64,000 nucleotides of DNA from Pirellula sp. (GTDB taxonomy: Bacteria > Planctomycetota > Planctomycetia > Pirellulales > PNKZ01): assembly GCA_013822735.1 (NCBI GenBank), contig PNKZ01000020.1, positions 62,001-126,000 of the forward strand, given 5' to 3'. Both the position numbers and the translations under genes were made by a program. Numbering within the stretch: position 1 is the stretch's first letter; every line of letters begins with the position of its first letter. The notes beneath the pieces are model-generated. The model was not told where the DNA came from. It searched no databases and was given only the letters and a program-made list of their open reading frames with translations. Below, piece by piece: positions 1 through 64,000 of this stretch.

Positions 1-32
1 TATGAATTTCTCGAACGACGTCGCTTTGAAAA

Positions 33-67
33 GTCATAACTCATAATTCTCAACTCATAACTATTAA
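33..67. repeat. Heptad array, word CTCATAA (5 units)
   Basis: Five consecutive 7-bp units read gtcataa, ctcataa, ttctcaa, ctcataa, ctattaa without a phase slip. The array runs into the TAA stop codon (64-66) of the minus-strand DUF1552 gene. Positions 1-32 show nothing recognisable. Confidence 0.8.
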
Positions 68-1359
68 GCCGTCGGTTCTAGCCCGGTCATGGTGCCGGTG
101 GCGGTGGCGAAGCGGTCTTGTTTAAAGCCGGTTTGCTGCAGCATCGATACGTAAAGGTTCGGCAGCGGGTAGTTGTTCTTACGGTCGAAGGCCAAGTGTC
201 GGCCGTGCCGGAAGCCGCCGCCGGCAAAGAGCACCGGCATGTTGCGATTGTCGTGGCTGGACGCGTTGCCGAGGTTGCTCGTGAGCAGCACCGACGTGTG
301 ATCGAGCAGCGTGCCGCCGTTGTCCGACGTGCTTTGCAGGCCGCGGAGGAAATCGCCCCAGGCATGCACGATCTCGGTTTCCACGAGCGCGAGCTGCTCG
401 AGCTTCTCTTCGTCGAGCCCGTGATGGCTGAGCGAATGGTACCCTTCGTCGACTCCCTCGATCGGCACGACGCCGCCGGAGCCGCCGAGGTGGAGCGTGA
501 CGAAGCGCGACGAATCGGTCGAGAGGGCCAGGCGGATCATGTCGCTCATCAAGCGCTGGCGACCGACAAAATCGTTCGGGTTGCCGATGTCGACCGGCTT
601 GGAAATGTCGACCTTCGGCTTCGGCCGGTTGCTCCAAGCTTCCGTTTCGACGAGCCGGCGTTCCAACTCGCGAACGCTGGTGAAATAGGCGTCGAGTCGA
701 TCGCGATCTCCCGCGCCGAGCGTACGCTGCAGCGAGCGTGCGTCGTCGGCCACGAGATCCATGATGCTCTGCCCTTCTTGGGCGCGATGCTTCTGCCGGG
801 CCTGTTCGGTCGGCGAGTCGTCGATGAAGAGCCGGGTGAAGAGTCGGGCCGGCGAATCTTCGGCGGGGATCATCGCGCCGTTTTCGGTGTACGACGGGCT
901 GTTGGTGCCCGAGAGTCCGAGCACAAGCGAGGGAAATCGCGTTTGGTCGCCGAGGTGCTTCGCCAGGAGCTGATCGAGCGAGACGGTGTTGCGTGACGCG
1001 GCGGCGGAGCTCATCGGCGCGGCACTGAGGAGGCTGGCTTCCGCGCGGTGTCCGCCGTTGACGCCGGGATGCGAAACGCCGGAGACGACCGTGAACTGGT
1101 CGCGGATGTCTTGTAGTCGGTTGAGGTAGCGCGACGGGCGATAGTCGCTGCCGGGCAATTCCGGAAAGAGGTTCTCCGCGTGCAGGCCGAGACCGAGCGT
1201 CATGCAGACGATGCGCCGCGGCGGTTGCGACTTCGCCGTACTTGCGAAGGCATTGGTCATCGCGTTGAGCCAGGGCATGGCCATGGCGACGCCCGCTCCG
1301 CGGAGCATCGTGCGGCGACTGAGCTTGCGCTGGAAATTGAAATGAACCGGCTTAGCCAT
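64..1359 (-). CDS. DUF1552 (HXXSHH) family Tat-exported protein
   Basis: Secreted planctomycete protein of the DUF1552 family, 431 residues, biochemical function unknown. A twin-arginine signal is visible at the N-terminus (SRRTML at residues 14-19, then a short hydrophobic stretch), so it should be exported folded. The family-naming HxxSHH motif is present (HSLSHH, residues 308-313). The ATG at 1359 was chosen because translation from the upstream TTG (1500) would add a basic, non-conserved stretch before the signal. It lies 28 bp downstream of the DUF1592 cytochrome gene on the same strand, the usual planctomycete pairing, so the two are probably co-transcribed and work together outside the cytoplasm. 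Family call is firm; the role is not known. Confidence 0.9.
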
Positions 1360-1387
1360 GATGATCGACGATCGGTTAAAGGTCGGA

Positions 1388-3844
1388 CTATTTACTAAGA
1401 AAGACGGGGCTCGTAACGACCGCGTGCAGAATGGAACGGAAACCGTAGCTCTCGCGGCCGGCTTCGTCGGCGATGGTTTCCACCGCTTTCCGATCGGCAA
1501 ACGAGATCGGTGCGCCGGTGCCGTAGGCCAGCATCTTCTCGGCGACGTTGGCTGCGAGCTTGCGCGGTTCGGCAGCGACCAGCTTGCGAAACTCGTCTAG
1601 GTTTGCAAACCGCCGACCGTCGGACATCTGATAGCCGGCGTCGATCTTCGGGCCGGTGAAGCGTTTCTTGCCGTCGGTCATGATGTAGCGGTCGCGCCAT
1701 TGGCCCGCCGGGTCGAAGTTCTCCAGCGCGAAGCCGGGGGGATCGATCTTCACATGGCAGACGGCGCAGGCGGCTTGCGAGCGATGCTTTTCGAGCTGCT
1801 CGCGAATGGTTTTGGCGCCGCGAATGTCGGGCTCGATCGCGGGCACGCTTGTCGGCGGCGGAGCAATCGGCACGCCGAGCAGGCGTTCGGAGACCCAAAC
1901 GCCGCGGACGACGGGAGAAGTGTTGGAGCCGTTGGCCGTCACTTTCATGATGGCTCCTTGCGTCATGACGCCGCCGCGATGCGAATCGCGCTCGAGCGAG
2001 ACGCGTTGCAACGTATCTCCTTCGACTCCTTTGATTCCGTAAAACCGCGCGAGCCGGCTGTTCAGATAGGTGTAATCGGCGTTAATCAAACGGGAGACGC
2101 TTTGATTCTTCGCGAGCATGTTGGTGAGGAACGTGTGCGTCTCGTTGAGCATCGAGTGCTGCACGATCGCGTCGAAGCCGGGATAAAGCTTTTGGTCGGG
2201 CTCGGTAAAATCAATCAGGTCGAGATCGAGCCATTGGGCCGAGAAGTCTTTGACGAACGTTTGGCCGTTGTCGCGGGCGAGCAGTCGATCGGCCTCGGCG
2301 CGAATAGTCGCATGGTCGTGGAGCTTGCCCGCATCGGCCAAAGCGGAGAGTGCGGCGTCGGGCGTGCTGCCGGTGAGTAGGTAGCTCAAGCGGGCGGCGA
2401 CCGCATGATGGTCGAGCCGGCCGGGGTTTTCCGAGAGATAAAGAAAGCGGGGCGAGCAGAGCAGCGCCCGATACCCGACGCGGAGGGCCGCGGTAAACGT
2501 TTGCCCTTCGGCGAGAGCGCCGTGCGTCATGGCGACGTAGCCGGCGATTTCTTCATCGGTGACGGGGCGGCGGAACGCGCGACGGGCCATCTCTTTTAAC
2601 AGCTTGGCAGAATCTTTCTTCGGGCCTTCCGAGAGGACCTTCCGTTCGCCGGTGTCTTTATTGCGTTTGACGACGAGATCGCCGAAGAGCAGCGTGCGCG
2701 TGGCGTCGTCTTGTGCGCCATGATGGACGCGGCGCATCGTGAGCCGTTCGATGGCGATGCCCGGCAGGTCTTGCGGGCTTCCTTCTCCGGCGCCGACTTG
2801 GCCGCCGGCGAACTTGCCCTTCTTCAACGTCTTGTCGCCGGGGCGAATTTCGAGCATGTGCCGCTCGGGAAGCCACGCCTCGAATTCAAAGGTGCGGGGC
2901 TCGGGAGTGGCTTCGAAGCTGGTGACGTAAGTGAGCAAAGGTGCGCTCGAAACGCAGAGGCCCGTATTGACCGTGCACCAGACGCCGCCCGACTCCGGCG
3001 GCTTGAGGGCCGAGAGGGTTACGGCGAAGCGGTACCAACCTTGCTCGCGGGCCGTCGTGGTCGGAATGCGGCCGTAGAACGTGAGGCCGGACGACCACAC
3101 GACCGCCTTGCCGTCGAGCATTTCCGGCTCGCGCGTGCGCGAGCGCGGATTGCGACGGGCCACGGCCGCGGCGTCGAAGGTTTTGTCGAACTCGTCGCCG
3201 GGGCCCAGCGCGCGACGGTACGCTTCGTCGAGCGCCATGTCGACCACGGCGAGGTGTCGTTCGAGTTGGAAGTGCGAGATCGATTGACCGTCGGCCGTGG
3301 TCGTGAAGCCGGCCGAGCGAGATTCTTCCGGTAGTTGATCGGCCAGGGGGACGTCGATGCCGAGCAGGTCGTGGAGCGAACGTTCGACTTCGCGCCGCGT
3401 GAGGCGACGGGCCTGAACGCGGCCGAGTTCGGCATCGCGCCGGTGGCGCGCCGCGCGGAGCCAGTCGCCGGTGGTGCTGAGGAACGCCGCGGTTTCGTCG
3501 GCTTTCGGTTTCGGCGAATCGACCGGCGGCATTTCGCCGTCGTGCACGCGATCGAAGATGCGAACCCAGCGGCGCTCGGCTTCCGGCGTCGCAAGGTCGT
3601 AGCCGAGCTTCGCCAAGTCGAGCCCCCCTTCGGCCTCGGCGCCTTGATGACAATCGAGGCAATGCGTCCGGAGGAAGCTCGCGACGGCCGGAGTGGGACT
3701 CGCTCCGTCGGCGGCTTGCACGGTGGAAGCTGCAAAGACGGCGACAAGCGCCCCTGCGAACAGCATCAACGATGCGATCGCCGAGAGGTGCGCCCGCTTG
3801 ATACGGCGCGGCAATCCAAACCAGGAAACCGGGTGCGCTGCCAT
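1388..3844 (-). CDS. DUF1587/1595/1592/1588/1585 planctomycete cytochrome c-type protein
   Basis: Large secreted protein of 818 residues with an N-terminal hydrophobic signal (about residues 20-45). A first haem c site CLDCH is at residues 62-66 and a second, CAVCH, at 693-697 inside the DUF1588 segment. Between them the sequence follows the usual order: DUF1587-like ([16 protein letters not shown] near 145), DUF1595-like ([14 protein letters not shown]), DUF1592 ([12 protein letters not shown]), DUF1588, then DUF1585 at the C-terminus. ATG at 3844 is preferred over a TTG at 3877. It precedes the DUF1552 gene with a 28-bp gap. The haem motifs imply periplasmic electron transfer; substrate and partner are unknown. 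Confidence 0.92.
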
Positions 3845-4068
3845 GAAGTTCAAAAGCTGCGGAGGGAAGGGACGCAAGCGAAGCTCGCGCCGAAGGTGGG
3901 ACGCGTTACGCAGGTCGACGTTCTGCTAACAGAACGACGCGCGAGGCGACCTCTTTATGCTACCAAACCCTCGGGAGACGTTAAACGGCAGGCATCCCTC
4001 GGCGGAGGCGGTATTCGGCGGTTTTACGCACTCTTTTTGCTTGAATCGCGCACAGCCGCACGTCGAAG

Positions 4069-4539
4069 TTACGCGTGCAGCTCGAAGATCGCTTCGATCT
4101 CGACGGCGATATTCCCCGGCAACGATCCCATGCCGACGGCGCTGCGGGCGCCGATGCCGGCGTCGTCGCCCCAAACCTGACCCCAGAGTTCGCTGCAGCC
4201 GTTGATCACGGCCGGGTGCTGCTTGAAGTCGGCCACGGCGTTGACCATGCCGAGCGTCTTGATCACGCGCTTCACGCGATCGAGGCTCCCGAGCTGAGCC
4301 CGCAGCGTGGTGAGGATGGTGAGCCCGACTTGGCGGGCCGCTTGATAGCCGGCGTCTTTGTCGAGGTCGTCGCCGACGCGGCCGGTGATGAGCGAGCCGT
4401 CTTCGCGCAGCGGACCGTGGCCCGACACGTAGGCAAGGTTGCCGACGATCACCACCGGCTTGTAGACGCCGCCGACCTTCGGTACGGGGGGCAACGTCAG
4501 ACCTAGTTCTTTCACGCGGGCTTCGGCGCTCATCGTCAT
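4069..4539 (-). CDS. RidA/YjgF family protein (enamine/imine deaminase-like)
   Basis: Small soluble protein of 156 residues covering the whole YjgF/YER057c/UK114 fold in the longer (about 150-residue) subfamily. Recognisable blocks are YKPVVIVGNLAYVSGHGP near residues 26-43 and the C-terminal GMGSLPGNIAVEIEAIFE strand. RidA proteins hydrolyse reactive enamine/imine intermediates made by PLP enzymes; members of this longer subgroup are less well characterised, so the activity is inferred. An in-frame ATG two codons downstream is an equally possible start. It sits 78 bp downstream of the MTA phosphorylase gene on the same strand, possibly one transcript linked to methionine/PLP metabolism. Confidence 0.88.
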   Translation of the reverse strand: MTMSAEARVKELGLTLPPVPKVGGVYKPVVIVGNLAYVSGHGPLREDGSLITGRVGDDLDKDAGYQAARQVGLTILTTLRAQLGSLDRVKRVIKTLGMVNAVADFKQHPAVINGCSELWGQVWGDDAGIGARSAVGMGSLPGNIAVEIEAIFELHA

Positions 4540-4617
4540 CTCGACTGTTCGAAAGGAAGTCTCTACGGGTCGGCTGCGATTTTAGTCGCCGTGCAGGTTG
4601 TGGTAAAGCAGCGGTTG

Positions 4618-5457
4618 TTACGCGCGCAGGACTTTCATCATGGCACGCTGCTCGGCGGTGAGCCGCTCGTCGGGCGTGAGCACCGCGGCGCGGAGGCTCG
4701 TGCGGCACGCACATGCGGCAGGCGCCGGCTCGGCGGCGGTGAGCGCGCGGAGGATCGTCTGCACTTTGTTAATGCTCCGGGCATATTCGGCAAGGATCGC
4801 GTCGACCTCGGTCGCCGCCCCGTCTTCGGCGGCGCCCGAGTCGTAGTCGGTTACAATGCACAGGCTCGCGTAGCAAAGCTGCGCTTCACGCGCGAGGAAC
4901 GCCTCGGGTAGGTTCGTCATACCGACGATGTTGCCGCCGAGCGTGGTGAGCATGCGCGTTTCCGCGGCCGTGCCCAGGCGCGGGCCTTCGACGCAGGCAT
5001 ACGTTTTCTTGGAGAAGATCTCGACGTCGTCCGATGCCGCAAGCACGCGGCTTTCCAACCGCGCGCAGGTCGGTTGACCGGTGGCGATGTGCCCGACGAG
5101 TCCGTTGCCGAAGAACGACGGCGCGCGAATTCCTTTGGTGAGATCGATGAACTGGTTCGGCAGCACGAGCGACCCGGGCGGATACTCGCGTTGCAAGCTA
5201 CCTACGGCCGACACCGACAACAGCTCCGTCGCTCCGGCTGCTTTGAGCGCGAAGAGATTGGCCCGATAGTTGATCTCCGACGGGAGATATTCGTGATGCA
5301 GCCCGTGCCGCGCGAGGAAGGCGACCTGCGTAGCGCCGAGCTTGCCGATGGTGATCGGCGACGACGGATTGCCGAACGGCGTGGGCTCCGCGACGCGTCG
5401 CTCCTCGACGAGCCCTTCGAGTTTGTAGAGTCCGGTGCCGCCGATGATGCCGAGCAT
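4618..5457 (-). CDS. mtnP: S-methyl-5'-thioadenosine phosphorylase (MTAP/PNP family)
   Basis: Cytosolic phosphorylase of 279 residues that splits methylthioadenosine into adenine and methylthioribose-1-phosphate in methionine salvage. The start MLGIIGGTGLY is the classic family N-terminus and defines ATG 5457; the 56 codons upstream of it in frame are not protein-like. Further family motifs are FLARHGLHHEYLPSEINYRAN, the ACVEGPRLGTAAETRM phosphate-site block, and GMTNLPEAFLAREAQLCYA followed by VTDYD, where the Asp recognises the purine. The TDYD and NLPEA motifs favour MTAP over guanosine-type PNP, but substrate specificity is inferred. It is divergent from the sulfatase at 5644. Confidence 0.9.
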   Translation of the reverse strand: MLGIIGGTGLYKLEGLVEERRVAEPTPFGNPSSPITIGKLGATQVAFLARHGLHHEYLPSEINYRANLFALKAAGATELLSVSAVGSLQREYPPGSLVLPNQFIDLTKGIRAPSFFGNGLVGHIATGQPTCARLESRVLAASDDVEIFSKKTYACVEGPRLGTAAETRMLTTLGGNIVGMTNLPEAFLAREAQLCYASLCIVTDYDSGAAEDGAATEVDAILAEYARSINKVQTILRALTAAEPAPAACACRTSLRAAVLTPDERLTAEQRAMMKVLRA

Positions 5458-5643
5458 AGCCGCGAAGTCCCGAGTTGAGGTTGGTGAGGTATCCGATTCT
5501 AAAAGACGGAGCGTCGTTTGTCGCCGCCTGCCGTGCTTCGCCGTTTCGCGCTCGATCTCGTTGACCCGACCCGATCGGCAGTCGATATTGGCCCGATCGT
5601 TCGTCGTGCTCGCATCGCCCCGCACTCGGCTTGGAACCTACCG

Positions 5644-7017
5644 ATGAAATATCTGTTGTTGCCCGTGCTGCTTACGACATTGTTCTCGGCGCGAATCTCG
5701 AAGGCCGCGGAACCGCGCCGACCTGCGGAGAAGCCGAACGTTATTTTCGTGCTCGTCGACGATCTCGGCTATGCCGACACCGGCGCCTACGGCTGCACCG
5801 ACATCGCGACGCCGAATATCGATCGGCTCGCAAGCGAAGGCATCCGCTTCACTGACTTTTATTCCAACGCGCCGGTTTGCACTCCCACACGCTGCGGCTT
5901 TATCACCGGCCGCTGGCAGCAACGCACCGGCCTCGAATGGGCGCTCGGGTTTTCGGCCGAGCAAGTTGTGCGCGAAGGGGACCGTTGGAAGCCGGTCGAC
6001 GATAAGCTCTCGCTCGGGTTGTCGACCACCGAGCCGTCGATCGCGAAGATGCTCAAGGCCGCGGGCTACGCAACCGGCTGCGTCGGCAAATGGCACTTGG
6101 GCTACAAACCGGAGTTCGGTCCCAACGCCCACGGTTTCGACGAATACTTCGGCAACCTGCTCGGCCATGCCGACTTTTACACCCATCTTTACAAAGACGG
6201 CACGAATCAACTGCGTGAGAACGCCGCGCCGGTCGAGGTCGAAGGATATCTCACCGATCTCTACAACCGCCGCGCCGTCGAGTTTATCGAGAAGCACGCG
6301 GAGCATCCGTTCTTCTTGTATGTGCCGTACAACGCCGTGCACTTTCCGTTTCAAGTGCCCGACGATCCGACGTCGCGGATGGACCCGAAGGAAATGTACA
6401 AAGGGACGCGCGCCGACTACCGGCAGATGGTCGAACGTATCGATCGGGGCGTCGGCGAGATGCTCGCGGCTTTGGAGCAGCGCGGCGTGCTCGACAATAC
6501 GCTCTTTCTCTTTTCGAGCGACAACGGCGGCGAGCGGCTTAGCGACAATCGGCCGCTGTTCAATCACAAGCAATCGCTTTGGGAGGGAGGCATTCGCGTG
6601 CCGTGCCTCGCACGCTGGCCCGCCGGATTGCCGAAGGGGAAAGTCGTGCGCCAGCCGGCCATTACGATGGACCTCACCGCGACGATCGCCGCTGCCTGCG
6701 GCGCTTCGCCCTCGGCGGAAGCCCCGTTCGACGGCATTGATCTCTTGCCGATTCTGCGGGGCGAGCAGGAGCCGGTCGAACGCACGTTTTATTGGCGCGT
6801 CGGCAGAACCGACCGGAATCAGAAGGCGATCCGACACGGCAATTGGAAATATGTGTACGACGGCGCGTTGCCGATGCTCTTCAACTTGGAAAACGACGTC
6901 GGCGAACGACAGGACCTCGGCTATCGGCATCCGGACATATTGAAAGACTTGGAACGACGCTTAGCCGAATGGGAAGCCGATCTCGCGAAGAACCCGCCGC
7001 CGATGCTCGTGCATTAG
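5644..7017 (+). CDS. Secreted Cys-type sulfatase
   Basis: Arylsulfatase-like protein of 457 residues with a signal peptide (MKYLLLPVLLTTLFSARISKA). It has the metal-binding start PNVIFVLVDDLGY and the formylglycine site CTPTR (APVCTPTRCGFITGR near residue 80); the fourth position is Thr, where CxPSR is more usual. The conserved GKWHLG block and the DNGG motif of the metal site are present. It needs a formylglycine-generating enzyme to be active. The ATG at 5644 was chosen because the signal peptide begins there; an upstream in-frame GTG only adds leader-like sequence. It is convergent with the next sulfatase, with 6 bp between stops. The sulfated substrate cannot be read from sequence. Confidence 0.94.
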   Translation: MKYLLLPVLLTTLFSARISKAAEPRRPAEKPNVIFVLVDDLGYADTGAYGCTDIATPNIDRLASEGIRFTDFYSNAPVCTPTRCGFITGRWQQRTGLEWALGFSAEQVVREGDRWKPVDDKLSLGLSTTEPSIAKMLKAAGYATGCVGKWHLGYKPEFGPNAHGFDEYFGNLLGHADFYTHLYKDGTNQLRENAAPVEVEGYLTDLYNRRAVEFIEKHAEHPFFLYVPYNAVHFPFQVPDDPTSRMDPKEMYKGTRADYRQMVERIDRGVGEMLAALEQRGVLDNTLFLFSSDNGGERLSDNRPLFNHKQSLWEGGIRVPCLARWPAGLPKGKVVRQPAITMDLTATIAAACGASPSAEAPFDGIDLLPILRGEQEPVERTFYWRVGRTDRNQKAIRHGNWKYVYDGALPMLFNLENDVGERQDLGYRHPDILKDLERRLAEWEADLAKNPPPMLVH

Positions 7018-7023
7018 GTGAAT

Positions 7024-8901
<1,878 letters not shown>

Positions 8902-9139
8902 ACAAGTCTCAGGCTCTCGTGGTGACGAACGTACGATCGATGGACAACGGACGCGGGGCGTCCAATATCGGCCCCGGCTGAGGGGCGGTCAAATCATGGG
9001 GGAAACATACTTGCGACACGCACTCAGCGGCATCAGAAGCTGCGAGAAAACGCCCGTCCCCGTCAAAAATATTCGGCACGGAAATCGCTCTCTCTAAGGA
9101 GGTCGGTTCGAAGACCGGCAGTCTGAGATTGGGCCCCCT

Positions 9140-9889
9140 ATGAACCGCGACGAATCGACGGCTTTTCTCTTCGCGACGGTCGTGTTCTTCACGGTAACCT
9201 ACGTTACCGCGGCCCTATGCGGGCATCTCGTTCAGCATCACGGGCTCAAGACGAACTATTCTCGGAAGATCGGCCACTTCCTCACGATCGGCGTTCCGTG
9301 GGGGCTGCAGCACGCGTTGAGCCTCGATCAGAACATGGTCGCCGTCGTACTCGCGGCCATGGTGACTCCGACGCATCTGCTACTTTTTGTCCGACCGATC
9401 CGCGACCGCGTGCCGCTCGTCGCCACGATGTTTCGCAGCGTCGATCGACCGGAGGATCGCCCGCACACCCTGAAGTGGCTCATCACGCAATATGTCGCGG
9501 TCTACATTGTTTATCTGCTCGTGTATGCCGTGCTGCTGTGGCGCGGCGCCGCCGTGTGGATGACGGTCGCGATCGTCATTAACGTCATCGGCGACGGCTT
9601 GGCGGAGCCGGTCGGCGTCGCCTTCGGACGCCATGCCTACACGTGCCGCGCGCTGTTTTCGCGGCGTACCTATCAGCGCACCTTGGAAGGAAGCTTGTGC
9701 GTGCTGCTGTCCGGCGTGATCTGTATCGCACTCCTGCGGCACGAGTTCCAGCCGTTGCAATTCTGGATAGCGCTGGCCGTGATCCCGATCTCGGGCGCGG
9801 TCGCGGAAGCCTACTCTCCGCACACCTGGGACGGGCCGTTTCTGTTTCTCGTGATCGGCGCGGAGTTGGTGCTGCTGACGTTCGTCTAA
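9140..9889 (+). CDS. Polyprenol/phytol kinase-like integral membrane protein
   Basis: Integral membrane protein of 249 residues with about six to seven hydrophobic segments. Two blocks resemble the dolichol/phytol kinase (SEC59/VTE5/DGK1) superfamily: NYSRKIGHF near residues 41-49 and, in the C-terminal half, IGDGLAEPVGVAFGRHAY followed by a RTYQRTLEGSLCVLLSG stretch. Members use CTP to phosphorylate isoprenoid alcohols or diacylglycerol. The lipid substrate here is unknown and the assignment rests on these motifs. ATG 9140 gives a membrane segment directly after a short polar start. The GNAT gene follows on the same strand after 137 bp. Confidence 0.72.
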   Translation: MNRDESTAFLFATVVFFTVTYVTAALCGHLVQHHGLKTNYSRKIGHFLTIGVPWGLQHALSLDQNMVAVVLAAMVTPTHLLLFVRPIRDRVPLVATMFRSVDRPEDRPHTLKWLITQYVAVYIVYLLVYAVLLWRGAAVWMTVAIVINVIGDGLAEPVGVAFGRHAYTCRALFSRRTYQRTLEGSLCVLLSGVICIALLRHEFQPLQFWIALAVIPISGAVAEAYSPHTWDGPFLFLVIGAELVLLTFV

Positions 9890-10026
9890 CCCGGCTGGAA
9901 ACTGCGGCATTTCCCCACGTATTCTCTGATGGGTCCGCTTGGTGAAACCGTAAGGTAAGATTATCTGCGGCATTATAGGTGCGCCGCCGTAATCGGTTCC
10001 TACCAGCCACCCAACGAGCAGTTTCC

Positions 10027-10722
10027 ATGCTTCCGGCCAACTACCGCATTCGCCATCTTGAGCCTGCCGACTACGACGCGATTATCGAGATTTGTCGGCG
10101 CGTTTATCCGACCGAGCGGCCGTATACGACGGAGGAACTGGCCGATCATCACCAAGTCTTCCCGCAAGGGCAGTTCGTAGCGGTCGACGAGACGCGCGGC
10201 GCAGTGGCCGGCGTTCACTTTACGTTGCGCCTGCGCATGACCGACTTTCATATCGACGATTCGTGGGACGTGCTCACGGCCGGCGGTTCGTTTCTCGACC
10301 ACGATGCTCAAGGCCCGACGCTGTACGGCGCCGACATCATGGTCCATCCGGAACATCAGCATCATGGGCTCGGTCGTGCGCTGACCGATCAGGCCCGCTT
10401 CCTCGTCGAAGAAGAACGGCTCTGGCGGATGGTCGGCGCGAGTCGGCTGCCGGGCTACGGTCGGTATCAGACGACGATGGGAGTCGAGGCGTACGTCGAT
10501 GCGGTGCTTGCCGGCCGGATGATTGATCCGGTCTTGAGCGTGCACATGAAAGACGGCTGGACGCCGGTGCGGCCGATTCACGGCTACCTCCAACACGACG
10601 ACGAAAGCGCCGGTTGGGCGGTCGTCATCCAGTGGGTGAATCCGGCCTGTCCGCCGCCGCCGGAATTCGATCTGCGTCGCTTGCCGGAAGCGGCGCGGGC
10701 GAAGCTCGTCCAGGCAGAATAA
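10027..10722 (+). CDS. GNAT family N-acetyltransferase
   Basis: Cytosolic protein of 231 residues of the GNAT fold. The N-terminal strand YRIRHLEPADYDAIIEIC is typical, and the acetyl-CoA pyrophosphate loop is visible in DIMVHPEHQHHGLGRALTD (about residues 101-119). The C-terminal part (YLQHDDESAGWAVVIQWVNP) matches the longer GNATs common in planctomycetes. ATG 10027 was chosen over an upstream GTG because the fold begins immediately after it. The acceptor is not predictable. Confidence 0.85.
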   Translation: MLPANYRIRHLEPADYDAIIEICRRVYPTERPYTTEELADHHQVFPQGQFVAVDETRGAVAGVHFTLRLRMTDFHIDDSWDVLTAGGSFLDHDAQGPTLYGADIMVHPEHQHHGLGRALTDQARFLVEEERLWRMVGASRLPGYGRYQTTMGVEAYVDAVLAGRMIDPVLSVHMKDGWTPVRPIHGYLQHDDESAGWAVVIQWVNPACPPPPEFDLRRLPEAARAKLVQAE

Positions 10723-10747
10723 TCCGGTCGCGATCGAGCATAGGATC

Positions 10748-10796
10748 AAAAAAATAAGCCTGGCCGGCGCGAAGTTACTTCGCGCGAGCCAGGCTT
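10748..10796 (-). terminator. Rho-independent terminator of the fasciclin gene
   Basis: A long hairpin with outer arms AAGCCTGGC (10756-10764) and GCCAGGCTT (10788-10796) and an inner pair GCGCGAAGT/ACTTCGCGC. On the minus strand a run of seven T (10748-10754) follows. It starts 58 bp after the stop codon of the minus-strand fasciclin gene, and could also stop readthrough of the plus-strand GNAT gene. Confidence 0.88.
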
Positions 10797-10853
10797 CGCG
10801 TTTACATCTTTCGCGAACTGATCCGCGTGGTTTCCGAAGCTCGTCCGATCGGC

Positions 10854-11462
10854 CTACTCTTTCGGGAGCAGCACGGTGTCGATCACATGAATGACGCCGT
10901 TGGAGCATTCGATGTCGGCCTTAACGACCTGGGCCTTATCGATCATCACACCCTTTGAGGCGTCGATCGTTACCGATTGCCCTTGCACGGTCTTCGCCGA
11001 CTTCAGCTTGACGACGTCGCCCGAGAGCACCTTGCCCGGTACGACGTGGTAGGTGAGGATCGCCGTCAGCTTCGCCTTGTCTTTCAGCAGAGCTTCGACG
11101 GTGCCGGCAGGCAACTTGGCAAACGCTTCATCCGTGGGAGCGAACACCGTGAACGGCCCGGCGCTCTTGAGGGTGTCGACTAAGCCGGCCGCTTGCACGG
11201 CGGCGACCAGCGTTTTGAAAGAACCGGCGCCGACGGCCGTGTCGACGATGTCGGCCGACGGTGCGGCCGGCTTCGCATCGGGCGCCGCCGCAAGTTGCGT
11301 CGGCTCCGTCGCAGCGTGGGCATGCACCGGCGCACAGGTACTGTAGTTGCCGGCCGTACCGGAATGCCGACGCCCGAGCAAACGCCCCGCCTCGGCCGAA
11401 TTACCACTGACAAACACCGACGAAGCAACGAGAACGCACATGGTGCGCAAGGGAAAACTCAT
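10854..11462 (-). CDS. Secreted fasciclin (FAS1) domain protein
   Basis: Protein of 202 residues with a signal peptide (cleavage probably after VSGNSAEA) and a linker rich in Ala/Pro to about residue 65. One complete FAS1 domain fills the rest: [20 protein letters not shown], the diagnostic [15 protein letters not shown], the YHVVPGK block, and the closing [18 protein letters not shown]1 domains mediate adhesion to surfaces, polysaccharide or other cells. It is monocistronic, followed by a strong terminator and preceded by a repeat-rich gap. Confidence 0.95.
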
Positions 11463-11679
11463 GACGAACTCCGCTAGAAAATGTAAAGCACGCCGGATCG
11501 CGGAAAGCGATCGGCAGAACGAAAAATGCTCGACGAATCAGGAGGTTCGCATGGCCATGCGTACTGATCGAACCGGCAACGTGTTATAGCGCGGCGTGCG
11601 GAATCGCCAACTGTGCAATTATCGACCGGCCGAGAAACGGCTGACGGCGACGCGAGTGGGAATGACCCATCGCTAGCGG

Positions 11680-11848
11680 CAATGACCAAGGGCCAATGAC
11701 CAATGACCAAACACCAAATTCCAAACAAATTCCAAACAAGTTCAAAGCTCGAATGATCGAATGACCGTTGCAACGCATTTCCGCGGCGCGCCGATCATTA
11801 GGTCATTTTGTCTTGGTCATTGTTTGGAATTTGGTGCTTGTTCATTGG
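11680..11848. repeat. Heptad element A, copy 1 (CAATGAC word, inverted arms)
   Basis: From 11680 to 11728 seven consecutive 7-bp units each begin with CAA (caatgac, caagggc, caatgac, caatgac, caaacac, caaattc, caaacaa). The stretch 11700-11727 pairs with 11821-11848 as inverted arms (26 of 28 positions). In the right arm TTG recurs every 7 bp with one 4-bp slip. A second copy is at 61941-62019. Confidence 0.9.
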
Positions 11849-11892
11849 AATTTCCGCGTGATAGGACACGTCGGCCTAGCGGCTCGACGAAG

Positions 11893-11936
11893 CGCCCCAG
11901 ACGAAACGCCCCAGACGCAACGCCGCGGAGGGCGTT
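11893..11936. repeat. 14-bp direct repeat and AACGCC/GGCGTT palindrome
   Basis: Two 14-bp copies, cgccccagacgaaa (11893-11906) and cgccccagacgcaa (11907-11920), differ at one base. They are followed by a small inverted repeat AACGCC...GGCGTT (11919-11936) 12 bp beyond the TAA stop of the minus-strand DUF1501 gene. The palindrome may act as an RNA 3'-end structure; no T-run follows it. Confidence 0.6.
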
Positions 11937-11948
11937 CCCTACAGAGGT

Positions 11949-13415
11949 TTACGCGAGAATATCTTTCACGACGTGGCCATGCACGTCGGTCAGGCGGTAG
12001 TCGCGTCCTTGGAAGCGGTAGGTGAGCCGTTCGTGGTCGAAGCCGAGCAGATGCAAGATCGTGGCTTGCAGGTCGTGGACGTGCACTTTGTTTTCGACGA
12101 CGCCGAAGCCGAGCTCGTCGGTCCGGCCGTAATCGAAGCCGGCTTTCACGCCGCCGCCGGCGAGGAACATGGAATAGCAATCGGGATAATGATCGCGGCC
12201 GAGTACGGCGCCGCCGGCCGTGCGTCCTTCGCGGAACGGCGTCCGACCGAATTCCCCTCCCCAGACGATCAGCGTATCTTCGAGCAAGCCGCGTTGCTTG
12301 AGGTCGTTCATCAGCGCCGCGACCGGCTTATCGGTCACCGCCATCTTTTGCGTGAGCCCGTCGCGAATGTCTTCGCGCGGGCCGGTGCCGTGGAAGTCCC
12401 AGCCCCAGTCGAAGAGTTGCACAAAGCGCACCCCCTGCTCCACGAGACGGCGCGCGAGCAGGCAGTTGTTGGCAAAGCTCGCTTCGCCCGGCTTCGCGCC
12501 GTAGGCGTCGAGCGTCTTCTGCGATTCGCGCTTGATGTCCATCACCTCGGGGACGCTGGTTTGCATCCGGAAGGCAAGTTCGTACTGGGCGATGCGCGTC
12601 ATGGTCTCGGGATGGCCGAGCTCGGAGTGTTGTCGCTCGTTGAGCGTGCGCAGCGCGTCGAGCGTCGTACGGCGCAGCTCGCGCGACATGCCCGGCGGAT
12701 CGGAGGCGAAGAGGACGGGATCGCCCTGGCTGCGGCACTGTACCCCTTGATACACCGAGGGGATAAAGCCCGATCCCCAGCAACCTTGTCCGCCGCTCGG
12801 TTGCACGCCGCTGGAAATGAGGACGACGTAGCCCGGCAGGTTTTGATTTTCGGAGCCGAGACCATAGGTGACCCACGAGCCCATCGAGGGACGCCCTTGC
12901 CGCGGATGGCCGGTGAAGAGCAACAGTTCCGCCGGCGCATGGTTGAACTGATCCGTGTGCATCGAGCGGATGAGCGTGATGTCGTCGGCGAGGCCGTGGA
13001 AGTTCGGCACGGCGTCGCTCATCAGAATTCCGGACTTGCCGTACTTCTTAAATGTGCGCGGCGAGCCCATCAGCTTTGGTACGCCGGTGGTGAAGGCGAA
13101 CGTGCGCCCCTTGAGAAACGAGTCGGGGCACGGCTCGCCGCTATGCTTCACAAGCTCCGGCTTGCCGTCGAAGATGTCGAGATTCGGCGGACCGCCGGAC
13201 ATGTGCAGGTAGATGACCCGTTTGGCTTTAGCGGCCTGCGGCGGCAGGCGGGCGGCGAGCGGATCGGCCGCGGACGCAGGTGCCGCTTTCGCACTTGTTT
13301 GCGCAAGTGCTTCCAGCGCGATGGCGCCAAGGCTGAATTGTCCGGCGCCGGCCAGAAAATGGCGACGCGTCTGCAAGCGGAGGTGAGCTTCGCGTACGGG
13401 ATGCATGGATGGCAT
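11949..13415 (-). CDS. DUF1501 family Tat-exported protein
   Basis: Secreted protein of 488 residues of the DUF1501 family, which has an alkaline-phosphatase-like fold and unproven function. A twin-arginine signal (TRRHFLAGAGQFSLGAIALEAL) lies near residues 16-37. Family motifs include YLHMSGGPPNLDIFDGKPE, SMHTDQFNHAP and WGGEFGRTPF, ending with the VHDLQATILHLLGFDHERLTY block. It follows the DUF1553 cytochrome gene by 9 bp on the same strand, so the two form an operon. A second ATG three codons in is possible. Confidence 0.95.
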   Translation of the reverse strand: MPSMHPVREAHLRLQTRRHFLAGAGQFSLGAIALEALAQTSAKAAPASAADPLAARLPPQAAKAKRVIYLHMSGGPPNLDIFDGKPELVKHSGEPCPDSFLKGRTFAFTTGVPKLMGSPRTFKKYGKSGILMSDAVPNFHGLADDITLIRSMHTDQFNHAPAELLLFTGHPRQGRPSMGSWVTYGLGSENQNLPGYVVLISSGVQPSGGQGCWGSGFIPSVYQGVQCRSQGDPVLFASDPPGMSRELRRTTLDALRTLNERQHSELGHPETMTRIAQYELAFRMQTSVPEVMDIKRESQKTLDAYGAKPGEASFANNCLLARRLVEQGVRFVQLFDWGWDFHGTGPREDIRDGLTQKMAVTDKPVAALMNDLKQRGLLEDTLIVWGGEFGRTPFREGRTAGGAVLGRDHYPDCYSMFLAGGGVKAGFDYGRTDELGFGVVENKVHVHDLQATILHLLGFDHERLTYRFQGRDYRLTDVHGHVVKDILA

Positions 13416-13424
13416 GGACGGGTC

Positions 13425-15896
13425 CTAGCGGCGCATCAGGAATTCGTCGAGGTTGAGTAGTACGTTCGCGACCGTCGTCCAGGCCGCGAGCACGGCGGGC
13501 TCGATATCAGGCGTGGCGGAGTTCGGTTGCGCTGCGATAAGTTGCGCGGCGGCTTTGTTGTCGCTGCGGTAGTGCTTGAGCGCTTGGTCGTATACGTCGG
13601 TGAGTACGGAAAGTTCTTTCGCACCCGGATCGCGGGCCAAGCACAGGCGAATAGCGTACGGCAGGCTGGCCGCCGGCTCGACTCCTCCCTCCTTCGCAAT
13701 GCGCCGCGCCAAGGCTTGCGCGGCTTCGACGAACACCGGATCGTTCAGCGTGACGAACGCTTGCAGCGGCGTGTTCGAGCGGCCGCGGCGAATGGTGCAG
13801 ACTTCGCGGTTAGGCGCGTCGAACGTGCTGAAGCTCGGGTACGGACTATTGCGCCGCACTTCGGTGTAGATGCTGCGGCGATGCCGGTCTTCGCCCGGGC
13901 TCGTTTGCCAATCGTTCGCGCCGCCGAAGGCCGTATTGAGCCCGAGGCTCGGCCGTTGCGGACGGACCGGAGCGCCGTACATCTTCGGGCTCAACAGCCC
14001 GGCAACCGCCAAGGCTTGATCGCGCAACAACTCGCCGGCCGGTCGGAAGCGCGGCCCTCGGGCCAGGAGGCGATTGTCGGGATCGTGCTCGACGAGCTCC
14101 GGCGAGGCCGCCGAGGTTTGCCGATAGGCGCGGCTGTTGAGCATCAGCGTCAGCAGGTGTTTGACGTCCCAGCCGCTCTCCATAAACTCGGCGGCGAGCC
14201 AATCGAGCAATTCCGGGTGGGTCGGCATATCGCCTTGGCTGCCGAATTCTTCGCTGCTTCGCACAATGCCGACGCCGAACAGCGACTCCCACATTCGATT
14301 GACGGCGACGCGCGCCGTGAGCGGATTGTCGCGACTGACGAGCCAGCGCGCGAGCGCGAGCCTATTGCGCGGCGCTTCTTTGGGCAAGGGTGGAAATGCA
14401 GCGGGGACGCCGGCTTGCACTTCGTCGCCGAGCGCTTGCCAGTTGCCGCGCAGTTGGACGAACGTTTTGCGGTGCTTCGCCGGATCGAGGTCGGTCATCA
14501 CCGGCACGGTAACGGGCTTACTGTCGGCCAGCAGCTTCTCGACCGCGGCACGTCGCTCACGCGTGAGCTTGCTCGTCGGCGAGACGTGCTTGATGTAGTG
14601 CTGCTCGAGTTGCTTGAGCTGGTCTTTGCTCCGCTTGTCGGGCGCGAGGGCCACGGCCGCTTTGAGTTTCGCATCCGCGAGCGTCGGGTTCGTCGCCAAC
14701 CAAGCGTCGAAGCCGCGCAGCCACCACGGCTTCGGCTTCGCGAAGGCCGCGTCGAGCGCCGCCAGTTCCTTTTTCCAAGCCTCGCGGTTGCGCTTCAAAT
14801 CCGGCGTCAACAATTCGTGCAGCGGCGATTCGTCGCGTTTGTCGGCGTCGGCCGATTGATTGAGGAAGGCGTAGACTTCGAAGTATTCTTTGTTCGTAAT
14901 CGGGTCGTATTTGTGGGTGTGGCACTGCGCGCAGGCTATGGTGGTGCCCATCCAGACGGCGAACGTGGTGTTGACCCGATCGATCACCGCGGCCGTGCGA
15001 AACTCTTCGTCGTTGGTGCCCCCCTCGTTGTTCGTCATCGTGTTGCGATGAAAGGCCGTGGCGATGAGTTGGTCGTCGGTCGGCGACGGGAGCAGGTCGC
15101 CGGCGAGTTGCTCGATGGTGAACTGGTCGAACGGCATGTTCGTGTTGAGCGCGCGGATGACCCAATCGCGATACGACCAAATTTCGCGGCCCGGGTCGCT
15201 GGGGTAACCGGCGCTGTCGGCGTAGCGAGCTAGGTCGAGCCAAGGCCGAGCCCAATGTTCGCCGAACGCAGGCTTGGCGAGATAGTGGTCGACGATTTGC
15301 TCGTGACTTGCTTTGGCGAGAGACGTCAATTCTTCGAGCGTCGGCGGCAGGCCGGTGACGTCGAGCGCCACGCGGCGAATGAGCGTCGCTTGGTCGGCGG
15401 CCGATGCAAACGCGAGTTTCTCCCGCGCTAAACGCTCGGCGAGGAAGGCATCAATGGCCCCCGGCTCGCTACTCTTCGGAACGGCGGGTCGCCGCACCGG
15501 TTCATACGACCAATGGTTGCCCCACACGGCCCCTTGCCGGATCCATTGCTTGAGCAACGCGATTTGCGGCGGCGTGATCGTCTTATGCAGCCGCGGCGGC
15601 GGCATTACTTCGTCGGGGTCGGTGCTTTCGATCCGCCGGATGATCGCGCTTGCTTCCGGTTTGCCCGGCACGACGGCGATGGTCCCTTCGTGATCGTGCT
15701 TGGCCGATGATTCTAGATCGAGCCGCAGGCCCGACTCGCGCGACTTCTCGTCGGGCCCGTGGCAGGCAAAGCAGTTCTCCGACAAGATCGGCCGAATGTC
15801 GCGGCTAAACGAAATGTCGGCGGACGTCGCGTCGGCGGCCGGCCAGACCTGCACGGCGTACCACGCGAGTATCGGGATGATGAGCGACTGCTTCAT
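13425..15896 (-). CDS. DUF1549/DUF1553 planctomycete cytochrome c-type protein
   Basis: Secreted protein of 823 residues starting with MKQSLIIPILAWYAVQVWPA, a signal peptide that fixes ATG 15896. A haem c motif CFACH (SENCFACHGPDEKSRESGLRLD, about residues 43-47) opens the PSCyt1 domain. DUF1549 follows (LARYADSAGYPSDPGRE, FTIEQLAGDLLP, CAQCHTHKYDPI). DUF1553 fills the C-terminal third (RLALARWLVSRDNPLTARVAVNR and RRGRSNTPLQAFVTLNDP). CAQCH inside DUF1549 is a second CxxCH motif. It is the upstream gene of the DUF1501 operon; the two are expected to act together outside the cytoplasm. Confidence 0.95.
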   Translation of the reverse strand: MKQSLIIPILAWYAVQVWPAADATSADISFSRDIRPILSENCFACHGPDEKSRESGLRLDLESSAKHDHEGTIAVVPGKPEASAIIRRIESTDPDEVMPPPRLHKTITPPQIALLKQWIRQGAVWGNHWSYEPVRRPAVPKSSEPGAIDAFLAERLAREKLAFASAADQATLIRRVALDVTGLPPTLEELTSLAKASHEQIVDHYLAKPAFGEHWARPWLDLARYADSAGYPSDPGREIWSYRDWVIRALNTNMPFDQFTIEQLAGDLLPSPTDDQLIATAFHRNTMTNNEGGTNDEEFRTAAVIDRVNTTFAVWMGTTIACAQCHTHKYDPITNKEYFEVYAFLNQSADADKRDESPLHELLTPDLKRNREAWKKELAALDAAFAKPKPWWLRGFDAWLATNPTLADAKLKAAVALAPDKRSKDQLKQLEQHYIKHVSPTSKLTRERRAAVEKLLADSKPVTVPVMTDLDPAKHRKTFVQLRGNWQALGDEVQAGVPAAFPPLPKEAPRNRLALARWLVSRDNPLTARVAVNRMWESLFGVGIVRSSEEFGSQGDMPTHPELLDWLAAEFMESGWDVKHLLTLMLNSRAYRQTSAASPELVEHDPDNRLLARGPRFRPAGELLRDQALAVAGLLSPKMYGAPVRPQRPSLGLNTAFGGANDWQTSPGEDRHRRSIYTEVRRNSPYPSFSTFDAPNREVCTIRRGRSNTPLQAFVTLNDPVFVEAAQALARRIAKEGGVEPAASLPYAIRLCLARDPGAKELSVLTDVYDQALKHYRSDNKAAAQLIAAQPNSATPDIEPAVLAAWTTVANVLLNLDEFLMRR

Positions 15897-16144
15897 TGCG
15901 GACGTGTGCCTTGCAACCGGATCAAAACAAAAAGGAGATCGGACGAGCATTATAACCTCCGCTTTCGGCGCAAGCATTCGTCGCTCCGCGGTTCGGGACG
16001 CGACGAAAATGACATATCGAGGCGGGTCGAGATGAGTGCGGGGACTTGCCAAGCGCGAGAAACTGAACGATTATTCAAGCCCGCCGTCGACCTTGCGACC
16101 GTTTCTTTCGCCGTTTCCCTAGAACATCGAATCCCCTTTCGACC

Positions 16145-18751
16145 ATGAAAAACATCGCACTCGCCGCCATAGTGCTCCTTTCGCACACCACGCTTTATGC
16201 CGCCGATGTGCCGAAGGCCGGCCATCCCGATCGCCAAGTGCAACCGGGCGTGCCGCAAGGCAAGGTTACGCCGGGCGTGTTTGCCGAAAGCAAAATCTTC
16301 CCCGGCACTCGGCGCGACTACAGCGTCTACGTGCCGGCCCAGTATGCGGCCGACAAGCCCGCGAGCCTGATGGTCTTCATGGACGGCGGCGGCTACGCGA
16401 AGCCCGACGGCGCGTTTCGCGTACCCGTCGTGTTCGACAACCTGATTCATCAGAAGGCGATGCCGGTGACGATCGCGGTGTTCGTCAATCCAGGCACCAT
16501 TCCGGCGACGAAGCCGGGCGCGAAAGATCGGAGCAATCGTTCGTTCGAGTACGATTCGCTGGGAGATCGTTACGCGCGGTTTCTCACCGAGGAGTTTCTC
16601 CCTGTCGCGCTGAAGGGGCTCAATGTGTCGACCGATCCGAAGCAGCGGGGCGTCTGCGGCAGTTCGTCCGGCGGCATCTGCGCTTTCACCACGGCTTGGG
16701 AAAAGCCGCAGCAGTTCGGCAAGGTGGTCAGCTACATCGGCAGCTTCACCGACATCCGCGGCGGCTGGGCCTATCCCGGCCTAGTGCGCAAGACGAAGGC
16801 CGCGCCGAAGCCGCTGAAGATTTATCTGCAGGACGGGAAGGACGATCTGAACAACCTGTTCGGCAACTGGCCGCTGGCAAATGCCGATCTCGCCGCCGCC
16901 TTGCGCTTTGCCGGATACGAACATCAATTTGTGATGACCGAAGGGGGCCATAGCGGCGCGCCGGGAGGCGAACGCTTCCCCGAGGCCATGCGTTGGCTCT
17001 GGAGCGATTCGACAACCGCGGCAACGGAAGCTACGGCAGCAGCCGCTGCCCCGGCCGCGCCGAAGTGGCAGCCGCATCCCGACGCCGTCGAGCAAGCCGG
17101 CGTGCCGAAGGGGACCGTCGAGCAGATGCCGGCCTGGGAATCGAAGATCTTTGAAAACACGGTACGCGATTGGGCGATCTACGTGCCTGCTCAGTACAAG
17201 AAGGAAACGCCTGCCGCGCTGATGGTCTTCCAAGACGGCCACACCTATCGCGACGTCAACGGCCGATGGCGGGTGCCGATCGTGTTCGACAATTTGATTG
17301 CTCGCGGCGACATGCCGCCGACGATCGCCGTCTTCATCAACCCCGGCCACGACAAAACCAAAGGTAAGCCGCAGACGCCGTGGAAGGTTTCGAATCGGAG
17401 CTTCGAGTACGACTCGCTCGGCGACCGCTACGCGCGGTTTCTGCTGGAAGAAATTCTGCCCGAGGTGGAGAAGCGGTACAACATCACGAAAGATCCGGAA
17501 CTCCGGGCCATCGGCGGCGCGAGCTCCGGCGGAATTTGCTCGTTCACCGCGGCCTGGGAACGGCCTGATTCGTTCCGCAAGGTGCTGTCGACGATCGGCA
17601 GCTTCACGAACTTGCGCGGCGGCAACGTCTATCCGTCGCTCGTTCGCAAGACCGAGCCGAAGCCGCTGCGTGTCTATTTGGCCGATACGAGCGGCGACGT
17701 CGACAATCAGTTCGGCAGTTGGCCTTGGTCGAACCAGTTGATGGCCTCGGCCCTGCAATACATGGGCTACGACACGCGCTTCGATTGGGCCGAAGGGTAC
17801 GCGCACAACAGCGACCACGGCGGCGCGCTCTTCCCTGAAGCGCTGAAGTGGCTCTGGCGGAAGGAATCGCATCAGCCGGTCATTGATACGAAGGGGGACT
17901 TGCGAGGAGATTTGACGCTGCTGAAGTTGTTGGTGCCGGGGCAGACGTGGGAAGTGGTCGCCGATAAGCTCGGCTTCGCCGACGCCCCCTGCACCGATGC
18001 CGAGGGGAACTTTTACTTCTCCGACATGAAGGCCCCGGCGGTTTATAAGCTGAGCGCCGTCGACGGCACGCGCACCGAGCTCTTTAAGGAGTCGGTGAGC
18101 GGTCTGGAGTTTGGGCCCGACGGGCTCCTCTACGGTTGCCAAGGTGCGAAGAGCCGCGTGGTATCGCTGGATCCGAAGTCGGGCGACGTGAAGGAAGTGG
18201 CGACCGGCGTGGCGCCGAACGACTTGGCCGTGAGCGCCGACGGTTTCATCTACATCACGGAAACGAAGCACGGCCGGGTCACGCGTATTCACAGCAAGAC
18301 GGGCGAGGTGACGCCCGTCGCCGAAGGAATCGGCAAGCCGAACGGCATCGTGCTTTCGGGCGACGGCGGCACTTTGGCCGTGTCTGACGCCGGCGGCATG
18401 AACGTCTGGACGTTCCGCGTGAACACCGACGGCTCGCTCGATGCGCAGATGCCGAGCATGACGATGCGGCTGCCGATCGACCCCAAGGGAGAGTTCCAAC
18501 ACAACGAACCGCCTCCGTATCAGACCGCTTCGCGCGGCGATGGTTCGGCCGTCGATAAGTCGGGGCGCTACTACGTGACCTCGGCCGTGGGGGTGCAGGT
18601 GTTCGATCCGACGGGCCGCCAGTGCGGCGTGTTGCCGAAGCCGAACGAAGCGGCACCTCTCACGAGTTGCGTGCTCGCGGGCCCGAATCACGAGTGGCTC
18701 TATGTCACCAACGGCGACACGGTGTTCCGCCGTCGGCTCAAGGTCGATTGA
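16145..18751 (+). CDS. Triple fusion: two enterochelin-esterase-like domains plus SMP-30/gluconolactonase domain
   Basis: Secreted protein of 868 residues (signal MKNIALAAIVLLSHTTLYAAD). Residues about 30-290 and 320-580 are two copies of the same esterase (Fes/IroE-like alpha/beta hydrolase) fold. Both have the FEYDSLGDRYARFL block and a nucleophile elbow (GSSSG with Ser174; GASSG with Ser460), and both have candidate His residues near the end (GGHSGAPGG; AHNSDHGG). An Ala-rich linker lies between them. Residues about 595-868 form a six-bladed SMP-30/gluconolactonase-type propeller (LEFGPDGLLYGCQGAKSRV, GKPNGIVLSGDGGTLAVSD). It probably cleaves an ester on plant or algal polymer and then acts on a sugar lactone; the substrates are inference. 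Confidence 0.92.
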   Translation: MKNIALAAIVLLSHTTLYAADVPKAGHPDRQVQPGVPQGKVTPGVFAESKIFPGTRRDYSVYVPAQYAADKPASLMVFMDGGGYAKPDGAFRVPVVFDNLIHQKAMPVTIAVFVNPGTIPATKPGAKDRSNRSFEYDSLGDRYARFLTEEFLPVALKGLNVSTDPKQRGVCGSSSGGICAFTTAWEKPQQFGKVVSYIGSFTDIRGGWAYPGLVRKTKAAPKPLKIYLQDGKDDLNNLFGNWPLANADLAAALRFAGYEHQFVMTEGGHSGAPGGERFPEAMRWLWSDSTTAATEATAAAAAPAAPKWQPHPDAVEQAGVPKGTVEQMPAWESKIFENTVRDWAIYVPAQYKKETPAALMVFQDGHTYRDVNGRWRVPIVFDNLIARGDMPPTIAVFINPGHDKTKGKPQTPWKVSNRSFEYDSLGDRYARFLLEEILPEVEKRYNITKDPELRAIGGASSGGICSFTAAWERPDSFRKVLSTIGSFTNLRGGNVYPSLVRKTEPKPLRVYLADTSGDVDNQFGSWPWSNQLMASALQYMGYDTRFDWAEGYAHNSDHGGALFPEALKWLWRKESHQPVIDTKGDLRGDLTLLKLLVPGQTWEVVADKLGFADAPCTDAEGNFYFSDMKAPAVYKLSAVDGTRTELFKESVSGLEFGPDGLLYGCQGAKSRVVSLDPKSGDVKEVATGVAPNDLAVSADGFIYITETKHGRVTRIHSKTGEVTPVAEGIGKPNGIVLSGDGGTLAVSDAGGMNVWTFRVNTDGSLDAQMPSMTMRLPIDPKGEFQHNEPPPYQTASRGDGSAVDKSGRYYVTSAVGVQVFDPTGRQCGVLPKPNEAAPLTSCVLAGPNHEWLYVTNGDTVFRRRLKVD

Positions 18752-18766
18752 CCGCGACGATACGGG

Positions 18767-21700
18767 CTAGCGACCGTCGGCGGGGCCGGCATCAAGCACC
18801 TGACGCACTTTTTCGGCCAGAGTCTCAGGCGAGAACGGCTTCTGTAAAAACGCGCTACGGGAATCTTTGATTCCGCGGCGCACGATATCGTCTTCCGTGT
18901 AACCGCTCATGAAAAGCACGTTGACGTCGGGCCGAGATCTGCGGATGAGGTCCGCCAGTTCGCGTCCGTTGAGGTCGTTCATGACTAAATCAGTAAGCAG
19001 AAGATGAATCGGTCCCTGAAACTCGGCGGCAACTTGAACGGCCGCGGAGCCTGAGTCGGCTTCGAGCACCTGATAGCCTTGCATATCTAGGACAAATCGG
19101 ACGAGGCCGCGAACGTCTTGTTCGTCTTCGACGACCAGCACGGTTTCCTTGCCGGCGGCGGATTCGAAGTCTCGACTTTCGTCCACGTCGCTGGCCGACT
19201 GACTTGTGGCAGGGAACCAAATGCGAAACGTTGCGCCGTGCCCGAGCTGCGATTCGACGGTGATGAAACCGCCGGCTTGTTGGACGGCGCCGTACACCGT
19301 GGCAAGCCCGAGGCCGGTGCCCACGCCTACGCCTTTCGTGGTGAAGAACGGTTCGAAGATCCGCGCTTTCACGTCGTCGCTCATGCCGAGACCCTCGTCT
19401 GCGACGATCAATTGCACGTACCGTCCCGGCCGCAATTCGGCCGGTTCCTTCGGGTCGTTCGAGGGAGATTCGGCTGCTCGCGTTGAGATTGTGAGGATGC
19501 CGCCGTCAGGCATGGCGTCGCGCGCGTTCACGGCCAGGTTCATTAACACTTGCTCAAGTTGGCCCGGATCGAAGGCGACGTGCGACAGCTTCGGCGCGAG
19601 GTCGAGCTTCAACCGAACGTCTTCTCCGATCATGCGTCCGAGCAGTCCGGTAATCGATTCCACGACGCGATTCAGGTCTAAGATTTGGGGATCGACGATG
19701 GCCTTGCGGCTAAAGGCGAGCAGTTGCGAGGTGAGCGTCGCCGCGCGTTGGCCGGCTTTGAGCATCACCTCCAGCGGCTTACGGCGAGCATCGTCGTGGA
19801 TCGCGCCCAACAGCAAGCTGGAGTAGCCGTTGATGACCGTGAGTAGGTTGTTGAAATCGTGAGCGACGCCGCCGGCCAATCGGCCGATCGCCTCCATTTT
19901 CTGCGCCTGGCGGAATTGTTCGGCCAGCGTTCGTTCGCGAGTGATATCGCGCACGAACGCGCAGATCGTTTGTTGCTCGGGAAGCGGAATGGCGTTCCAG
20001 GAAAACCAGCGGTATTCCCCGTTCTTGCAGCGGTAGCGATTCTCCAGGCCGGTAAGATCCTCACCCCGTAGCAGCGTTTGTTCCGCAGCAAGCGACGCTT
20101 CCCGATCGTCGGGATGAACAAGACTGATCCAAGCTTGTTCGAGAAGTTCTTCCGTCGACCAGCCGAGAATCTTGGTCCAAGCCGGATTGACCTGCCTCAG
20201 CTTGCCGTCGAATCCGGCGACGCAAAGCGGATCGGGCGAATAATTCCAAAGCCGATCGCGCTCGCGCTCCGTCTGCTTCCGATTCGTGACGTCTCGCATG
20301 ACCGCGCAGTTGTATTCGCGATTCTCATGCTGCAAGTAATTCACGGTTACTTCCGTCTGCAGCATTCGTCCGTCTTTGGTTCCGTGCTGCGATTCAAAGG
20401 TAAACGAGCCGCGGCGTTTGATTTCCTCCCAGTGTGCCGGCCACGCCTCGGCGGGAAAGTTCGGATCGATCTCCGGCACGGTCTTGCCGATAAGTTCCTC
20501 TTGCGAGTAACCCAGCGTCCGACAGGCCGCGTCGTTCACATAGAGAATCTCACCGACGGGACTGATCCAGAAAACGGAATCGACCGCCCGATCGATGCTG
20601 AACTGCGTCAGCCGCAGCGAGCGCTCCGCTTCTTTGCGTATGCTAATGTCGCGGTCGAATGCTAAAACGAACTCCTCGCCTCCGATGCGCAGCGGCGTGG
20701 CAACCACTTCGACGGGATACGTCGTGCCGTCTTTGCGGCGGTGGACGACTTCAAAATGAAGCGTCTCTCCGGCCTTCAAACGACGCATGCGTTCGGGAAC
20801 AAGCTCCGCGTCCGCCTGGGAATCAAGATCGCTGATCTTCATAGCCGCAAGTTCGGCGAAACTGTAACCGCTCATTTGAGACGCCGCCGGATTCGCCGAG
20901 CAGATTCGGCCGGCTTGGGTCAGGATGAAGATCGCGTCGCCGCACGATTCAAATAGTGCTCGATATCGCTCTTCGCTTTCGCGAACCGCCTGCTCGGCAC
21001 GTTTTCTTTTCGTGATATCGGTGGCGATGCCGATCGTTCCGATAATGTTTCCCCGTTCGTCGCGATACGGACCCTTCGTCGCTAGGAAAGTTCTGGTCGT
21101 GCCGAATGAGGAAAGCGTCTCCTCTTCCGTCTCGATTGCGCCGGTTTCGCGAATTCGGCGGTCGCGCGCGGCAAGAAAACGGGCGCTTTCGGGATCGAAT
21201 AGCGTCGTGTCATCCTTGCCGATAATGTCTTCCATGCGCTTCCCTGCCATCCGCGCCAAAGCTTGGTTGACGAAGAGGTACTTGTCGTCAAGATCTTTCA
21301 CAAACAAGGAATCGCTCGTGCCTTCGGCAACGGCGCGCAACAACGCAGTGGTCTTGTGCAGTTCGGCTTCGGCCCGTTTGCGTTCCGTCAGATCGCGAAC
21401 GAAAGCGAAGTTGTATTCCGTTCCTTCAAACTTCAGATAGTTGACCTCGATCTCGACCGGATAGAATTCACCGCTTTTGCGACGTTGTCGCGATTCAAAT
21501 CGAATATGCCGCTCGGTTCGCAGACGCTTCCAATGAACGGGCCATTTCTGTGCCGGGAAATCCGGATCGATGTCGTGCACCTTGAGTTGCAACAATTCCG
21601 CCTCGGAGTAACCCAGGTTTCGACAGGCCGCCTGATTGACTTTGAGAATGCGGGCATCCGCGGTAACGATGTAGGCCTCGACTGCGGCGTGTTCCAGTGC

Positions 21701-23434
21701 AAACGCATTGAGTCTTCGGCCCGCTTCGGCTCGCTTTCGGGCACTGTCGTCTAAATGCATGACGACCGCGCCGGAGCGTTCGCCCGCGATGAGCGGGTTG
21801 ACGACCATTTGGTACCAGGCCTTTTCCGCGGGGGAATCGCAAGGGTACTCCATGCGAAATTCCGATAACTCGCCGGCTAAGACTTGGCTGATGCCCCGCG
21901 CGACGGCCGACGCCTCTTCCGAACGTTCGCCTTGGGCGTTGCGAGCTAACTCGACATAATTCACTCCCACTCCCATGTCGCGCAAGGTCAGGGCGTTTGC
22001 CGCGGCAAAGTTGCGCCACGCTCCGTTAACTTTCTTGATAACGCCCGTTGCATCGAGCAGCGCAATTTGCGCCGGCAGCGCGTTGAGAATGGCATCGAGG
22101 CTCTCCGCCGCGAGTTGATGGCGCCGCTCGCTCTCGCGCAGCGCTCGCTCGGCCTCCTTGCGCGCAGTGATATCTTGCACCACGGCCACCGTCCGCAGCT
22201 CGTCGCCTTGATAGAACGGCGTGAGACGCACTTCGACGGGAAACGTCGTGCCGTCCTTGCGACGATGTACGCTGTCGAAAGCGAGCCGCTCCCCCGTTTC
22301 GAGCTTCTTGAGAATCTGATTCAGCCCTTCAGGCGTTACCGCCGGATCGAAATCCGTAGGCAGCATTCCGTTCAGTTCTTCGAGCGTATAGCCGAGTTGT
22401 GCGGACGCCTGCGAGTTGGCGTCGATCACCGTGCCGTCGCGGCGATGCAACAGAAAGGCGTCGGACGTGTTCTCGGCAAACGTACGAAAGCGAGCTTCTT
22501 CCGCTTGAAGCTTGCGCATGATTTGGTTGCTTTCTACCGCAATACAAGCCAAATGCTCGACGTCGGCAATCGCCGAGAGAAGTTTGGGATGCGGCGGGCC
22601 CGGCCGGTGCGAATAAACGGCGAACGTTCCGAGCACGGACGTGGGCTTGATTTTTCGCGAAAGGATCGGCACCGATACGCACGCTCGTAACTCATGACGG
22701 AGGGCTGCTTCTCGGCAGCCGTCCCACAAGGGATCGCAAGCAATGTCTTCGGCGATAACCGTTTCACCGCGAAATGCGGCAGCGCCGCAGGAGCCGACGT
22801 TTGGGCCGATCATCAGACCCTGAATTGCGTCGACGTACTCGGTCGCCAAGCCCCGTCCCGCGGCCACATGCAGATGCTTTCCTTCAGCATCGAGGAGCAT
22901 GCACGATGCGACGACTCCGGGGATCTCTTCTTCAATGAGGCGCACGAGACCGTCGAGAATGTCGGCCGGCGGCGCTCCCTGAGCGATGAGTTCGAGCACC
23001 GCTTGCCGATTGAGCAACTTCTGCCGATCGCGCCTTGATTCGGTCACTTCGCGCGCCGTGCCGATGACGCCGATTATCGCACCGTCGCGGTCGCGGTAGG
23101 GCGATTTGGTAACCTCGCAAATCCTTTCATTTCCGGGCGACCCGACGTTTCGCACTTCCATTTCCGCGATGCCGCTCGCCAAGACGCGACGATCGTGCGC
23201 TTGCATCGCGGCGGCGATCGTTTCGCCGAACAATTCGAGATCGTCGCGACCGTGCAGTTCTTCTCGCGTGCGGCCGACGAATCGCTCCGCTGCGGCATTG
23301 CAGAAAAGATAGCGGCCGGCGAGGTCTTTAACGAAAATTGCGTCGCGGGCGCCGTCGGCCGCCGCTAGGAGAAGTTGGATCGTTCTTTGCTGCGAATCGT
23401 CCGGTTGGTGAGCTTTCGTATCGAAAATGACCAT
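18767..23434 (-). CDS. Soluble hybrid sensor histidine kinase with eight PAS domains, one GAF and a C-terminal receiver
   Basis: Protein of 1,555 residues with no signal peptide or membrane segment, so cytosolic. Order: PAS1 (about 20-140, DAIFVKDLAGRYLFCN), GAF (about 150-305, GPNVGSCGAAAFRGETV), then seven further PAS/PAC units to about residue 1170. HisKA follows with phospho-acceptor His1192 (GGVAHDFNNLL), then HATPase_c (N-box NLAVNARDAMPDGG, G-box DEGLGMS and GVGTGLGL). The receiver has Asp1482 (LLLTDLVMNDLNG) and its Lys in FLQKPFSPE. The ATG at 23434 (MVIFDTKAHQ) was chosen because the 123 codons upstream in frame are not protein-like. No separate response regulator is adjacent; output probably goes by phosphorelay. 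It is convergent with the esterase fusion (15-bp gap). Confidence 0.95.
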   Translation of the reverse strand: MVIFDTKAHQPDDSQQRTIQLLLAAADGARDAIFVKDLAGRYLFCNAAAERFVGRTREELHGRDDLELFGETIAAAMQAHDRRVLASGIAEMEVRNVGSPGNERICEVTKSPYRDRDGAIIGVIGTAREVTESRRDRQKLLNRQAVLELIAQGAPPADILDGLVRLIEEEIPGVVASCMLLDAEGKHLHVAAGRGLATEYVDAIQGLMIGPNVGSCGAAAFRGETVIAEDIACDPLWDGCREAALRHELRACVSVPILSRKIKPTSVLGTFAVYSHRPGPPHPKLLSAIADVEHLACIAVESNQIMRKLQAEEARFRTFAENTSDAFLLHRRDGTVIDANSQASAQLGYTLEELNGMLPTDFDPAVTPEGLNQILKKLETGERLAFDSVHRRKDGTTFPVEVRLTPFYQGDELRTVAVVQDITARKEAERALRESERRHQLAAESLDAILNALPAQIALLDATGVIKKVNGAWRNFAAANALTLRDMGVGVNYVELARNAQGERSEEASAVARGISQVLAGELSEFRMEYPCDSPAEKAWYQMVVNPLIAGERSGAVVMHLDDSARKRAEAGRRLNAFALEHAAVEAYIVTADARILKVNQAACRNLGYSEAELLQLKVHDIDPDFPAQKWPVHWKRLRTERHIRFESRQRRKSGEFYPVEIEVNYLKFEGTEYNFAFVRDLTERKRAEAELHKTTALLRAVAEGTSDSLFVKDLDDKYLFVNQALARMAGKRMEDIIGKDDTTLFDPESARFLAARDRRIRETGAIETEEETLSSFGTTRTFLATKGPYRDERGNIIGTIGIATDITKRKRAEQAVRESEERYRALFESCGDAIFILTQAGRICSANPAASQMSGYSFAELAAMKISDLDSQADAELVPERMRRLKAGETLHFEVVHRRKDGTTYPVEVVATPLRIGGEEFVLAFDRDISIRKEAERSLRLTQFSIDRAVDSVFWISPVGEILYVNDAACRTLGYSQEELIGKTVPEIDPNFPAEAWPAHWEEIKRRGSFTFESQHGTKDGRMLQTEVTVNYLQHENREYNCAVMRDVTNRKQTERERDRLWNYSPDPLCVAGFDGKLRQVNPAWTKILGWSTEELLEQAWISLVHPDDREASLAAEQTLLRGEDLTGLENRYRCKNGEYRWFSWNAIPLPEQQTICAFVRDITRERTLAEQFRQAQKMEAIGRLAGGVAHDFNNLLTVINGYSSLLLGAIHDDARRKPLEVMLKAGQRAATLTSQLLAFSRKAIVDPQILDLNRVVESITGLLGRMIGEDVRLKLDLAPKLSHVAFDPGQLEQVLMNLAVNARDAMPDGGILTISTRAAESPSNDPKEPAELRPGRYVQLIVADEGLGMSDDVKARIFEPFFTTKGVGVGTGLGLATVYGAVQQAGGFITVESQLGHGATFRIWFPATSQSASDVDESRDFESAAGKETVLVVEDEQDVRGLVRFVLDMQGYQVLEADSGSAAVQVAAEFQGPIHLLLTDLVMNDLNGRELADLIRRSRPDVNVLFMSGYTEDDIVRRGIKDSRSAFLQKPFSPETLAEKVRQVLDAGPADGR

Positions 23435-23804
23435 GCCTGACTCGCGACGTTTAGTTGAATCACAGTCGTGGATCGTAGTTCGTACGTCGGCAGCGGATAT
23501 ACGAGCGAGACTCGATCCACGGACGTCGCCCCGAATATACCAATCCCTCTCCTCAAAGAGGCGCGCAACGGCGAATGTCGAATGACGAGCCGGCGAAGTC
23601 GGCCGGCACCGTGCGCGATATCGCACGCCGGAATCGCACAGGAGAGTGTGCGGTGGCGCGAAGATGCTCGGCGCCCGCTCGCAATTTGCGAAAAGCCCTG
23701 ATATCGGAGGATGACCCTCCAGGCGAAGCTTGGGCCCATTTGGGCGGCGACGATCGGGGTCGGAGCTCCTGAGGAGCATGACCTGCCGTGCGCGCCGTGG
23801 CAAG
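23435..23804. other. Intergenic region (370 bp) upstream of the sensor kinase, no gene seen
   Basis: Between the TadG-like stop and the kinase start. The kinase frame stays open through most of it, but the composition is Arg/Ser-rich and unlike protein. No clear promoter, terminator or repeat was recognised. Confidence 0.6.
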
Positions 23805-25238
23805 TTACTCCACTAGTTTCAACGGGCGATCCGCCGCGACCTGGGAAAAGACCTGTTCCAGTTGGGTCTTCACTTGGGCGATTGGTTGACCGCCGGGAAC
23901 GATGAACGCTGCGCCGCCCGTGATGTCGGCGACTTGCTGCATAAGAGCCGTATCGGCGTAGGCGCCGAGCGCGATCGTGACGACCGGAATCTTGGCCGAG
24001 GCACAGGCGTTGGCTTCGGTGATGACCGCCGCCTTGTCGAGCGTCGTGTTGCCGGTGGGCATATTGACGACGCCGTCGGTCATGAGGACGATCATTTTCT
24101 TAGCGCCGACGCGAGCGTTGGCCTGCAAATCGACGCGAGCCTTGGTCATGCCGGCGGAGATATTCGTGCCGCCGATGTAATGGCCCGCTTGCCGATTGCG
24201 GGTAATGTTTGAAATGAGCGTGTAGGTTTTCGTGAGGCTCTGTTCGAGCTTGGCGGTGCCGTCGCTGAAGGTATAGATCGAGACGCTCACGCGGTCGTCC
24301 GTGCTATGCGCTGTGAGATAGGCGAGAAACGCATCGACCGCGTCCTTTAATGCCGTCACAGGTTGCTCGCTCACGTTGTCGAGTCCCGGCGTGTCGTATG
24401 CGCCGCATCGCTGTTCTAGGATGTAACTCAGCCAAGTCATGTAACCATACTTGTTTCGGTAGCCGGCGGCGTTGATGTCGTTGTCGGTCTGCACATAATC
24501 GACAAACTCATCCCACGAACCACCGGGATACGGATAAGCCACCGTGTTGAGCTTAAATTTCTTAAGCACGTTCGAATTCTTCGTGGTTGCGGAGCCGTAG
24601 GCGACCGGAGCAAAGGTGAGCGTGCCGTAAACCGGAGAGCCCAACTCCTGGTAGATCTGCAAGAGGTTTGCCTCAATCGCCGCCTGCCCGAGCAGGTTGA
24701 TGTTGCGGAATTGGCTGTCATAGGTCATGGATCCGGAGTAGTCGAGCACCAAGCCGATATCGCGCGGCTGGTAGGTCGCCACGGATTTGCTTTGGATGTT
24801 AAATGTCTGTGCGTTGAGCACGTTGCCGAAGAACAGCGGCGTCTGATTTGCATTCGCAGTGACACGAACTGCGTTCGGGCTATTGTTCGACACGGTAAAG
24901 GTGCGCGTGTTCAAATCCCACAAACCGTATTCGAACGTGGCGTTCGACGTATTGAGCGTCTTGCCGGCAACTTTGTTGGACGTCAGATAGCTTTGGCCTT
25001 CAACAGTGGCGCCCGCGGTGCCGTTGACGAGCGCTCCGGCGGCGGCGTAGGCCGCGGAGTCGGTGGCGCGTTGGATCTCGGTGCGGGCGTTGGCGATGTA
25101 CCCGATGTCGACCGCGAACGCGATCAGCCCGAGCATGAAGGTCAGAAGCACCGCGGTCAGCACCAGAATAATGCCGCGACGCGGAGCGCGACGACGATTA
25201 AGAAGAGGCGAAGTATTCTCGACCAAAGCGTAGACCAT
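23805..25238 (-). CDS. TadE/TadG-like pilus-assembly protein with VWA domain
   Basis: Protein of 477 residues. Residues about 17-70 form the TadE/TadG N-terminus: a basic RRAPRRG stretch, one membrane helix (IILVLTAVLLTFMLGLIAFAVDIGYI), then the characteristic TEIQRATDSAAYAAAGAL helix. A von Willebrand A domain follows near residue 165 with an intact MIDAS motif DYSGSM (DxSxS), and a second metal-ligand region KMIVLMTDGVVNMPTG. The bulk should sit outside the cytoplasmic membrane, anchored by the helix. Related proteins belong to Tad/Flp pili, but no other tad gene is nearby, so it may be an orphan surface protein. Confidence 0.88.
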   Translation of the reverse strand: MVYALVENTSPLLNRRRAPRRGIILVLTAVLLTFMLGLIAFAVDIGYIANARTEIQRATDSAAYAAAGALVNGTAGATVEGQSYLTSNKVAGKTLNTSNATFEYGLWDLNTRTFTVSNNSPNAVRVTANANQTPLFFGNVLNAQTFNIQSKSVATYQPRDIGLVLDYSGSMTYDSQFRNINLLGQAAIEANLLQIYQELGSPVYGTLTFAPVAYGSATTKNSNVLKKFKLNTVAYPYPGGSWDEFVDYVQTDNDINAAGYRNKYGYMTWLSYILEQRCGAYDTPGLDNVSEQPVTALKDAVDAFLAYLTAHSTDDRVSVSIYTFSDGTAKLEQSLTKTYTLISNITRNRQAGHYIGGTNISAGMTKARVDLQANARVGAKKMIVLMTDGVVNMPTGNTTLDKAAVITEANACASAKIPVVTIALGAYADTALMQQVADITGGAAFIVPGGQPIAQVKTQLEQVFSQVAADRPLKLVE

Positions 25239-25498
25239 GACGGCACTCTGAAATATTGCGACTTGAGTTACAGGCAGGCGGATCGGGCATAGCCGATGCA
25301 GCGCGGTACTGAAACGTAGGTCGTGGTTAACCACCGCTGACCCCCTCTAGCCAAGGGATTTTCAACGCCGCTACGGTCAATTGCGGGGTGAGGAGGGTAC
25401 GACGGGGCCGGAAAGATCGGCATACGCGTCAAGATCGGAACAACTCCTATCCGCTCTTTTAGCGCGATAGGGTTACGCACCAAACGGCAATCCCGATA

Positions 25499-26794
25499 TC
25501 AGTTTCTTTGACAAGCATATTCAAAGAAGCGGCCGATAACGCCCGGCCCGGCCGGACCTTGATTCTTGCGGAGCCTCTCGACGGCATGACGCTCCAAAAG
25601 CTCTAGCGCTTCGTCGGTCTTGCAGTTCTCAAGTTCGTCCCGCACCATTTGCGGTGCCGCCTTTACGAGCAGGAGGGCTTCCAGCGATGAATCGACGTTC
25701 ATGATGCCCTTTGTTTCGAACTCGTTGTTCCTGGCGAGTAGGGCCTGCCGCACACAGTCGATGATCGTCTTGCGTTCAGGATCGTCGGCGGGCATCACGT
25801 TCAACAGAGCCGTGAGGCCACGAATCATGATGTAGTGATAGGCGGGGCGAGCGTTGTGGGAATCGGCCCAGCGACCTTTGTGCGGTCCCAAAGTCAACTG
25901 CCCCGGCAAGACGCCGAGCCGAACCTTCTTCTTGGCAGATTCCAGATACTTCACGTCTCTCGTAACTCGATAAGCATGGGCCAGAAGGTAGACGCTGAAA
26001 CTATTGTAATTCCAATTAGTCACGACCGGCCTGCCGACCGCCCAATCGGCTGCAGCCCGCGCCGATGCGAGATGTTGTTCGTTCTTGGTCACATCGTACA
26101 ACTCGAACATCGCTACGCCGCACAGTCCGTTGTCGAACTGCAATCCGCCGTCGGAGAAATCTTCCACCGCCCAGCCGTTGCGAACGACTTCATCGAGTCG
26201 GCCTTCTCGCTCGGCCCGACGCAAGAAGCGATCGGCAGCTTCAAAAGCCGCTCCACGGCCACCGCGGAACGTCGGGAACGGATAGACGCCCGCGCCGCCT
26301 TGTTTCTGGCACCAGATCAGATAATCCGCCGCTTCAACCGCTTCTTGCAGTAGGGCGACTTTGGTCGGTGCTTCGGCCCGCACGCCTGCCGTGCAGGCGA
26401 CAATGATCGCGGCAAGTTCTCTGGTCAAATGCTCTGTCTTCGTCGGATCGAGGCCGACCTTCCACCACTTCTTTTGACGAACGAACTGCAAGAGTTTGGC
26501 GAAACCCGCCTTCGCTTCCTCGCGGGTAAGCGGTCGAACGCTTTCCGGGCACGGGGAGTATTCATCCTCGACTTCAGGGATTCCCGCTAAGTCGCCAAGT
26601 CGCTCTACCGTTTCCTGCATGATGCGGCGAATTCCCGCTTCATCTTCCCGACGCTGTGCATCAGCAAGTTGTTCCGCAAACTCCGAAGTGATTCGCTTGG
26701 CGGCGATGACGCTCTCGTTTGTGTCGGCGTAACCGCTCAGAGCAATTCCAGCGACCAGGAAAAGTATTGCAGGAATGAAGACTATCGTACGCAT
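25499..26794 (-). CDS. Exported alpha-helical protein, possible alpha/alpha-toroid
   Basis: Protein of 431 residues with a signal peptide (MRTIVFIPAILFLVAGIALSGYA) that fixes ATG 26794. The body is strongly helical. Blocks such as NGLCGVAMFELYDVTKNEQHLASARAAADWAV and NSFSVYLLAHAYRVTRDVKYLESAKKK repeat at intervals, as in alpha/alpha-barrel (six-hairpin glycosidase or epimerase-like) proteins. I do not recognise a specific family or catalytic residues. It is followed on the same strand by the TadG-like gene after 260 bp of sequence with no recognised feature. Confidence 0.75.
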   Translation of the reverse strand: MRTIVFIPAILFLVAGIALSGYADTNESVIAAKRITSEFAEQLADAQRREDEAGIRRIMQETVERLGDLAGIPEVEDEYSPCPESVRPLTREEAKAGFAKLLQFVRQKKWWKVGLDPTKTEHLTRELAAIIVACTAGVRAEAPTKVALLQEAVEAADYLIWCQKQGGAGVYPFPTFRGGRGAAFEAADRFLRRAEREGRLDEVVRNGWAVEDFSDGGLQFDNGLCGVAMFELYDVTKNEQHLASARAAADWAVGRPVVTNWNYNSFSVYLLAHAYRVTRDVKYLESAKKKVRLGVLPGQLTLGPHKGRWADSHNARPAYHYIMIRGLTALLNVMPADDPERKTIIDCVRQALLARNNEFETKGIMNVDSSLEALLLVKAAPQMVRDELENCKTDEALELLERHAVERLRKNQGPAGPGVIGRFFEYACQRN

Positions 26795-26935
26795 GAGTGA
26801 CTTTGCAGGGTGAAGAGCGACGACGATGGGCATGCCTCTTATAGACCCCGACACCTGGTTCGATGTTTCAAATACAGTTTTGCTTGTAAGGAATCGTCGT
26901 TCGGCTTAGCCTAGGAAAAAATCCAGAGAATACCG

Positions 26936-27565
26936 ATGAAGCCGACGCTGTTCGCACATTTAATGATCCTGCTTCTGGTCTCGCCGGCGATGGCCGACGA
27001 TTGGCAAACCATCTTCGACGGCAAGACGCTCGACGGCTGGAAGGCTGTCGACCACGTCGAGTGCTTCAAAGTGGAAGATGGAGCCATCGTCGCCGGTGGC
27101 GGGCCGATGGCCCATCTGTTGTATGTCGGAACGGTCGGCAACCATGACTTCAAGAACTTCGAGTTGATGATCGAGGTCAAGACAAAGCCCGGCTCGAATG
27201 GCGGCATCTTTTTCCACACGGAGCCGCAGAGCGGGTTCTTGAAGAAGGGCTACGAGGCTCAGGTGTGCAACACGCATACCGACAAGCGGCGAACCGGCAG
27301 CCTGCTCATCATTAAGGACATTCTCGACACGTCGCCGGTGAAGGATGACGAATGGTTCGAGTACCACATCATCGTCACGGGCAAGCAGATCGTGTTGAAA
27401 GTGAACGGCCGGACGACCGTGGACTACACCGAGCCGGAAAACCCTGAGCGACCCAAGGGGCGCGAGGGGCGTGTTCTATCCCACGGTCAGATCGCCCTTC
27501 AGGCCCACGACCCGAACAGCACCGTCTTCTACCGGAACATCAAGGTGAAAGTGCTGCCGGATTGA
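26936..27565 (+). CDS. Secreted DUF1080 (3-keto-disaccharide hydrolase domain) protein
   Basis: Protein of 209 residues with a signal peptide (MKPTLFAHLMILLLVSPAMA) and a single DUF1080 concanavalin-like beta-sandwich. The start WQTIFDGKTLDGWKAVD, the middle NFELMIEVKTKPGSNGGIFFHTE and the ending GQIALQAHDPNSTVFYRNIKVK are diagnostic. Some DUF1080 proteins cleave 3-keto-glycosides; others may only bind glycan. It is divergent from the exported helical protein. A paralogue lies at 52075-52884. Confidence 0.95.
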   Translation: MKPTLFAHLMILLLVSPAMADDWQTIFDGKTLDGWKAVDHVECFKVEDGAIVAGGGPMAHLLYVGTVGNHDFKNFELMIEVKTKPGSNGGIFFHTEPQSGFLKKGYEAQVCNTHTDKRRTGSLLIIKDILDTSPVKDDEWFEYHIIVTGKQIVLKVNGRTTVDYTEPENPERPKGREGRVLSHGQIALQAHDPNSTVFYRNIKVKVLPD

Positions 27566-27711
27566 AGCGCATCAGCAATTTGAAATCACCGCTTGCTTCG
27601 ATGCGGCCTCGTCGCGTGCACGTCGCCGTTGAACTCGTTTTCGACTCGCCGATTTGACCTTCCATCTGACCAAAAGGTGTCAGAACGGGAGGGTGTCAGA
27701 CAACAACAAAA

Positions 27712-27747
27712 AAGGCCTTGTCGCAACTCGTTGTGCGACAAGGCCTT
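27712..27747. terminator. Bidirectional Rho-independent terminator downstream of tRNA-Ala
   Basis: Perfect 14-bp arms AAGGCCTTGTCGCA (27712-27725) and TGCGACAAGGCCTT (27734-27747) around an 8-nt loop. On the minus strand the stem is followed by a T-rich run, so it ends the tRNA transcript; on the plus strand a shorter T run could serve the DUF1080 gene. Confidence 0.9.
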
Positions 27748-27753
27748 TTGAAG

Positions 27754-27826
27754 TGGAGCGGAAGGGAGTTGAACCCTCGACCTCTGCATTGCGAACGCAG
27801 CGCTCTCCCAACTGAGCTACCGCCCC
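27754..27826 (-). tRNA. tRNA-Ala (anticodon CGC)
   Basis: A full cloverleaf of 73 nt on the minus strand. The acceptor stem GGGGCGG/CCGCTCC has one G-U pair; the D stem is GCTC/GAGC, the anticodon stem CTGCG/TGCAG with loop TTCGCAA (anticodon CGC, codon GCG), and the T arm GAGGG-TTCAACT-CCCTT. The discriminator is A and the 3' CCA is not encoded. A terminator hairpin follows 6 bp downstream. Confidence 0.95.
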
Positions 27827-27848
27827 CCATTCAAATCAATCGGCCGCC

Positions 27849-27863
27849 GAATCCGTCGGATTC
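27849..27863. promoter_or_regulatory. 15-bp palindrome upstream of the tRNA gene
   Basis: Perfect inverted repeat GAATCCG-T-CGGATTC, 22 bp upstream of the tRNA 5' end. It could be a protein-binding site, but no promoter hexamers were clearly recognised around it. Confidence 0.35.
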
Positions 27864-28078
27864 CATCAAGGCTGATTTGCCTGCCGTGCCGGCGCGGCAC
27901 GTACGGAACCCAAAATCGCCGCCAAATTGCGAACCTCGATTGTAGAACCTCTCGGAATCGTTGTCAAAGCACCGGCTCCGCTCGGATCGTTCTTGCCGGC
28001 GCACGGGCCAAGCGCTACTCTAGCCCTCCATCGCCTTCGCACGGCTCCAGATTTCTCCTTCCATCCTGACGAGTTTCC

Positions 28079-29596
28079 ATGGCGCACGATCCGCTTCGCC
28101 CAGCCGGGTTCGACAAAGGTAAACCACTCGTGCCGGCCGCGCCGCCGCAAAAGCCCGCGACCCCCGTGGTCACGCCCCCCAAGCCGACGGCGGCAACCGT
28201 GCCGCTCAAGCCGGAACCACCGCGAAGACCGGTCGTCCTCGCGGGCGACGTTAATGAAGTGCGGCTCGCATCGCTCGACGCCTATCGCGGCTTCATCATG
28301 TTGATGATGGCGTCGGCCGGCTTCGGACTCGCCAACGTACTGCAGCGGCTCAAGGACGCCGGCATCACCGAAGAAGCGCGCGAGTTCCGCGTCGTGCGGT
28401 TCTTCGCCGGGCAGTTTGAGCACGTGCTCTGGCAAGGGGGCGTATTTTGGGATCTGATCCAGCCGGCGTTCATGTTTATGGTCGGCGTGGCGCTGCCGTA
28501 TTCCTTCATGAAGCGCGCGATGCGCGGCGATTCGTACGTTTCACAACTGTTGCACACGCTCATCCGTTGCCTCGCGCTCGTTGCGCTCGGCGTATTTCTT
28601 AATAACCCTGACGGCGGTAAAGGGCCTTACACGATCTATTCGTTCGTCAACGTGCTCACGCAGATCGGCTTGGGATATTGGTTTGTATTCTTATTGGTCA
28701 ATCGCGGCGTATGGGTCCAAGGCGCCGCCGTTGCGCTCATTTTGGGAGGAACGTGGTACGCGTTCTTTCAGCATCCGCTCCCGCCCGAAGGGTTCGACTA
28801 CGCAAGCGTCGGCGTCGTGAACGACGAGCATCGCGACGAATTCGTCCTGCCGGGCATTCGCGGACACTGGTCGAAGAACACAAACTTCGCGGCCTCGGCT
28901 GATCAGAAATTCTTGAACAAGTTTCCCCGCGCGATGCCGGTGCGGCGCGAAAAGGGGGAACTGGAATTGGATTACCTCGCGCGCGTCGAGGCGAGTTCGC
29001 CGAAGTCTCGCTTCGAATTCAATCCCGGCGGCTATGCGACGTTGAATTTCGTGCCGTCGATCGCCACGATGCTCATGGGGCTGATGATCGGCGAACTATT
29101 GCGTACGAGGCGTAAGTCGGGCCGGAAAGTCGTGGTCATGCTGGCAGCCGGAGCGGTCTGTTTGGCGCTGGGGGCGGCATTGCACTTCGCCGGCCTCTGC
29201 CCGATCGTCAAGCGCATCTGGACCCCGAGTTGGGCGCTGGCTTCCGGCGGCTTGGTGATTTGGATGCTGGCCTTGTTCTACCTCGTATTCGACCATTGGG
29301 GTTGGCGGCGGCTGGCTTGGCCGTTGGCGATCGTCGGCATGAATTCGATCGTCGTTTACATGATGTCGCAATTGCTGAAGCCGTGGACGTTGCGCGTGCT
29401 CTACACGCATCTGACGCTGCCGTATGCGATGTTCACGGACCGGCTCTCCGAGCGCGTGGGCAAGTCGTATAGCCCGGCGCTGTTCGGCGGAGCTGGCGAT
29501 CCGTATCAGCCGCTTTACGAAAGCCTAGCGGTACTCGCGGCGTTTTGGCTCGTCTGCCTTTGGCTTTGGCGGCAACGACTCTTCGTGCGGCTTTAG
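28079..29596 (+). CDS. DUF5009 / heparan-alpha-glucosaminide N-acetyltransferase-like membrane protein
   Basis: Integral membrane acyltransferase of 505 residues. A Pro/Lys-rich cytosolic N-terminus of about 55 residues is followed by the family signature RLASLDAYRGFIMLMMASAG, then about ten hydrophobic segments, with motifs GQFEHVLWQGGVFWDLIQPAFMFMVGVALPYS and WPLAIVGMNSIVVYMMSQL. A soluble loop of about 90 residues lies mid-protein. HGSNAT relatives carry acetyl from cytosolic acetyl-CoA across the membrane to terminal glucosamine; bacterial members are uncharacterised. ATG 28079 gives the full N-terminus. It is convergent with the ThuA gene. Confidence 0.88.
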   Translation: MAHDPLRPAGFDKGKPLVPAAPPQKPATPVVTPPKPTAATVPLKPEPPRRPVVLAGDVNEVRLASLDAYRGFIMLMMASAGFGLANVLQRLKDAGITEEAREFRVVRFFAGQFEHVLWQGGVFWDLIQPAFMFMVGVALPYSFMKRAMRGDSYVSQLLHTLIRCLALVALGVFLNNPDGGKGPYTIYSFVNVLTQIGLGYWFVFLLVNRGVWVQGAAVALILGGTWYAFFQHPLPPEGFDYASVGVVNDEHRDEFVLPGIRGHWSKNTNFAASADQKFLNKFPRAMPVRREKGELELDYLARVEASSPKSRFEFNPGGYATLNFVPSIATMLMGLMIGELLRTRRKSGRKVVVMLAAGAVCLALGAALHFAGLCPIVKRIWTPSWALASGGLVIWMLALFYLVFDHWGWRRLAWPLAIVGMNSIVVYMMSQLLKPWTLRVLYTHLTLPYAMFTDRLSERVGKSYSPALFGGAGDPYQPLYESLAVLAAFWLVCLWLWRQRLFVRL

Positions 29597-29627
29597 GCGA
29601 AGGCCGTTGCTCGCCCGGCATGGCGCT

Positions 29628-29680
29628 GGCCCCCTCATCCCCCCTGGGGCACCTTCTGCCGCAAGGGGAGAAGGGCTGAT
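29628..29680. repeat. C-rich repeat with CCTTCT/AGAAGG hairpin between convergent genes
   Basis: The gap between the DUF5009 and ThuA stop codons holds a C-rich run followed by a hairpin with arms CCTTCT (29652-29657) and AGAAGG (29669-29674) around a GCCGCAAGGGG-type loop. It belongs to the same C-rich/G-rich intergenic family as 51997-52053 and 37078-37278. Confidence 0.65.
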
Positions 29681-29699
29681 GCGGCTTGAAATTGGCGAA

Positions 29700-30602
29700 T
29701 TACTCAAACCGGCCGCCGCGGATGCTCACGGCGTCCGCCTTCGGAAAATCCTTCGGCACGTCGCTCGACTTCACATCGCCGGTGGCGGCCCATTCGCAGC
29801 CGCGGAGCAGCGTCGTGACAAAGCCGGTGCAATGCATCGACTCCGGGCTGTGCCCCATCGGCGTGTGGAACACGCGTCCCTTGTCGTAGGTGACCGTAAA
29901 AATCATCGGCTCATGCTCGCCGCTGCCGCCGGTCGCCGGGTCGGCGTAGGCCGTGGCCAAGACGTCGATGGCTTCCGCCGGACCTCGCAACTTGTCGTAA
30001 AGCTCGTCTTGCGCGTGCATCCAAGTCGTCGGCATTCCCTTGGTGATCGGATGCTCGGTATTGCGTACGACGACTTGAAACGGATGCTGTCTCCCGTGGT
30101 GACCGCCGGGGCCTGCGGATTCGTCGCGAACAATCTTGCCGTCGCGAAATCGCACGTACGGCCCGCTCTTTTCGTTGCGTCCTCCCCAGCCGCCCAGACC
30201 GATCATGCGGTTGTATTCGGGCCAGCCGGAGAAGGAGTTGTTGGCCGCATGGATCACGGCTAGTCCGCCGCCGGTTTGCATATAGTCGACGAGCGCTTGC
30301 TGCGTGTCCTTCGACCAGAGATCGCCGTTGTAGTTGAGCACGACGACGTCGTACTTCTTAAACTCCGGCTTGAAGCCCGACATGTCTTGCCCTTTTTCGG
30401 GAGACGTCGCGACATCGACCGTGAACCGGCCCGAGTCCTGCAGATACTTCTGCATGACCGGCGTCGTGCCTTTCCAATTGTGGTTGTTTTGGCCGTCGAC
30501 GATCAGTGCTTTGAGCTTCGGAGCGGCGCCCTCGTCCGCCGCTTGAGCGAAGGGAGCGGCGAGCAGAACGGCAATACAAGCAACGATGCGCAAACGATGC
30601 AT
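29700..30602 (-). CDS. Secreted ThuA-like domain protein
   Basis: Protein of 300 residues with a signal peptide (MHRLRIVACIAVLLAAPFAQAAD) fixing ATG 30602. The rest is one ThuA (trehalose-utilisation, class I amidotransferase-like) domain: LKALIVDGQNNHNWKGTTPV, YDVVVLNYNGDLWS, GGGLAVIHAANNSFSGWPEYNRMIGLGGWGG and GRVFHTPMGHSPESMHCTGF. ThuA domains are thought to act in sugar metabolism; the reaction is unproven. It is last in a minus-strand run downstream of Uma2 (47-bp gap). Confidence 0.93.
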   Translation of the reverse strand: MHRLRIVACIAVLLAAPFAQAADEGAAPKLKALIVDGQNNHNWKGTTPVMQKYLQDSGRFTVDVATSPEKGQDMSGFKPEFKKYDVVVLNYNGDLWSKDTQQALVDYMQTGGGLAVIHAANNSFSGWPEYNRMIGLGGWGGRNEKSGPYVRFRDGKIVRDESAGPGGHHGRQHPFQVVVRNTEHPITKGMPTTWMHAQDELYDKLRGPAEAIDVLATAYADPATGGSGEHEPMIFTVTYDKGRVFHTPMGHSPESMHCTGFVTTLLRGCEWAATGDVKSSDVPKDFPKADAVSIRGGRFE

Positions 30603-30649
30603 GGCGGGTAACTCCAGGTGATGGCGTGCGAGCTGGCGAAGAAACAATT

Positions 30650-31306
30650 TTAAGGAAGGATATCTTTGACGAGAATTGAACCCACGGGCGTGCCGTCGAG
30701 GACGACGTCGATCGTTTGGTCCGGGCCGAACGTCGCAACGGTTTCATATTTCGCCGGTTGTTCGCCTGTGGCGGCGACCGGCTTGCGATAGACCTCGACC
30801 TGACGCTCCGGCAGATTCACGATCCAGTATTCGGGAATGCCGGCCGCGGCGTAGATACGCTGCTTTGCCGTGCGGTCAAATTCGAGGGTGGAATCACTAA
30901 CTTCCACGACGATGCAAAGGTCTTCGGCGCGCGGCTTACGTGCGGAGAAATCCCGCAATGCGCCTCGTAACACGCTAATGTCCGGCTGCGGAACGCTCGC
31001 GGCGAGGACGATGTCGCGACCTGCGGACACATCCCACTTGTTCGGTAGCACCTTCCAAAACGCACGATTCAACAGGTCCGTGCACGTCGCGTGCGACGGT
31101 CCGATGGGCGACATCATGAAGACGATTCCCTCGAGCAACTCCATTCGTACGTCTGCGGGCAACATGCCAAGTTCGTCGAGGCGATGATAATCATCCACCG
31201 AGAAACGCAGCACTTCTCGCGACGAAGTGCCGGCGTCCCACCCCACCGGCGTGGGTGACAATACGACGCCGCTAACTGGCGCGACGAAGCCTTCGGAAAT
31301 GCTCAT
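30650..31306 (-). CDS. Uma2 family (DUF820) PD-(D/E)XK nuclease-like protein
   Basis: Protein of 218 residues. Uma2 signatures are RMELLEGIVFMMSPIGPSHA, PQPDISVLRG, EDLCIVVEVSDSTLEFDRTAKQRIYAAAGIPEYWIVNLPERQVEVYR. The acidic and Glu-x-Ser residues of the PD-(D/E)XK core are present (PDIS, VVEVSD). These genes are expanded in planctomycetes and cyanobacteria without a known role. It lies between aldehyde dehydrogenase and ThuA with short gaps (28 and 47 bp). Confidence 0.92.
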   Translation of the reverse strand: MSISEGFVAPVSGVVLSPTPVGWDAGTSSREVLRFSVDDYHRLDELGMLPADVRMELLEGIVFMMSPIGPSHATCTDLLNRAFWKVLPNKWDVSAGRDIVLAASVPQPDISVLRGALRDFSARKPRAEDLCIVVEVSDSTLEFDRTAKQRIYAAAGIPEYWIVNLPERQVEVYRKPVAATGEQPAKYETVATFGPDQTIDVVLDGTPVGSILVKDILP

Positions 31307-31334
31307 CGATCAATCCTCACGCTTCCACGTCGCT

Positions 31335-32813
31335 CTATCCCAAGCTCACGGTCACCGTTTTGTGTTCCGTGTAGCTGCCGAGAGCCGCTTCGCCGAGTTC
31401 GCGGCCGATGCCCGACATTTTAAATCCGCCGAACGGCGCGGCGGCGTCGAACACGTCGTAACAGTTGATCCACACGGTGCCGGCCCGAATCTTGGCCGCC
31501 AACGTGTGCGCCTTCTGGATGTCGCGCGTCCAGATGGCCGCGGCGAGGCCGTAGCAGGTGTTGTTGGCGCGCGCCGCAATTTCGTCGAGGTCCTTGAACT
31601 TCAAGATCGACATCACCGGGCCGAAGATTTCTTCCTTCGCGATGGTCATGTCGTCCGAAACGCCGGTGAAGAGCGTCGGCTCCACATAGAAGCCGCGGTC
31701 GCCGAAGCGGTTGCCGCCGCTGAGCAAGCCGGCCCCTTCCTTCTTGCCGCTTTCGATGTAGCCCATGATTTTGTCGAACTGTTCGCGATCGACTTGCGGG
31801 CCCTGCTCCGTCGCCATGTCGAGCGGGTCGCCGAGCTTACGGCTCTTATTCATCGCCACGATCTTGTCGACGAACTTGTCGTGCACCTTCTCTTGCACGA
31901 AGAGCCGGCTGCCGGCGCAGCAGCATTGCCCTTGGTTGAAGTAGAGCCCGAAGTGCGAGCCTGCGACGGCCGCGTCGAGATCGCAATCGTCGAACACGAT
32001 GTTGGGACTCTTGCCGCCGAGTTCGAGCGTCACGCGCTTCATCGTCGCGGCGGCGTCGCGCATGATGATCTTGCCGACTTCCGTCGAGCCGGTGAACGCG
32101 ATCTTGTCGACGCCCGGATGCTTAACCAGCGCGGCGCCGGCCGTCGGTCCGTAGCCGGGAACGACGTTGATCACGCCGTCGGGAATGCCGGCCTTCTGCG
32201 CGAGCCGCGCCAGCCGCAAGCAGGTGAGCGGCGTTTGCTCGGCGGGCTTCATCACAATCGTGCAGCCGGCAGCCAAGGCCGGGCCCCACTTCCAGGCCAC
32301 CATCAAAATCGGGAAGTTCCACGGGATGATCTGCCCGACGACGCCGACCGGCTCGCGACGCGTGTACGTGAAATAGTTGCCGCGCACGGGAATGGTCTGC
32401 CCGTGGATCTTGTCGGCATAGCCGGCGTAGTAGCGCAGACAATCGATGGCCAAGGGCAGGTCGGCGGCCTTGGCGTCGCGGATCGGCTTGCCGTTGTCGA
32501 GCGATTCGAGCGCGGCCAGCTCGTCGAGCTCGGCTTCCATTAAGTCGGCGAGTTTATAAAGCAGGCGGCCGCGATCGCGGGCGTCCATCTTCGACCACGG
32601 GCCTTGTTCAAAAGCCTTGCGCGCGGCCTTCACGGCGGCGTCGATATCCGCGGCATCCCCTTCGGCCACCTGCGCGATGACCGCTTCCGTCGCCGGGTTC
32701 AACGTTTCGAACGTCTTGCCGCTTTGGCTCGGCGTCCATCTTCCGCCGATGAAGCATTCCGTCTGACGAACTTCGGGGGCTTTTTGCGAAGGGGCTTTTG
32801 CGACCGTGGCCAT
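31335..32813 (-). CDS. NAD(P)-dependent aldehyde dehydrogenase (ALDH1/2-like)
   Basis: Cytosolic enzyme of 492 residues, full length. It contains the cofactor loop [11 protein letters not shown], the general-base Glu in [11 protein letters not shown], the catalytic Cys in [12 protein letters not shown] (the middle of three Cys) and the late [13 protein letters not shown] block. It oxidises an aldehyde to the acid; the CCC motif resembles the ALDH1/ALDH2/betaine-aldehyde group, but the substrate cannot be fixed. Downstream genes (Uma2, ThuA) are closely spaced; the MFS transporter upstream is 227 bp away. Confidence 0.95.
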
Positions 32814-33040
32814 GACTACTATCTCCGGGGCAGGCGTTGCCGAGAATCGATTGAGGCTACATGGGCGGCGCGCATTCAGGCGTGCGGAGCGCCGCTACGG
32901 AGTATTCTATCGATTCGAGCGCGCGGGAGCCAATATTGCCGAAAGCTAAGCCGCAAGGGCAGATACGTATATCGGCGAGCGTCGAGGCGTAAGCCCGACG
33001 CGTCTGTCTTTCGCTAGCGCCCAGCGCCTGACGCCTTCCC

Positions 33041-34429
33041 CTACTCCGGCAGCGGCTTCCCCTTCGTCTCCGGGGCAAACGGCAGCACGGCCAAGCCTAG
33101 GAGGAAGATCGAGCACATCGTTACGCCGGCATAGCGCATCGGCTCGGCCTCGCCTTTGAAGACGGTGCTCGTGAGCATGCCGAATGTAAACGGACCGACC
33201 GCCGCCGCAAATCGGCCGACGTTGTAGCAGAACGAAGTGCCGGTGCTGCGCAGTCGCGTCGGAAAGAGTTCCGGGAAGTAGATGGCCAAGCAGCCGAAGA
33301 TCGATAGCAAGCACATGCCCATGATCGGGATGAGCCAGAAGACGTCGTCGCGGCTATCGAAGAACATGAAGACGCTGGCGGTGCTGAGCATGCCGAGCGT
33401 GAAGGCGATGGCAAACGCGCTGCGTCGACCAAGTTTCTGAGCGACGATGCCGGAGAGAATCATGCCGGCGAAAGCGCCCACGTTGAGCATGAGCGAGGTG
33501 TAGCCCGACCAAAGTTTGATCTGCCCTTCGAGCATATCGCCCGACATTCCTTCGGCCATGAAGCTCTTGCGAAACACCGACTTTTGCAACTGCACGCTGA
33601 AGAAGCCGATGCCCCAGAGGCCGACCACGCCCGCGAAGCCGATCGCCAAGCCGATGAAGGCGTTCTTGCGCAGCACGGGATTGCTGAACATTTCGGCGTA
33701 CGAACCCTTTTTCTGGTGCTTCTCGCCGACGGCCGCCCAACGTTCCGGCTCTTTCAACTTCCGGCGAATGACGATGGCCAACAGTGCGGGCAAGGTGCCG
33801 ATGCTGAACGCGATGCGCCACGCGGTAAACGGCGTGCCGCCCGGCAGCGTGAGGTTGGCGAGATGGCCGGCGCTTTGCAAATGCCCGAGCACGATATAGA
33901 TCAGCGCCGCGGTACAGTTGCCGACGGCCGATAAGGCTTGCAGCCACGAAAGTGCATAGGGTCTTGCGCGGTCGGGCATCACCTCGGCGATGAGCGCCAC
34001 GCCGACGGCAAATTCGCCGCCGACTCCCAGGCCCGTGAGGAACCGGTAGATGACGAACTCATTGTAGTTGCGAGCGAAGACCGAGAGGCCGGTAAAGATC
34101 GAGTAGAGCAGAATCGTGGCGAGCATCGTTTTCACGCGCCCGACGCGGTCGCCCATGATGCCGAACCCCAGGCCCCCCATGGCCCAACCGAAGAGAAACC
34201 ACATCGTGGCGCTGCCGCCGAACTTAGCGACGGCCGGATCGGTCGGCGCGAGGTTCATCAAGTCGGCGACCGCTTCATCGCGGGCCAGCACGAAGAGCTG
34301 TTGATCCATCGTGTCGAACAACCACCCGAGCGCGGCGACGACGAAGACGAACCAGTGGTACGGCGTGAGCTCTTTGTACCAGGGGCCCAACATGGCGGCA
34401 GGTTCGGCGAGCGGCTTGGCGGTGCTCAT
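33041..34429 (-). CDS. MFS transporter, sugar/metabolite:H+ symporter type
   Basis: Membrane protein of 462 residues with about twelve hydrophobic segments. The loop after segment 2 has GFGIMGDRVGRVKTM (MFS G-x-x-x-D-R-x-G-R motif), and RFLTGLGVGGEFAVGVALIAEVMP is the classic signature of the sugar/SHS/AAHS group. The second half repeats it with GIVAQKLGRRSAFA, and FPTRLRSTGTSFCYNVGR is typical near segment 10-11. The substrate is not predictable. ATG 34429 was preferred over one 17 codons upstream. Confidence 0.93.
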   Translation of the reverse strand: MSTAKPLAEPAAMLGPWYKELTPYHWFVFVVAALGWLFDTMDQQLFVLARDEAVADLMNLAPTDPAVAKFGGSATMWFLFGWAMGGLGFGIMGDRVGRVKTMLATILLYSIFTGLSVFARNYNEFVIYRFLTGLGVGGEFAVGVALIAEVMPDRARPYALSWLQALSAVGNCTAALIYIVLGHLQSAGHLANLTLPGGTPFTAWRIAFSIGTLPALLAIVIRRKLKEPERWAAVGEKHQKKGSYAEMFSNPVLRKNAFIGLAIGFAGVVGLWGIGFFSVQLQKSVFRKSFMAEGMSGDMLEGQIKLWSGYTSLMLNVGAFAGMILSGIVAQKLGRRSAFAIAFTLGMLSTASVFMFFDSRDDVFWLIPIMGMCLLSIFGCLAIYFPELFPTRLRSTGTSFCYNVGRFAAAVGPFTFGMLTSTVFKGEAEPMRYAGVTMCSIFLLGLAVLPFAPETKGKPLPE

Positions 34430-34475
34430 GGAGATGCGATCTCGGTCGGTGGGAAAGACGGTCGAGGGAGGCAAG

Positions 34476-34499
34476 TTCACGGCCGAAAGAGGCCGTGAA
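34476..34499. other. Hairpin upstream of the MFS gene
   Basis: Nine-bp inverted repeat TTCACGGCC (34476-34484) / GGCCGTGAA (34491-34499), 46 bp before the MFS start. There is no T-run, so it may be an mRNA leader or 3'-end structure rather than an intrinsic terminator. Confidence 0.45.
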
Positions 34500-34661
34500 A
34501 AAGAGTCCCGATAAGAACACGCGAGCCGGCGCGAGTCAAGGGTTTAGATTCTCTTAAATCACGCAAAACTGCGGCGAAAACATACCTTTCGCAGCGCACA
34601 CCCCTCCATGTCGCTGCAATCAAAAAAGCTTTCCGCGCCTTCGGCGTCGTTCGTTCGTTTG

Positions 34662-36980
34662 TTACTCCGCTTTTTTGTCGTGCCGGGCGAACCATTCGAG
34701 GACGCGCTCCAGCACGTCGGCCTGATGCTTCACTTGCCACATCGCGTGGCGTTCGTCCTTGTAAACCACGAGTTCGGTCGCACAGCCCGACTCCTTCAAG
34801 CCGCGATAGAACATCTGCCCCATAGCCAACGGGCAACGCCGGTCGTGGTCGCTGTGCAGGATCAAAGTCGGCGTCTTCACCTTGTGGGCAGCCGTCGTCG
34901 GGCTCCGCTCGCGCATCAGCGCGCCGACATCGATCTTCCGTCCTTCGTGCTCGACGGTCTCCCACGGCTTGCCGCCGAACTCCCACTCGGTCCAGCTTTG
35001 CAGATCGCTCAAGCTCCACATGGCGTGCAAGTCGGTGACGGCGTTCTGGGCGCAGGCCGCGCGGAATTGTTGGGTGAGCGTGACGAGTCGACAGGTGGAG
35101 TAGCCGCCGTAGCTGATGCCGTAGACGAATTGCCGATCGCGGTCGACCGTGCCGCGCGCGATGAGCATCTCGATGCCGGTGAGAATGTCTTGCATGTCGG
35201 AGCCCCCCATGTCGAAGCGGGCCGCGTCTAAGAACTTTCGACCGTAGCCGTAGGTGCCGCGGAAGTTGGGCTGGAACACAGCGTAGCCGCGGGCCGCGAA
35301 GAGGTGCACGGCGAAGTTGAAGCCCGGCTTGCTCGCGCTATGCGGCCCGCCGTGCGGATAAACAATCAGCGGATACGGCGCCTTGTGCTTCGCAAGCTCC
35401 TCCGGCGGCAGCGTGAGAATGCCCTCGATTTCCAGCCCGTCAAAACTCTTCCACTTCACGATTTCTTCGCGAGCCTGATAGCGCTCGGCCAGCCACCGGT
35501 TGACCGCCGGCGGCTTGAGCAGCTTGTTGGCCGGCCCGTCCGGCTCGGGCTTGGCATGGGCGCCGATGGCGTGATCGACGCCCGCGATATGAAGCACGAG
35601 CGTCTCGCTTTTCATCCCGCGCACGCCGCGGACGCGCACGTGTTCGTCGTCGATCCAACAATCGTCACGGAGAGGAAACGTCGGCTGAAACGGCGACGTG
35701 CCGTCTTCCTCACGCTCCGCATCATGAGCGTTGATCAGAACGCGCGGCTCGGGATTCTTGTCGTTTTCACCGTCGCCGGGAAGCGTGAGCACGCACAAGT
35801 TAAACACGTCCATGTGCGGCCCTTTCCGCGGCACGGATAGGTACAGCACGTGTTTGCCGTCCGGCGAGATGCGCGGCGAAACATCGGGCCCGGGATTGGT
35901 CGTCAACTGAATCGGCTCTTCGGAGCGAGGCTCGCGCGCCTTGGCATCCTCTGCAAACGGATTCGGCCCCTGTGGGTCGACCGGAGCCATCCAAACATCG
36001 TAGTTTTTGTTGATGCTGTAACGAACGCTTTCCTGATCGTCGGTCATGTTCGCATGGTAGACGAGGAACTTATCGTCGGAAGTCCATTGCGGATCGCCCA
36101 ACCAATGATCGTCCCAATCTTTCAGCCCGTTACCGCGCGGTAACGGGGCAGAGCCGTGTTCGCCGCTCAAGCTCCACAAGAAATGGACCCCGGCGGGTCC
36201 ATAACCTTCGTAGCCTTCTCCTTGATCTTCTTGAATGAGCTTGCCAACTACGGCGTCATCACCGCCCCAGACCGAAGTTCCCGCAACCACAAGCAGCCGA
36301 GGACCCTTGTGCGCGAAGCAAATCCGTCCGTAGAAGCTGTCGGTAAACACTTGGCCGACGTGCGATCGAAAGCGCCAGATGGTCTTCGCGATATTCGCCT
36401 CGGCGTCGCCGGGACGTGGAGTGATCCAAACTTGTCCCGTCGGATCGGAGTAGGCGGGAGGCGCTATTTCAACGTACGCTCCGAGCGTGCTCAGCGAACG
36501 CGCCGAAACAAACGCTAGTTGTTCTCCGTTTGGCGAATAAACCGGCATGCGCCCATCCGGCTCGCCCGGCTCCAGGGGCGCAGCGCGGCCGGTTTCGCCG
36601 TCGACGCGCCAGAGGGCCGTGCGGCGGCCGGGTTGGCTTTCGTCGTACCAGGAGCGGACGTAAACCGCCTCGTCGCCCTTCGGGCTAACCTTGAAGTCGG
36701 TGATCGATTCTTGTCGGTAGAGGTCGCTCAGTTGCAGCGGAATTTTTTCCGCCGCCTGCGAAAAAGTTCCGCCGCTCACGACGGCCGACCCGCAAACTAG
36801 CGCGACCAGAACGACGAGCGGCGCGCCGCGCAAAACCGACTTACGTCGATTGGTCGGACCACGCGTGCGCAGATAACTTTCGCTATCTGCGCACCCCTTG
36901 TGGGTTTTGAGGTTGTGCGCAGATAAGCCCGAGTTATCTGCGCAGCGCGCGAAAAGTCGTCGACGTAAGTGGTCGAACAT
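34662..36980 (-). CDS. Secreted prolyl-oligopeptidase family S9 peptidase
   Basis: Protein of 772 residues from ATG 36980. An N-terminal beta-propeller (repeated DGRMPVYSPNGEQLAFVS, DVSPRISPDGKHVLYLS blades) precedes a C-terminal alpha/beta hydrolase. The triad is visible: Ser in YGISYGGYSTC, Asp in LILHSDHDRRCPL, His in DERHAMW. The hydrophobic signal LRGAPLVVLVALVCGSAVVSGG begins at residue 50, so a TTG at 36833, which gives a signal peptide at the very start, is a real alternative. The first 49 codons overlap two palindromic hairpins and may be leader RNA. It cleaves peptides, probably dipeptides from N-termini. Confidence 0.9.
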   Translation of the reverse strand: MFDHLRRRLFARCADNSGLSAHNLKTHKGCADSESYLRTRGPTNRRKSVLRGAPLVVLVALVCGSAVVSGGTFSQAAEKIPLQLSDLYRQESITDFKVSPKGDEAVYVRSWYDESQPGRRTALWRVDGETGRAAPLEPGEPDGRMPVYSPNGEQLAFVSARSLSTLGAYVEIAPPAYSDPTGQVWITPRPGDAEANIAKTIWRFRSHVGQVFTDSFYGRICFAHKGPRLLVVAGTSVWGGDDAVVGKLIQEDQGEGYEGYGPAGVHFLWSLSGEHGSAPLPRGNGLKDWDDHWLGDPQWTSDDKFLVYHANMTDDQESVRYSINKNYDVWMAPVDPQGPNPFAEDAKAREPRSEEPIQLTTNPGPDVSPRISPDGKHVLYLSVPRKGPHMDVFNLCVLTLPGDGENDKNPEPRVLINAHDAEREEDGTSPFQPTFPLRDDCWIDDEHVRVRGVRGMKSETLVLHIAGVDHAIGAHAKPEPDGPANKLLKPPAVNRWLAERYQAREEIVKWKSFDGLEIEGILTLPPEELAKHKAPYPLIVYPHGGPHSASKPGFNFAVHLFAARGYAVFQPNFRGTYGYGRKFLDAARFDMGGSDMQDILTGIEMLIARGTVDRDRQFVYGISYGGYSTCRLVTLTQQFRAACAQNAVTDLHAMWSLSDLQSWTEWEFGGKPWETVEHEGRKIDVGALMRERSPTTAAHKVKTPTLILHSDHDRRCPLAMGQMFYRGLKESGCATELVVYKDERHAMWQVKHQADVLERVLEWFARHDKKAE
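36865..36944. repeat. Twin hairpins, arm TGCGCAGATA(A)
   Basis: Two near-identical palindromes 40 bp apart: arms 36865-36875/36884-36894 and 36916-36926/36934-36944, loops of 8 and 7 nt. They lie just upstream of the alternative TTG start (36833) of the S9 peptidase. Confidence 0.85.
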
Positions 36981-37332
36981 CGCAGTCTCCGAGAGCTCGT
37001 CGCAGGAAGCGGCAACCAACTCGGCAGACTACAGAGATCGCCGGCCAAGAACAAGCAAACTTTTGGCCGGCCGAAAACCCTCGCCCACTGGGAGAGGGCG
37101 ACGCCGCGGGCGGCGGGTGAGGGTCGCGCGGCGCGAAGTTTGGCGGGGCGCGTTTGAGCGGCGCCAAATTGCGCTTGCGCGTTGGCGCGGTCAAGCTTGA
37201 TGCGACGCGGCCCTCAACCGGCCTAACGGCCACCTTCTCCCAGTGGGAGAAGGAAGTTAACACAGCTCCCAGTGGGAGAAGGGTTCAGATACGTCGGGCT
37301 TACGCCTCACCACTCACCACTCGCCACAAAAA
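36981..37332. other. Intergenic region (352 bp) with three CCC-ACT/AGT-GGG hairpins and a heptad array
   Basis: No gene. Hairpins: CCCTCGCCC-act-GGGAGAGGG (37078-37098, one mismatch), CCTTCTCCC-agt-GGGAGAAGG (37233-37253, perfect) and CTCCC-agt-GGGAG (37266-37278). A palindromic GGCCGGCC lies just before the first. The heptad array 37305-37325 closes the gap. Confidence 0.75.
37305..37325. repeat. Heptad array, word CTCACCA (3 units)
   Basis: Three 7-bp units cctcacc, actcacc, actcgcc, ending 7 bp from the TAG stop (37333-37335) of the minus-strand TraB-like gene. Confidence 0.65.
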
Positions 37333-38403
37333 CTACTTCGCAGCCTTCTTCGGCTTCTTCGGCGCTGCGGCGGCCGGGTCGCGCATGTCCCAGGCGGTGA
37401 GCCACTCGGTGCTTTGGCGCTTGAGCCCGAATTCGTTGAGCAGGCGCTCGTCCATGTCTTCCAAGTGGCCGGCGCCGTAGAAGACGCCGATGTTCTTCTT
37501 GCCGGCCGCGAGTTGTTCGGCGAGCACCTTGAAGGCCGCCTTGTTGCGCTCGGTGATGATCGTGGAACCCTCTTCCCCTTCGAAGGCCGACATCATGTCG
37601 TCCATTCCCTCAAACTGCTTGGCCAAGGCCCGCTTCATTTTGAGCTCGCGATTGTCTTCGAACATCGCGAAGAGGAGTTCGATCTCGCCGCCGGCCGGGC
37701 CGGTCCCTTGCGCTTGCATGGCCATGCTTTGGCCCATCGCGCGGAAGAGCATGCCGGTCCAGCTTTCTCCCTTCTCCTTCATCTTCGCGGAGAACTCATC
37801 GGGAGTCATGTCGGCGTGCACGAAGTTCTTCTTCGTGTAGTCGACTTCTTCCAGCTGGTAGGCGAGACCGAGCACTTCGGTCATTCCTTCTTGCATCATG
37901 CCGATCGGGTGCCCGCTGCCGCCGCGGCCTCCCTTGGGAATGCGCGTCCCCTTGGGGGCGAGGAGTTCGTAGAGCAAGGCGTCGTACTCGGTGAAGAGTT
38001 TGTTGAGCTTGCGATAGTATTTCTTATCGCCGACGTGCACGGCCCCGATCAAGTCGACGGTGACGCCGTCGTATTTGCCTCCCTGGCCGACATAGCGAAC
38101 CACGGCCGTGTCGAGCGCCGTGGGCACTTGCTTGGCATCGCGAACGATGCGCATGAACTCTTGTTTGACTTCGGTATCGGAAGGCTTTTTCGCCGGCTCT
38201 TTCTCGGCGGTTTTCTGCTTAGCGGCTTCGGTCGGCTTCGCTGCCGCCGGTTGAGCGGTCGCGCGCGGCTTCTTGGCTTTCGCCTTGGCAGGCGCCGCAG
38301 CCGGCGGTTTTTCGGGGCTCTCGGTTTCAGCGCCGGGTAAGGTTGTCGCGGCCAAGAGGCCGAAGACGAGAAGCAAACTCACGGCGGCCACACGACGCTT
38401 CAT
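37333..38403 (-). CDS. Exported TraB/TIKI superfamily-like protein
   Basis: Protein of 356 residues with a signal peptide (MKRRVAAVSLLLVFGLLAATTLPG) fixing ATG 38403. A Lys/Ala/Pro-rich linker runs to about residue 75. The body has the two family landmarks: VTVDLIGAVHVGDKKYYRKLN with YDALLYELL near the start, and NIGVFYGAGHLEDMDERL near the end. These carry the conserved His and Glu residues of the TraB/PrgY/GumN/TIKI fold, some of which are metalloproteases. The role here is unknown. The Lys-rich tail repeats the linker composition. Confidence 0.8.
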   Translation of the reverse strand: MKRRVAAVSLLLVFGLLAATTLPGAETESPEKPPAAAPAKAKAKKPRATAQPAAAKPTEAAKQKTAEKEPAKKPSDTEVKQEFMRIVRDAKQVPTALDTAVVRYVGQGGKYDGVTVDLIGAVHVGDKKYYRKLNKLFTEYDALLYELLAPKGTRIPKGGRGGSGHPIGMMQEGMTEVLGLAYQLEEVDYTKKNFVHADMTPDEFSAKMKEKGESWTGMLFRAMGQSMAMQAQGTGPAGGEIELLFAMFEDNRELKMKRALAKQFEGMDDMMSAFEGEEGSTIITERNKAAFKVLAEQLAAGKKNIGVFYGAGHLEDMDERLLNEFGLKRQSTEWLTAWDMRDPAAAAPKKPKKAAK

Positions 38404-38509
38404 AACGCACCCCGGCGAAAGTACGGACAACACTTACAAGTTGTATAAGTATAGGCGCGCCGCCTAGCCCCCGCCACGCGCGAGCCGGAAGTGGGGGAAA
38501 CTGGGGGGA

Positions 38510-38588
38510 AATGCCGAAGGCCGAGTGCTGAATGCTGAACAGGGGAGCGTTTCAGAAATTCAGCATTCAGCACTCTGCCTTCAGCATT
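38510..38588. repeat. Heptad element B (GCTGAAT word, inverted arms)
   Basis: Arms 38510-38539 and 38559-38588 are inverted repeats matching at 28 of 30 positions. Each arm is built of 7-bp units (gccgaag, gccgagt, gctgaat, gctgaac in the left arm). It lies between divergent genes, 93 bp before the DUF486 start. Confidence 0.9.
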
Positions 38589-38683
38589 TGCGACACCCTT
38601 CCCCTTGCTTGCGCGTCGGGGCTAGTATGTGGCGCCAACACCTGTTCTTCGGTCTCTGATCTCAAGTCTCCGAGCTTCCGCCG

Positions 38684-39052
38684 ATGTACACCGTTCTCAT
38701 GCTGATCGCTTCCAACGTTTTCATGACCTTCGCTTGGTATGGTCACGTTTGGTTTTTCGAAGGTCGGGCCAAGCCGGCGTTGTGGCTGACCATCGTGATC
38801 TGCTGGCTCGTGGCGTTTCCGGAGTACGCCTTGCAGGTGCCGGCCAATCGCGAAGGGGCGAAAACTTTCACGACGGCGCAGCTCAAGATCATTCAGGAAG
38901 TGATCGCCGTAGCGATCTTCCTGGTGTTGAACTTCGCCGTCGGCAAAAAGCTGCCGACTTGGAACGAATGGGCCGCGTTCGCGCTGATCATCGGCGCGGT
39001 ATTACTGGCCCGATTGCCGGGTGCCGCGGAAAGCGGCGCGGCGGGGCATTGA
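38684..39052 (+). CDS. DUF486 family DMT-like small membrane protein
   Basis: Integral membrane protein of 122 residues with four hydrophobic segments. Family signatures: LIASNVFMTFAWYGH, a core around VICWLVAFPEYALQVPANR, and TTAQLKIIQEVIAVAIFLV. DUF486 proteins resemble half-size drug/metabolite transporters and probably dimerise; no substrate is known. It is convergent with the DJ-1/PfpI gene, and the 73-bp gap between stops is filled by a heptad element. Confidence 0.93.
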   Translation: MYTVLMLIASNVFMTFAWYGHVWFFEGRAKPALWLTIVICWLVAFPEYALQVPANREGAKTFTTAQLKIIQEVIAVAIFLVLNFAVGKKLPTWNEWAAFALIIGAVLLARLPGAAESGAAGH

Positions 39053-39056
39053 AGAG

Positions 39057-39127
39057 AGTAGCTAGTAGCTAGAAAGAGAGAGCCGTCTGTTCTCCAACTA
39101 GCTACTAGCTACTGACGACTAGCTACT
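39057..39127. repeat. Heptad element C (GTAGCTA word, inverted arms) filling a convergent gap
   Basis: Left arm 39057-39072 (two gtagcta units) is the exact reverse complement of 39098-39113. The right side continues in phase for five units (tccaact, agctact, agctact, gacgact, agctact; 39093-39127), overlapping the TAG stop of the PfpI gene (39126-39128). Confidence 0.9.
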
Positions 39128-39692
39128 ACTTCGTAGCGTTCAGCATCTTCATGAAGGTGCGGAACAGCGGGGCGTTGTCGTGCCAGGTGCGGGCGCTCAC
39201 GAGGTTGCCGTCGACGACGCAGGCGTCGTTCACGTACTTCCCCTCGCCTTGTTCCGCGTCGAGTTGGCACTTGGCCACGGTCGTTACGCGACGGCCCTTG
39301 AGCACGCCGGCGGCCGTCAAGATTTCGATGCCGTGACAGACGCTTGCGACCGGCTTATTCGCGTCGAAGAAGTGCTTTGTGATGCGAAGCAGGTCCTTGT
39401 CGTAGCGGATGTATTCCGGGGCGCGGCCGCCGGAGATGAAGATCCCGGCATATTCTTCCGGCTTCACGTCGCGGAAGGCCACGGTCGCCTTGATGTGGTA
39501 GGCGGGGCTTTCGCGGGTGATGTCCCACGGAATGGTCGCGTCCGGCGGAATCTCGTGCATCACGGTGTGATACCAGCGCGCCTCGGGCCCGGCGACGACG
39601 CACTCGAAGCCGTCTTCTTGCAGGCGGAACACGGGGTAGAACGTATCGAGCGTTTCGGTCGCGTCGCCGATCGGCAATAGTACTTTGGGCAT
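39126..39692 (-). CDS. DJ-1/PfpI family protein
   Basis: Cytosolic protein of 188 residues with the complete DJ-1/PfpI fold. It has KVLLPIGDATETLDT at the start, the acid strand FISGGRAPEYIRYDKDL (conserved Glu and Arg), and the nucleophile elbow PVASVCHGIEILTAAGVLKG with the catalytic-type Cys followed by His. Relatives act as proteases, deglycases, hydratases or isonitrile hydratases; which one applies is not clear. It lies 30 bp downstream of the sugar-isomerase-like gene on the same strand and is probably co-transcribed. Confidence 0.92.
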   Translation of the reverse strand: MPKVLLPIGDATETLDTFYPVFRLQEDGFECVVAGPEARWYHTVMHEIPPDATIPWDITRESPAYHIKATVAFRDVKPEEYAGIFISGGRAPEYIRYDKDLLRITKHFFDANKPVASVCHGIEILTAAGVLKGRRVTTVAKCQLDAEQGEGKYVNDACVVDGNLVSARTWHDNAPLFRTFMKMLNATK

Positions 39693-39722
39693 GATCTTGT
39701 TCGTAGTTGAGGAGAGAGAAAA

Positions 39723-40676
39723 CTAACTCGCCGCGGTTACGTATGCAGCGTGTAGCGATTCATAGCATTGTCGAACGGCGGCCGGTCCGTCGTAACCCGG
39801 CTTTTGGTGGATCTGTCCACTGACTTCGACGGTGACGCTGCCGGCATATTTCAGCTCGCGCAACAGCCGGAAGTATTGTACGTAGTCCGTACTACCCTGA
39901 CCGGGAAGTAAGAATTCAAACTTCCCGGGCTCGCCGCGGCCGTCTTTCACGTGAATGAAGACCGTTTCCGGCAACAGCGTCCGTAGAGACTTTTCGAGGT
40001 CGAACTTTTGCACTTGGAAGTGGCTGAAGTCGTACACCGCCTTGATATGCGGGGAGTTGATTTCGCGAACCATCGCCAAAGTGTCGTCGGGCGTATGCAT
40101 CGCTCCGCCGACGTGCGCCTTGATGGCGATGATCACGTCGTGCTTCTTGGCGGCTTCCGCCCAGAGGGCCAGGCCCTTGGCCAGCGGCTTGCGGAACTTG
40201 TCCCATTCCGCAGGTTTGCCGCCGAGCACGGTTTCGATGATGACCTGCGAGCCGGCCTCGGCGGGCTTCCAGGCGTGCCCTAGCTCCGCGGCGCGGGCGA
40301 TCTTCTCGTAGTTCTCGGCCTGCACTGTGTCGTCGACGGCCGGGCGGATATTTTCCATGAGGCACGGCACGCGTACGCCGAGGCCGTCGAGAATGCTGCG
40401 TACTTCTTTGCGCTTCGCCGGTGAGAGCTGCGTCGGCTCGGTATCGTAGCCCGGGAGTAGCGCCGGTTCGACGTCGGTGAAGCCGACCTCGGCACAGGTA
40501 CGAATTGCTTGCTCGATCGGCAGCGTTTTGAGCCCATACAGGCTGAAGCCGAGCGTAAACGGCAGCTTCGGCTTCGTGTCGGCGGCGCCCTTTACGAAAC
40601 TCGCGCCCCAAAGCATCGCCGGAAGGGAGGCGAGCGAGGCGGAAAGGAACCTTCTGCGGCTGTTGCAAACGGTCAT
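39723..40676 (-). CDS. Exported sugar phosphate isomerase/epimerase-like TIM barrel
   Basis: Protein of 317 residues of the xylose-isomerase-like AP-endonuclease-2 fold. The N-terminus NSRRRFLSASLASLPAMLWG is a Tat-type signal (SRRRFL), so the enzyme is probably exported folded. Barrel motifs are LGFSLYGLKTLPIEQAIRTCAEVGFTDVE at the first strands, AIKAHVGGAMHTPDDTL, VYDFSHFQVQ, FIHVKDGRGEPGKFEFLLPGQG and VTVEVSGQIH. His, Asp and Glu residues on strand ends suggest a divalent metal site. Substrate unknown. ATG 40676 was chosen because the Tat signal begins there. Confidence 0.9.
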   Translation of the reverse strand: MTVCNSRRRFLSASLASLPAMLWGASFVKGAADTKPKLPFTLGFSLYGLKTLPIEQAIRTCAEVGFTDVEPALLPGYDTEPTQLSPAKRKEVRSILDGLGVRVPCLMENIRPAVDDTVQAENYEKIARAAELGHAWKPAEAGSQVIIETVLGGKPAEWDKFRKPLAKGLALWAEAAKKHDVIIAIKAHVGGAMHTPDDTLAMVREINSPHIKAVYDFSHFQVQKFDLEKSLRTLLPETVFIHVKDGRGEPGKFEFLLPGQGSTDYVQYFRLLRELKYAGSVTVEVSGQIHQKPGYDGPAAVRQCYESLHAAYVTAAS

Positions 40677-40910
40677 GGCGGGGGTCTCGGGCGGTTTGAA
40701 GCAGTGCCGGCAATTTCCGAAGTTACCAAGATTACCCCGGCACAACCAGTACGACCGTTCCGATCCGTATTACCGGAAAGTTTTACCGTTCTTACTAAAC
40801 CATCACAAGCGACACGGCCGATACAAACGGCACGGGCATCAGCACGAGCGTTCCGTTGTGGAACGTCTTCCCCAAGAACCTGACACGTCCAAGCCCAGGT
40901 GACTCCTACG

Positions 40911-42443
40911 ATGTCGATCAAACACCTCCTTCGCCGAACCGCTGCAGTCTTAGGACTTACGCTCTCGGTGGTTCAGTCCGCCGCGGCGCAAGGCTTGCCG
41001 TCGAGCGTGTCGGAACCGGAGTTCGTACCCTACGTCGAAGACTTGCAACTCTTCGAGCAACCGGATCTGAGCCCGTACGGTCGGGGCGTTCAGCCGCCGC
41101 AAGGGTGGTTCGGCAGCGTGGAATTCATTAATTGGACGGTCGGTGCGCCGGGCGATTCGGCGATCGGCAACGACGCGGTTCCCGTGCAGCAGGTCTACGG
41201 CCGGTCGACCTATACGGTCACGAGCGGCTCGTTGACGCATGCCCAGGTGGCCCAAAACGTCGCGTTGCCCGCCGGCACCGTGTCGACCATCGTGCCGGGC
41301 ACCTCGGGCACCATGGTCAACTCCTACGACCAATTCAACAGCAACGAAAACACCTTCAACGCCGACTGGACCAGCGGTTCGCGGTTTGAGTTCGGACGCA
41401 TCAACGACGGCCTCGGGTGGTTTGTCAGCACCTTCACGCTCGGCACGCAAACCCAAGACAATACGCTGTCGAACGTCTCGATCAACTTCGCGAATCAACC
41501 GGTCGGCTTCGTCGACATCGTCGGCGCCCCGGGTACGATCAACGCCGGCCAGGTGAACCCCTCGGGTTTCGTGGGCGACGGCTTCGACGACGACTTGGAC
41601 GGCGACGGCGTGTACGGCCGCTTCGGCCGCGACCGCGGTGTGGCCCCCGGCTTCGGTAACCCGCTAGACGGCATCCCGGACGTCGAATCGCAAGGCTTCC
41701 CGAACGTTCCGGTCGACTGGGACGATGCCGTGACGCTGCCGACGATCTTCTCGACGCTGATCACATCGAACAAGACCGGCGTGTGGGGCGTAGAAACGAA
41801 CCGGATGTACCGGCTCGATTGGAGCCCTCGCGGCGGCGTGTGGGAGTTGTTCGCCGGTCCTCGCTACCTGAACGTCGACGACACATACACGGTCGAAGCA
41901 ATCGCCCGCAACACGAACCCGCAGTACTATCAAAACCCGCTCGGCGACTCTTACTGGGCCACCGAGGCGCAAAACAATCTGCTGGCCGGTCAATTCGGCG
42001 GTCGCTGGTCGTTCCAACGGGAGCGTTGGCAAGTGAGTGTGGAAACGCGCCTCTTCGCCGCCGCCAACTTCCAGAACGTCCAACAGAACGGCGTCTTCGG
42101 TTCGCTGAACGATACGGTCGTCCCGCCGCAAACGGGTGCCGTGGGCACGAACACGATTCCGCGTCGCGACGACGTCGTCAACATGCAACTGCCGAGCAGC
42201 TTCCGTTCGCAAGTCAACATCGTCGAGTTCAGCCCGGGTATGGAAATGCGGTTCAACTTGAAGTACCAAGTCTTCCGCTCGGTCTACCTGCAACTCGGTT
42301 ACACGGCCTTGTACGTCGACAACGTCGCTCGGGCAAGCAAGATGGTGCAGTACCAGTTGCCCGGAATGGGAATTAATACCGACAACAATAAAGAAGGCCT
42401 GTTCATGAACGGCGTGAACTTGGGCGTGGTGATCAACCGCTAG
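40911..42443 (+). CDS. BBP7 family outer-membrane beta-barrel protein
   Basis: Planctomycete outer-membrane type protein of 510 residues with a signal peptide (LRRTAAVLGLTLSVVQSAAA). Many short amphipathic strands follow (GSVEFINWTVG, EFGRINDGLGWFVSTFTLG, WELFAGPRYLNVDDTY, MEMRFNLKYQVFRSVYLQLGYTALYVDNVARAS), ending with LGVVINR, whose last residue is not the usual aromatic. An acidic loop DDDLDGDGVYG (near residue 228) looks calcium-binding. AGGT lies about 10 bp before ATG 40911. A strong terminator follows. The upstream gap carries several TTACC pentamers (40723, 40732, 40770, 40783). Confidence 0.9.
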   Translation: MSIKHLLRRTAAVLGLTLSVVQSAAAQGLPSSVSEPEFVPYVEDLQLFEQPDLSPYGRGVQPPQGWFGSVEFINWTVGAPGDSAIGNDAVPVQQVYGRSTYTVTSGSLTHAQVAQNVALPAGTVSTIVPGTSGTMVNSYDQFNSNENTFNADWTSGSRFEFGRINDGLGWFVSTFTLGTQTQDNTLSNVSINFANQPVGFVDIVGAPGTINAGQVNPSGFVGDGFDDDLDGDGVYGRFGRDRGVAPGFGNPLDGIPDVESQGFPNVPVDWDDAVTLPTIFSTLITSNKTGVWGVETNRMYRLDWSPRGGVWELFAGPRYLNVDDTYTVEAIARNTNPQYYQNPLGDSYWATEAQNNLLAGQFGGRWSFQRERWQVSVETRLFAAANFQNVQQNGVFGSLNDTVVPPQTGAVGTNTIPRRDDVVNMQLPSSFRSQVNIVEFSPGMEMRFNLKYQVFRSVYLQLGYTALYVDNVARASKMVQYQLPGMGINTDNNKEGLFMNGVNLGVVINR

Positions 42444-42489
42444 CGGATGCGGCTCACTCGCCTGCGAAATGCACAGGCTCGAAAAATAG

Positions 42490-42525
42490 AAACGGACGGC
42501 GTCGCGAGGACGCCGTCCGTTTTGC
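42490..42525 (+). terminator. Rho-independent terminator of the BBP7 gene
   Basis: Perfect 14-bp arms AAACGGACGGCGTC (42490-42503) and GACGCCGTCCGTTT (42509-42522), GCGAG loop, followed by a T-rich tract, 46 bp after the BBP7 stop codon. Confidence 0.92.
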
Positions 42526-42559
42526 TTTTGATCCGTCCGAATTTGTTTCGCCGAATTTA

Positions 42560-42610
42560 GGCCGGAGCTATCTTAGGGCCGGCGCGATCTTCAGGCCGGA
42601 GCGATCGTCG
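42560..42610. repeat. 17-bp tandem repeat, three units
   Basis: Units ggccggagctatcttag, ggccggcgcgatcttca and ggccggagcgatcgtcg follow each other exactly, just after the BBP7 terminator and 14 bp before the stop of the small minus-strand gene. Confidence 0.8.
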
Positions 42611-42624
42611 ACGCGGCGATACCG

Positions 42625-42894
42625 CTAGATCTTCAGTTTGATGGCCCGCTTCTTCGGCTTGGTCTTCTTAGGCGATCGCAGTTCGCGAATTTCCACCAAT
42701 TCGTTCTGCAAGCGATGGTAGAGCGGGCTCTCCGGCCGCAGCTCTTCCAACAGAGTTTCCGCCCTCGAGAACGTGTCCGCCGTAACTTCCGTTCCTGCGG
42801 CAAACAGACGGTTCCAACTTCGGGAAACTTCTTGCTCGGTCAACAAGGCGACACCCCCGCAACGATTGATTCGATCGAGTCCGGTAATTTGCAC
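42625..42894 (-). CDS. Small hypothetical protein, basic C-terminus
   Basis: Reading frame of 89 residues from a GTG at 42894; a TTG about 17 codons in (starting before TEQEVSRSWNRLF) is an alternative. The sequence is protein-like and mostly helical: TEQEVSRSWNRLFAAGTEVTADTFSRAETLLEELRPESPLYHRLQNEL. It ends in a Lys/Arg-rich tail (SPKKTKPKKRAIKLKI) that could contact nucleic acid. I do not recognise a family. It follows another small unknown on the same strand after 207 bp. Confidence 0.6.
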   Translation of the reverse strand: MQITGLDRINRCGGVALLTEQEVSRSWNRLFAAGTEVTADTFSRAETLLEELRPESPLYHRLQNELVEIRELRSPKKTKPKKRAIKLKI

Positions 42895-43101
42895 GACTGC
42901 GCGACGTCATTCATTCTAAATGCGCATCGCGCCGACGCAATATGAGTCATGGCGACTGCCGGCATCGGCCAGGGTGTTCGGCAGTGGCGATACGTACAGC
43001 AGCGACGCGTAAAACGACGTCGTCCGGCCGTTTTTCGCGCTTTCCCCGGTTTGGTGCTCCCCCGCGGGAAACAGCCGGCTAATTTGTTGCCGGCCGAATT
43101 C

Positions 43102-43329
43102 TTAGACCCATTCCATGCCCGTCGCGCTGCGCAACCGATGCTCGTAGTCTCCCAAAAGCCCGCCGATGACGTCCCAGCGATCGGCGCGGCGGAGTTCAAT
43201 GTCTCCTTGCCGATTGATCCGCACGACGCTCACATCGGTCATGCCGAGCTTCTTGAGGTCGGCGACGCTGAGTCCGTCGACGCCTTGCATTTCCAACAGA
43301 GTCTTGCCCGCAAGTTCGATGAATTGCAT
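43102..43329 (-). CDS. Small hypothetical protein (75 aa)
   Basis: ATG-initiated frame of 75 residues. It opens with QFIELAGKTLLEMQGVDGLSVADLKKLGMTDVSVVRINRQGDIELRRADRWDVIGGLLGDY, a compact alpha/beta pattern consistent with a real small protein. No catalytic motif or known family was recognised. It is divergent from the PIG-L deacetylase, 170 bp apart. A competing longer frame through this region (42840-43199) is Arg/Ser/Cys-rich and was rejected. Confidence 0.65.
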   Translation of the reverse strand: MQFIELAGKTLLEMQGVDGLSVADLKKLGMTDVSVVRINRQGDIELRRADRWDVIGGLLGDYEHRLRSATGMEWV

Positions 43330-43499
43330 AAGTTCGCTAAGCCAAATGGGGAAGGCGCGGCCGCCGTTGCGCTACTGCTTCTTCAGCATAATCCGTCGCG
43401 GCTTCGGCCGGCAGTGCCTGCTTCCGGCCGGCGATCGATTACAATGATCGCAGACCGTCGGCATCCCGCAGAACACACATCGTCGTCTAAGGTCGCGTC

Positions 43500-44330
43500 A
43501 TGTCTTCCGCAACCGCTCCGATTCGTCTGCTTGTTTTGGTCGCCCATCCCGATGACGCCGAGTTTCATTGCGGCGGCCTGATGACCGTTTATCGCGAACT
43601 CGGGCACGAAGTAAAAATCGTGACGGTGACCAACGGCGAGGCGGGCCATCATGAAATGTCGGGCCCGGCGCTCACCGCGCGACGACGCGGCGAAGCGGCC
43701 GCGGCGGCCCGCGTCATTGGCGCTACGTCGGAAGTCTGGGACTTTCCCGACGGCAAACTGCAGGCCACGTTAGAAGTGCGCGAACGCATCATTCGCGAGA
43801 TTCGCGGCTTCGCGCCCGATCTCGTGCTCACGCATCGCAACAACGACTACCATCCCGATCACCGTGCCGTAGGCGACGCCGTGCGCGACGCTTCCTACAT
43901 GGTGACGGTGCCTGCCATCGTGTCCGACGCTCCGTTCATGCGGAAGGACCCGGTCGTGGCGTTCTTGTCCGATCGCTTCACCAAGCCGTATCCGCTGCAG
44001 GCCGACGTCGTGGTCGACGTCACCAAGCAGATCGATCGCATTATCGAGATGCTGGCGTGCCACAAGTCGCAAGTATTTGAATGGCTGCCGTACAACCAAA
44101 ACGAATTGGGCGAAGTTCCGCTCGGTGAAGCGGGACGCCGGCATTGGCTGCGCGAAAAACTCGCGGCCCGACTCCGACCGCAAGCGGAACGCTACCGTCA
44201 AGAAGTGCTTTCGACCTACGGTCCGGAACTCGGCAAGAAAATCGAGTGGATCGAGGTTTACGAAATCAGCGAGTACGCCGCCCCGCTTACGTCGGCCGGC
44301 CGCGCGCGGCTGTTTCCCTTTGTGCCTTAG
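43500..44330 (+). CDS. PIG-L/LmbE family deacetylase
   Basis: Cytosolic zinc-dependent N-acetylglucosaminyl-type deacetylase of 276 residues. The zinc/catalytic motif AHPDDAEFHCGG is at residues 15-26, with the further ligand His in YHPDHRAVGDAV near residue 120. The family's TVTNGEAGH block and the ARRRGEAAAAARVIG helix are present. It resembles BshB/MshB-like enzymes that deacetylate GlcNAc conjugates, but the substrate is not fixed by sequence. It is convergent with rsmA, stops 9 bp apart. Confidence 0.93.
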   Translation: MSSATAPIRLLVLVAHPDDAEFHCGGLMTVYRELGHEVKIVTVTNGEAGHHEMSGPALTARRRGEAAAAARVIGATSEVWDFPDGKLQATLEVRERIIREIRGFAPDLVLTHRNNDYHPDHRAVGDAVRDASYMVTVPAIVSDAPFMRKDPVVAFLSDRFTKPYPLQADVVVDVTKQIDRIIEMLACHKSQVFEWLPYNQNELGEVPLGEAGRRHWLREKLAARLRPQAERYRQEVLSTYGPELGKKIEWIEVYEISEYAAPLTSAGRARLFPFVP

Positions 44331-44339
44331 GCGCGTTTC

Positions 44340-45248
44340 CTAAGCGGGAGGGATGCTCGCCGTCTCGGCCTGCATCGCCATGCTTAAGCGCAGCAGTTCT
44401 TGCCACGGCAATTCTTCCGCGCGGCAAGATTCGTGAAAGCCGAGCTTGGTAAGCACGGCGTCGATCTGCGGCTTCGAGAGCTGCTCTTTAAACGCGTTCA
44501 CCAGCGCGGTCCGCAGAAACTTGCGTCGCTGAAGGAAGATCGTCCGCGTGAAATGGTGAAAGTACGCCAAGTCCCCCACCGCCGCGCGTTTGGCGTCGTC
44601 CAACTCGATTTGCACGATGGCGGAGTCGACCTTCGGACGCGGCCAAAACACGGTCGGAGCCATCACACGCACGATCCGCGCTTCGCACTGGCACTGGACC
44701 CAAACGCTGAGAGCGCTGTAGTCGCGCGTCGACGGCGCGGCACAAATTCGCTCGCCGAGTTCCTTCTGGATGGTCACAGTCATCGTGCGCGGCACCAGCG
44801 GACCCATCAGCAAATTGGAAATCAGCGGCGTCGCGATGTGATACGGTAAGTTCGCCACTAGTTTGAACCGCCGCCGCGGATCGACGGCCAGCTTCTTCGC
44901 AAGCAGGTCCATCAAGTCGGGGTCGAGCTTGTGCTTGCCGGCTAGCGCATCGTGCAGACGCAGCGTGACGTTGTCGAAGTCGATCAATTCCTCGCTCGCC
45001 AGCTGATGCATCTGCGGATCGACCTCGACCGTCACCACTTCGGCGACCTGCGGGGCCATGAGCGCCGTCAGCGAGCCGGTGCCGGTGCCGACTTCGAGCA
45101 CGACGTCCGTCGGCTCGAGTTTGCCCGTCGCGGCGATCATCTCCAGCAGATTCAGATCGATGAGGAAGTTCTGCCCATGCTGCGACTTCGGCCGAATGCC
45201 GACCTCTTCAAACCGCTTCGTTAAGTAACTAATCGTCTGTCGTGTCAT
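44340..45248 (-). CDS. rsmA: 16S rRNA (adenine1518-N6/adenine1519-N6)-dimethyltransferase
   Basis: RsmA/KsgA, 302 residues. It dimethylates two adenosines in helix 45 of 16S rRNA late in 30S assembly, using S-adenosylmethionine. Motifs in order: KSQHGQNFLIDLNLL (family N-terminus), VLEVGTGTGSLTALM (SAM motif I), VTVEVDPQM, and the catalytic NLPY in LVANLPYHIATPLISNLL. The C-terminal helical domain is complete (RRKFLRTALVNAFK). ATG 45248 gives the standard start. A long inverted repeat lies directly upstream. Confidence 0.96.
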   Translation of the reverse strand: MTRQTISYLTKRFEEVGIRPKSQHGQNFLIDLNLLEMIAATGKLEPTDVVLEVGTGTGSLTALMAPQVAEVVTVEVDPQMHQLASEELIDFDNVTLRLHDALAGKHKLDPDLMDLLAKKLAVDPRRRFKLVANLPYHIATPLISNLLMGPLVPRTMTVTIQKELGERICAAPSTRDYSALSVWVQCQCEARIVRVMAPTVFWPRPKVDSAIVQIELDDAKRAAVGDLAYFHHFTRTIFLQRRKFLRTALVNAFKEQLSKPQIDAVLTKLGFHESCRAEELPWQELLRLSMAMQAETASIPPA

Positions 45249-45277
45249 GGGCGTGTCGGCACTTCCGGCGGAAAAAG

Positions 45278-45456
45278 AAAAGGAGATATGGGAGATAGGA
45301 GGAGATGAAGGGGATGAAGAACGGGAGGAAGCCAGGGTTTTTTATTCCGCGGCAAGCAAGCGGTGAAGAGTAAGGCCGGCCAAAGAGATTGAACTCTTTC
45401 GCCATTCTCCTGACTGCATCCCCTTCATCTCCTCCTATCCCCAATATCTCCCTTTT
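45278..45456. repeat. Long inverted repeat D, GGAGAT/GGGGATG-rich arms
   Basis: Arms of 39 bp (45278-45316) and 40 bp (45417-45456) are near-perfect reverse complements, purine-rich on one side and pyrimidine-rich on the other, with a 100-bp spacer. It fills the gap between rsmA and the metallopeptidase-like gene. Unlike the heptad elements the arm has irregular spacing of 9-10 bp. Confidence 0.9.
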
Positions 45457-45491
45457 CGAAAATGGATTCGGCACTTCGGAAAAGCGTTCAA

Positions 45492-46823
45492 CTAATACGT
45501 GCGTTTACAGAAGGCTTGCCAATCGGCCGTGAGTTCTTCGAACGTCTTGCCGAGGTATGTTTGCAGTTGTGGTCCGAGGTCGGTCGAGCCGGCTTCGCGA
45601 AAGGCGTTGAGCAGGCCGGGAAGTTTGGCGCGGTACGCTTCGTCGTGCAGTAGCATGTCGACAAAAGTCGCCGCTTGCCAATATGTGTTGAGTTCGATCT
45701 TCCGGCCGTTCAGCAACGTTTCCAACGGCTGAAAGTTACCGGGGTCGGAAATGCCGTTGCGAACGATCTCGCCGAAGTTCTCCTGCGGATGGAATCGCAA
45801 CTGGTAATGGCTCGCCATCCCTTCGTGCAGCCATTCGCCGCTGTTGTCGAGTTGCAGCGCGCTGTCGAGATACGAGTGCACGAACTCATGCAGATACACC
45901 GGCCGGAGCGTGCCGTAAGCCGGGTCCCAGAACGACGTGGCGATTCCCCAAAACGTGAACCCTCCCGAAGTCGGCGGCTGCGCGGCGCTGTTCAGCATCT
46001 CGGCGGTCCGGACCGTGAACTGCTGATAGGCCGTGCGATCGGTGAACAGCACGATCCTCCCGGCCGGGGTTTCGCCAAGGAACGGCATATCGGCTGCGAT
46101 CGCGGCGGCGGCCTTATCGAGATGCGCGGCAAGCTGCGGAGCGTCGAGCTCCGCGATGTCGGTAACGAGCGTAACGTTCTTCCCCTTCTCCGTGCGGGCT
46201 TTCGCACCTGTCTCGGGAAACGCGAAGTCGCGCAGTTCGTCGGCGGACAGTTCCGCGGCGTCGGCTTCCGTGCTCTCGACGACGGCGACATCGTCGATCC
46301 AAAAATCTCCCGCCTCGCGGCACCAGAAGCCGATGCGCACGACGCGACTCCACTGCGGGATACGGCCCGTCGACCAGCGGCACCAACGAAGCGGTACTTC
46401 ATATTGCTGCCAGCCGGTGTGATTCAAGTCGATCTTGCGCCAGAACCGCGTCTTGCCGTCGACTTCGACGAATTGCACTTCAATCGGCGTGACGGCGTTT
46501 GCAGCCGCCGCTTCGACCGAGCGGTACGCCCAGAACGTCGCCGCGCGTACTTTCGTCCAATCGAGCGGGGCGGCGTCGCGCTTGGAGTACAATCCGCCGG
46601 CTGCGGCGGCCTTCAAATGTGCGGCGGCGCCTGCAGGTCCGGCATTCGCGGCGGCGGCTTCCGGCGGAGCGCCAAATTTCGCAGGCAGGCCGTTCACCCC
46701 GACCCAAGCATCGGCGGCCGTCGGTTCGTCGAAGGCGAACAACGTGCGCGCGGTCTCATCCGCGCGCGCCACCGAGGCGAAGAAGCACAAGCCAACGATC
46801 CACACGCAGCGCAAGAGCGCCAT
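45492..46823 (-). CDS. Exported protein with gluzincin-like HExxH metallopeptidase domain
   Basis: Protein of 443 residues with a signal peptide (MALLRCVWIVGLCFFASVARA) fixing ATG 46823; a GTG ten codons upstream is less likely. Residues about 30-190 look like a carbohydrate-binding-type beta-sandwich (LDWTKVRAATFWAYRS, GWQQYEVPLRWCRW, GDFWIDDVAVVE). The C-terminal half has HEFVHSYLDSALQL followed by WLHEGMASHYQ, the zinc HExxH plus downstream Glu pattern of the DUF1570/gluzincin type. The active-site order is complete, so a peptidase is plausible. It follows xseA by 80 bp on the same strand. Confidence 0.8.
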   Translation of the reverse strand: MALLRCVWIVGLCFFASVARADETARTLFAFDEPTAADAWVGVNGLPAKFGAPPEAAAANAGPAGAAAHLKAAAAGGLYSKRDAAPLDWTKVRAATFWAYRSVEAAAANAVTPIEVQFVEVDGKTRFWRKIDLNHTGWQQYEVPLRWCRWSTGRIPQWSRVVRIGFWCREAGDFWIDDVAVVESTEADAAELSADELRDFAFPETGAKARTEKGKNVTLVTDIAELDAPQLAAHLDKAAAAIAADMPFLGETPAGRIVLFTDRTAYQQFTVRTAEMLNSAAQPPTSGGFTFWGIATSFWDPAYGTLRPVYLHEFVHSYLDSALQLDNSGEWLHEGMASHYQLRFHPQENFGEIVRNGISDPGNFQPLETLLNGRKIELNTYWQAATFVDMLLHDEAYRAKLPGLLNAFREAGSTDLGPQLQTYLGKTFEELTADWQAFCKRTY

Positions 46824-46903
46824 ATCCCACCTCAAGCCCCGACGAGTATTCACAACTCATCATTCTGACCGGGCAGGCCGAAATATGCCAGCGGCGCGGG
46901 ATG

Positions 46904-48157
46904 TTACTTGCGTGCTTCCGCTGCGGTTTCCAACACCGAACTCAGCACTTCCCCCTGCGCGAGGCGCGTGCGGAGGACGTCGCCGGCGGCCAGTTGTTCG
47001 GCACTGCGGACCACCGCGCCGTCGTCGGCCCGTTGCGTGACGCTGTAGCCGCGCGCCAGTACGCCGAGCGGACTGAGCGATTCGAGTTTGCCGGCCCACG
47101 TTTCGAGCCGGCTCCGTTGCAACGTGAGGCGATGCTTTAAGGCCCGCCCTGCGCGGAGCCAGAGTTCATCCACCCGCTGCGCTCGGGTACGCAGCAATTC
47201 AAACGGCTGACGAAACGCGCGTCGTTCGCCCAGCATCACGAGCCGATGCCTTGCCGTCGTCGCCTTGTTCTGTAGCGCGCCGAGCAGTCGCTGCCGGCGA
47301 TCGGCGAGAAACGCGAGAATCGCTTCTTGCGACGGCACGACCAACTCGGCCGCTTCGCTCGGCGTCAGGGCCCGCACGTCGGCGGCCAAGTCGCAGAGCG
47401 TCACGTCGATCTCGTGCCCGACCGCCGACACGGTCGGAATGCGCGACGCCGCGACGGCGCGCACGACCGGTTCTTCGTTGAAGCACCAGAGGTCCTCTAA
47501 GCTCCCGCCGCCGCGCCCGACGACCAGTACGTCGATCTCGAGCTCCATCTGGTTGACGCGCGTGATCGCCGCCGCAATTTCCCGCGCCGCGCCGTCTCCC
47601 TGAACTCGCGTCGGTACGATCAGCACGTCGGCTCCGCTCCAACGGCGGCGCATCACTTCCAGAAAGTCGCGTACGGCCGCCCCGGTGGGGCTGGTCACAA
47701 ACGCGATGCGTCGCGGAAACTTGGGCAACGGCCGCTTGCGCGAACGGTCGAACAAGCCTTCGGCCGCGAGTTTCTCCTTCAGCTTGCGCAGCGCCAATTC
47801 CAGAGCGCCGATTCCCTTCGGCTCCAACTTGGTCACGACGAGCTGATACGAACCGCGCGGGGCGTAGACGTCGACGCCGCCGAAGCAGACCACTTCCATG
47901 CCGTCGTGCAGATCGAACTTCAGTCGACTCGCCGTGCCGCGCCACATCACGGCCCGAATCTGCGCCGCTTCGTCTTTGAGCGTGAAGTAACAGTGCCCCG
48001 ACGACGGGCGTGAGAAGTTCGAGATTTCGCCGGAGACCCACACCGCTGGAAACGCCGACTCGAGCAGGTCCTTGAGCTGGAGCGTCAGTTGCTCGACCGT
48101 GAGCACCGGCTGCCCGCCGGAGTCTTCTTCTTCGGCGTATTCGGAGGGGTAAGCCAT
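46904..48157 (-). CDS. xseA: Exodeoxyribonuclease VII large subunit
   Basis: XseA of 417 residues, nuclease subunit that degrades single-stranded DNA with XseB. It has the N-terminal OB-fold (VWVSGEISNFSRPSSGHCYFTLKDEAAQIRAVMW) and the catalytic domain (RRIAFVTSPTGAAVRDFLEVMRRR, VGRGGGSLEDLWCFNEEPVVRAV, SAVGHEIDVTLCDLAADVRA). The coiled C-terminal region is also present and ends with LGVLARGYSVTQ. Length is slightly under the usual 440-460. No xseB frame is seen next to it. It is divergent from holA. Confidence 0.96.
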   Translation of the reverse strand: MAYPSEYAEEEDSGGQPVLTVEQLTLQLKDLLESAFPAVWVSGEISNFSRPSSGHCYFTLKDEAAQIRAVMWRGTASRLKFDLHDGMEVVCFGGVDVYAPRGSYQLVVTKLEPKGIGALELALRKLKEKLAAEGLFDRSRKRPLPKFPRRIAFVTSPTGAAVRDFLEVMRRRWSGADVLIVPTRVQGDGAAREIAAAITRVNQMELEIDVLVVGRGGGSLEDLWCFNEEPVVRAVAASRIPTVSAVGHEIDVTLCDLAADVRALTPSEAAELVVPSQEAILAFLADRRQRLLGALQNKATTARHRLVMLGERRAFRQPFELLRTRAQRVDELWLRAGRALKHRLTLQRSRLETWAGKLESLSPLGVLARGYSVTQRADDGAVVRSAEQLAAGDVLRTRLAQGEVLSSVLETAAEARK

Positions 48158-48259
48158 CGTGATTCTGCGACTCCGTTCAAACTTTGTCGCCCTACAAACG
48201 GCCGACGCTCACCGTTATAACATATTCGCCTCGCTTCTTCCGTTGGCTCTGTCTCCATC

Positions 48260-49324
48260 ATGGCCGCAAAAGCATCCTCCGATTCCACGAGCGCGGTCGA
48301 TTTCCTCGCGGATGCCGCACCGGCAGAAATTCCGCCGGTCGTCGCCCTTTTCGGCGACGAGGGTTTTTTGAAGCGACTCGCCCTGCATGAGCTCAAGCAG
48401 CGCATCGCCGGCGGCGATCCGGAGTTCGCCGCCACGGAACTCGCAGGCCCGCAGGCCCTGCCGCGCGACGTGTTCGACGAGCTCAGCACGCTGTCGCTTT
48501 TTGGCGGCGGTCGGCGCGTGGTGGTGATCGACGACGCCGACGATTTCGTGACGAAGTATCGCGACAAGTTGGAGAACTACGTCGCCCGCCCGTCGCAGGC
48601 CGGCGTGCTCGTGCTCGACGTCGCCACCTGGCCGTCGAACACCCGACTGTATAAAGCGGTCGCCGCGAGCGGATTGAATCTTGAGTGCCGCGCGCCGACC
48701 GGCGCCGCGCTGGTGAAGTGGCTCGTCAATTGGGCCAAGCAACGCCACGGCGCGAAGCTGCAGACCGACGCCGCGGAATCGCTCATGGATCTCGTCGGCG
48801 CGGAACTCGGCTTGCTCGACCAAGAGCTCGCCAAACTTGCTGCGGCTGCGGGAGCCGAACCGATCAGTTGCGAATTGGTCGACAAGTTCGTCGGCTCGTG
48901 GCGTTCGCGCACCGCTTGGGAAATGATCGACGACATCGCTTTCGGCAACGCCCCGGCTGCGCTCAAGCAACTCGATCGGTTGATCGTCGCCGGCGAGCAC
49001 CCGATTGCACTGCTGGCACAAATGGCGTCGACCTTCCGTCGCTTCGCCGCGGCTACGCGCATTTTGGAAGATACGGAAGCGAAGAAGCAGCGGCTGGCCG
49101 GGAAGCAAATTCTGGAACTGGCCGGATTCAAGCCGTTTGTGCTGCGTAAGGCCGAGGATCAGTGGAAGCAGTTAGGGCGAAAGCGTTCCGGCCAACTCTA
49201 CGACATGCTCTTGGAAACCGATCTCGCGCTGAAGGGGAAAGCCTCGCAAGCGGCCCGCGCACGATTGGTGCTCGAACAATTCATCGCCCGGCTTTCCACC
49301 GCCGGCGACCCGCGCAAGGCGTAA
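48260..49324 (+). CDS. holA: DNA polymerase III subunit delta
   Basis: HolA of 354 residues, the clamp-loader subunit that opens the beta clamp. It shows ALFGDEGFLKRLALHELKQRI at the start, TLSLFGGGRRVVVIDDADDF (the conserved phenylalanine-glycine loop), the LMDLVGAELGLLDQELAKLA helix of domain II, and the domain III pattern WEMIDDIAFGNAPAALKQLDRL followed by GEHPIALLAQMASTFRR. ATG 48260 leaves a short polar N-tail. Divergent from xseA with a 102-bp gap. Confidence 0.93.
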   Translation: MAAKASSDSTSAVDFLADAAPAEIPPVVALFGDEGFLKRLALHELKQRIAGGDPEFAATELAGPQALPRDVFDELSTLSLFGGGRRVVVIDDADDFVTKYRDKLENYVARPSQAGVLVLDVATWPSNTRLYKAVAASGLNLECRAPTGAALVKWLVNWAKQRHGAKLQTDAAESLMDLVGAELGLLDQELAKLAAAAGAEPISCELVDKFVGSWRSRTAWEMIDDIAFGNAPAALKQLDRLIVAGEHPIALLAQMASTFRRFAAATRILEDTEAKKQRLAGKQILELAGFKPFVLRKAEDQWKQLGRKRSGQLYDMLLETDLALKGKASQAARARLVLEQFIARLSTAGDPRKA

Positions 49325-49448
49325 GGCCTTCGCCGCCGACACTCTCTGGCGGCGTCCGTCTTGTCGCAGCGACCGGTTTGTCGTACTCTCCGCCCCCTCG
49401 CGTTGAGTCGTTCCCCACTTCTTCGGTCGCCCACGCACGCCCCCCATA

Positions 49449-51080
49449 ATGGACGGAAGCCCGCGTCGACCATCGCCGTTTGCCTGGTGCCGCCTGCCGA
49501 CACGCCGTTGCGCCGTAGTGCTCTGGTGCGCCGCGTACCTGGGCTGCACAGCATTCTTGGGCTGCGCGGCGCATAACCTTCCTGACGATCTCGCGGCGGC
49601 CGGCGCTGCGATCGAGCAAGCGCCGGTCAGTCCTTACGCTCGCGGGCCTGCACAGGCCGTGGCGAGTGACCAGTTAGCAAGCGCCCCGGCGCGACAAGCT
49701 TCGCAACCGCCGCAGGCCACGAGCGACGGCGCGGCGATGCAAGCCGTGTTGGCGGAGCTCGAATCGCTCGGCACGGTCGACCCGGCGACGCAAGCGCAAC
49801 TCATCGCCGACCTGCGGCAGACCGATCCCGCACTTTGGCCGATGATGCTGCAAACATTTCGGGCCGGCGCCGCCTACAAGAAGCGCGAAGCCGACGCGAC
49901 GTCGAAAGCGCAAACTGCTGCTGCGGCCGACGTGCGCGCGACACCCCCTACCGCAACGAAGAAGCCGGCGAGCGACGTCCGCTTTGCGACCAATAACACG
50001 CCGGTGGCCGACGCCGCTGCTCAAAGTATGGTGCAACAAGCTTTGGCACAGGCCATGGGGCCGCAGAACGTGCCGCTGGATGCCCTCGCCTCGCTCAACG
50101 GTACGCAACTGGCCGGCCGCGGCGGCTCCGCGAGCGGCATGCAACTCCCGGCGCAAGCGATCCTAAGCGCCGCGTTGTCGGAAGCACAGCGCCGCGAGGC
50201 CGAAGGAAACAATCCGCCGCCGCCCGTCGATACGCCGGTGGTCCGACAAGCGTCGGCCGTGGAACCTTTGGCAAAAGCGCCATCGGCCGCCGTCGAAACG
50301 GCGAAGTCCTCCGAAGCGTCGCCCAAACCCGAATCACTCGCCGTCGCCGAACGTCCCGCTTCGGCAACGGAAGACGATTGGCGCCAGTCGCTCGCTTCGT
50401 CGATCGAGGCCTTGGAACGGCTCACGACCGAGCCTCCCGGCAGCGCTCAAGAAGTCACACGGCATGCCTGGCTGCGCATGCTCTATCTCACGGCCGGCCG
50501 CCGCGACGACGCGCTTAAGCCGATCCCCGGCATCGGCCCGGCGGAGCAAGACTTCTGGCGCGAGCAACTCTATGCGTTGGCCGCCTGCTTGGATACGGAG
50601 CGACAAACCGACGCCGCCAAGCGTTCGGCCGAGGCCCGGATGCATCTGGCGAAAGCCGATGCACGATTGGGCGAGAGCGGCACGTTGGCCGTGCGCAACT
50701 TGGCGTTCTGCACGCAGGTTTCGAGCTACGGCGTGTATGAGAAGTTTGAGGACTACAAGTTCAAGCCGAATCAGCCGCTGATTCTGTATGCGGAAGTGCA
50801 GAACTTCAAGAGCGAAGAGTCAAGCAAGGGGTTCCATACGGCGCTGCGAAGCAGCTACCAAATTCTCGACGGCCAGGGGCGCCGCGTCGCCGAGAACGAT
50901 CTGGCCCTCACGGAAGAATATTGCCGCAATCAGCGGCGCGATTACTTCCTGCGCTACTTCCTCTCGGTGCCGGACCGGATCTACGACGGCAACTACACGC
51001 TGCAACTCACGATCGTCGACACGCTCAGCCAAAAGATCGGCACGTCGACGATCGAATTCACCGTCGGCGGCGATAAGTAG
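49449..51080 (+). CDS. Probable lipoprotein, Ala/Pro/Gln-rich, unknown function
   Basis: Protein of 543 residues. A hydrophobic segment near residues 20-40 with two possible lipobox-like cysteines (AYLGC and AFLGC) suggests export and perhaps lipid anchoring; neither lipobox is ideal. Residues 45-300 are low-complexity Ala/Pro/Gln/Ser, probably disordered. Residues about 310-430 are helical (EDDWRQSLASSIEALERLTT). The C-terminus forms a beta-rich region (FEDYKFKPNQPLILYAEVQNFKSEESSKGFHTALRSSYQILDGQGRRV), perhaps an immunoglobulin-like fold. No known family was recognised. It follows holA by 124 bp on the same strand. Confidence 0.8.
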   Translation: MDGSPRRPSPFAWCRLPTRRCAVVLWCAAYLGCTAFLGCAAHNLPDDLAAAGAAIEQAPVSPYARGPAQAVASDQLASAPARQASQPPQATSDGAAMQAVLAELESLGTVDPATQAQLIADLRQTDPALWPMMLQTFRAGAAYKKREADATSKAQTAAAADVRATPPTATKKPASDVRFATNNTPVADAAAQSMVQQALAQAMGPQNVPLDALASLNGTQLAGRGGSASGMQLPAQAILSAALSEAQRREAEGNNPPPPVDTPVVRQASAVEPLAKAPSAAVETAKSSEASPKPESLAVAERPASATEDDWRQSLASSIEALERLTTEPPGSAQEVTRHAWLRMLYLTAGRRDDALKPIPGIGPAEQDFWREQLYALAACLDTERQTDAAKRSAEARMHLAKADARLGESGTLAVRNLAFCTQVSSYGVYEKFEDYKFKPNQPLILYAEVQNFKSEESSKGFHTALRSSYQILDGQGRRVAENDLALTEEYCRNQRRDYFLRYFLSVPDRIYDGNYTLQLTIVDTLSQKIGTSTIEFTVGGDK

Positions 51081-51140
51081 ATTGCCGATGCCGATCGCTG
51101 CCGGTCGTGGACGACGCGGCTAAGCCCGATCGACTGCCGC

Positions 51141-51992
51141 TTAGGGAAGTTCGAGCACGACGCGAATTCCGTTTCCCTCATCGCGACGGCTCTCTCGAGT
51201 AAAGTCGCGATTCGAAGCACGGGCCATACGCGACGGTGAGCGATAATCTCCGCCGCGAACGACACGTCCTGTTCCTTCCGTGGGGCCTGGCGGATCATCC
51301 GAGGGCGAGACCGCATAGTAGTCAGCGTCGTAGCGATCAGCACACCATTCCCAAACGTTCCCGTGCATATCGAACAGGCCGAAACGATTACGCCAAAAGG
51401 AACCAACGGGCCACGTCCATTGACGTCGATAGCTGTAGTTGCGCATCACAAAATTGCCGGTCATCGCTTGGTCTGGAAAAACGGCAAAGTCGGTAGTTGT
51501 TCCGGCGCGCGCGGCATACTCCCATTCCGCTTCCGTCGGCAGGCGATAACTCCGTCCGGCGGTTTGTTCGGCAGGAAGTGCGGATAGTTTGCGACAGTAT
51601 TCCGTAGCCTCGAGCCATGACACGGATTCAACAGGAAGTCGCGAGATGTCCCGATGCCACTTCGGCATCTCTTCAAAGTCGCGTCTTCCGCCCCCCTCGG
51701 GAGAAAACCAACTTGGATTTTCTCCCATGACCTCCGCATACTCGCGTTGCGTCACCTCAAACCTGGCGAGAAAAAACGGTTTCGTGATGCGCACTCGATG
51801 CGGCGGACGCTCGTCATCGTCGCCGGTCGACGATCCCATTAGGAATTCACCGGCAGGGATCTCAACGAATTTCGCTCCTTGCGAATTCACGATTTCGCGC
51901 GGCAACCCATCGGCCTCGGCCAGAGAGGAGGTCGTCGCAAGCGATACGACGATAAGCGCCGCCAAGAATCGCGAGCGAATCGAACGTGTCAT
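51141..51992 (-). CDS. Exported FGE/sulfatase-modifying-factor fold protein without catalytic cysteines
   Basis: Protein of 283 residues with a signal peptide (LAALIVVSLATTSSLAEA). The FGE-sulfatase (C-type lectin-like) fold is complete: FVEIPAGEFLMGSS, RFEVTQREYAEVMG, LPVESVSWLEATEYCRKL, YRLPTEAEWEYAARAG, LFDMHGNVWEWCADRYD and RVVRGGDYRSPSRMARASNRD. True FGEs have two copper-binding cysteines in the last block (RGGSWxC....C). Here those positions are not Cys, so it is unlikely to convert sulfatase Cys to formylglycine. It may bind ligand or have another activity. ATG 51992 was preferred over a GTG at 52001 that lies in the heptad repeat. Confidence 0.9.
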   Translation of the reverse strand: MTRSIRSRFLAALIVVSLATTSSLAEADGLPREIVNSQGAKFVEIPAGEFLMGSSTGDDDERPPHRVRITKPFFLARFEVTQREYAEVMGENPSWFSPEGGGRRDFEEMPKWHRDISRLPVESVSWLEATEYCRKLSALPAEQTAGRSYRLPTEAEWEYAARAGTTTDFAVFPDQAMTGNFVMRNYSYRRQWTWPVGSFWRNRFGLFDMHGNVWEWCADRYDADYYAVSPSDDPPGPTEGTGRVVRGGDYRSPSRMARASNRDFTRESRRDEGNGIRVVLELP

Positions 51993-51996
51993 GCTG

Positions 51997-52053
51997 CTCA
52001 CCCCTCACCCCTCACCCCTCACCCCTGGCCCCTCTCCCGCAAGGGGAGAGGGG
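51997..52053. repeat. Heptad array E (CTCACCC word, 6 units) ending in a hairpin
   Basis: Six consecutive units of the form CTNNCCC (four ctcaccc, then ctggccc, ctctccc) occupy 51997-52038. The last pyrimidines pair with ggggagaggg (52044-52053) as a 10-bp hairpin. It begins immediately upstream of the FGE-like start and lies between it and the DUF1080 stop. Confidence 0.9.
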
Positions 52054-52074
52054 AAGCAGAAATACGATACGCAT

Positions 52075-52884
52075 CTACAGCGGCTTGATCCGAATGTTTT
52101 TCCAGCGGCATTTTGCGCCGACCGGCCAGCTCTTCCCGCCGTGCACTTGCACGGCGATGCTTCCTTCGTCGCCGATCGTATCGACGACCTTCTTCGCGTC
52201 GTACTTCGGGTCTTCATACTTCGTGCCGTCCCAGGTGATGATTTTCTCGCCGTTGATCCAGGTCGTCACCTTGGCCGGGCTTCCTTCGACGCGCACGCGG
52301 ATCGAATTCCAGTCGTTCACTTTCCACGCCTTCACCCAAGCGTCGGAAGTGCACGTGTAGTCGAGCGTCGGCAGTTTATCGACCGGCTTCGTCGTGATGC
52401 TCTTCAACGCTTTGTCTTCGTATTGGCCGAAGATGTTGAACGGCCGGGTATTGAAGCCGCCGGTTCCTTCGCCATACACGTGGCCGACGTTCCCCGCGTC
52501 GTGATAGTCGACCATCATTTGCAAGCACTTGCCGGTGTCGTTCGACCGCAGAAAGAGTCCGCTGCAGATGCCCCAATCCGGTTTGATGTCAATTTCGAGT
52601 TCGAAGTTTTTGAACTTCTGGTCCGTGAGCAAGATGCCGCCGTTACCGCTGCCGGGCGGGTCTTGCTGGCCGGTGATTGCGCCGTCCTCGACGGTCCACT
52701 CGCCGCCGGTGCCGTGCCCGATCTTCTGCGGATTCTTGTGCCAGCCGGTAAGCGTTTTGCCGTCGAAGAGCGTAATCCAGCCTTCTTCGGCAGATGCGGC
52801 GGCGCTGAGGAACAGCCCGACGACGACGGCGACGAGCGAAGGAAGTGTCCGCGACCAGCCGCGGCTGCGAATGCGTGATGCCAT
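52075..52884 (-). CDS. Secreted DUF1080 (3-keto-disaccharide hydrolase domain) protein
   Basis: Protein of 269 residues with a signal peptide (LPSLVAVVVGLFLSAAASA) and one DUF1080 beta-sandwich: WITLFDGKTLTGWHKNP, WTVEDGAITGQQDPPGSGNGG, FKNFELEIDIKPDWGICSGLFLRS and the closing GSIAVQVHGGKSWPVGAKCRWKNIRI. It is longer than the paralogue at 26936 by an insertion around residues 125-165. It probably binds or cleaves a glycoside outside the cytoplasm. It lies upstream of the FGE-like gene, 82 bp apart, on the same strand. Confidence 0.95.
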   Translation of the reverse strand: MASRIRSRGWSRTLPSLVAVVVGLFLSAAASAEEGWITLFDGKTLTGWHKNPQKIGHGTGGEWTVEDGAITGQQDPPGSGNGGILLTDQKFKNFELEIDIKPDWGICSGLFLRSNDTGKCLQMMVDYHDAGNVGHVYGEGTGGFNTRPFNIFGQYEDKALKSITTKPVDKLPTLDYTCTSDAWVKAWKVNDWNSIRVRVEGSPAKVTTWINGEKIITWDGTKYEDPKYDAKKVVDTIGDEGSIAVQVHGGKSWPVGAKCRWKNIRIKPL

Positions 52885-53040
52885 AAATAAAGAATCCTTA
52901 AGGCGTGTAGCGCTGTGTATTAAGCGTCATAACCCGGCCCAGCGGTGCGGCCGTTATCTTGGGCCGAAGTATGCCTGCCGATCGAAAGCGCGTCAACGAA
53001 CGGCCGTTAAACTTCTTCACCAATCCAACGTGATCGTAAT

Positions 53041-53069
53041 TTGACCCTCCCCGGATTGCGACGTAGAAA
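53041..53069 (+). promoter_or_regulatory. Candidate sigma-70-type promoter for the PilZ-like gene
   Basis: TTGACC (53041-53046), a 17-bp spacer and TAGAAA (53064-53069), about 115 bp before the PilZ-like ATG. Based only on hexamer match and spacing. Confidence 0.45.
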
Positions 53070-53183
53070 TCCCTTGTATCTCTCACGGGCGCTCCGTGCG
53101 TCGCCCGCCCGCCTTGCCTCGCCGCTTCGTTTGCCTTCGTGTCGCTCGGTGCATCGCATCGTCTTCTGGGAACGTCACGTTTT

Positions 53184-53612
53184 ATGAGTACCCAACTGTT
53201 GGAAACCTACGGCTTGAATCTTCTCGAAGGGGATGCCTCGCCCGAGGAGCACATGCGATGGCAGGTGCGCGAGATGTTGTCGGGGCTCTACCCGGTCGGT
53301 CCGTACGAGCGCCGCGCGGAGCAACGCTACCCGTACCCGAAGCTTATTCGACTGATGCCGACGACGTCCGACGGGATGAAGCCGCTCGGTCCGACGATCG
53401 TCGTTTCCGGTAAGCATCTTTCCGAGCAAGGGCTGAGCTTCTTCCACCCGAATCCGCTACCGTACCGGTTGGTGATCGCCGTCTTGGAAACGGCAGAACG
53501 CGAAAAGTACGGCTTCCTGCTCGACGTCGACTGGTGCCGCTTCACGCAACTCGGCTGGTACGAGAGCGGCGGCAAATTCCTACGCACGGTCGAACTGCGC
53601 GACGCGGCGTAA
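53184..53612 (+). CDS. Small PilZ-like domain protein
   Basis: Protein of 142 residues from ATG 53184. RAEQRYPYP fits the RxxxR motif of PilZ domains, and GKHLSEQGLSFFHPNPLPYR fits the second c-di-GMP-binding segment (usually (D/N)xSxxG; here HxSxxG). The rest alternates strands as in a small beta-barrel. The missing Asp/Asn weakens direct evidence for c-di-GMP binding. It stands alone, upstream of the toxin-antitoxin pair but 75 bp apart. Confidence 0.65.
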   Translation: MSTQLLETYGLNLLEGDASPEEHMRWQVREMLSGLYPVGPYERRAEQRYPYPKLIRLMPTTSDGMKPLGPTIVVSGKHLSEQGLSFFHPNPLPYRLVIAVLETAEREKYGFLLDVDWCRFTQLGWYESGGKFLRTVELRDAA

Positions 53613-53687
53613 CGCGTTCACGTTGCTTCCGTCGTGCCCGTCGAAGCATTCGTTGAATTGTCGCGCCGCTTGCATTAGGCTTACAGC

Positions 53688-53954
53688 ATGGCCGAGCAAT
53701 TCTCACCCGGCGTAGAAGCCTTCATTTCCGATGCTCTCGCGCACGGAGTTTTTCCGTCGCGCGATGCGCTTCTGGAGCAGGCCGTGGAAGCGCTCCGTCG
53801 CGAACAAGACTTGCCGGAAGTGCCCCACGTGCATTCCGAAGCCGTCGAACATGGATTGGAAAGCTTGAACGCGGGCCGCGGCACCGAGTGGGACGTCACC
53901 AAAGAACTCGCCGCGCTGCGCGAGCGGCATGCCGGGCGCTCGTCGGCAACGTGA
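53688..53954 (+). CDS. ParD-like ribbon-helix-helix antitoxin
   Basis: Protein of 88 residues, N-terminal ribbon-helix-helix DNA-binding region (AEQFSPGVEAFISDALAHGVFPSRDALLEQAVEALRRE) and a disordered acidic C-terminus that would wrap the toxin. The stop overlaps the toxin start (TGATG, with A at 53954 shared), so the two are translationally coupled. It likely represses its own promoter. Family assignment rests on motif and gene order. Confidence 0.85.
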   Translation: MAEQFSPGVEAFISDALAHGVFPSRDALLEQAVEALRREQDLPEVPHVHSEAVEHGLESLNAGRGTEWDVTKELAALRERHAGRSSAT

Positions 53955-54244
53955 TGGACGGGGTGTTCCAAACGCCGGAAGCCGTCGCCGACGTTCGGGC
54001 CATCGCCGACTACATCGCGGCCGACAATCTCCCAGCCGCCGAGCGATGGCTTTTAGACCTTAACGACTTGTTCTCGTTGCTCGCCCATCGGCCGTTTCTG
54101 GGGGAGCGATATCGCAGCCGACGACATGGTGCATTGCGACGTTTTACCTTCGGCAACTACGTCGTCTACTATCAACCTCGCGGCCAAGGCGTAGCCATTG
54201 TCCGTGTGCTGCATGGTGCCCGCGACGAGCGCAAGCAGCTCTGA
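53954..54244 (+). CDS. ParE/RelE superfamily toxin
   Basis: Protein of 96 residues with the RelE/ParE fold: TPEAVADVRAIADYIAADNLPAAERWLLDLNDLFSLLAHRPFLGERYRSRR, followed by RRFTFGNYVVYYQPRGQGVAIVRVLHGARDERK. The final VRVLHGARD strand is the hallmark of ParE-type toxins, which inhibit gyrase; RelE-type mRNA cleavage cannot be excluded. ATG 53954 overlaps the antitoxin stop. Confidence 0.9.
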   Translation: MDGVFQTPEAVADVRAIADYIAADNLPAAERWLLDLNDLFSLLAHRPFLGERYRSRRHGALRRFTFGNYVVYYQPRGQGVAIVRVLHGARDERKQL

Positions 54245-54254
54245 AGATAACGCG

Positions 54255-55226
54255 TCACGCCGCGTGTTCCTCGTCGGGCAGTTGGAGCACCACCGCAAAA
54301 CGGTTGCGTAGTTCCGCCGAGCGTTGCGGGGTCCACCAGCGGTGGAACTCTTGTTTGGCGTCGCGGAGCGCTTCTTGCTCGGTCGCCAGTCGTTCGTCGA
54401 GTAGGGCGTGAAGCGCGGCATCGTCCCACTCCGCGCGCCAGGTCGTCATATGCTCGATGGCCGACGCGTGGTCGTTGACGATGCCGAGCAGCGTTTGCGC
54501 GCGCTCGATTTCGGCGTAGAGCTCGTTGCGTACTTCCTGTCCGAACGCGGCGGAAAAGTACTCGAGCGCGTATCGGAGGTGCTTCCCTTCGATCCGGAAT
54601 TGGTGGAGGAGCGCGACGTCGCCGAGATCGGCCGAGCCGGCTTCGAAGAACGAGCTCACGTTACGGGCCAAGCCGTGGCGCGCCCACTCGACGAAAGTCG
54701 TTTCCTGTTCGTGCTCCGGCGTGTGGAGCTTCTTTACGAGCTTGCGGACCTTCTCGTCGAACTTGCCGCCGCGCAGCTTCCGATGAAGCTTTTCGATCGG
54801 CTCTTGCGCCTCGCCGCGCAGTTCGAGAATGCGCTTGGCCAGCGGGCGCCAATGTTCGGCGTCGTTCCCCTCGGTCAAGCGTTCGAAGAACACGTCGCAG
54901 TCGCGGGCCGTGCCGGCGCATTTGCGAATGCGGCCGAGCAGCTTCGTCATCTTCTCATACTTGCGCGCGGGGACCAGCTCGGCATAGCCCTCCAGCGCGG
55001 CCATGGCGCGGCGCGTGGAGACGCGGAGTTGATGTACGAATTCCGGCGACGACTCGGCGCGGCCCGCCGCATCGGCCAGCCAGCGGCCGACCGGACGCAA
55101 GCGGCGGCGCAAGGTCTTGCGCGCTGCGCGAGAGACGGGCATTTCCGGCCGGAGTCCGTCGATCCATTTACTGCTGCGTTTCGACATAGGAACGGGATAG
55201 AGTTTGATTTTCATCGGTGGGTGCAT
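54255..55226 (-). CDS. CHAD domain protein
   Basis: Protein of 323 residues consisting of one CHAD helical bundle. Conserved His/Lys/Arg pairs are visible in VHQLRVSTRRAMAALEGYAEL, RKCAGTARDCDVF, LHQFRIEGKHLRYALEYF and the LLGIVNDHASA block. CHAD domains bind polyphosphate and localise to polyphosphate granules. Several in-frame ATGs (55226, 55214, 55187) compete; the domain begins about residue 35, so all keep it whole. Its stop is only 10 bp from the toxin stop, convergent. The TlpA-like gene lies 57 bp upstream. Confidence 0.93.
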   Translation of the reverse strand: MHPPMKIKLYPVPMSKRSSKWIDGLRPEMPVSRAARKTLRRRLRPVGRWLADAAGRAESSPEFVHQLRVSTRRAMAALEGYAELVPARKYEKMTKLLGRIRKCAGTARDCDVFFERLTEGNDAEHWRPLAKRILELRGEAQEPIEKLHRKLRGGKFDEKVRKLVKKLHTPEHEQETTFVEWARHGLARNVSSFFEAGSADLGDVALLHQFRIEGKHLRYALEYFSAAFGQEVRNELYAEIERAQTLLGIVNDHASAIEHMTTWRAEWDDAALHALLDERLATEQEALRDAKQEFHRWWTPQRSAELRNRFAVVLQLPDEEHAA

Positions 55227-55283
55227 CCGTTCGCGGTTTCGCGCAGGATCATCCTACGAACGTTTCGACAAGTTACGTGGGGG

Positions 55284-56531
55284 CTATTGTGTCACGGACG
55301 CCGGAGCTTTCGGTTCGGCGGCCGGCTGCTTTTCCGCCGGCTTAACGTCGCCGGCCGGCTTTCCTTCCTCGGCTTCTTTCACTTCCGGCGGGCCGATCTC
55401 TTTGGCCAAGAGATCCCACAAGGCGTCGCCGTGGGCGTCGAGCGAGACGACGTTCCCCTTGCGATCAATCAGCACGCCGCGCGGAATGCTCATCACGCCG
55501 TAGCGCGCGGCCAGCGGATGTTTCCAACCGGTCGCCTTTTCGTCGTCGCTGAAAAGGGTCGTCCAGGGGAGCTCTTCGCGCGTGAGAAAGGTCGTGAGCC
55601 GGCTGCGGTCGTCGTCGAGACTGATGCCGACCACTTCGAAGCCGCGGTCGTGATACTTCGTGTAGCAGTCGCGCAAGGTCGGCAGTTCGGCAATGCAGGG
55701 GCCGCACCAGGTGGCCCAAAAGTCGACGAGCACGACTTTGCCGGCGAGCTTCTTCAGGTCGAATTCTTGGCCGTCGACCGTTTTGCCCTGCACTTCCATC
55801 GGCTTGCCGGGGAGCGAAAGGTAGCGAGCCGCTCCTTCGAGCATGCGGGCGTTCTCGACGACGGCCGGGTCATCGCTCGCGGCGAAGGCGGCGGCGAATT
55901 CCACATAGGCTTCGAGCGCCTGCTTGGTCATGCCGGCCCGTTCGAGTAGCGCGGCCGTTTGGAAGGCGATATTGAGGTTGCGACCGTCGAGCTTCGCGGT
56001 TTTTACATGCTCGCGCACTTCGTCGAAAAACTTTTCGAGCGACGCGTGATCGCCGCGATCGATTTCGCCGAGTCGAGTAGCGAGGTGGTACACCTTGGCG
56101 AGCGGCGGAATGTAGGAACGCTTATCCGCGGCGAGCGCCGCGAGATAGTCGCGCATCTGCTTATCGGCCCCGGCGACTTCGATCCGCCGAAGCATTTGGA
56201 GCGCTTCGAGCTTCGCCGAAACGGCGCGGATCTGTTCTTGCTCGGTGCCTGCGGCGCCGAGCTTGTCGACCGCTTCGATCACCGCGCCATGCACCTTCTG
56301 CAAATGCTCGACGACTTCGGGGAGATCGCGCCCCGCCGGCGGCAGCTTGCGAACCTTCTGTATAAATTCGAGGAGCTCGGCCGGCGAACCGTCGGGAACG
56401 CGGAACGCTTCCGGGTTCACGGCGGCCGGCGCCTGCGGAGCCGACGCGTCTTGCGCGATTGCCGAGGATGACGCGGCGAACGCCGCGAGCAATGCGAACC
56501 CGACGACGATCGAGTGGGAAGCGATACGCAT
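55284..56531 (-). CDS. Exported TlpA/ResA-type thioredoxin-fold protein
   Basis: Protein of 415 residues with a signal peptide (IVVGFALLAAFAASSSAIAQ) fixing ATG 56531. Residues about 40-235 are helical with no recognised fold. The thioredoxin domain follows: GKTVDGQEFDLKKLAGKVVLVDFWATWCGPCIAELP with redox motif CGPC, then GVMSIPRGVLIDRKGNVV with the cis-Pro. A Lys/Ala/Pro-rich tail ends the protein. It is a periplasmic thiol-disulphide oxidoreductase, possibly serving the c-type cytochromes of this organism. CHAD follows on the same strand. Confidence 0.93.
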   Translation of the reverse strand: MRIASHSIVVGFALLAAFAASSSAIAQDASAPQAPAAVNPEAFRVPDGSPAELLEFIQKVRKLPPAGRDLPEVVEHLQKVHGAVIEAVDKLGAAGTEQEQIRAVSAKLEALQMLRRIEVAGADKQMRDYLAALAADKRSYIPPLAKVYHLATRLGEIDRGDHASLEKFFDEVREHVKTAKLDGRNLNIAFQTAALLERAGMTKQALEAYVEFAAAFAASDDPAVVENARMLEGAARYLSLPGKPMEVQGKTVDGQEFDLKKLAGKVVLVDFWATWCGPCIAELPTLRDCYTKYHDRGFEVVGISLDDDRSRLTTFLTREELPWTTLFSDDEKATGWKHPLAARYGVMSIPRGVLIDRKGNVVSLDAHGDALWDLLAKEIGPPEVKEAEEGKPAGDVKPAEKQPAAEPKAPASVTQ

Positions 56532-56668
56532 AGAAGTTCGGAGTTGAGTTTTCCTAAGGCGCCGCCGAGGTTCGGCGAAGGCAATATGCGAGAAGCGGCC
56601 GCTACGCGGACCTATGAGCCTATCGCCCGTCGGGCAGGTCGACAAACCGTCGACCCCGGAAAGGTGTG

Positions 56669-57439
56669 CTACGGGGCGATCGTCCGGCCGCCGTCGACCG
56701 GCAGGCAGACCCCGGTTATGAACGTATTATCCACTAGCGCCAGCACGGCCGCCGCAACATTCTCCGGCGACCCTTCGCGACGAACCAGCGTTCCGGCAAC
56801 TGCTTGTGCCCTTTCGGCTTCCGACAAATCCGCCGGCAGCATCACCGGGCCCGGCAGAACTGCATTAACGCGAATCTGCGGATTGCGGGCCGCGAGTTCG
56901 ACGGCAAACATCCTCGTCAGGGTGGGAATGGCTCCCTTCGAAGGAAAGTAAGCCGAATAGTTTTGATAAGGGCGCTCGACCGCCCAATCGCCGATGTTGA
57001 CGATCGCTCCCCCTTCGGGTTGCCGCACCATCGCGAGGCCGACCGCTTGGCAGCAGAGAAACGTACCGAGCGTGTTCACTTCGAAGTGGTCCCGCACGTC
57101 GACGGCGCGCACTTCTTCCAGCGGCTTCGGGTTCCAGATGGCGGCGGAATTGACGAGCACGTCGATCCGGCCGAACGCCTTGAGGATGTCGGCGGTGAGG
57201 CGTGCGACCACGGCCTCTTCTCGCAAGTCGCCGACGACGAGCATCGTGCGCGCGCCGAGGGCGCTCAGTTCGGCGACCGTCGCTTCGGCTTGCGCGCGCG
57301 AACGATTGGCATGCACGACGACCGTCGCTCCGCGCTCGGCGAACCGTCGGGCCACGGTCGCGCCGACGCGTTTGGCGCCGCTGCCGGTGACCCAGACGAC
57401 TTGCTGCTGTTCGTCGTTCGTTGACATTGCGGCGGTCAT
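56669..57439 (-). CDS. SDR oxidoreductase, pteridine-reductase-like
   Basis: Protein of 256 residues of the classical short-chain dehydrogenase fold. It has a modified GxxxGxG segment (TGSGAKRVGATVARRFA), an NADPH-type HANRS loop, LVNSAAIW and the active-site YFPSK (YxxxK). At the usual catalytic Ser position the sequence has Asp (VNIGDWAVERP), the pattern of PTR1/FolM pteridine reductases. With VVVHANRS this favours dihydropteridine reduction over FabG-type chemistry, though the substrate is not proven. An internal ATG at 57427 is also possible. Confidence 0.85.
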   Translation of the reverse strand: MTAAMSTNDEQQQVVWVTGSGAKRVGATVARRFAERGATVVVHANRSRAQAEATVAELSALGARTMLVVGDLREEAVVARLTADILKAFGRIDVLVNSAAIWNPKPLEEVRAVDVRDHFEVNTLGTFLCCQAVGLAMVRQPEGGAIVNIGDWAVERPYQNYSAYFPSKGAIPTLTRMFAVELAARNPQIRVNAVLPGPVMLPADLSEAERAQAVAGTLVRREGSPENVAAAVLALVDNTFITGVCLPVDGGRTIAP

Positions 57440-57522
57440 GGAGGAGTTCCGGTCGTGGACTCTCTGGGCTAAACCCGAGAGAATATCACCAAAAGATTCT
57501 ACGTTGCATTGTCGAACGCCGG

Positions 57523-57550
57523 CTCACCCCTGACCCCTGGCCCCTCACCC
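57523..57550. repeat. Heptad array (CTCACCC word, 4 units)
   Basis: Units ctcaccc, ctgaccc, ctggccc, ctcaccc, the same CTNNCCC pattern as 51997-52038. It ends 5 bp before the TAA stop (57556-57558) of the minus-strand methyltransferase gene. Confidence 0.9.
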
Positions 57551-57555
57551 CTTCT

Positions 57556-58758
57556 TTATCCCACCCGGCAGATAAAGCACTTCAAGTATTCCGTTTCCAG
57601 ACACGATGCCGAGAACGGATGGTCGGGGGCGGGGCCGCGCGTTTCGAGAATCTGCAACGGCCGGCGCGTGCGGGCCGCGGCTTCGGCGAGGATGTATGTG
57701 AAGTCTTCGCGCGAGACGCCGCCGGTGCAACTGCACGTGACGAGAATGCCGCCCATCTCGAGCAAGTTGATGGCGCCGACGTTCAATCGCTCGTAGGCGC
57801 GTAAGGCGTCGGGAAGCGCTTGCCGGTTGGCGGCGAACTTCGGCGGATCGAGGACGACGGCGCCGAACTTGCGCCCTTCTACGTTGAACGCCTGAATTGT
57901 TTTGAAGGCGTCCCCCGTTTCGAAGCGCACGTTCTTAATGCCGTTGAGTTCCGCATTGGCCCGGGCCAGTGCGACGGCGCGCTGGGCCGTGTCGATGCCG
58001 AGCACTTCGCGAGCGCCGCCAAGCTTCGATGCCGCCAGTGCGAAACCGCCGCTGTAGCAGCAGACGTCGAGCACGCTGAGGTCTTGCATGTAGGCGGCGG
58101 CCGCCTTGCGGTTTTCACGCTGGTCGAGAAAGAAGCCGGTCTTTTGGCCGCCGGTGAGGTCGACGCCGAAGCGCAGGCCGTGTTCTTCGATGAAGGCGGC
58201 TTCCGTCGGCACTTCGCCGACCGTGCGCAGGACGTTGCCTACCGCACCTTCGGGCAGTGCGAGGCCTTCACGCTTCGCCATCGCTTCGTCGGCCCGCACG
58301 ACGATGCCGCGCGGCTGGACGAGGTCTTGCAAGATCGGCAGGATTTCATCGAGCCGATGCTGCATGGCCAGCGCCGTTACGTGCACGACGAGGTGCTCGC
58401 CGTAACGATCGACGATGAGCCCGCCGAGTCCGTCGGCTTCGCTGTTCACAAGCCGGCAGCCGCCGGCGGGAGCGAGATACCCGATGCGCCGGCGCAGCGC
58501 GACGGCGCTCTCCAATCGCGAGCGCCAGAAGTCGGCGTCGAGTTGTTCTTCGGCATGCCAGCTGTAGAGTCGCACGCGAATCCGGCTGCGGCTATTGAGT
58601 ACGCCGCGGGCGATGAATTCGCCATGTTCGGAAACAAGGTCGACGACGTCGCCGTCGCGCGGGTACTCCGTGACGCCGGCGATCGCCGTGTCGAGAACCC
58701 AAGGATGACGACCGAAAAACGGCCGCGCTTTACGCGGCTTCAAACGAACTTGAGGCAT
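57556..58758 (-). CDS. RlmI-family class I SAM-dependent 23S rRNA methyltransferase
   Basis: Protein of 400 residues. An N-terminal PUA domain (RKARPFFGRHPWVLDTAIAG) precedes an EEHGLRFGVDLTGGQKTGFFLDQRENR block and SAM motif VLDVCCYSGGFALAASKLG. LDPPKFA and TCSCTGGVSREDF are the conserved motifs of the RlmI/RlmK m5C methyltransferases, the latter with the candidate catalytic Cys. RlmI modifies C1962 of 23S rRNA; exact specificity is inferred. ATG 58758 was chosen over a TTG four codons upstream. Confidence 0.92.
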   Translation of the reverse strand: MPQVRLKPRKARPFFGRHPWVLDTAIAGVTEYPRDGDVVDLVSEHGEFIARGVLNSRSRIRVRLYSWHAEEQLDADFWRSRLESAVALRRRIGYLAPAGGCRLVNSEADGLGGLIVDRYGEHLVVHVTALAMQHRLDEILPILQDLVQPRGIVVRADEAMAKREGLALPEGAVGNVLRTVGEVPTEAAFIEEHGLRFGVDLTGGQKTGFFLDQRENRKAAAAYMQDLSVLDVCCYSGGFALAASKLGGAREVLGIDTAQRAVALARANAELNGIKNVRFETGDAFKTIQAFNVEGRKFGAVVLDPPKFAANRQALPDALRAYERLNVGAINLLEMGGILVTCSCTGGVSREDFTYILAEAAARTRRPLQILETRGPAPDHPFSASCLETEYLKCFICRVG

Positions 58759-58897
58759 GAGACCAAGCAAAGGGGAAGAGGAAGAGCGGAGGAGGACGGA
58801 AAACGGGCCCTCGCGCGATAGACGTATCGTAGCCTATGACGCCCCTGCGATGAATGGGCGTAGCGACCCGCACGGGCGCGCCTTCAGGTCGTAACGG

Positions 58898-59764
58898 CTA
58901 CGGTTTCGCCTGCTTCGCGAGCGTTTGCTCGACGAACGCCGTGACGTGCGGCCAGCATTCTTTGCCGCAGCGAGCGTGATCGGCCCCTTCGATGACGATT
59001 TGACGGACGTTCTTGTGGCCGACGAGTTTCATCATGGAGACGAAGTAGAGGTTTTCCTCGGCGCGCATCAGCATGTCGACTTCCCAGCCGCCGGTCACGC
59101 AGAGCACCGGCGGCGCGTCGCCACGAACATGATAGAGCGGCGCGAAGCGATCGATCGTCGGCCGCGTACGGCTCGGCTCGATGCCTTGATCTTTGCGCAC
59201 GGTTTGGTGCGTGATCATCTGACCGGTCACCGGGATCAACGCCGCGATGCGGTCGGCGTCGATGTCGTGCGCGGCGAGGTAGCTCTTATCGAGGCCGATC
59301 ATCGCCGTGAGATACCCGCCCGCCGAAACTCCGGTGACGAAAATCTTCGTCGGGTCGCCGCCGTAGCGCTCGATGTTCTTGAAGACCCAGGCCACGCCCG
59401 CCGCGGCGTCTTCGATATACGTCGGATGATGCACTTGCGGGTCGAGGCGATAACCGACTCCCACCACGGCCCAACCGCGATCTTTCAGCTTCGTGGGAAT
59501 CGACCGCTGTCCGTTGCGGAGACCGCCGCCGTGAATGTAGATGACGGTCGGAAACCCCTTTACGTTTTCCGGCCGATATAAGTCCACGCGGCAATTCTTT
59601 TTGCCGCCGTCGGCATTGCTGAGCGTCTCTTCCGGCAGATAGGGAATGCCTTGCTCCAGCAGATACGTAGTCTTGACGGCAGGGGCCTGCGCGGATGCCG
59701 CCGAAGCGAAGCTCAGGGCCGAAGCAATCACAAGGAGCGAGGCGAAGGTGCAAGTTGCGTGCAT
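58898..59764 (-). CDS. Secreted alpha/beta hydrolase (esterase, BD-FAE type)
   Basis: Protein of 288 residues with a signal peptide (LLVIASALSFASAASA). It has the oxyanion HGGG (YIHGGGLRNGQRS), the nucleophile elbow GVSAGGYLTAM and a C-terminal His in EGADHARCG. The AGVAWVFKNIERYGGDP helix is typical of the BD-FAE/acetyl-esterase group that removes acetyl groups from polysaccharides. The acceptor polymer is not predictable. It is 27 bp downstream of the sulfatase gene on the same strand, so probably co-transcribed for sulfated, acetylated glycan breakdown. Confidence 0.9.
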   Translation of the reverse strand: MHATCTFASLLVIASALSFASAASAQAPAVKTTYLLEQGIPYLPEETLSNADGGKKNCRVDLYRPENVKGFPTVIYIHGGGLRNGQRSIPTKLKDRGWAVVGVGYRLDPQVHHPTYIEDAAAGVAWVFKNIERYGGDPTKIFVTGVSAGGYLTAMIGLDKSYLAAHDIDADRIAALIPVTGQMITHQTVRKDQGIEPSRTRPTIDRFAPLYHVRGDAPPVLCVTGGWEVDMLMRAEENLYFVSMMKLVGHKNVRQIVIEGADHARCGKECWPHVTAFVEQTLAKQAKP

Positions 59765-59791
59765 GATCGTTCGATGTTCGAAAGGTCGAGG

Positions 59792-61297
59792 TTACTTCTT
59801 TTTGGCGGCTTCTTCTTCGCGCAGGCGTTGGATTTTCGATTTGCTGCCGGCGGCGAGATTCGTCTGGTCTCGGCGAAGTTGTGTTAACGCGTCGTTGCGG
59901 AGTTTATGGAGGGTCGCCGCCTGCTCCGGCTTGCCGGCCAAATTGTGCTGCTCCCACGGGTCGGCCTGGAGATCGAAGAGATATTCTTCGTCGTCTTGAA
60001 TCCACCATTTGTACCGCGCGTCGCGCACCATGAGTTGCTGGTGCGGGCCTTTGCTGATTTCGCTAATGACGGTACTGCGAACTGCTTTGCGTTTGCCCGA
60101 CGCGACGGGCAACTGCGACACGGCGAACCGCGCAGGCGAGAGCTCGCCGCCGATCGCTTCGACAATCGTGGGATAGACGTCCATCATCTGCGCGAGCGCC
60201 GCGGTTCGTCCGGTCTCCACACGGCCCGGCCAACGCATCACGAGCGGCACGCGTACCGATTCTTCGTAGAACCGCCCCTTCGTCATCGCGCCGTGAGCCC
60301 CCATCATTTCGCCGTGGTCGGCGGTGAAGACGAAGAGCGTGTTGTCCCAGGTGCCGCGCTTCTTCAGGGCCGCGGCGAGCTTGCCGATTTGCGCATCGCA
60401 CAGGGAGATTTTGCCAAGGTAGTTTGCCAACACGCGCCGCATTTCCGCCGGCTCGATCTCGTGCATTTCGCGCACGAACGCCTCCGGCACGTTCGCCGGA
60501 AGTTTTAGGCTTTGCGGGTCGTACATCGTGGCATACTCGCCCGGCGCGTCGAGCGGCGGATGCGGCGAGTGCAAGCTCACCACCAAGCAAAGCGGTTTGT
60601 CGGCCGGCTGCTTGTCGACGAATGCAACCGCCTGATCGGTGACGAACGTGTCGTGGTAGTCGTCCGGCGACACGACGCTGGCCCGCGGTTCGAATTCCCA
60701 TTTCAGGTAGCGCTCGCGCAAATCGTCGGCCACCTGCTTGAGCACGCCCCGTTCGCGCAGGTAGCGAGAATAGGCGTCGTTCCCGGTCGCGGCCGAGGGT
60801 GGTCCCGAAACATCGACGACGTAGTCCAAGCCGAGCGCGCGATGGTAGTCGTCGATCTTTTCGAATTCGCCGCGCCATGTTTGGCCGGAGAACCAGTGGA
60901 GTTTGCCGATTTGCGCCGTCGTGTAGCCCGCCGCGCGGATGTCGCAAAACATCGGGGCGGCGTCGGGCTCGACGTGCCAGCCGGAAAGGTTGCCCCAAAT
61001 CGAATGCCCGGCGTTGTGCGGGTAGAGGCCCGTCACGAGCGACGTCCGCGACGGCATGCAAATGGGCGACGTTACATAGCACGCATCGAAAATCAGTCCC
61101 TCCCGCGCAATCGCGTCCAAGTGCGGCGTGCGCACCTGCGGATTGTCCCAACTCAAATAGCGCGGGCTCCACTGGTCGCAAAGCACGACGAGCACGTCGG
61201 GCTTCGCGGCGGCATACGCTGCGGAGTTCGCCGCCGGCGCGCACAGTGCGATGATGAAAAACAACAGCCGTGGGGCGGACGACGAAAGAGTTTTCAT
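59792..61297 (-). CDS. Secreted Cys-type sulfatase
   Basis: Protein of 501 residues with a signal peptide (SAPRLLFFIIALCAPAANSAAYA) fixing ATG 61297. It opens with PDVLVVLCDQWSPRYLSWDN and carries the canonical formylglycine site CMPSR (SPICMPSRTSLVTGLYPHNAG). The metal site FTADHGEMMGAHG and the MVRDARYKWWIQDDEEYLFDL C-terminal block are present. CDQW in place of the more common DDxG places it in the choline-sulfatase/iduronate-sulfatase-like branch. It is transcribed ahead of the esterase (27-bp gap). Confidence 0.94.
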   Translation of the reverse strand: MKTLSSSAPRLLFFIIALCAPAANSAAYAAAKPDVLVVLCDQWSPRYLSWDNPQVRTPHLDAIAREGLIFDACYVTSPICMPSRTSLVTGLYPHNAGHSIWGNLSGWHVEPDAAPMFCDIRAAGYTTAQIGKLHWFSGQTWRGEFEKIDDYHRALGLDYVVDVSGPPSAATGNDAYSRYLRERGVLKQVADDLRERYLKWEFEPRASVVSPDDYHDTFVTDQAVAFVDKQPADKPLCLVVSLHSPHPPLDAPGEYATMYDPQSLKLPANVPEAFVREMHEIEPAEMRRVLANYLGKISLCDAQIGKLAAALKKRGTWDNTLFVFTADHGEMMGAHGAMTKGRFYEESVRVPLVMRWPGRVETGRTAALAQMMDVYPTIVEAIGGELSPARFAVSQLPVASGKRKAVRSTVISEISKGPHQQLMVRDARYKWWIQDDEEYLFDLQADPWEQHNLAGKPEQAATLHKLRNDALTQLRRDQTNLAAGSKSKIQRLREEEAAKKK

Positions 61298-61469
61298 ACG
61301 GCATTTCGCAACTGCGAAGGGGACATGATCGGGCCGCTTCAGCGTAAGCGACAAAGCGAGCGGATTGAACCCTGTTTATCCGCAGAGCCGAAAGCCGGGA
61401 GCGATCGATCATCGGCCGAACATGTATTCGGGGATCGAGCCGGCTTGCAAGCGACGCCCGAGCGGCTCG

Positions 61470-61898
61470 CTAGATGTAGTACATGTTCTCCGCCTGCTTG
61501 CGCTGGCGGGCGGCGAGTTCGGAGAAGGTCAACGAGTGGAGCATTTCGCGTTCGACGTCTTGCACTTCGTTCCAAGCGGCCACAAGCACGCGGGCCGACG
61601 GCGAATCGGAGTTGGTACAGGAGCGAATCACTTCCTCCTGCCCTTCGATCACCTGCATCACTTCGCCGAGATTGATCTCGTCGGGCGCTTTGGCGAGTTG
61701 ATAACCGCCCGAGGCGCCGCGCGTGCTGACGACGTAGCCCGCCCCTTTGAGTTGGAGCAGAATCTGCACAAGAAACCGCGACGGGATGCCGTGCGCCTCG
61801 GCGATGTTGCGAATACGAATCGGCTCGCCCGCGCTATACGCGACGGTGAGTTCGAGCATGGCGATGCATGCGTATTCGGTTTTCGCGGAAACGCGCAT
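61470..61898 (-). CDS. Rrf2 family transcriptional regulator
   Basis: Protein of 142 residues with the Rrf2 winged helix: RVSAKTEYACIAMLELTVAY, RIRNIAEAHGIPSRFLVQILLQLKGAGYVVSTRGASGGYQLAK, then INLGEVMQVIEGQ. It has only two Cys (in EYACIAML and RSCTNSD), not the three-Cys cluster of IscR, so iron-sulfur sensing of the IscR type is unlikely. Position right after cysH on the same strand suggests a CymR/CysR-like regulator of sulfur assimilation. That role is inference. Confidence 0.9.
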   Translation of the reverse strand: MRVSAKTEYACIAMLELTVAYSAGEPIRIRNIAEAHGIPSRFLVQILLQLKGAGYVVSTRGASGGYQLAKAPDEINLGEVMQVIEGQEEVIRSCTNSDSPSARVLVAAWNEVQDVEREMLHSLTFSELAARQRKQAENMYYI

Positions 61899-61940
61899 CA
61901 GCTTCTAATCACTTGCTAGGGCTACGTCTGTTTCGAATGA

Positions 61941-62019
61941 CCAATGACCAAGCACCAAATTCCAAACATTCCGTCATTGGTGTTTCGTACTTGTTTGGAA
62001 TTTGGTGCTTGATCATTGG
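61941..62019. repeat. Heptad element A, copy 2 (CCAATGA word, inverted arms)
   Basis: Arms 61941-61968 and 61992-62019 are inverted repeats matching at 27 of 28 positions. The left arm is four units each beginning CCAA (ccaatga, ccaagca, ccaaatt, ccaaaca). Same family as 11680-11848, between the Rrf2 start and the cysH stop. Confidence 0.92.
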
Positions 62020-62056
62020 AATTTAACGCCAAGTCCAACCCTAATTTGCGGCGTCC

Positions 62057-62959
62057 TTATTTGTCATCGCTCGTGTGCAGGCCGCATTCTTTCTTGGCGA
62101 ACCCGCTCCAGCGGCCGGCTCGTTCGTCTTCGCCGAACGTTACGGCGCGCGTGCAAGGCCAGCAGCCGATGCTCGTGTAACCTTGGTCGTGCAACGGGTT
62201 GTACGGAACGTCTTGTTCCGTGATGATTTTCCAAACGTCCTTCTTCGTCCAATTCGCCAGCGGACTGACTTTCACCAAGTTGAATTTCTTATCCCAGCCG
62301 ACGATCGGCGCTCGCGCACGGTCGGGGCTTTGGTCGCGGCGAATTCCGCTCATCCAGGCATACATGCCGATGGCCGAACGCTCCAGCGTCTTGATCTTCC
62401 GATCCATACAGCATTGATCGGGGTTGGTCTTATAAAGCGGCCCGCCATGTTGGCGTTCGTACTCTTCCACCGTAGTGCCGGGCGTGCGGAGTTCGATGTC
62501 GATACCGTACTTTTCCAAGACGCGCTTCTTCAGATCGAGCGTTTCTTGAAATTGGTAGCCGGTGTCGAGATTGAAAACCGGCACCGTGCGGTCGATTCCG
62601 GCCAGCATGTGGATGATGACCATTCCTTCGGGCCCGAACGCCGTGGCCATCGTGAGCTTGGGGGCATATTCTTCGACCGCCCAGCGGATGATTTCTTGCG
62701 GCGTCGCCGATTCGAGTCGTTCGCTCTGCTCTTTTAAGTAAGCAAAGTACTCAGGCGTCGCGGAGGGGACAATTTTCGTAGTCATCGGAGCAGTCGAAAT
62801 AGCGACCTCGTGGCTTGACTCGGCGACGTCCTCTTCGCTCGGCCCGGGTTCGCTTGGGCCGTTATAGATCCGAAGCTGCGGTAGCGCGGTGACCGTCGGG
62901 AGCGACTCGTTCTGTCGGCTTGCGGCGGCGGCGCTTGTCGAAGTGCGAGAGGGGGTCAT
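62057..62959 (-). CDS. cysH: Phosphoadenylyl/adenylyl-sulfate reductase, [4Fe-4S] APS-reductase type
   Basis: Protein of 300 residues from ATG 62959; an internal ATG at 62785 gives 242 residues, the usual length, and the extra 58 residues are low-complexity. The candidate promoter lies only about 33 bp above 62959, which supports the longer form. Motifs: TMATAFGPEGMVIIHML (PP-loop), VFNLDTGYQFQETL, DQCCMDRKIK and GCWPCTR, and the terminal ECGLH with the catalytic Cys. The CC...CxxC pattern marks an iron-sulfur enzyme able to use APS, which makes sulfite with thioredoxin. The Rrf2 gene follows. Confidence 0.93.
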   Translation of the reverse strand: MTPSRTSTSAAAASRQNESLPTVTALPQLRIYNGPSEPGPSEEDVAESSHEVAISTAPMTTKIVPSATPEYFAYLKEQSERLESATPQEIIRWAVEEYAPKLTMATAFGPEGMVIIHMLAGIDRTVPVFNLDTGYQFQETLDLKKRVLEKYGIDIELRTPGTTVEEYERQHGGPLYKTNPDQCCMDRKIKTLERSAIGMYAWMSGIRRDQSPDRARAPIVGWDKKFNLVKVSPLANWTKKDVWKIITEQDVPYNPLHDQGYTSIGCWPCTRAVTFGEDERAGRWSGFAKKECGLHTSDDK

Positions 62960-62991
62960 GCGAGCTGTCTTTCTCGAAGAGCTTTCGTTGA

Positions 62992-63020
62992 AAGATACCT
63001 AAGTTACTCATGTAGGTCAA
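62992..63020 (-). promoter_or_regulatory. Candidate cysH promoter with overlapping inverted repeat
   Basis: On the minus strand TTGACC (63015-63020), a 17-bp spacer and TATCTT (62992-62997) lie about 33 bp before ATG 62959. The inverted repeat ACCTA-N11-TAGGT (62997-63017) overlaps the spacer and both boxes and could be an operator, for example for the neighbouring Rrf2 protein. Confidence 0.5.
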
Positions 63021-63256
63021 CAATACCCTACGGAGGCTATTATCGGCCGGTTCAGGACAGATTCTTCAATTTGGGGCGATTGTGCGGCTTTTGGCCGCTC
63101 TCCCGACGGTCCGTCGAAAGCGGCGTAAGTCGTTCCCCCGCCAATGCTTGACACGGTTCGTCGGCACGATCAGGATGCCAGCCTTCGGCTGCGGCGAATC
63201 GACGAATTCGGTCGTTCGGACGGGCCCTCACCCTTTGTCTAGCGGAATGTCGCGTC

Positions 63257-64000
63257 ATGCCTGAGCAGATCTATTTGGCCGTCGACCTCGGGGCTTCCAG
63301 CGGTCGGGTACTTGCCGGGCTATTCGACGGTCGACGTCTCCGGCTGGAAGAGGTCCATCGCTTTGAAAACGGCGCCGTCGACCTTGCCGGCTCGCTGCAA
63401 TGGAACGTGCTCGGACTGTGGCAGCACATTCTCACCGGCCTGCGTTCGGCCCGCTCGAAGTACGGCGACCGGATTCAAAGCGTCGGCGTCGATACCTGGG
63501 GCGTCGACTTCGCACTACTCGGCCGCGACGACGTCTTGCTCGGCAATCCGGTTTCGTATCGCGACAAACGAACCGAAGGAATGATGGATCGCGCCATCGC
63601 GCAACTCGGCCGCGAAGAGATCTTCGCGCATACCGGTTTGCAGTTCATGCCGATCAACACGCTCTATCAATTCATGGGGCTTGCGGCGCAGAACTCTCCC
63701 TGGCTGGAAGCGGCGAAGTCGTTCCTAATGATGCCCGACTTCTTCCATTGGTTGCTCACCGGCGTGAAGGCCAACGAAGTCACCAACGCGACGACGACGC
63801 AATTCTTCAATCCGGTGCGGCGCGGCTGGGCCGTGGAGTTGCTCGACAAGCTGCAACTGCCGACGCACTTGCTTGGCCCGCTCGTCGAGCCGGGCACCAA
63901 GCTCGGCGCGCTGCGCGCGAGCGTCTGCGCCGAAACGGGGCTCGGTCCGATCGACGTCGTGCTGCCGGGCACGCACGATACGGCGAGCGCCGTCATGGCG
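63257..64000 (+). CDS. rhaB: Rhamnulokinase, 5' part (runs off the window)
   Basis: The first 248 residues of a FGGY-family kinase; the frame is still open at the window edge, so the C-terminal ATPase half is missing here. It has the N-terminal ATP-binding start LAVDLGASSGRVLAGLFDGRRL, SVGVDTWGVDFALL, NPVSYRDKRTEGMMD, FMPINTLYQF, FLMMPDFFHWLLTG and PGTHDTASAVMA. DLGASSGR and TGLQFMPINTLYQ are specific for RhaB over xylulokinase. It phosphorylates rhamnulose to rhamnulose-1-phosphate, fitting growth on rhamnose-rich sulfated polymers. The upstream gap shows only the cysH promoter. Confidence 0.93.
   Translation, partial: MPEQIYLAVDLGASSGRVLAGLFDGRRLRLEEVHRFENGAVDLAGSLQWNVLGLWQHILTGLRSARSKYGDRIQSVGVDTWGVDFALLGRDDVLLGNPVSYRDKRTEGMMDRAIAQLGREEIFAHTGLQFMPINTLYQFMGLAAQNSPWLEAAKSFLMMPDFFHWLLTGVKANEVTNATTTQFFNPVRRGWAVELLDKLQLPTHLLGPLVEPGTKLGALRASVCAETGLGPIDVVLPGTHDTASAVMA

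Follow-up and report, generated by a model that had tools for sequence, protein, structure and literature searches.

Inverted heptad arrays form a maintained family of possible REPIN-like 3′-end hairpin elements in a planctomycete genome

A pair of inverted arrays of 7-bp units, found in a 64,000-nucleotide stretch of a Pirellula sp. genome (hereafter the window), belongs to a heptad family that is real, genome-wide, old, and maintained. Our preferred interpretation, to which we give a probability of roughly 40%, is that its members are REPIN-like, non-autonomous hairpin elements residing at gene 3′ ends, and that their arms are kept because something reads them. Heptamer repeats have been noted in cyanobacteria for decades without an established function. 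The planctomycete elements constitute an independent, ordered heptad family: its copies are positioned at gene ends, its arms remain conserved where sites are orthologous, and its skeleton persists while the words change. This makes the heptamer-repeat question testable with a defined oligonucleotide and defined sites. We found no published description of these planctomycete elements in the literature searched, although this does not prove that none exists.

The founding example, copy 1, begins with a left arm of in-phase C-A-A heptads (CAATGAC CAAGGGC CAATGAC CAATGAC CAAACAC CAAATTC CAA..) at positions 11680–11735 on the + strand. A first-pass annotation had described this run of seven units as unbroken and as the longest array in the window. 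Both statements are borne out by the seven CAA triplets that recur in exact 7-bp steps from 11680 to 11728, given that the next-longest run has only four (copy 2, 61942–61969). Markov simulations of 64 kb with the same dinucleotide make-up yielded a mean of 0.15 CAA runs of three and none of four or more, and a naive estimate of the chance of a run of seven is approximately 4e-9. The right arm (11813–11852, − strand) consists of inverted heptads with TTG at 11813, 11820, 11824, 11831, 11838, and 11845, exactly the 7-bp spacing with a single 4-bp slip that had been reported. Between the arms lies a non-coding center (11736–11812) with little similarity among copies. Segments 11700–11735 and 11813–11848 form an inverted repeat of 36 nt with 86% complementarity, and the RNA folds far better than shuffled sequences do on both strands (z = −5.0 on + and −5.9 on −). 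Although the CAA run is real, the key feature is a degenerate C-N-A-A-N-N-N heptad skeleton rather than CAA per se: neighboring units vary at positions 5–7, and only C-N-A-A is constant.

Copy 1 is adjoined by genes for PSCyt1, PSD1, and DUF1501 proteins, a gene content that marks the host as a planctomycete, and the neighbors of the window copies include DUF1501, fasciclin, Rrf2, and PAPS reductase genes. At the same DUF1501 gene end in two relatives (G001 and G003), copy 1 is absent. Because the sequence next to this gene end also differs in those species, the insertion point of copy 1 cannot be read. At the gathering score, the single Rfam match in the whole window is a tRNA, and none corresponds to the heptad element.

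Searching the host genome with the pattern CAATGACCAA..CCAAATTCC gave 28 matches, compared with 0 for the reversed control. A covariance model (R1) built on 13 copies recovered at least 41 distinct elements, a number that is a lower bound and that excludes an element at 38507 missed by the genome search. The model sets the bounds of copy 1 at 11693–11855 (91.3 bits on −, 79.5 bits on +). All 41 copies measure 63–160 bp, with a mode of 131 bp, typically have the ends AATTCC..GGTCATTCC, and share a consensus arm consisting of AATTCCAATGACCAAGCACCAAATTCCAAACAA plus its inverse. The mean pairwise identity among copies is 0.83 for arms and 0.63 for centers (0.53 for shuffled centers), and the length of the center is well kept, far better than its sequence. 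The earlier proposal that the arms are conserved and the middle is free therefore holds for the arms but needs tempering for the centers, which are weakly related. Similarly, the assertion that the center of copy 1 differs entirely from that of copy 2 was too strong. A weak center consensus exists genome-wide, and the two copies differ mainly because most of the center is missing from copy 2 (90 bp) and copy 1 (160 bp) exceeds the usual length. Identity between any two copies reaches about 86% at most, so the family has not been recently amplified, and at this level of divergence we see no sign of recent movement.

Comparison with sister species strengthens this reading of conserved arms and freer centers. 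Four orthologous comparisons are available (two sites shared with G001 alone and a third shared with G001 as well as G003), and in these the elements are flanked on both sides by syntenic genes with 77–84% identity. Orthologous arms are 83–97% identical, whereas the flanks located 10–70 bp outside the arms (47–73% versus 54–57% shuffled) and the centers (23–65% versus 22–56% shuffled) are at or near the level of shuffled sequence. Therefore, the arms are maintained, and judging from these alignments the maintenance is due either to selection or to homogenization. A MITE of a DNA transposon would show a target-site duplication and an autonomous partner with the same ends; no such partner was seen, and the intergenic flanks have diverged too far between species to define a target duplication or an empty site.

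The covariance model matches 20 of the 40 genomes searched, namely the host itself plus 19 of the 39 relatives sampled. Each lineage uses its own heptad words, usually on the C-N-A-A-N-N-N skeleton: CCAATGA/CCAAGCC/CTAAATG in G029, CCAATGA/CCAAATC/CCAATGT in G005, CGAATGA/CGAATGT/CTAAAGA in G037, and CAAAATG/CAAAATA in G028. A second word family (CGAATGA/CGAATGT) with the same architecture is present in the host itself (L100:4001–4128 and L102:4001–4095, corresponding to G000:C9:87069 and C7:34381). Scanning the phylum for the skeleton alone gave matches in 160 of 393 genomes, but this pattern is unspecific and is not counted here as evidence of spread; its reversed control matches many genomes about as often, and the host alone gives 17 versus 16 matches.

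The position of the elements relative to genes is strongly biased. A stop codon of a neighboring gene borders 40 of the 41 elements, in 37 cases within 120 bp, and where genes are convergent they are often only 10–65 bp away on either side. Elements fall between co-directional genes in 29 cases, convergent genes in 11, and divergent genes in 1, compared with 17, 5, and 10 for the 32 gaps in the window. Divergent gaps are thus avoided (1 of 41 versus 10 of 32; P = 0.0008), and this remains the case when the divergent element at 38507 is added (P = 0.003). These figures rely on genes called by a home-made ORF scorer and on background gaps drawn mostly from the same loci. Three other genera exhibit a weaker avoidance in the same direction (9 of 79 versus 28 of 103 divergent; P = 0.009). 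In G029, 5 of 28 copies lie between divergent genes. Element orientation is unbiased with respect to transcription (18:11, 4:4, and 8:5), as expected for a module that works in both directions.

From this position, the orientation independence, and the folding, we infer a 3′-end role. Such a role would parallel the functions in transcript stability and termination proposed for STRR hairpins of Nostoc (PMC2670836) and the 3′-end role proposed for REPs (PMC3733652). An intrinsic terminator has a G+C-rich stem followed by a U-run, which distinguishes it from the heptad element; no terminator-like site was called at 11680–11848. In two 20-kb stretches of the window, U-tract terminators show no enrichment, which leaves room for another kind of 3′-end hairpin. 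We envision an element composed of two inverted arrays, each with approximately 4–5 C-N-A-A-N-N-N heptads (arms of ~33 bp, ~131 bp in all), around a center whose length is fairly fixed and whose sequence is nearly free. It would lodge just past stop codons and fold as a hairpin. Because the same A/C-arm-first hairpin would form when transcribed from either side, it might end or attenuate transcription, or perhaps cap 3′ ends. A hypothetical factor would read the arms, such that the heptad skeleton would be retained not merely by pairing. Copies presumably spread through the genome in the past, some of them as spacers within GTAG REP dimers.

How the arms relate to each other bears on what is conserved. 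Stem changes in the main family affect one side only, with no compensatory pair among them. At variable positions, the two arms of the same copy match at 0.61 in G005 and 0.57 in G023, versus 0.65 and 0.63 for arms from different copies, and swapping arms between copies slightly improves the fold in both genomes. Overall, own-arm folds are no better than swapped-arm folds in three of four genomes (G000, G005, and G023). The opposite is true for G029, where 24 of 28 copies have a better fold with their own arms, and thus selection for pairing is supported in G029 only among the four genomes. Furthermore, the triplet preceding the innermost CCAATGACCAA is equal on both arms in 0 of 28 copies in G005 (3.9 expected; P = 0.01) and in 1 of 26 copies in G023 (6.7 expected; P = 0.003), with the mismatched middle triplets often being ATC versus GCA. 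Because the arms in G005 and G023, which represent two other genera, keep the skeleton even though their middle triplets systematically fail to pair, complementarity is not a general rule. What is conserved is the C-N-A-A skeleton, and complementarity alone is insufficient to explain its conservation.

It is tempting to go further and propose that planctomycete inverted heptad arrays conserve a sparse skeleton (C-N-A-A per 7 bp) instead of complementarity, with mispairing of the middle triplets enforced in some lineages. We consider this stronger formulation unlikely. If true, it would imply that an undescribed factor with one heptad per subunit reads an imperfect hairpin at gene ends, and this reader might even be common to the cyanobacterial STRR repeats, which have mirror-image polarity.

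These same observations motivate the main rival to our preferred interpretation, which we view as doubtful. According to this alternative, the inverted C-N-A-A arrays are DNA sites bound by a protein with one 7-bp unit per subunit, and the hairpin is a by-product. The skeleton persists on both arms in G005 and G023 while the variable positions agree only as random partners would, and the near absence of equal middle triplets, along with the indifference of the elements to the direction of transcription, fits binding to DNA. There is also a documented precedent: the ribbon-helix-helix protein Omega binds the WATCACW heptads of pSM19035 with one dimer per 7 bp, including in inverted order (PMC9499535). 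Those parS/Omega sites resemble our elements in being built of 7-bp units that occur both as direct and as inverted repeats. However, WATCACW heptads are contiguous and located at plasmid copy-control and partition promoters, and their protein is known, whereas the element carries C-N-A-A-N-N-N units. Several points weaken the DNA-binding alternative. The per-phase skeleton count demands C-AA by definition, and although the arm-agreement, swap, and triplet measures are not scored on C-AA alone, the runs used in the agreement test were located by C-AA. In addition, own arms fit better than swapped arms in G029, a linear array needs neither a conserved center length nor a constant inward polarity, and no candidate protein was found. 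If a protein does read the heptads, it would represent a previously undescribed DNA- or RNA-binding system that operates genome-wide.

A second alternative is suggested by the company that the elements keep. The REP sequence GTAGGGAACGCC-N5-GGCGTTCCG, whose exact core has 119 matches in the host genome, lies within 70 bp of 18 of the 41 copies and on both sides of 10. REP dimers that lack a heptad element have variable spacers of 12–49 nt, and therefore the heptad element is only one among several sequences that occupy the spacer of a REP dimer. The centers of REP-flanked copies are somewhat more alike (0.70 versus 0.61), and some heptad copies may travel inside REP dimers. Copy 1 carries a GTAG-tagged REP-like repeat (..CGCCGCGGAGGGCGTTCCCTAC) on its right side only (11920–11944, − strand) and is adjoined by a palindromic repeat, R2 (GACACGTCGGCCTAGCGGCTCGACG), at 11866–11890. 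R2 is found near 13 of the 41 copies. It also serves as the spacer in two of the GTAG-tagged REP dimers (GTAGGGAACGCCCTCCGTGGCGTTCCG plus its inverse) observed at L341–L360, whose spacers are non-conserved and 12–26 nt long. At another host locus, a Y1 transposase gene is enclosed by two copies of the same palindrome (CACGTCGGCCT..CGGCTCGACG; L035:1333–1355 and 1963–1985), and R2 and Y1 are likely to be a REP/RAYT pair. G029 has five near-identical IS200-type Y1 genes, one of which directly adjoins a heptad hairpin (L366:1331–1500), and the ends of these Y1 copies abut AAT-type sequence.

Given these associations, the elements could be purely selfish REPIN- or MITE-like miniatures that are mobilized in trans by a Y1 or other transposase and have no host function, their position being explained by the loss of insertions elsewhere. 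Dispersed copies, lineage-specific words, an architecture like that of REPINs (PMC3116915), nesting in GTAG REP dimers, the presence of Y1 genes, and the occurrence of copies in viral DNA, on a contig encoding capsid and portal proteins, are all compatible with this possibility. We nonetheless judge it rather unlikely. Across six genomes, 38 Y1 loci were examined (8 in the host, 30 in five relatives), and in no case do heptad arms flank the gene on both sides. Moreover, the copies are old (identity no greater than about 86%) and yet their arms are conserved at orthologous sites, unlike what would be expected of an idle selfish copy.

Considerably less plausible is an origin by 7-mer slippage, as in STRR arrays, with the inverted halves produced by template switching. 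Heptamer arrays with inverted halves abound in cyanobacteria, the AATGAC word is common to both groups, and in many genomes the grammar-only pattern also gives matches to its reversed control. However, adjacent units differ in their words while C-AA is kept, the arms are nearly constant among copies at unlinked sites, and the polarity is mirrored. In planctomycete loci, the A-rich arm comes first in 59 of 61 opposed run pairs (59:2), whereas among the matches listed for a set of genome contigs, mostly from cyanobacteria, the T arm comes first in 47 of 51 (47:4). The latter set was picked with an AATGAC word pattern, and it informs polarity and supplies examples rather than frequencies. Finally, a decayed coding transposon, which the first-pass annotation proposed to recognize by a conserved full-length element with a coding center, received no support and is effectively ruled out, as none of the 41 copies is long or coding, all of them being too short to hold a gene, and the Y1 genes examined in six genomes lack two-sided arms.

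The preferred reading, that of a REPIN-like 3′-end hairpin element, places the family near two known classes, and by the tests made it is close to REPINs and to cyanobacterial STRRs yet a member of neither. REPINs have inverted conserved ends and a less conserved spacer, and they form hairpins (PMC3116915). The heptad element likewise has inverted conserved arms, a spacer of kept length, and a hairpin fold, and it is extragenic, dispersed, and nested with GTAG REPs. However, its arms are ~33-bp heptad arrays without a GTAG or CGTC tag in an element of ~131 bp, the GTAG tag sits on a separate flanking repeat, and no Y1/RAYT gene is flanked by heptad arms. STRRs share the 7-bp intergenic units, often with C-N-A-A-T-G-A words, and the inverted halves. 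They differ in being mostly plain tandem arrays of near-identical units, whereas planctomycete units are degenerate, and in lacking the A-arm-first polarity and fairly fixed length noted for the planctomycete elements. The TAACTGA heptamers of Beggiatoaceae are dispersed intergenic 7-mers of unknown function (PMC4679880). These repeat one fixed word in direct orientation and mostly lie just upstream of start codons, and the element differs from them in these respects.

Additional heptad hairpins are worthy of mention. Copy 2 (61934–62026) has a short center, forms an almost perfect hairpin, and has an ortholog in the sister species G001. A third, more distant hairpin (CCGAAGG CCGAGTG CTGAATG CTGAA plus an inverted partner) is located between divergent genes at 38507–38591, and it exhibits a CNGANNG skeleton with words other than those of copies 1 and 2. 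Several genomes from one other family within the phylum (G105, G118, G184, and G282) carry the string CCAAATTCGAAATACGAATATCGAAATACGAA at many sites. The viral contig mentioned above bears about four heptad hairpins (L253:8763–11388), two of which are in tandem and have a common center and right arm but differ in their left-arm words.
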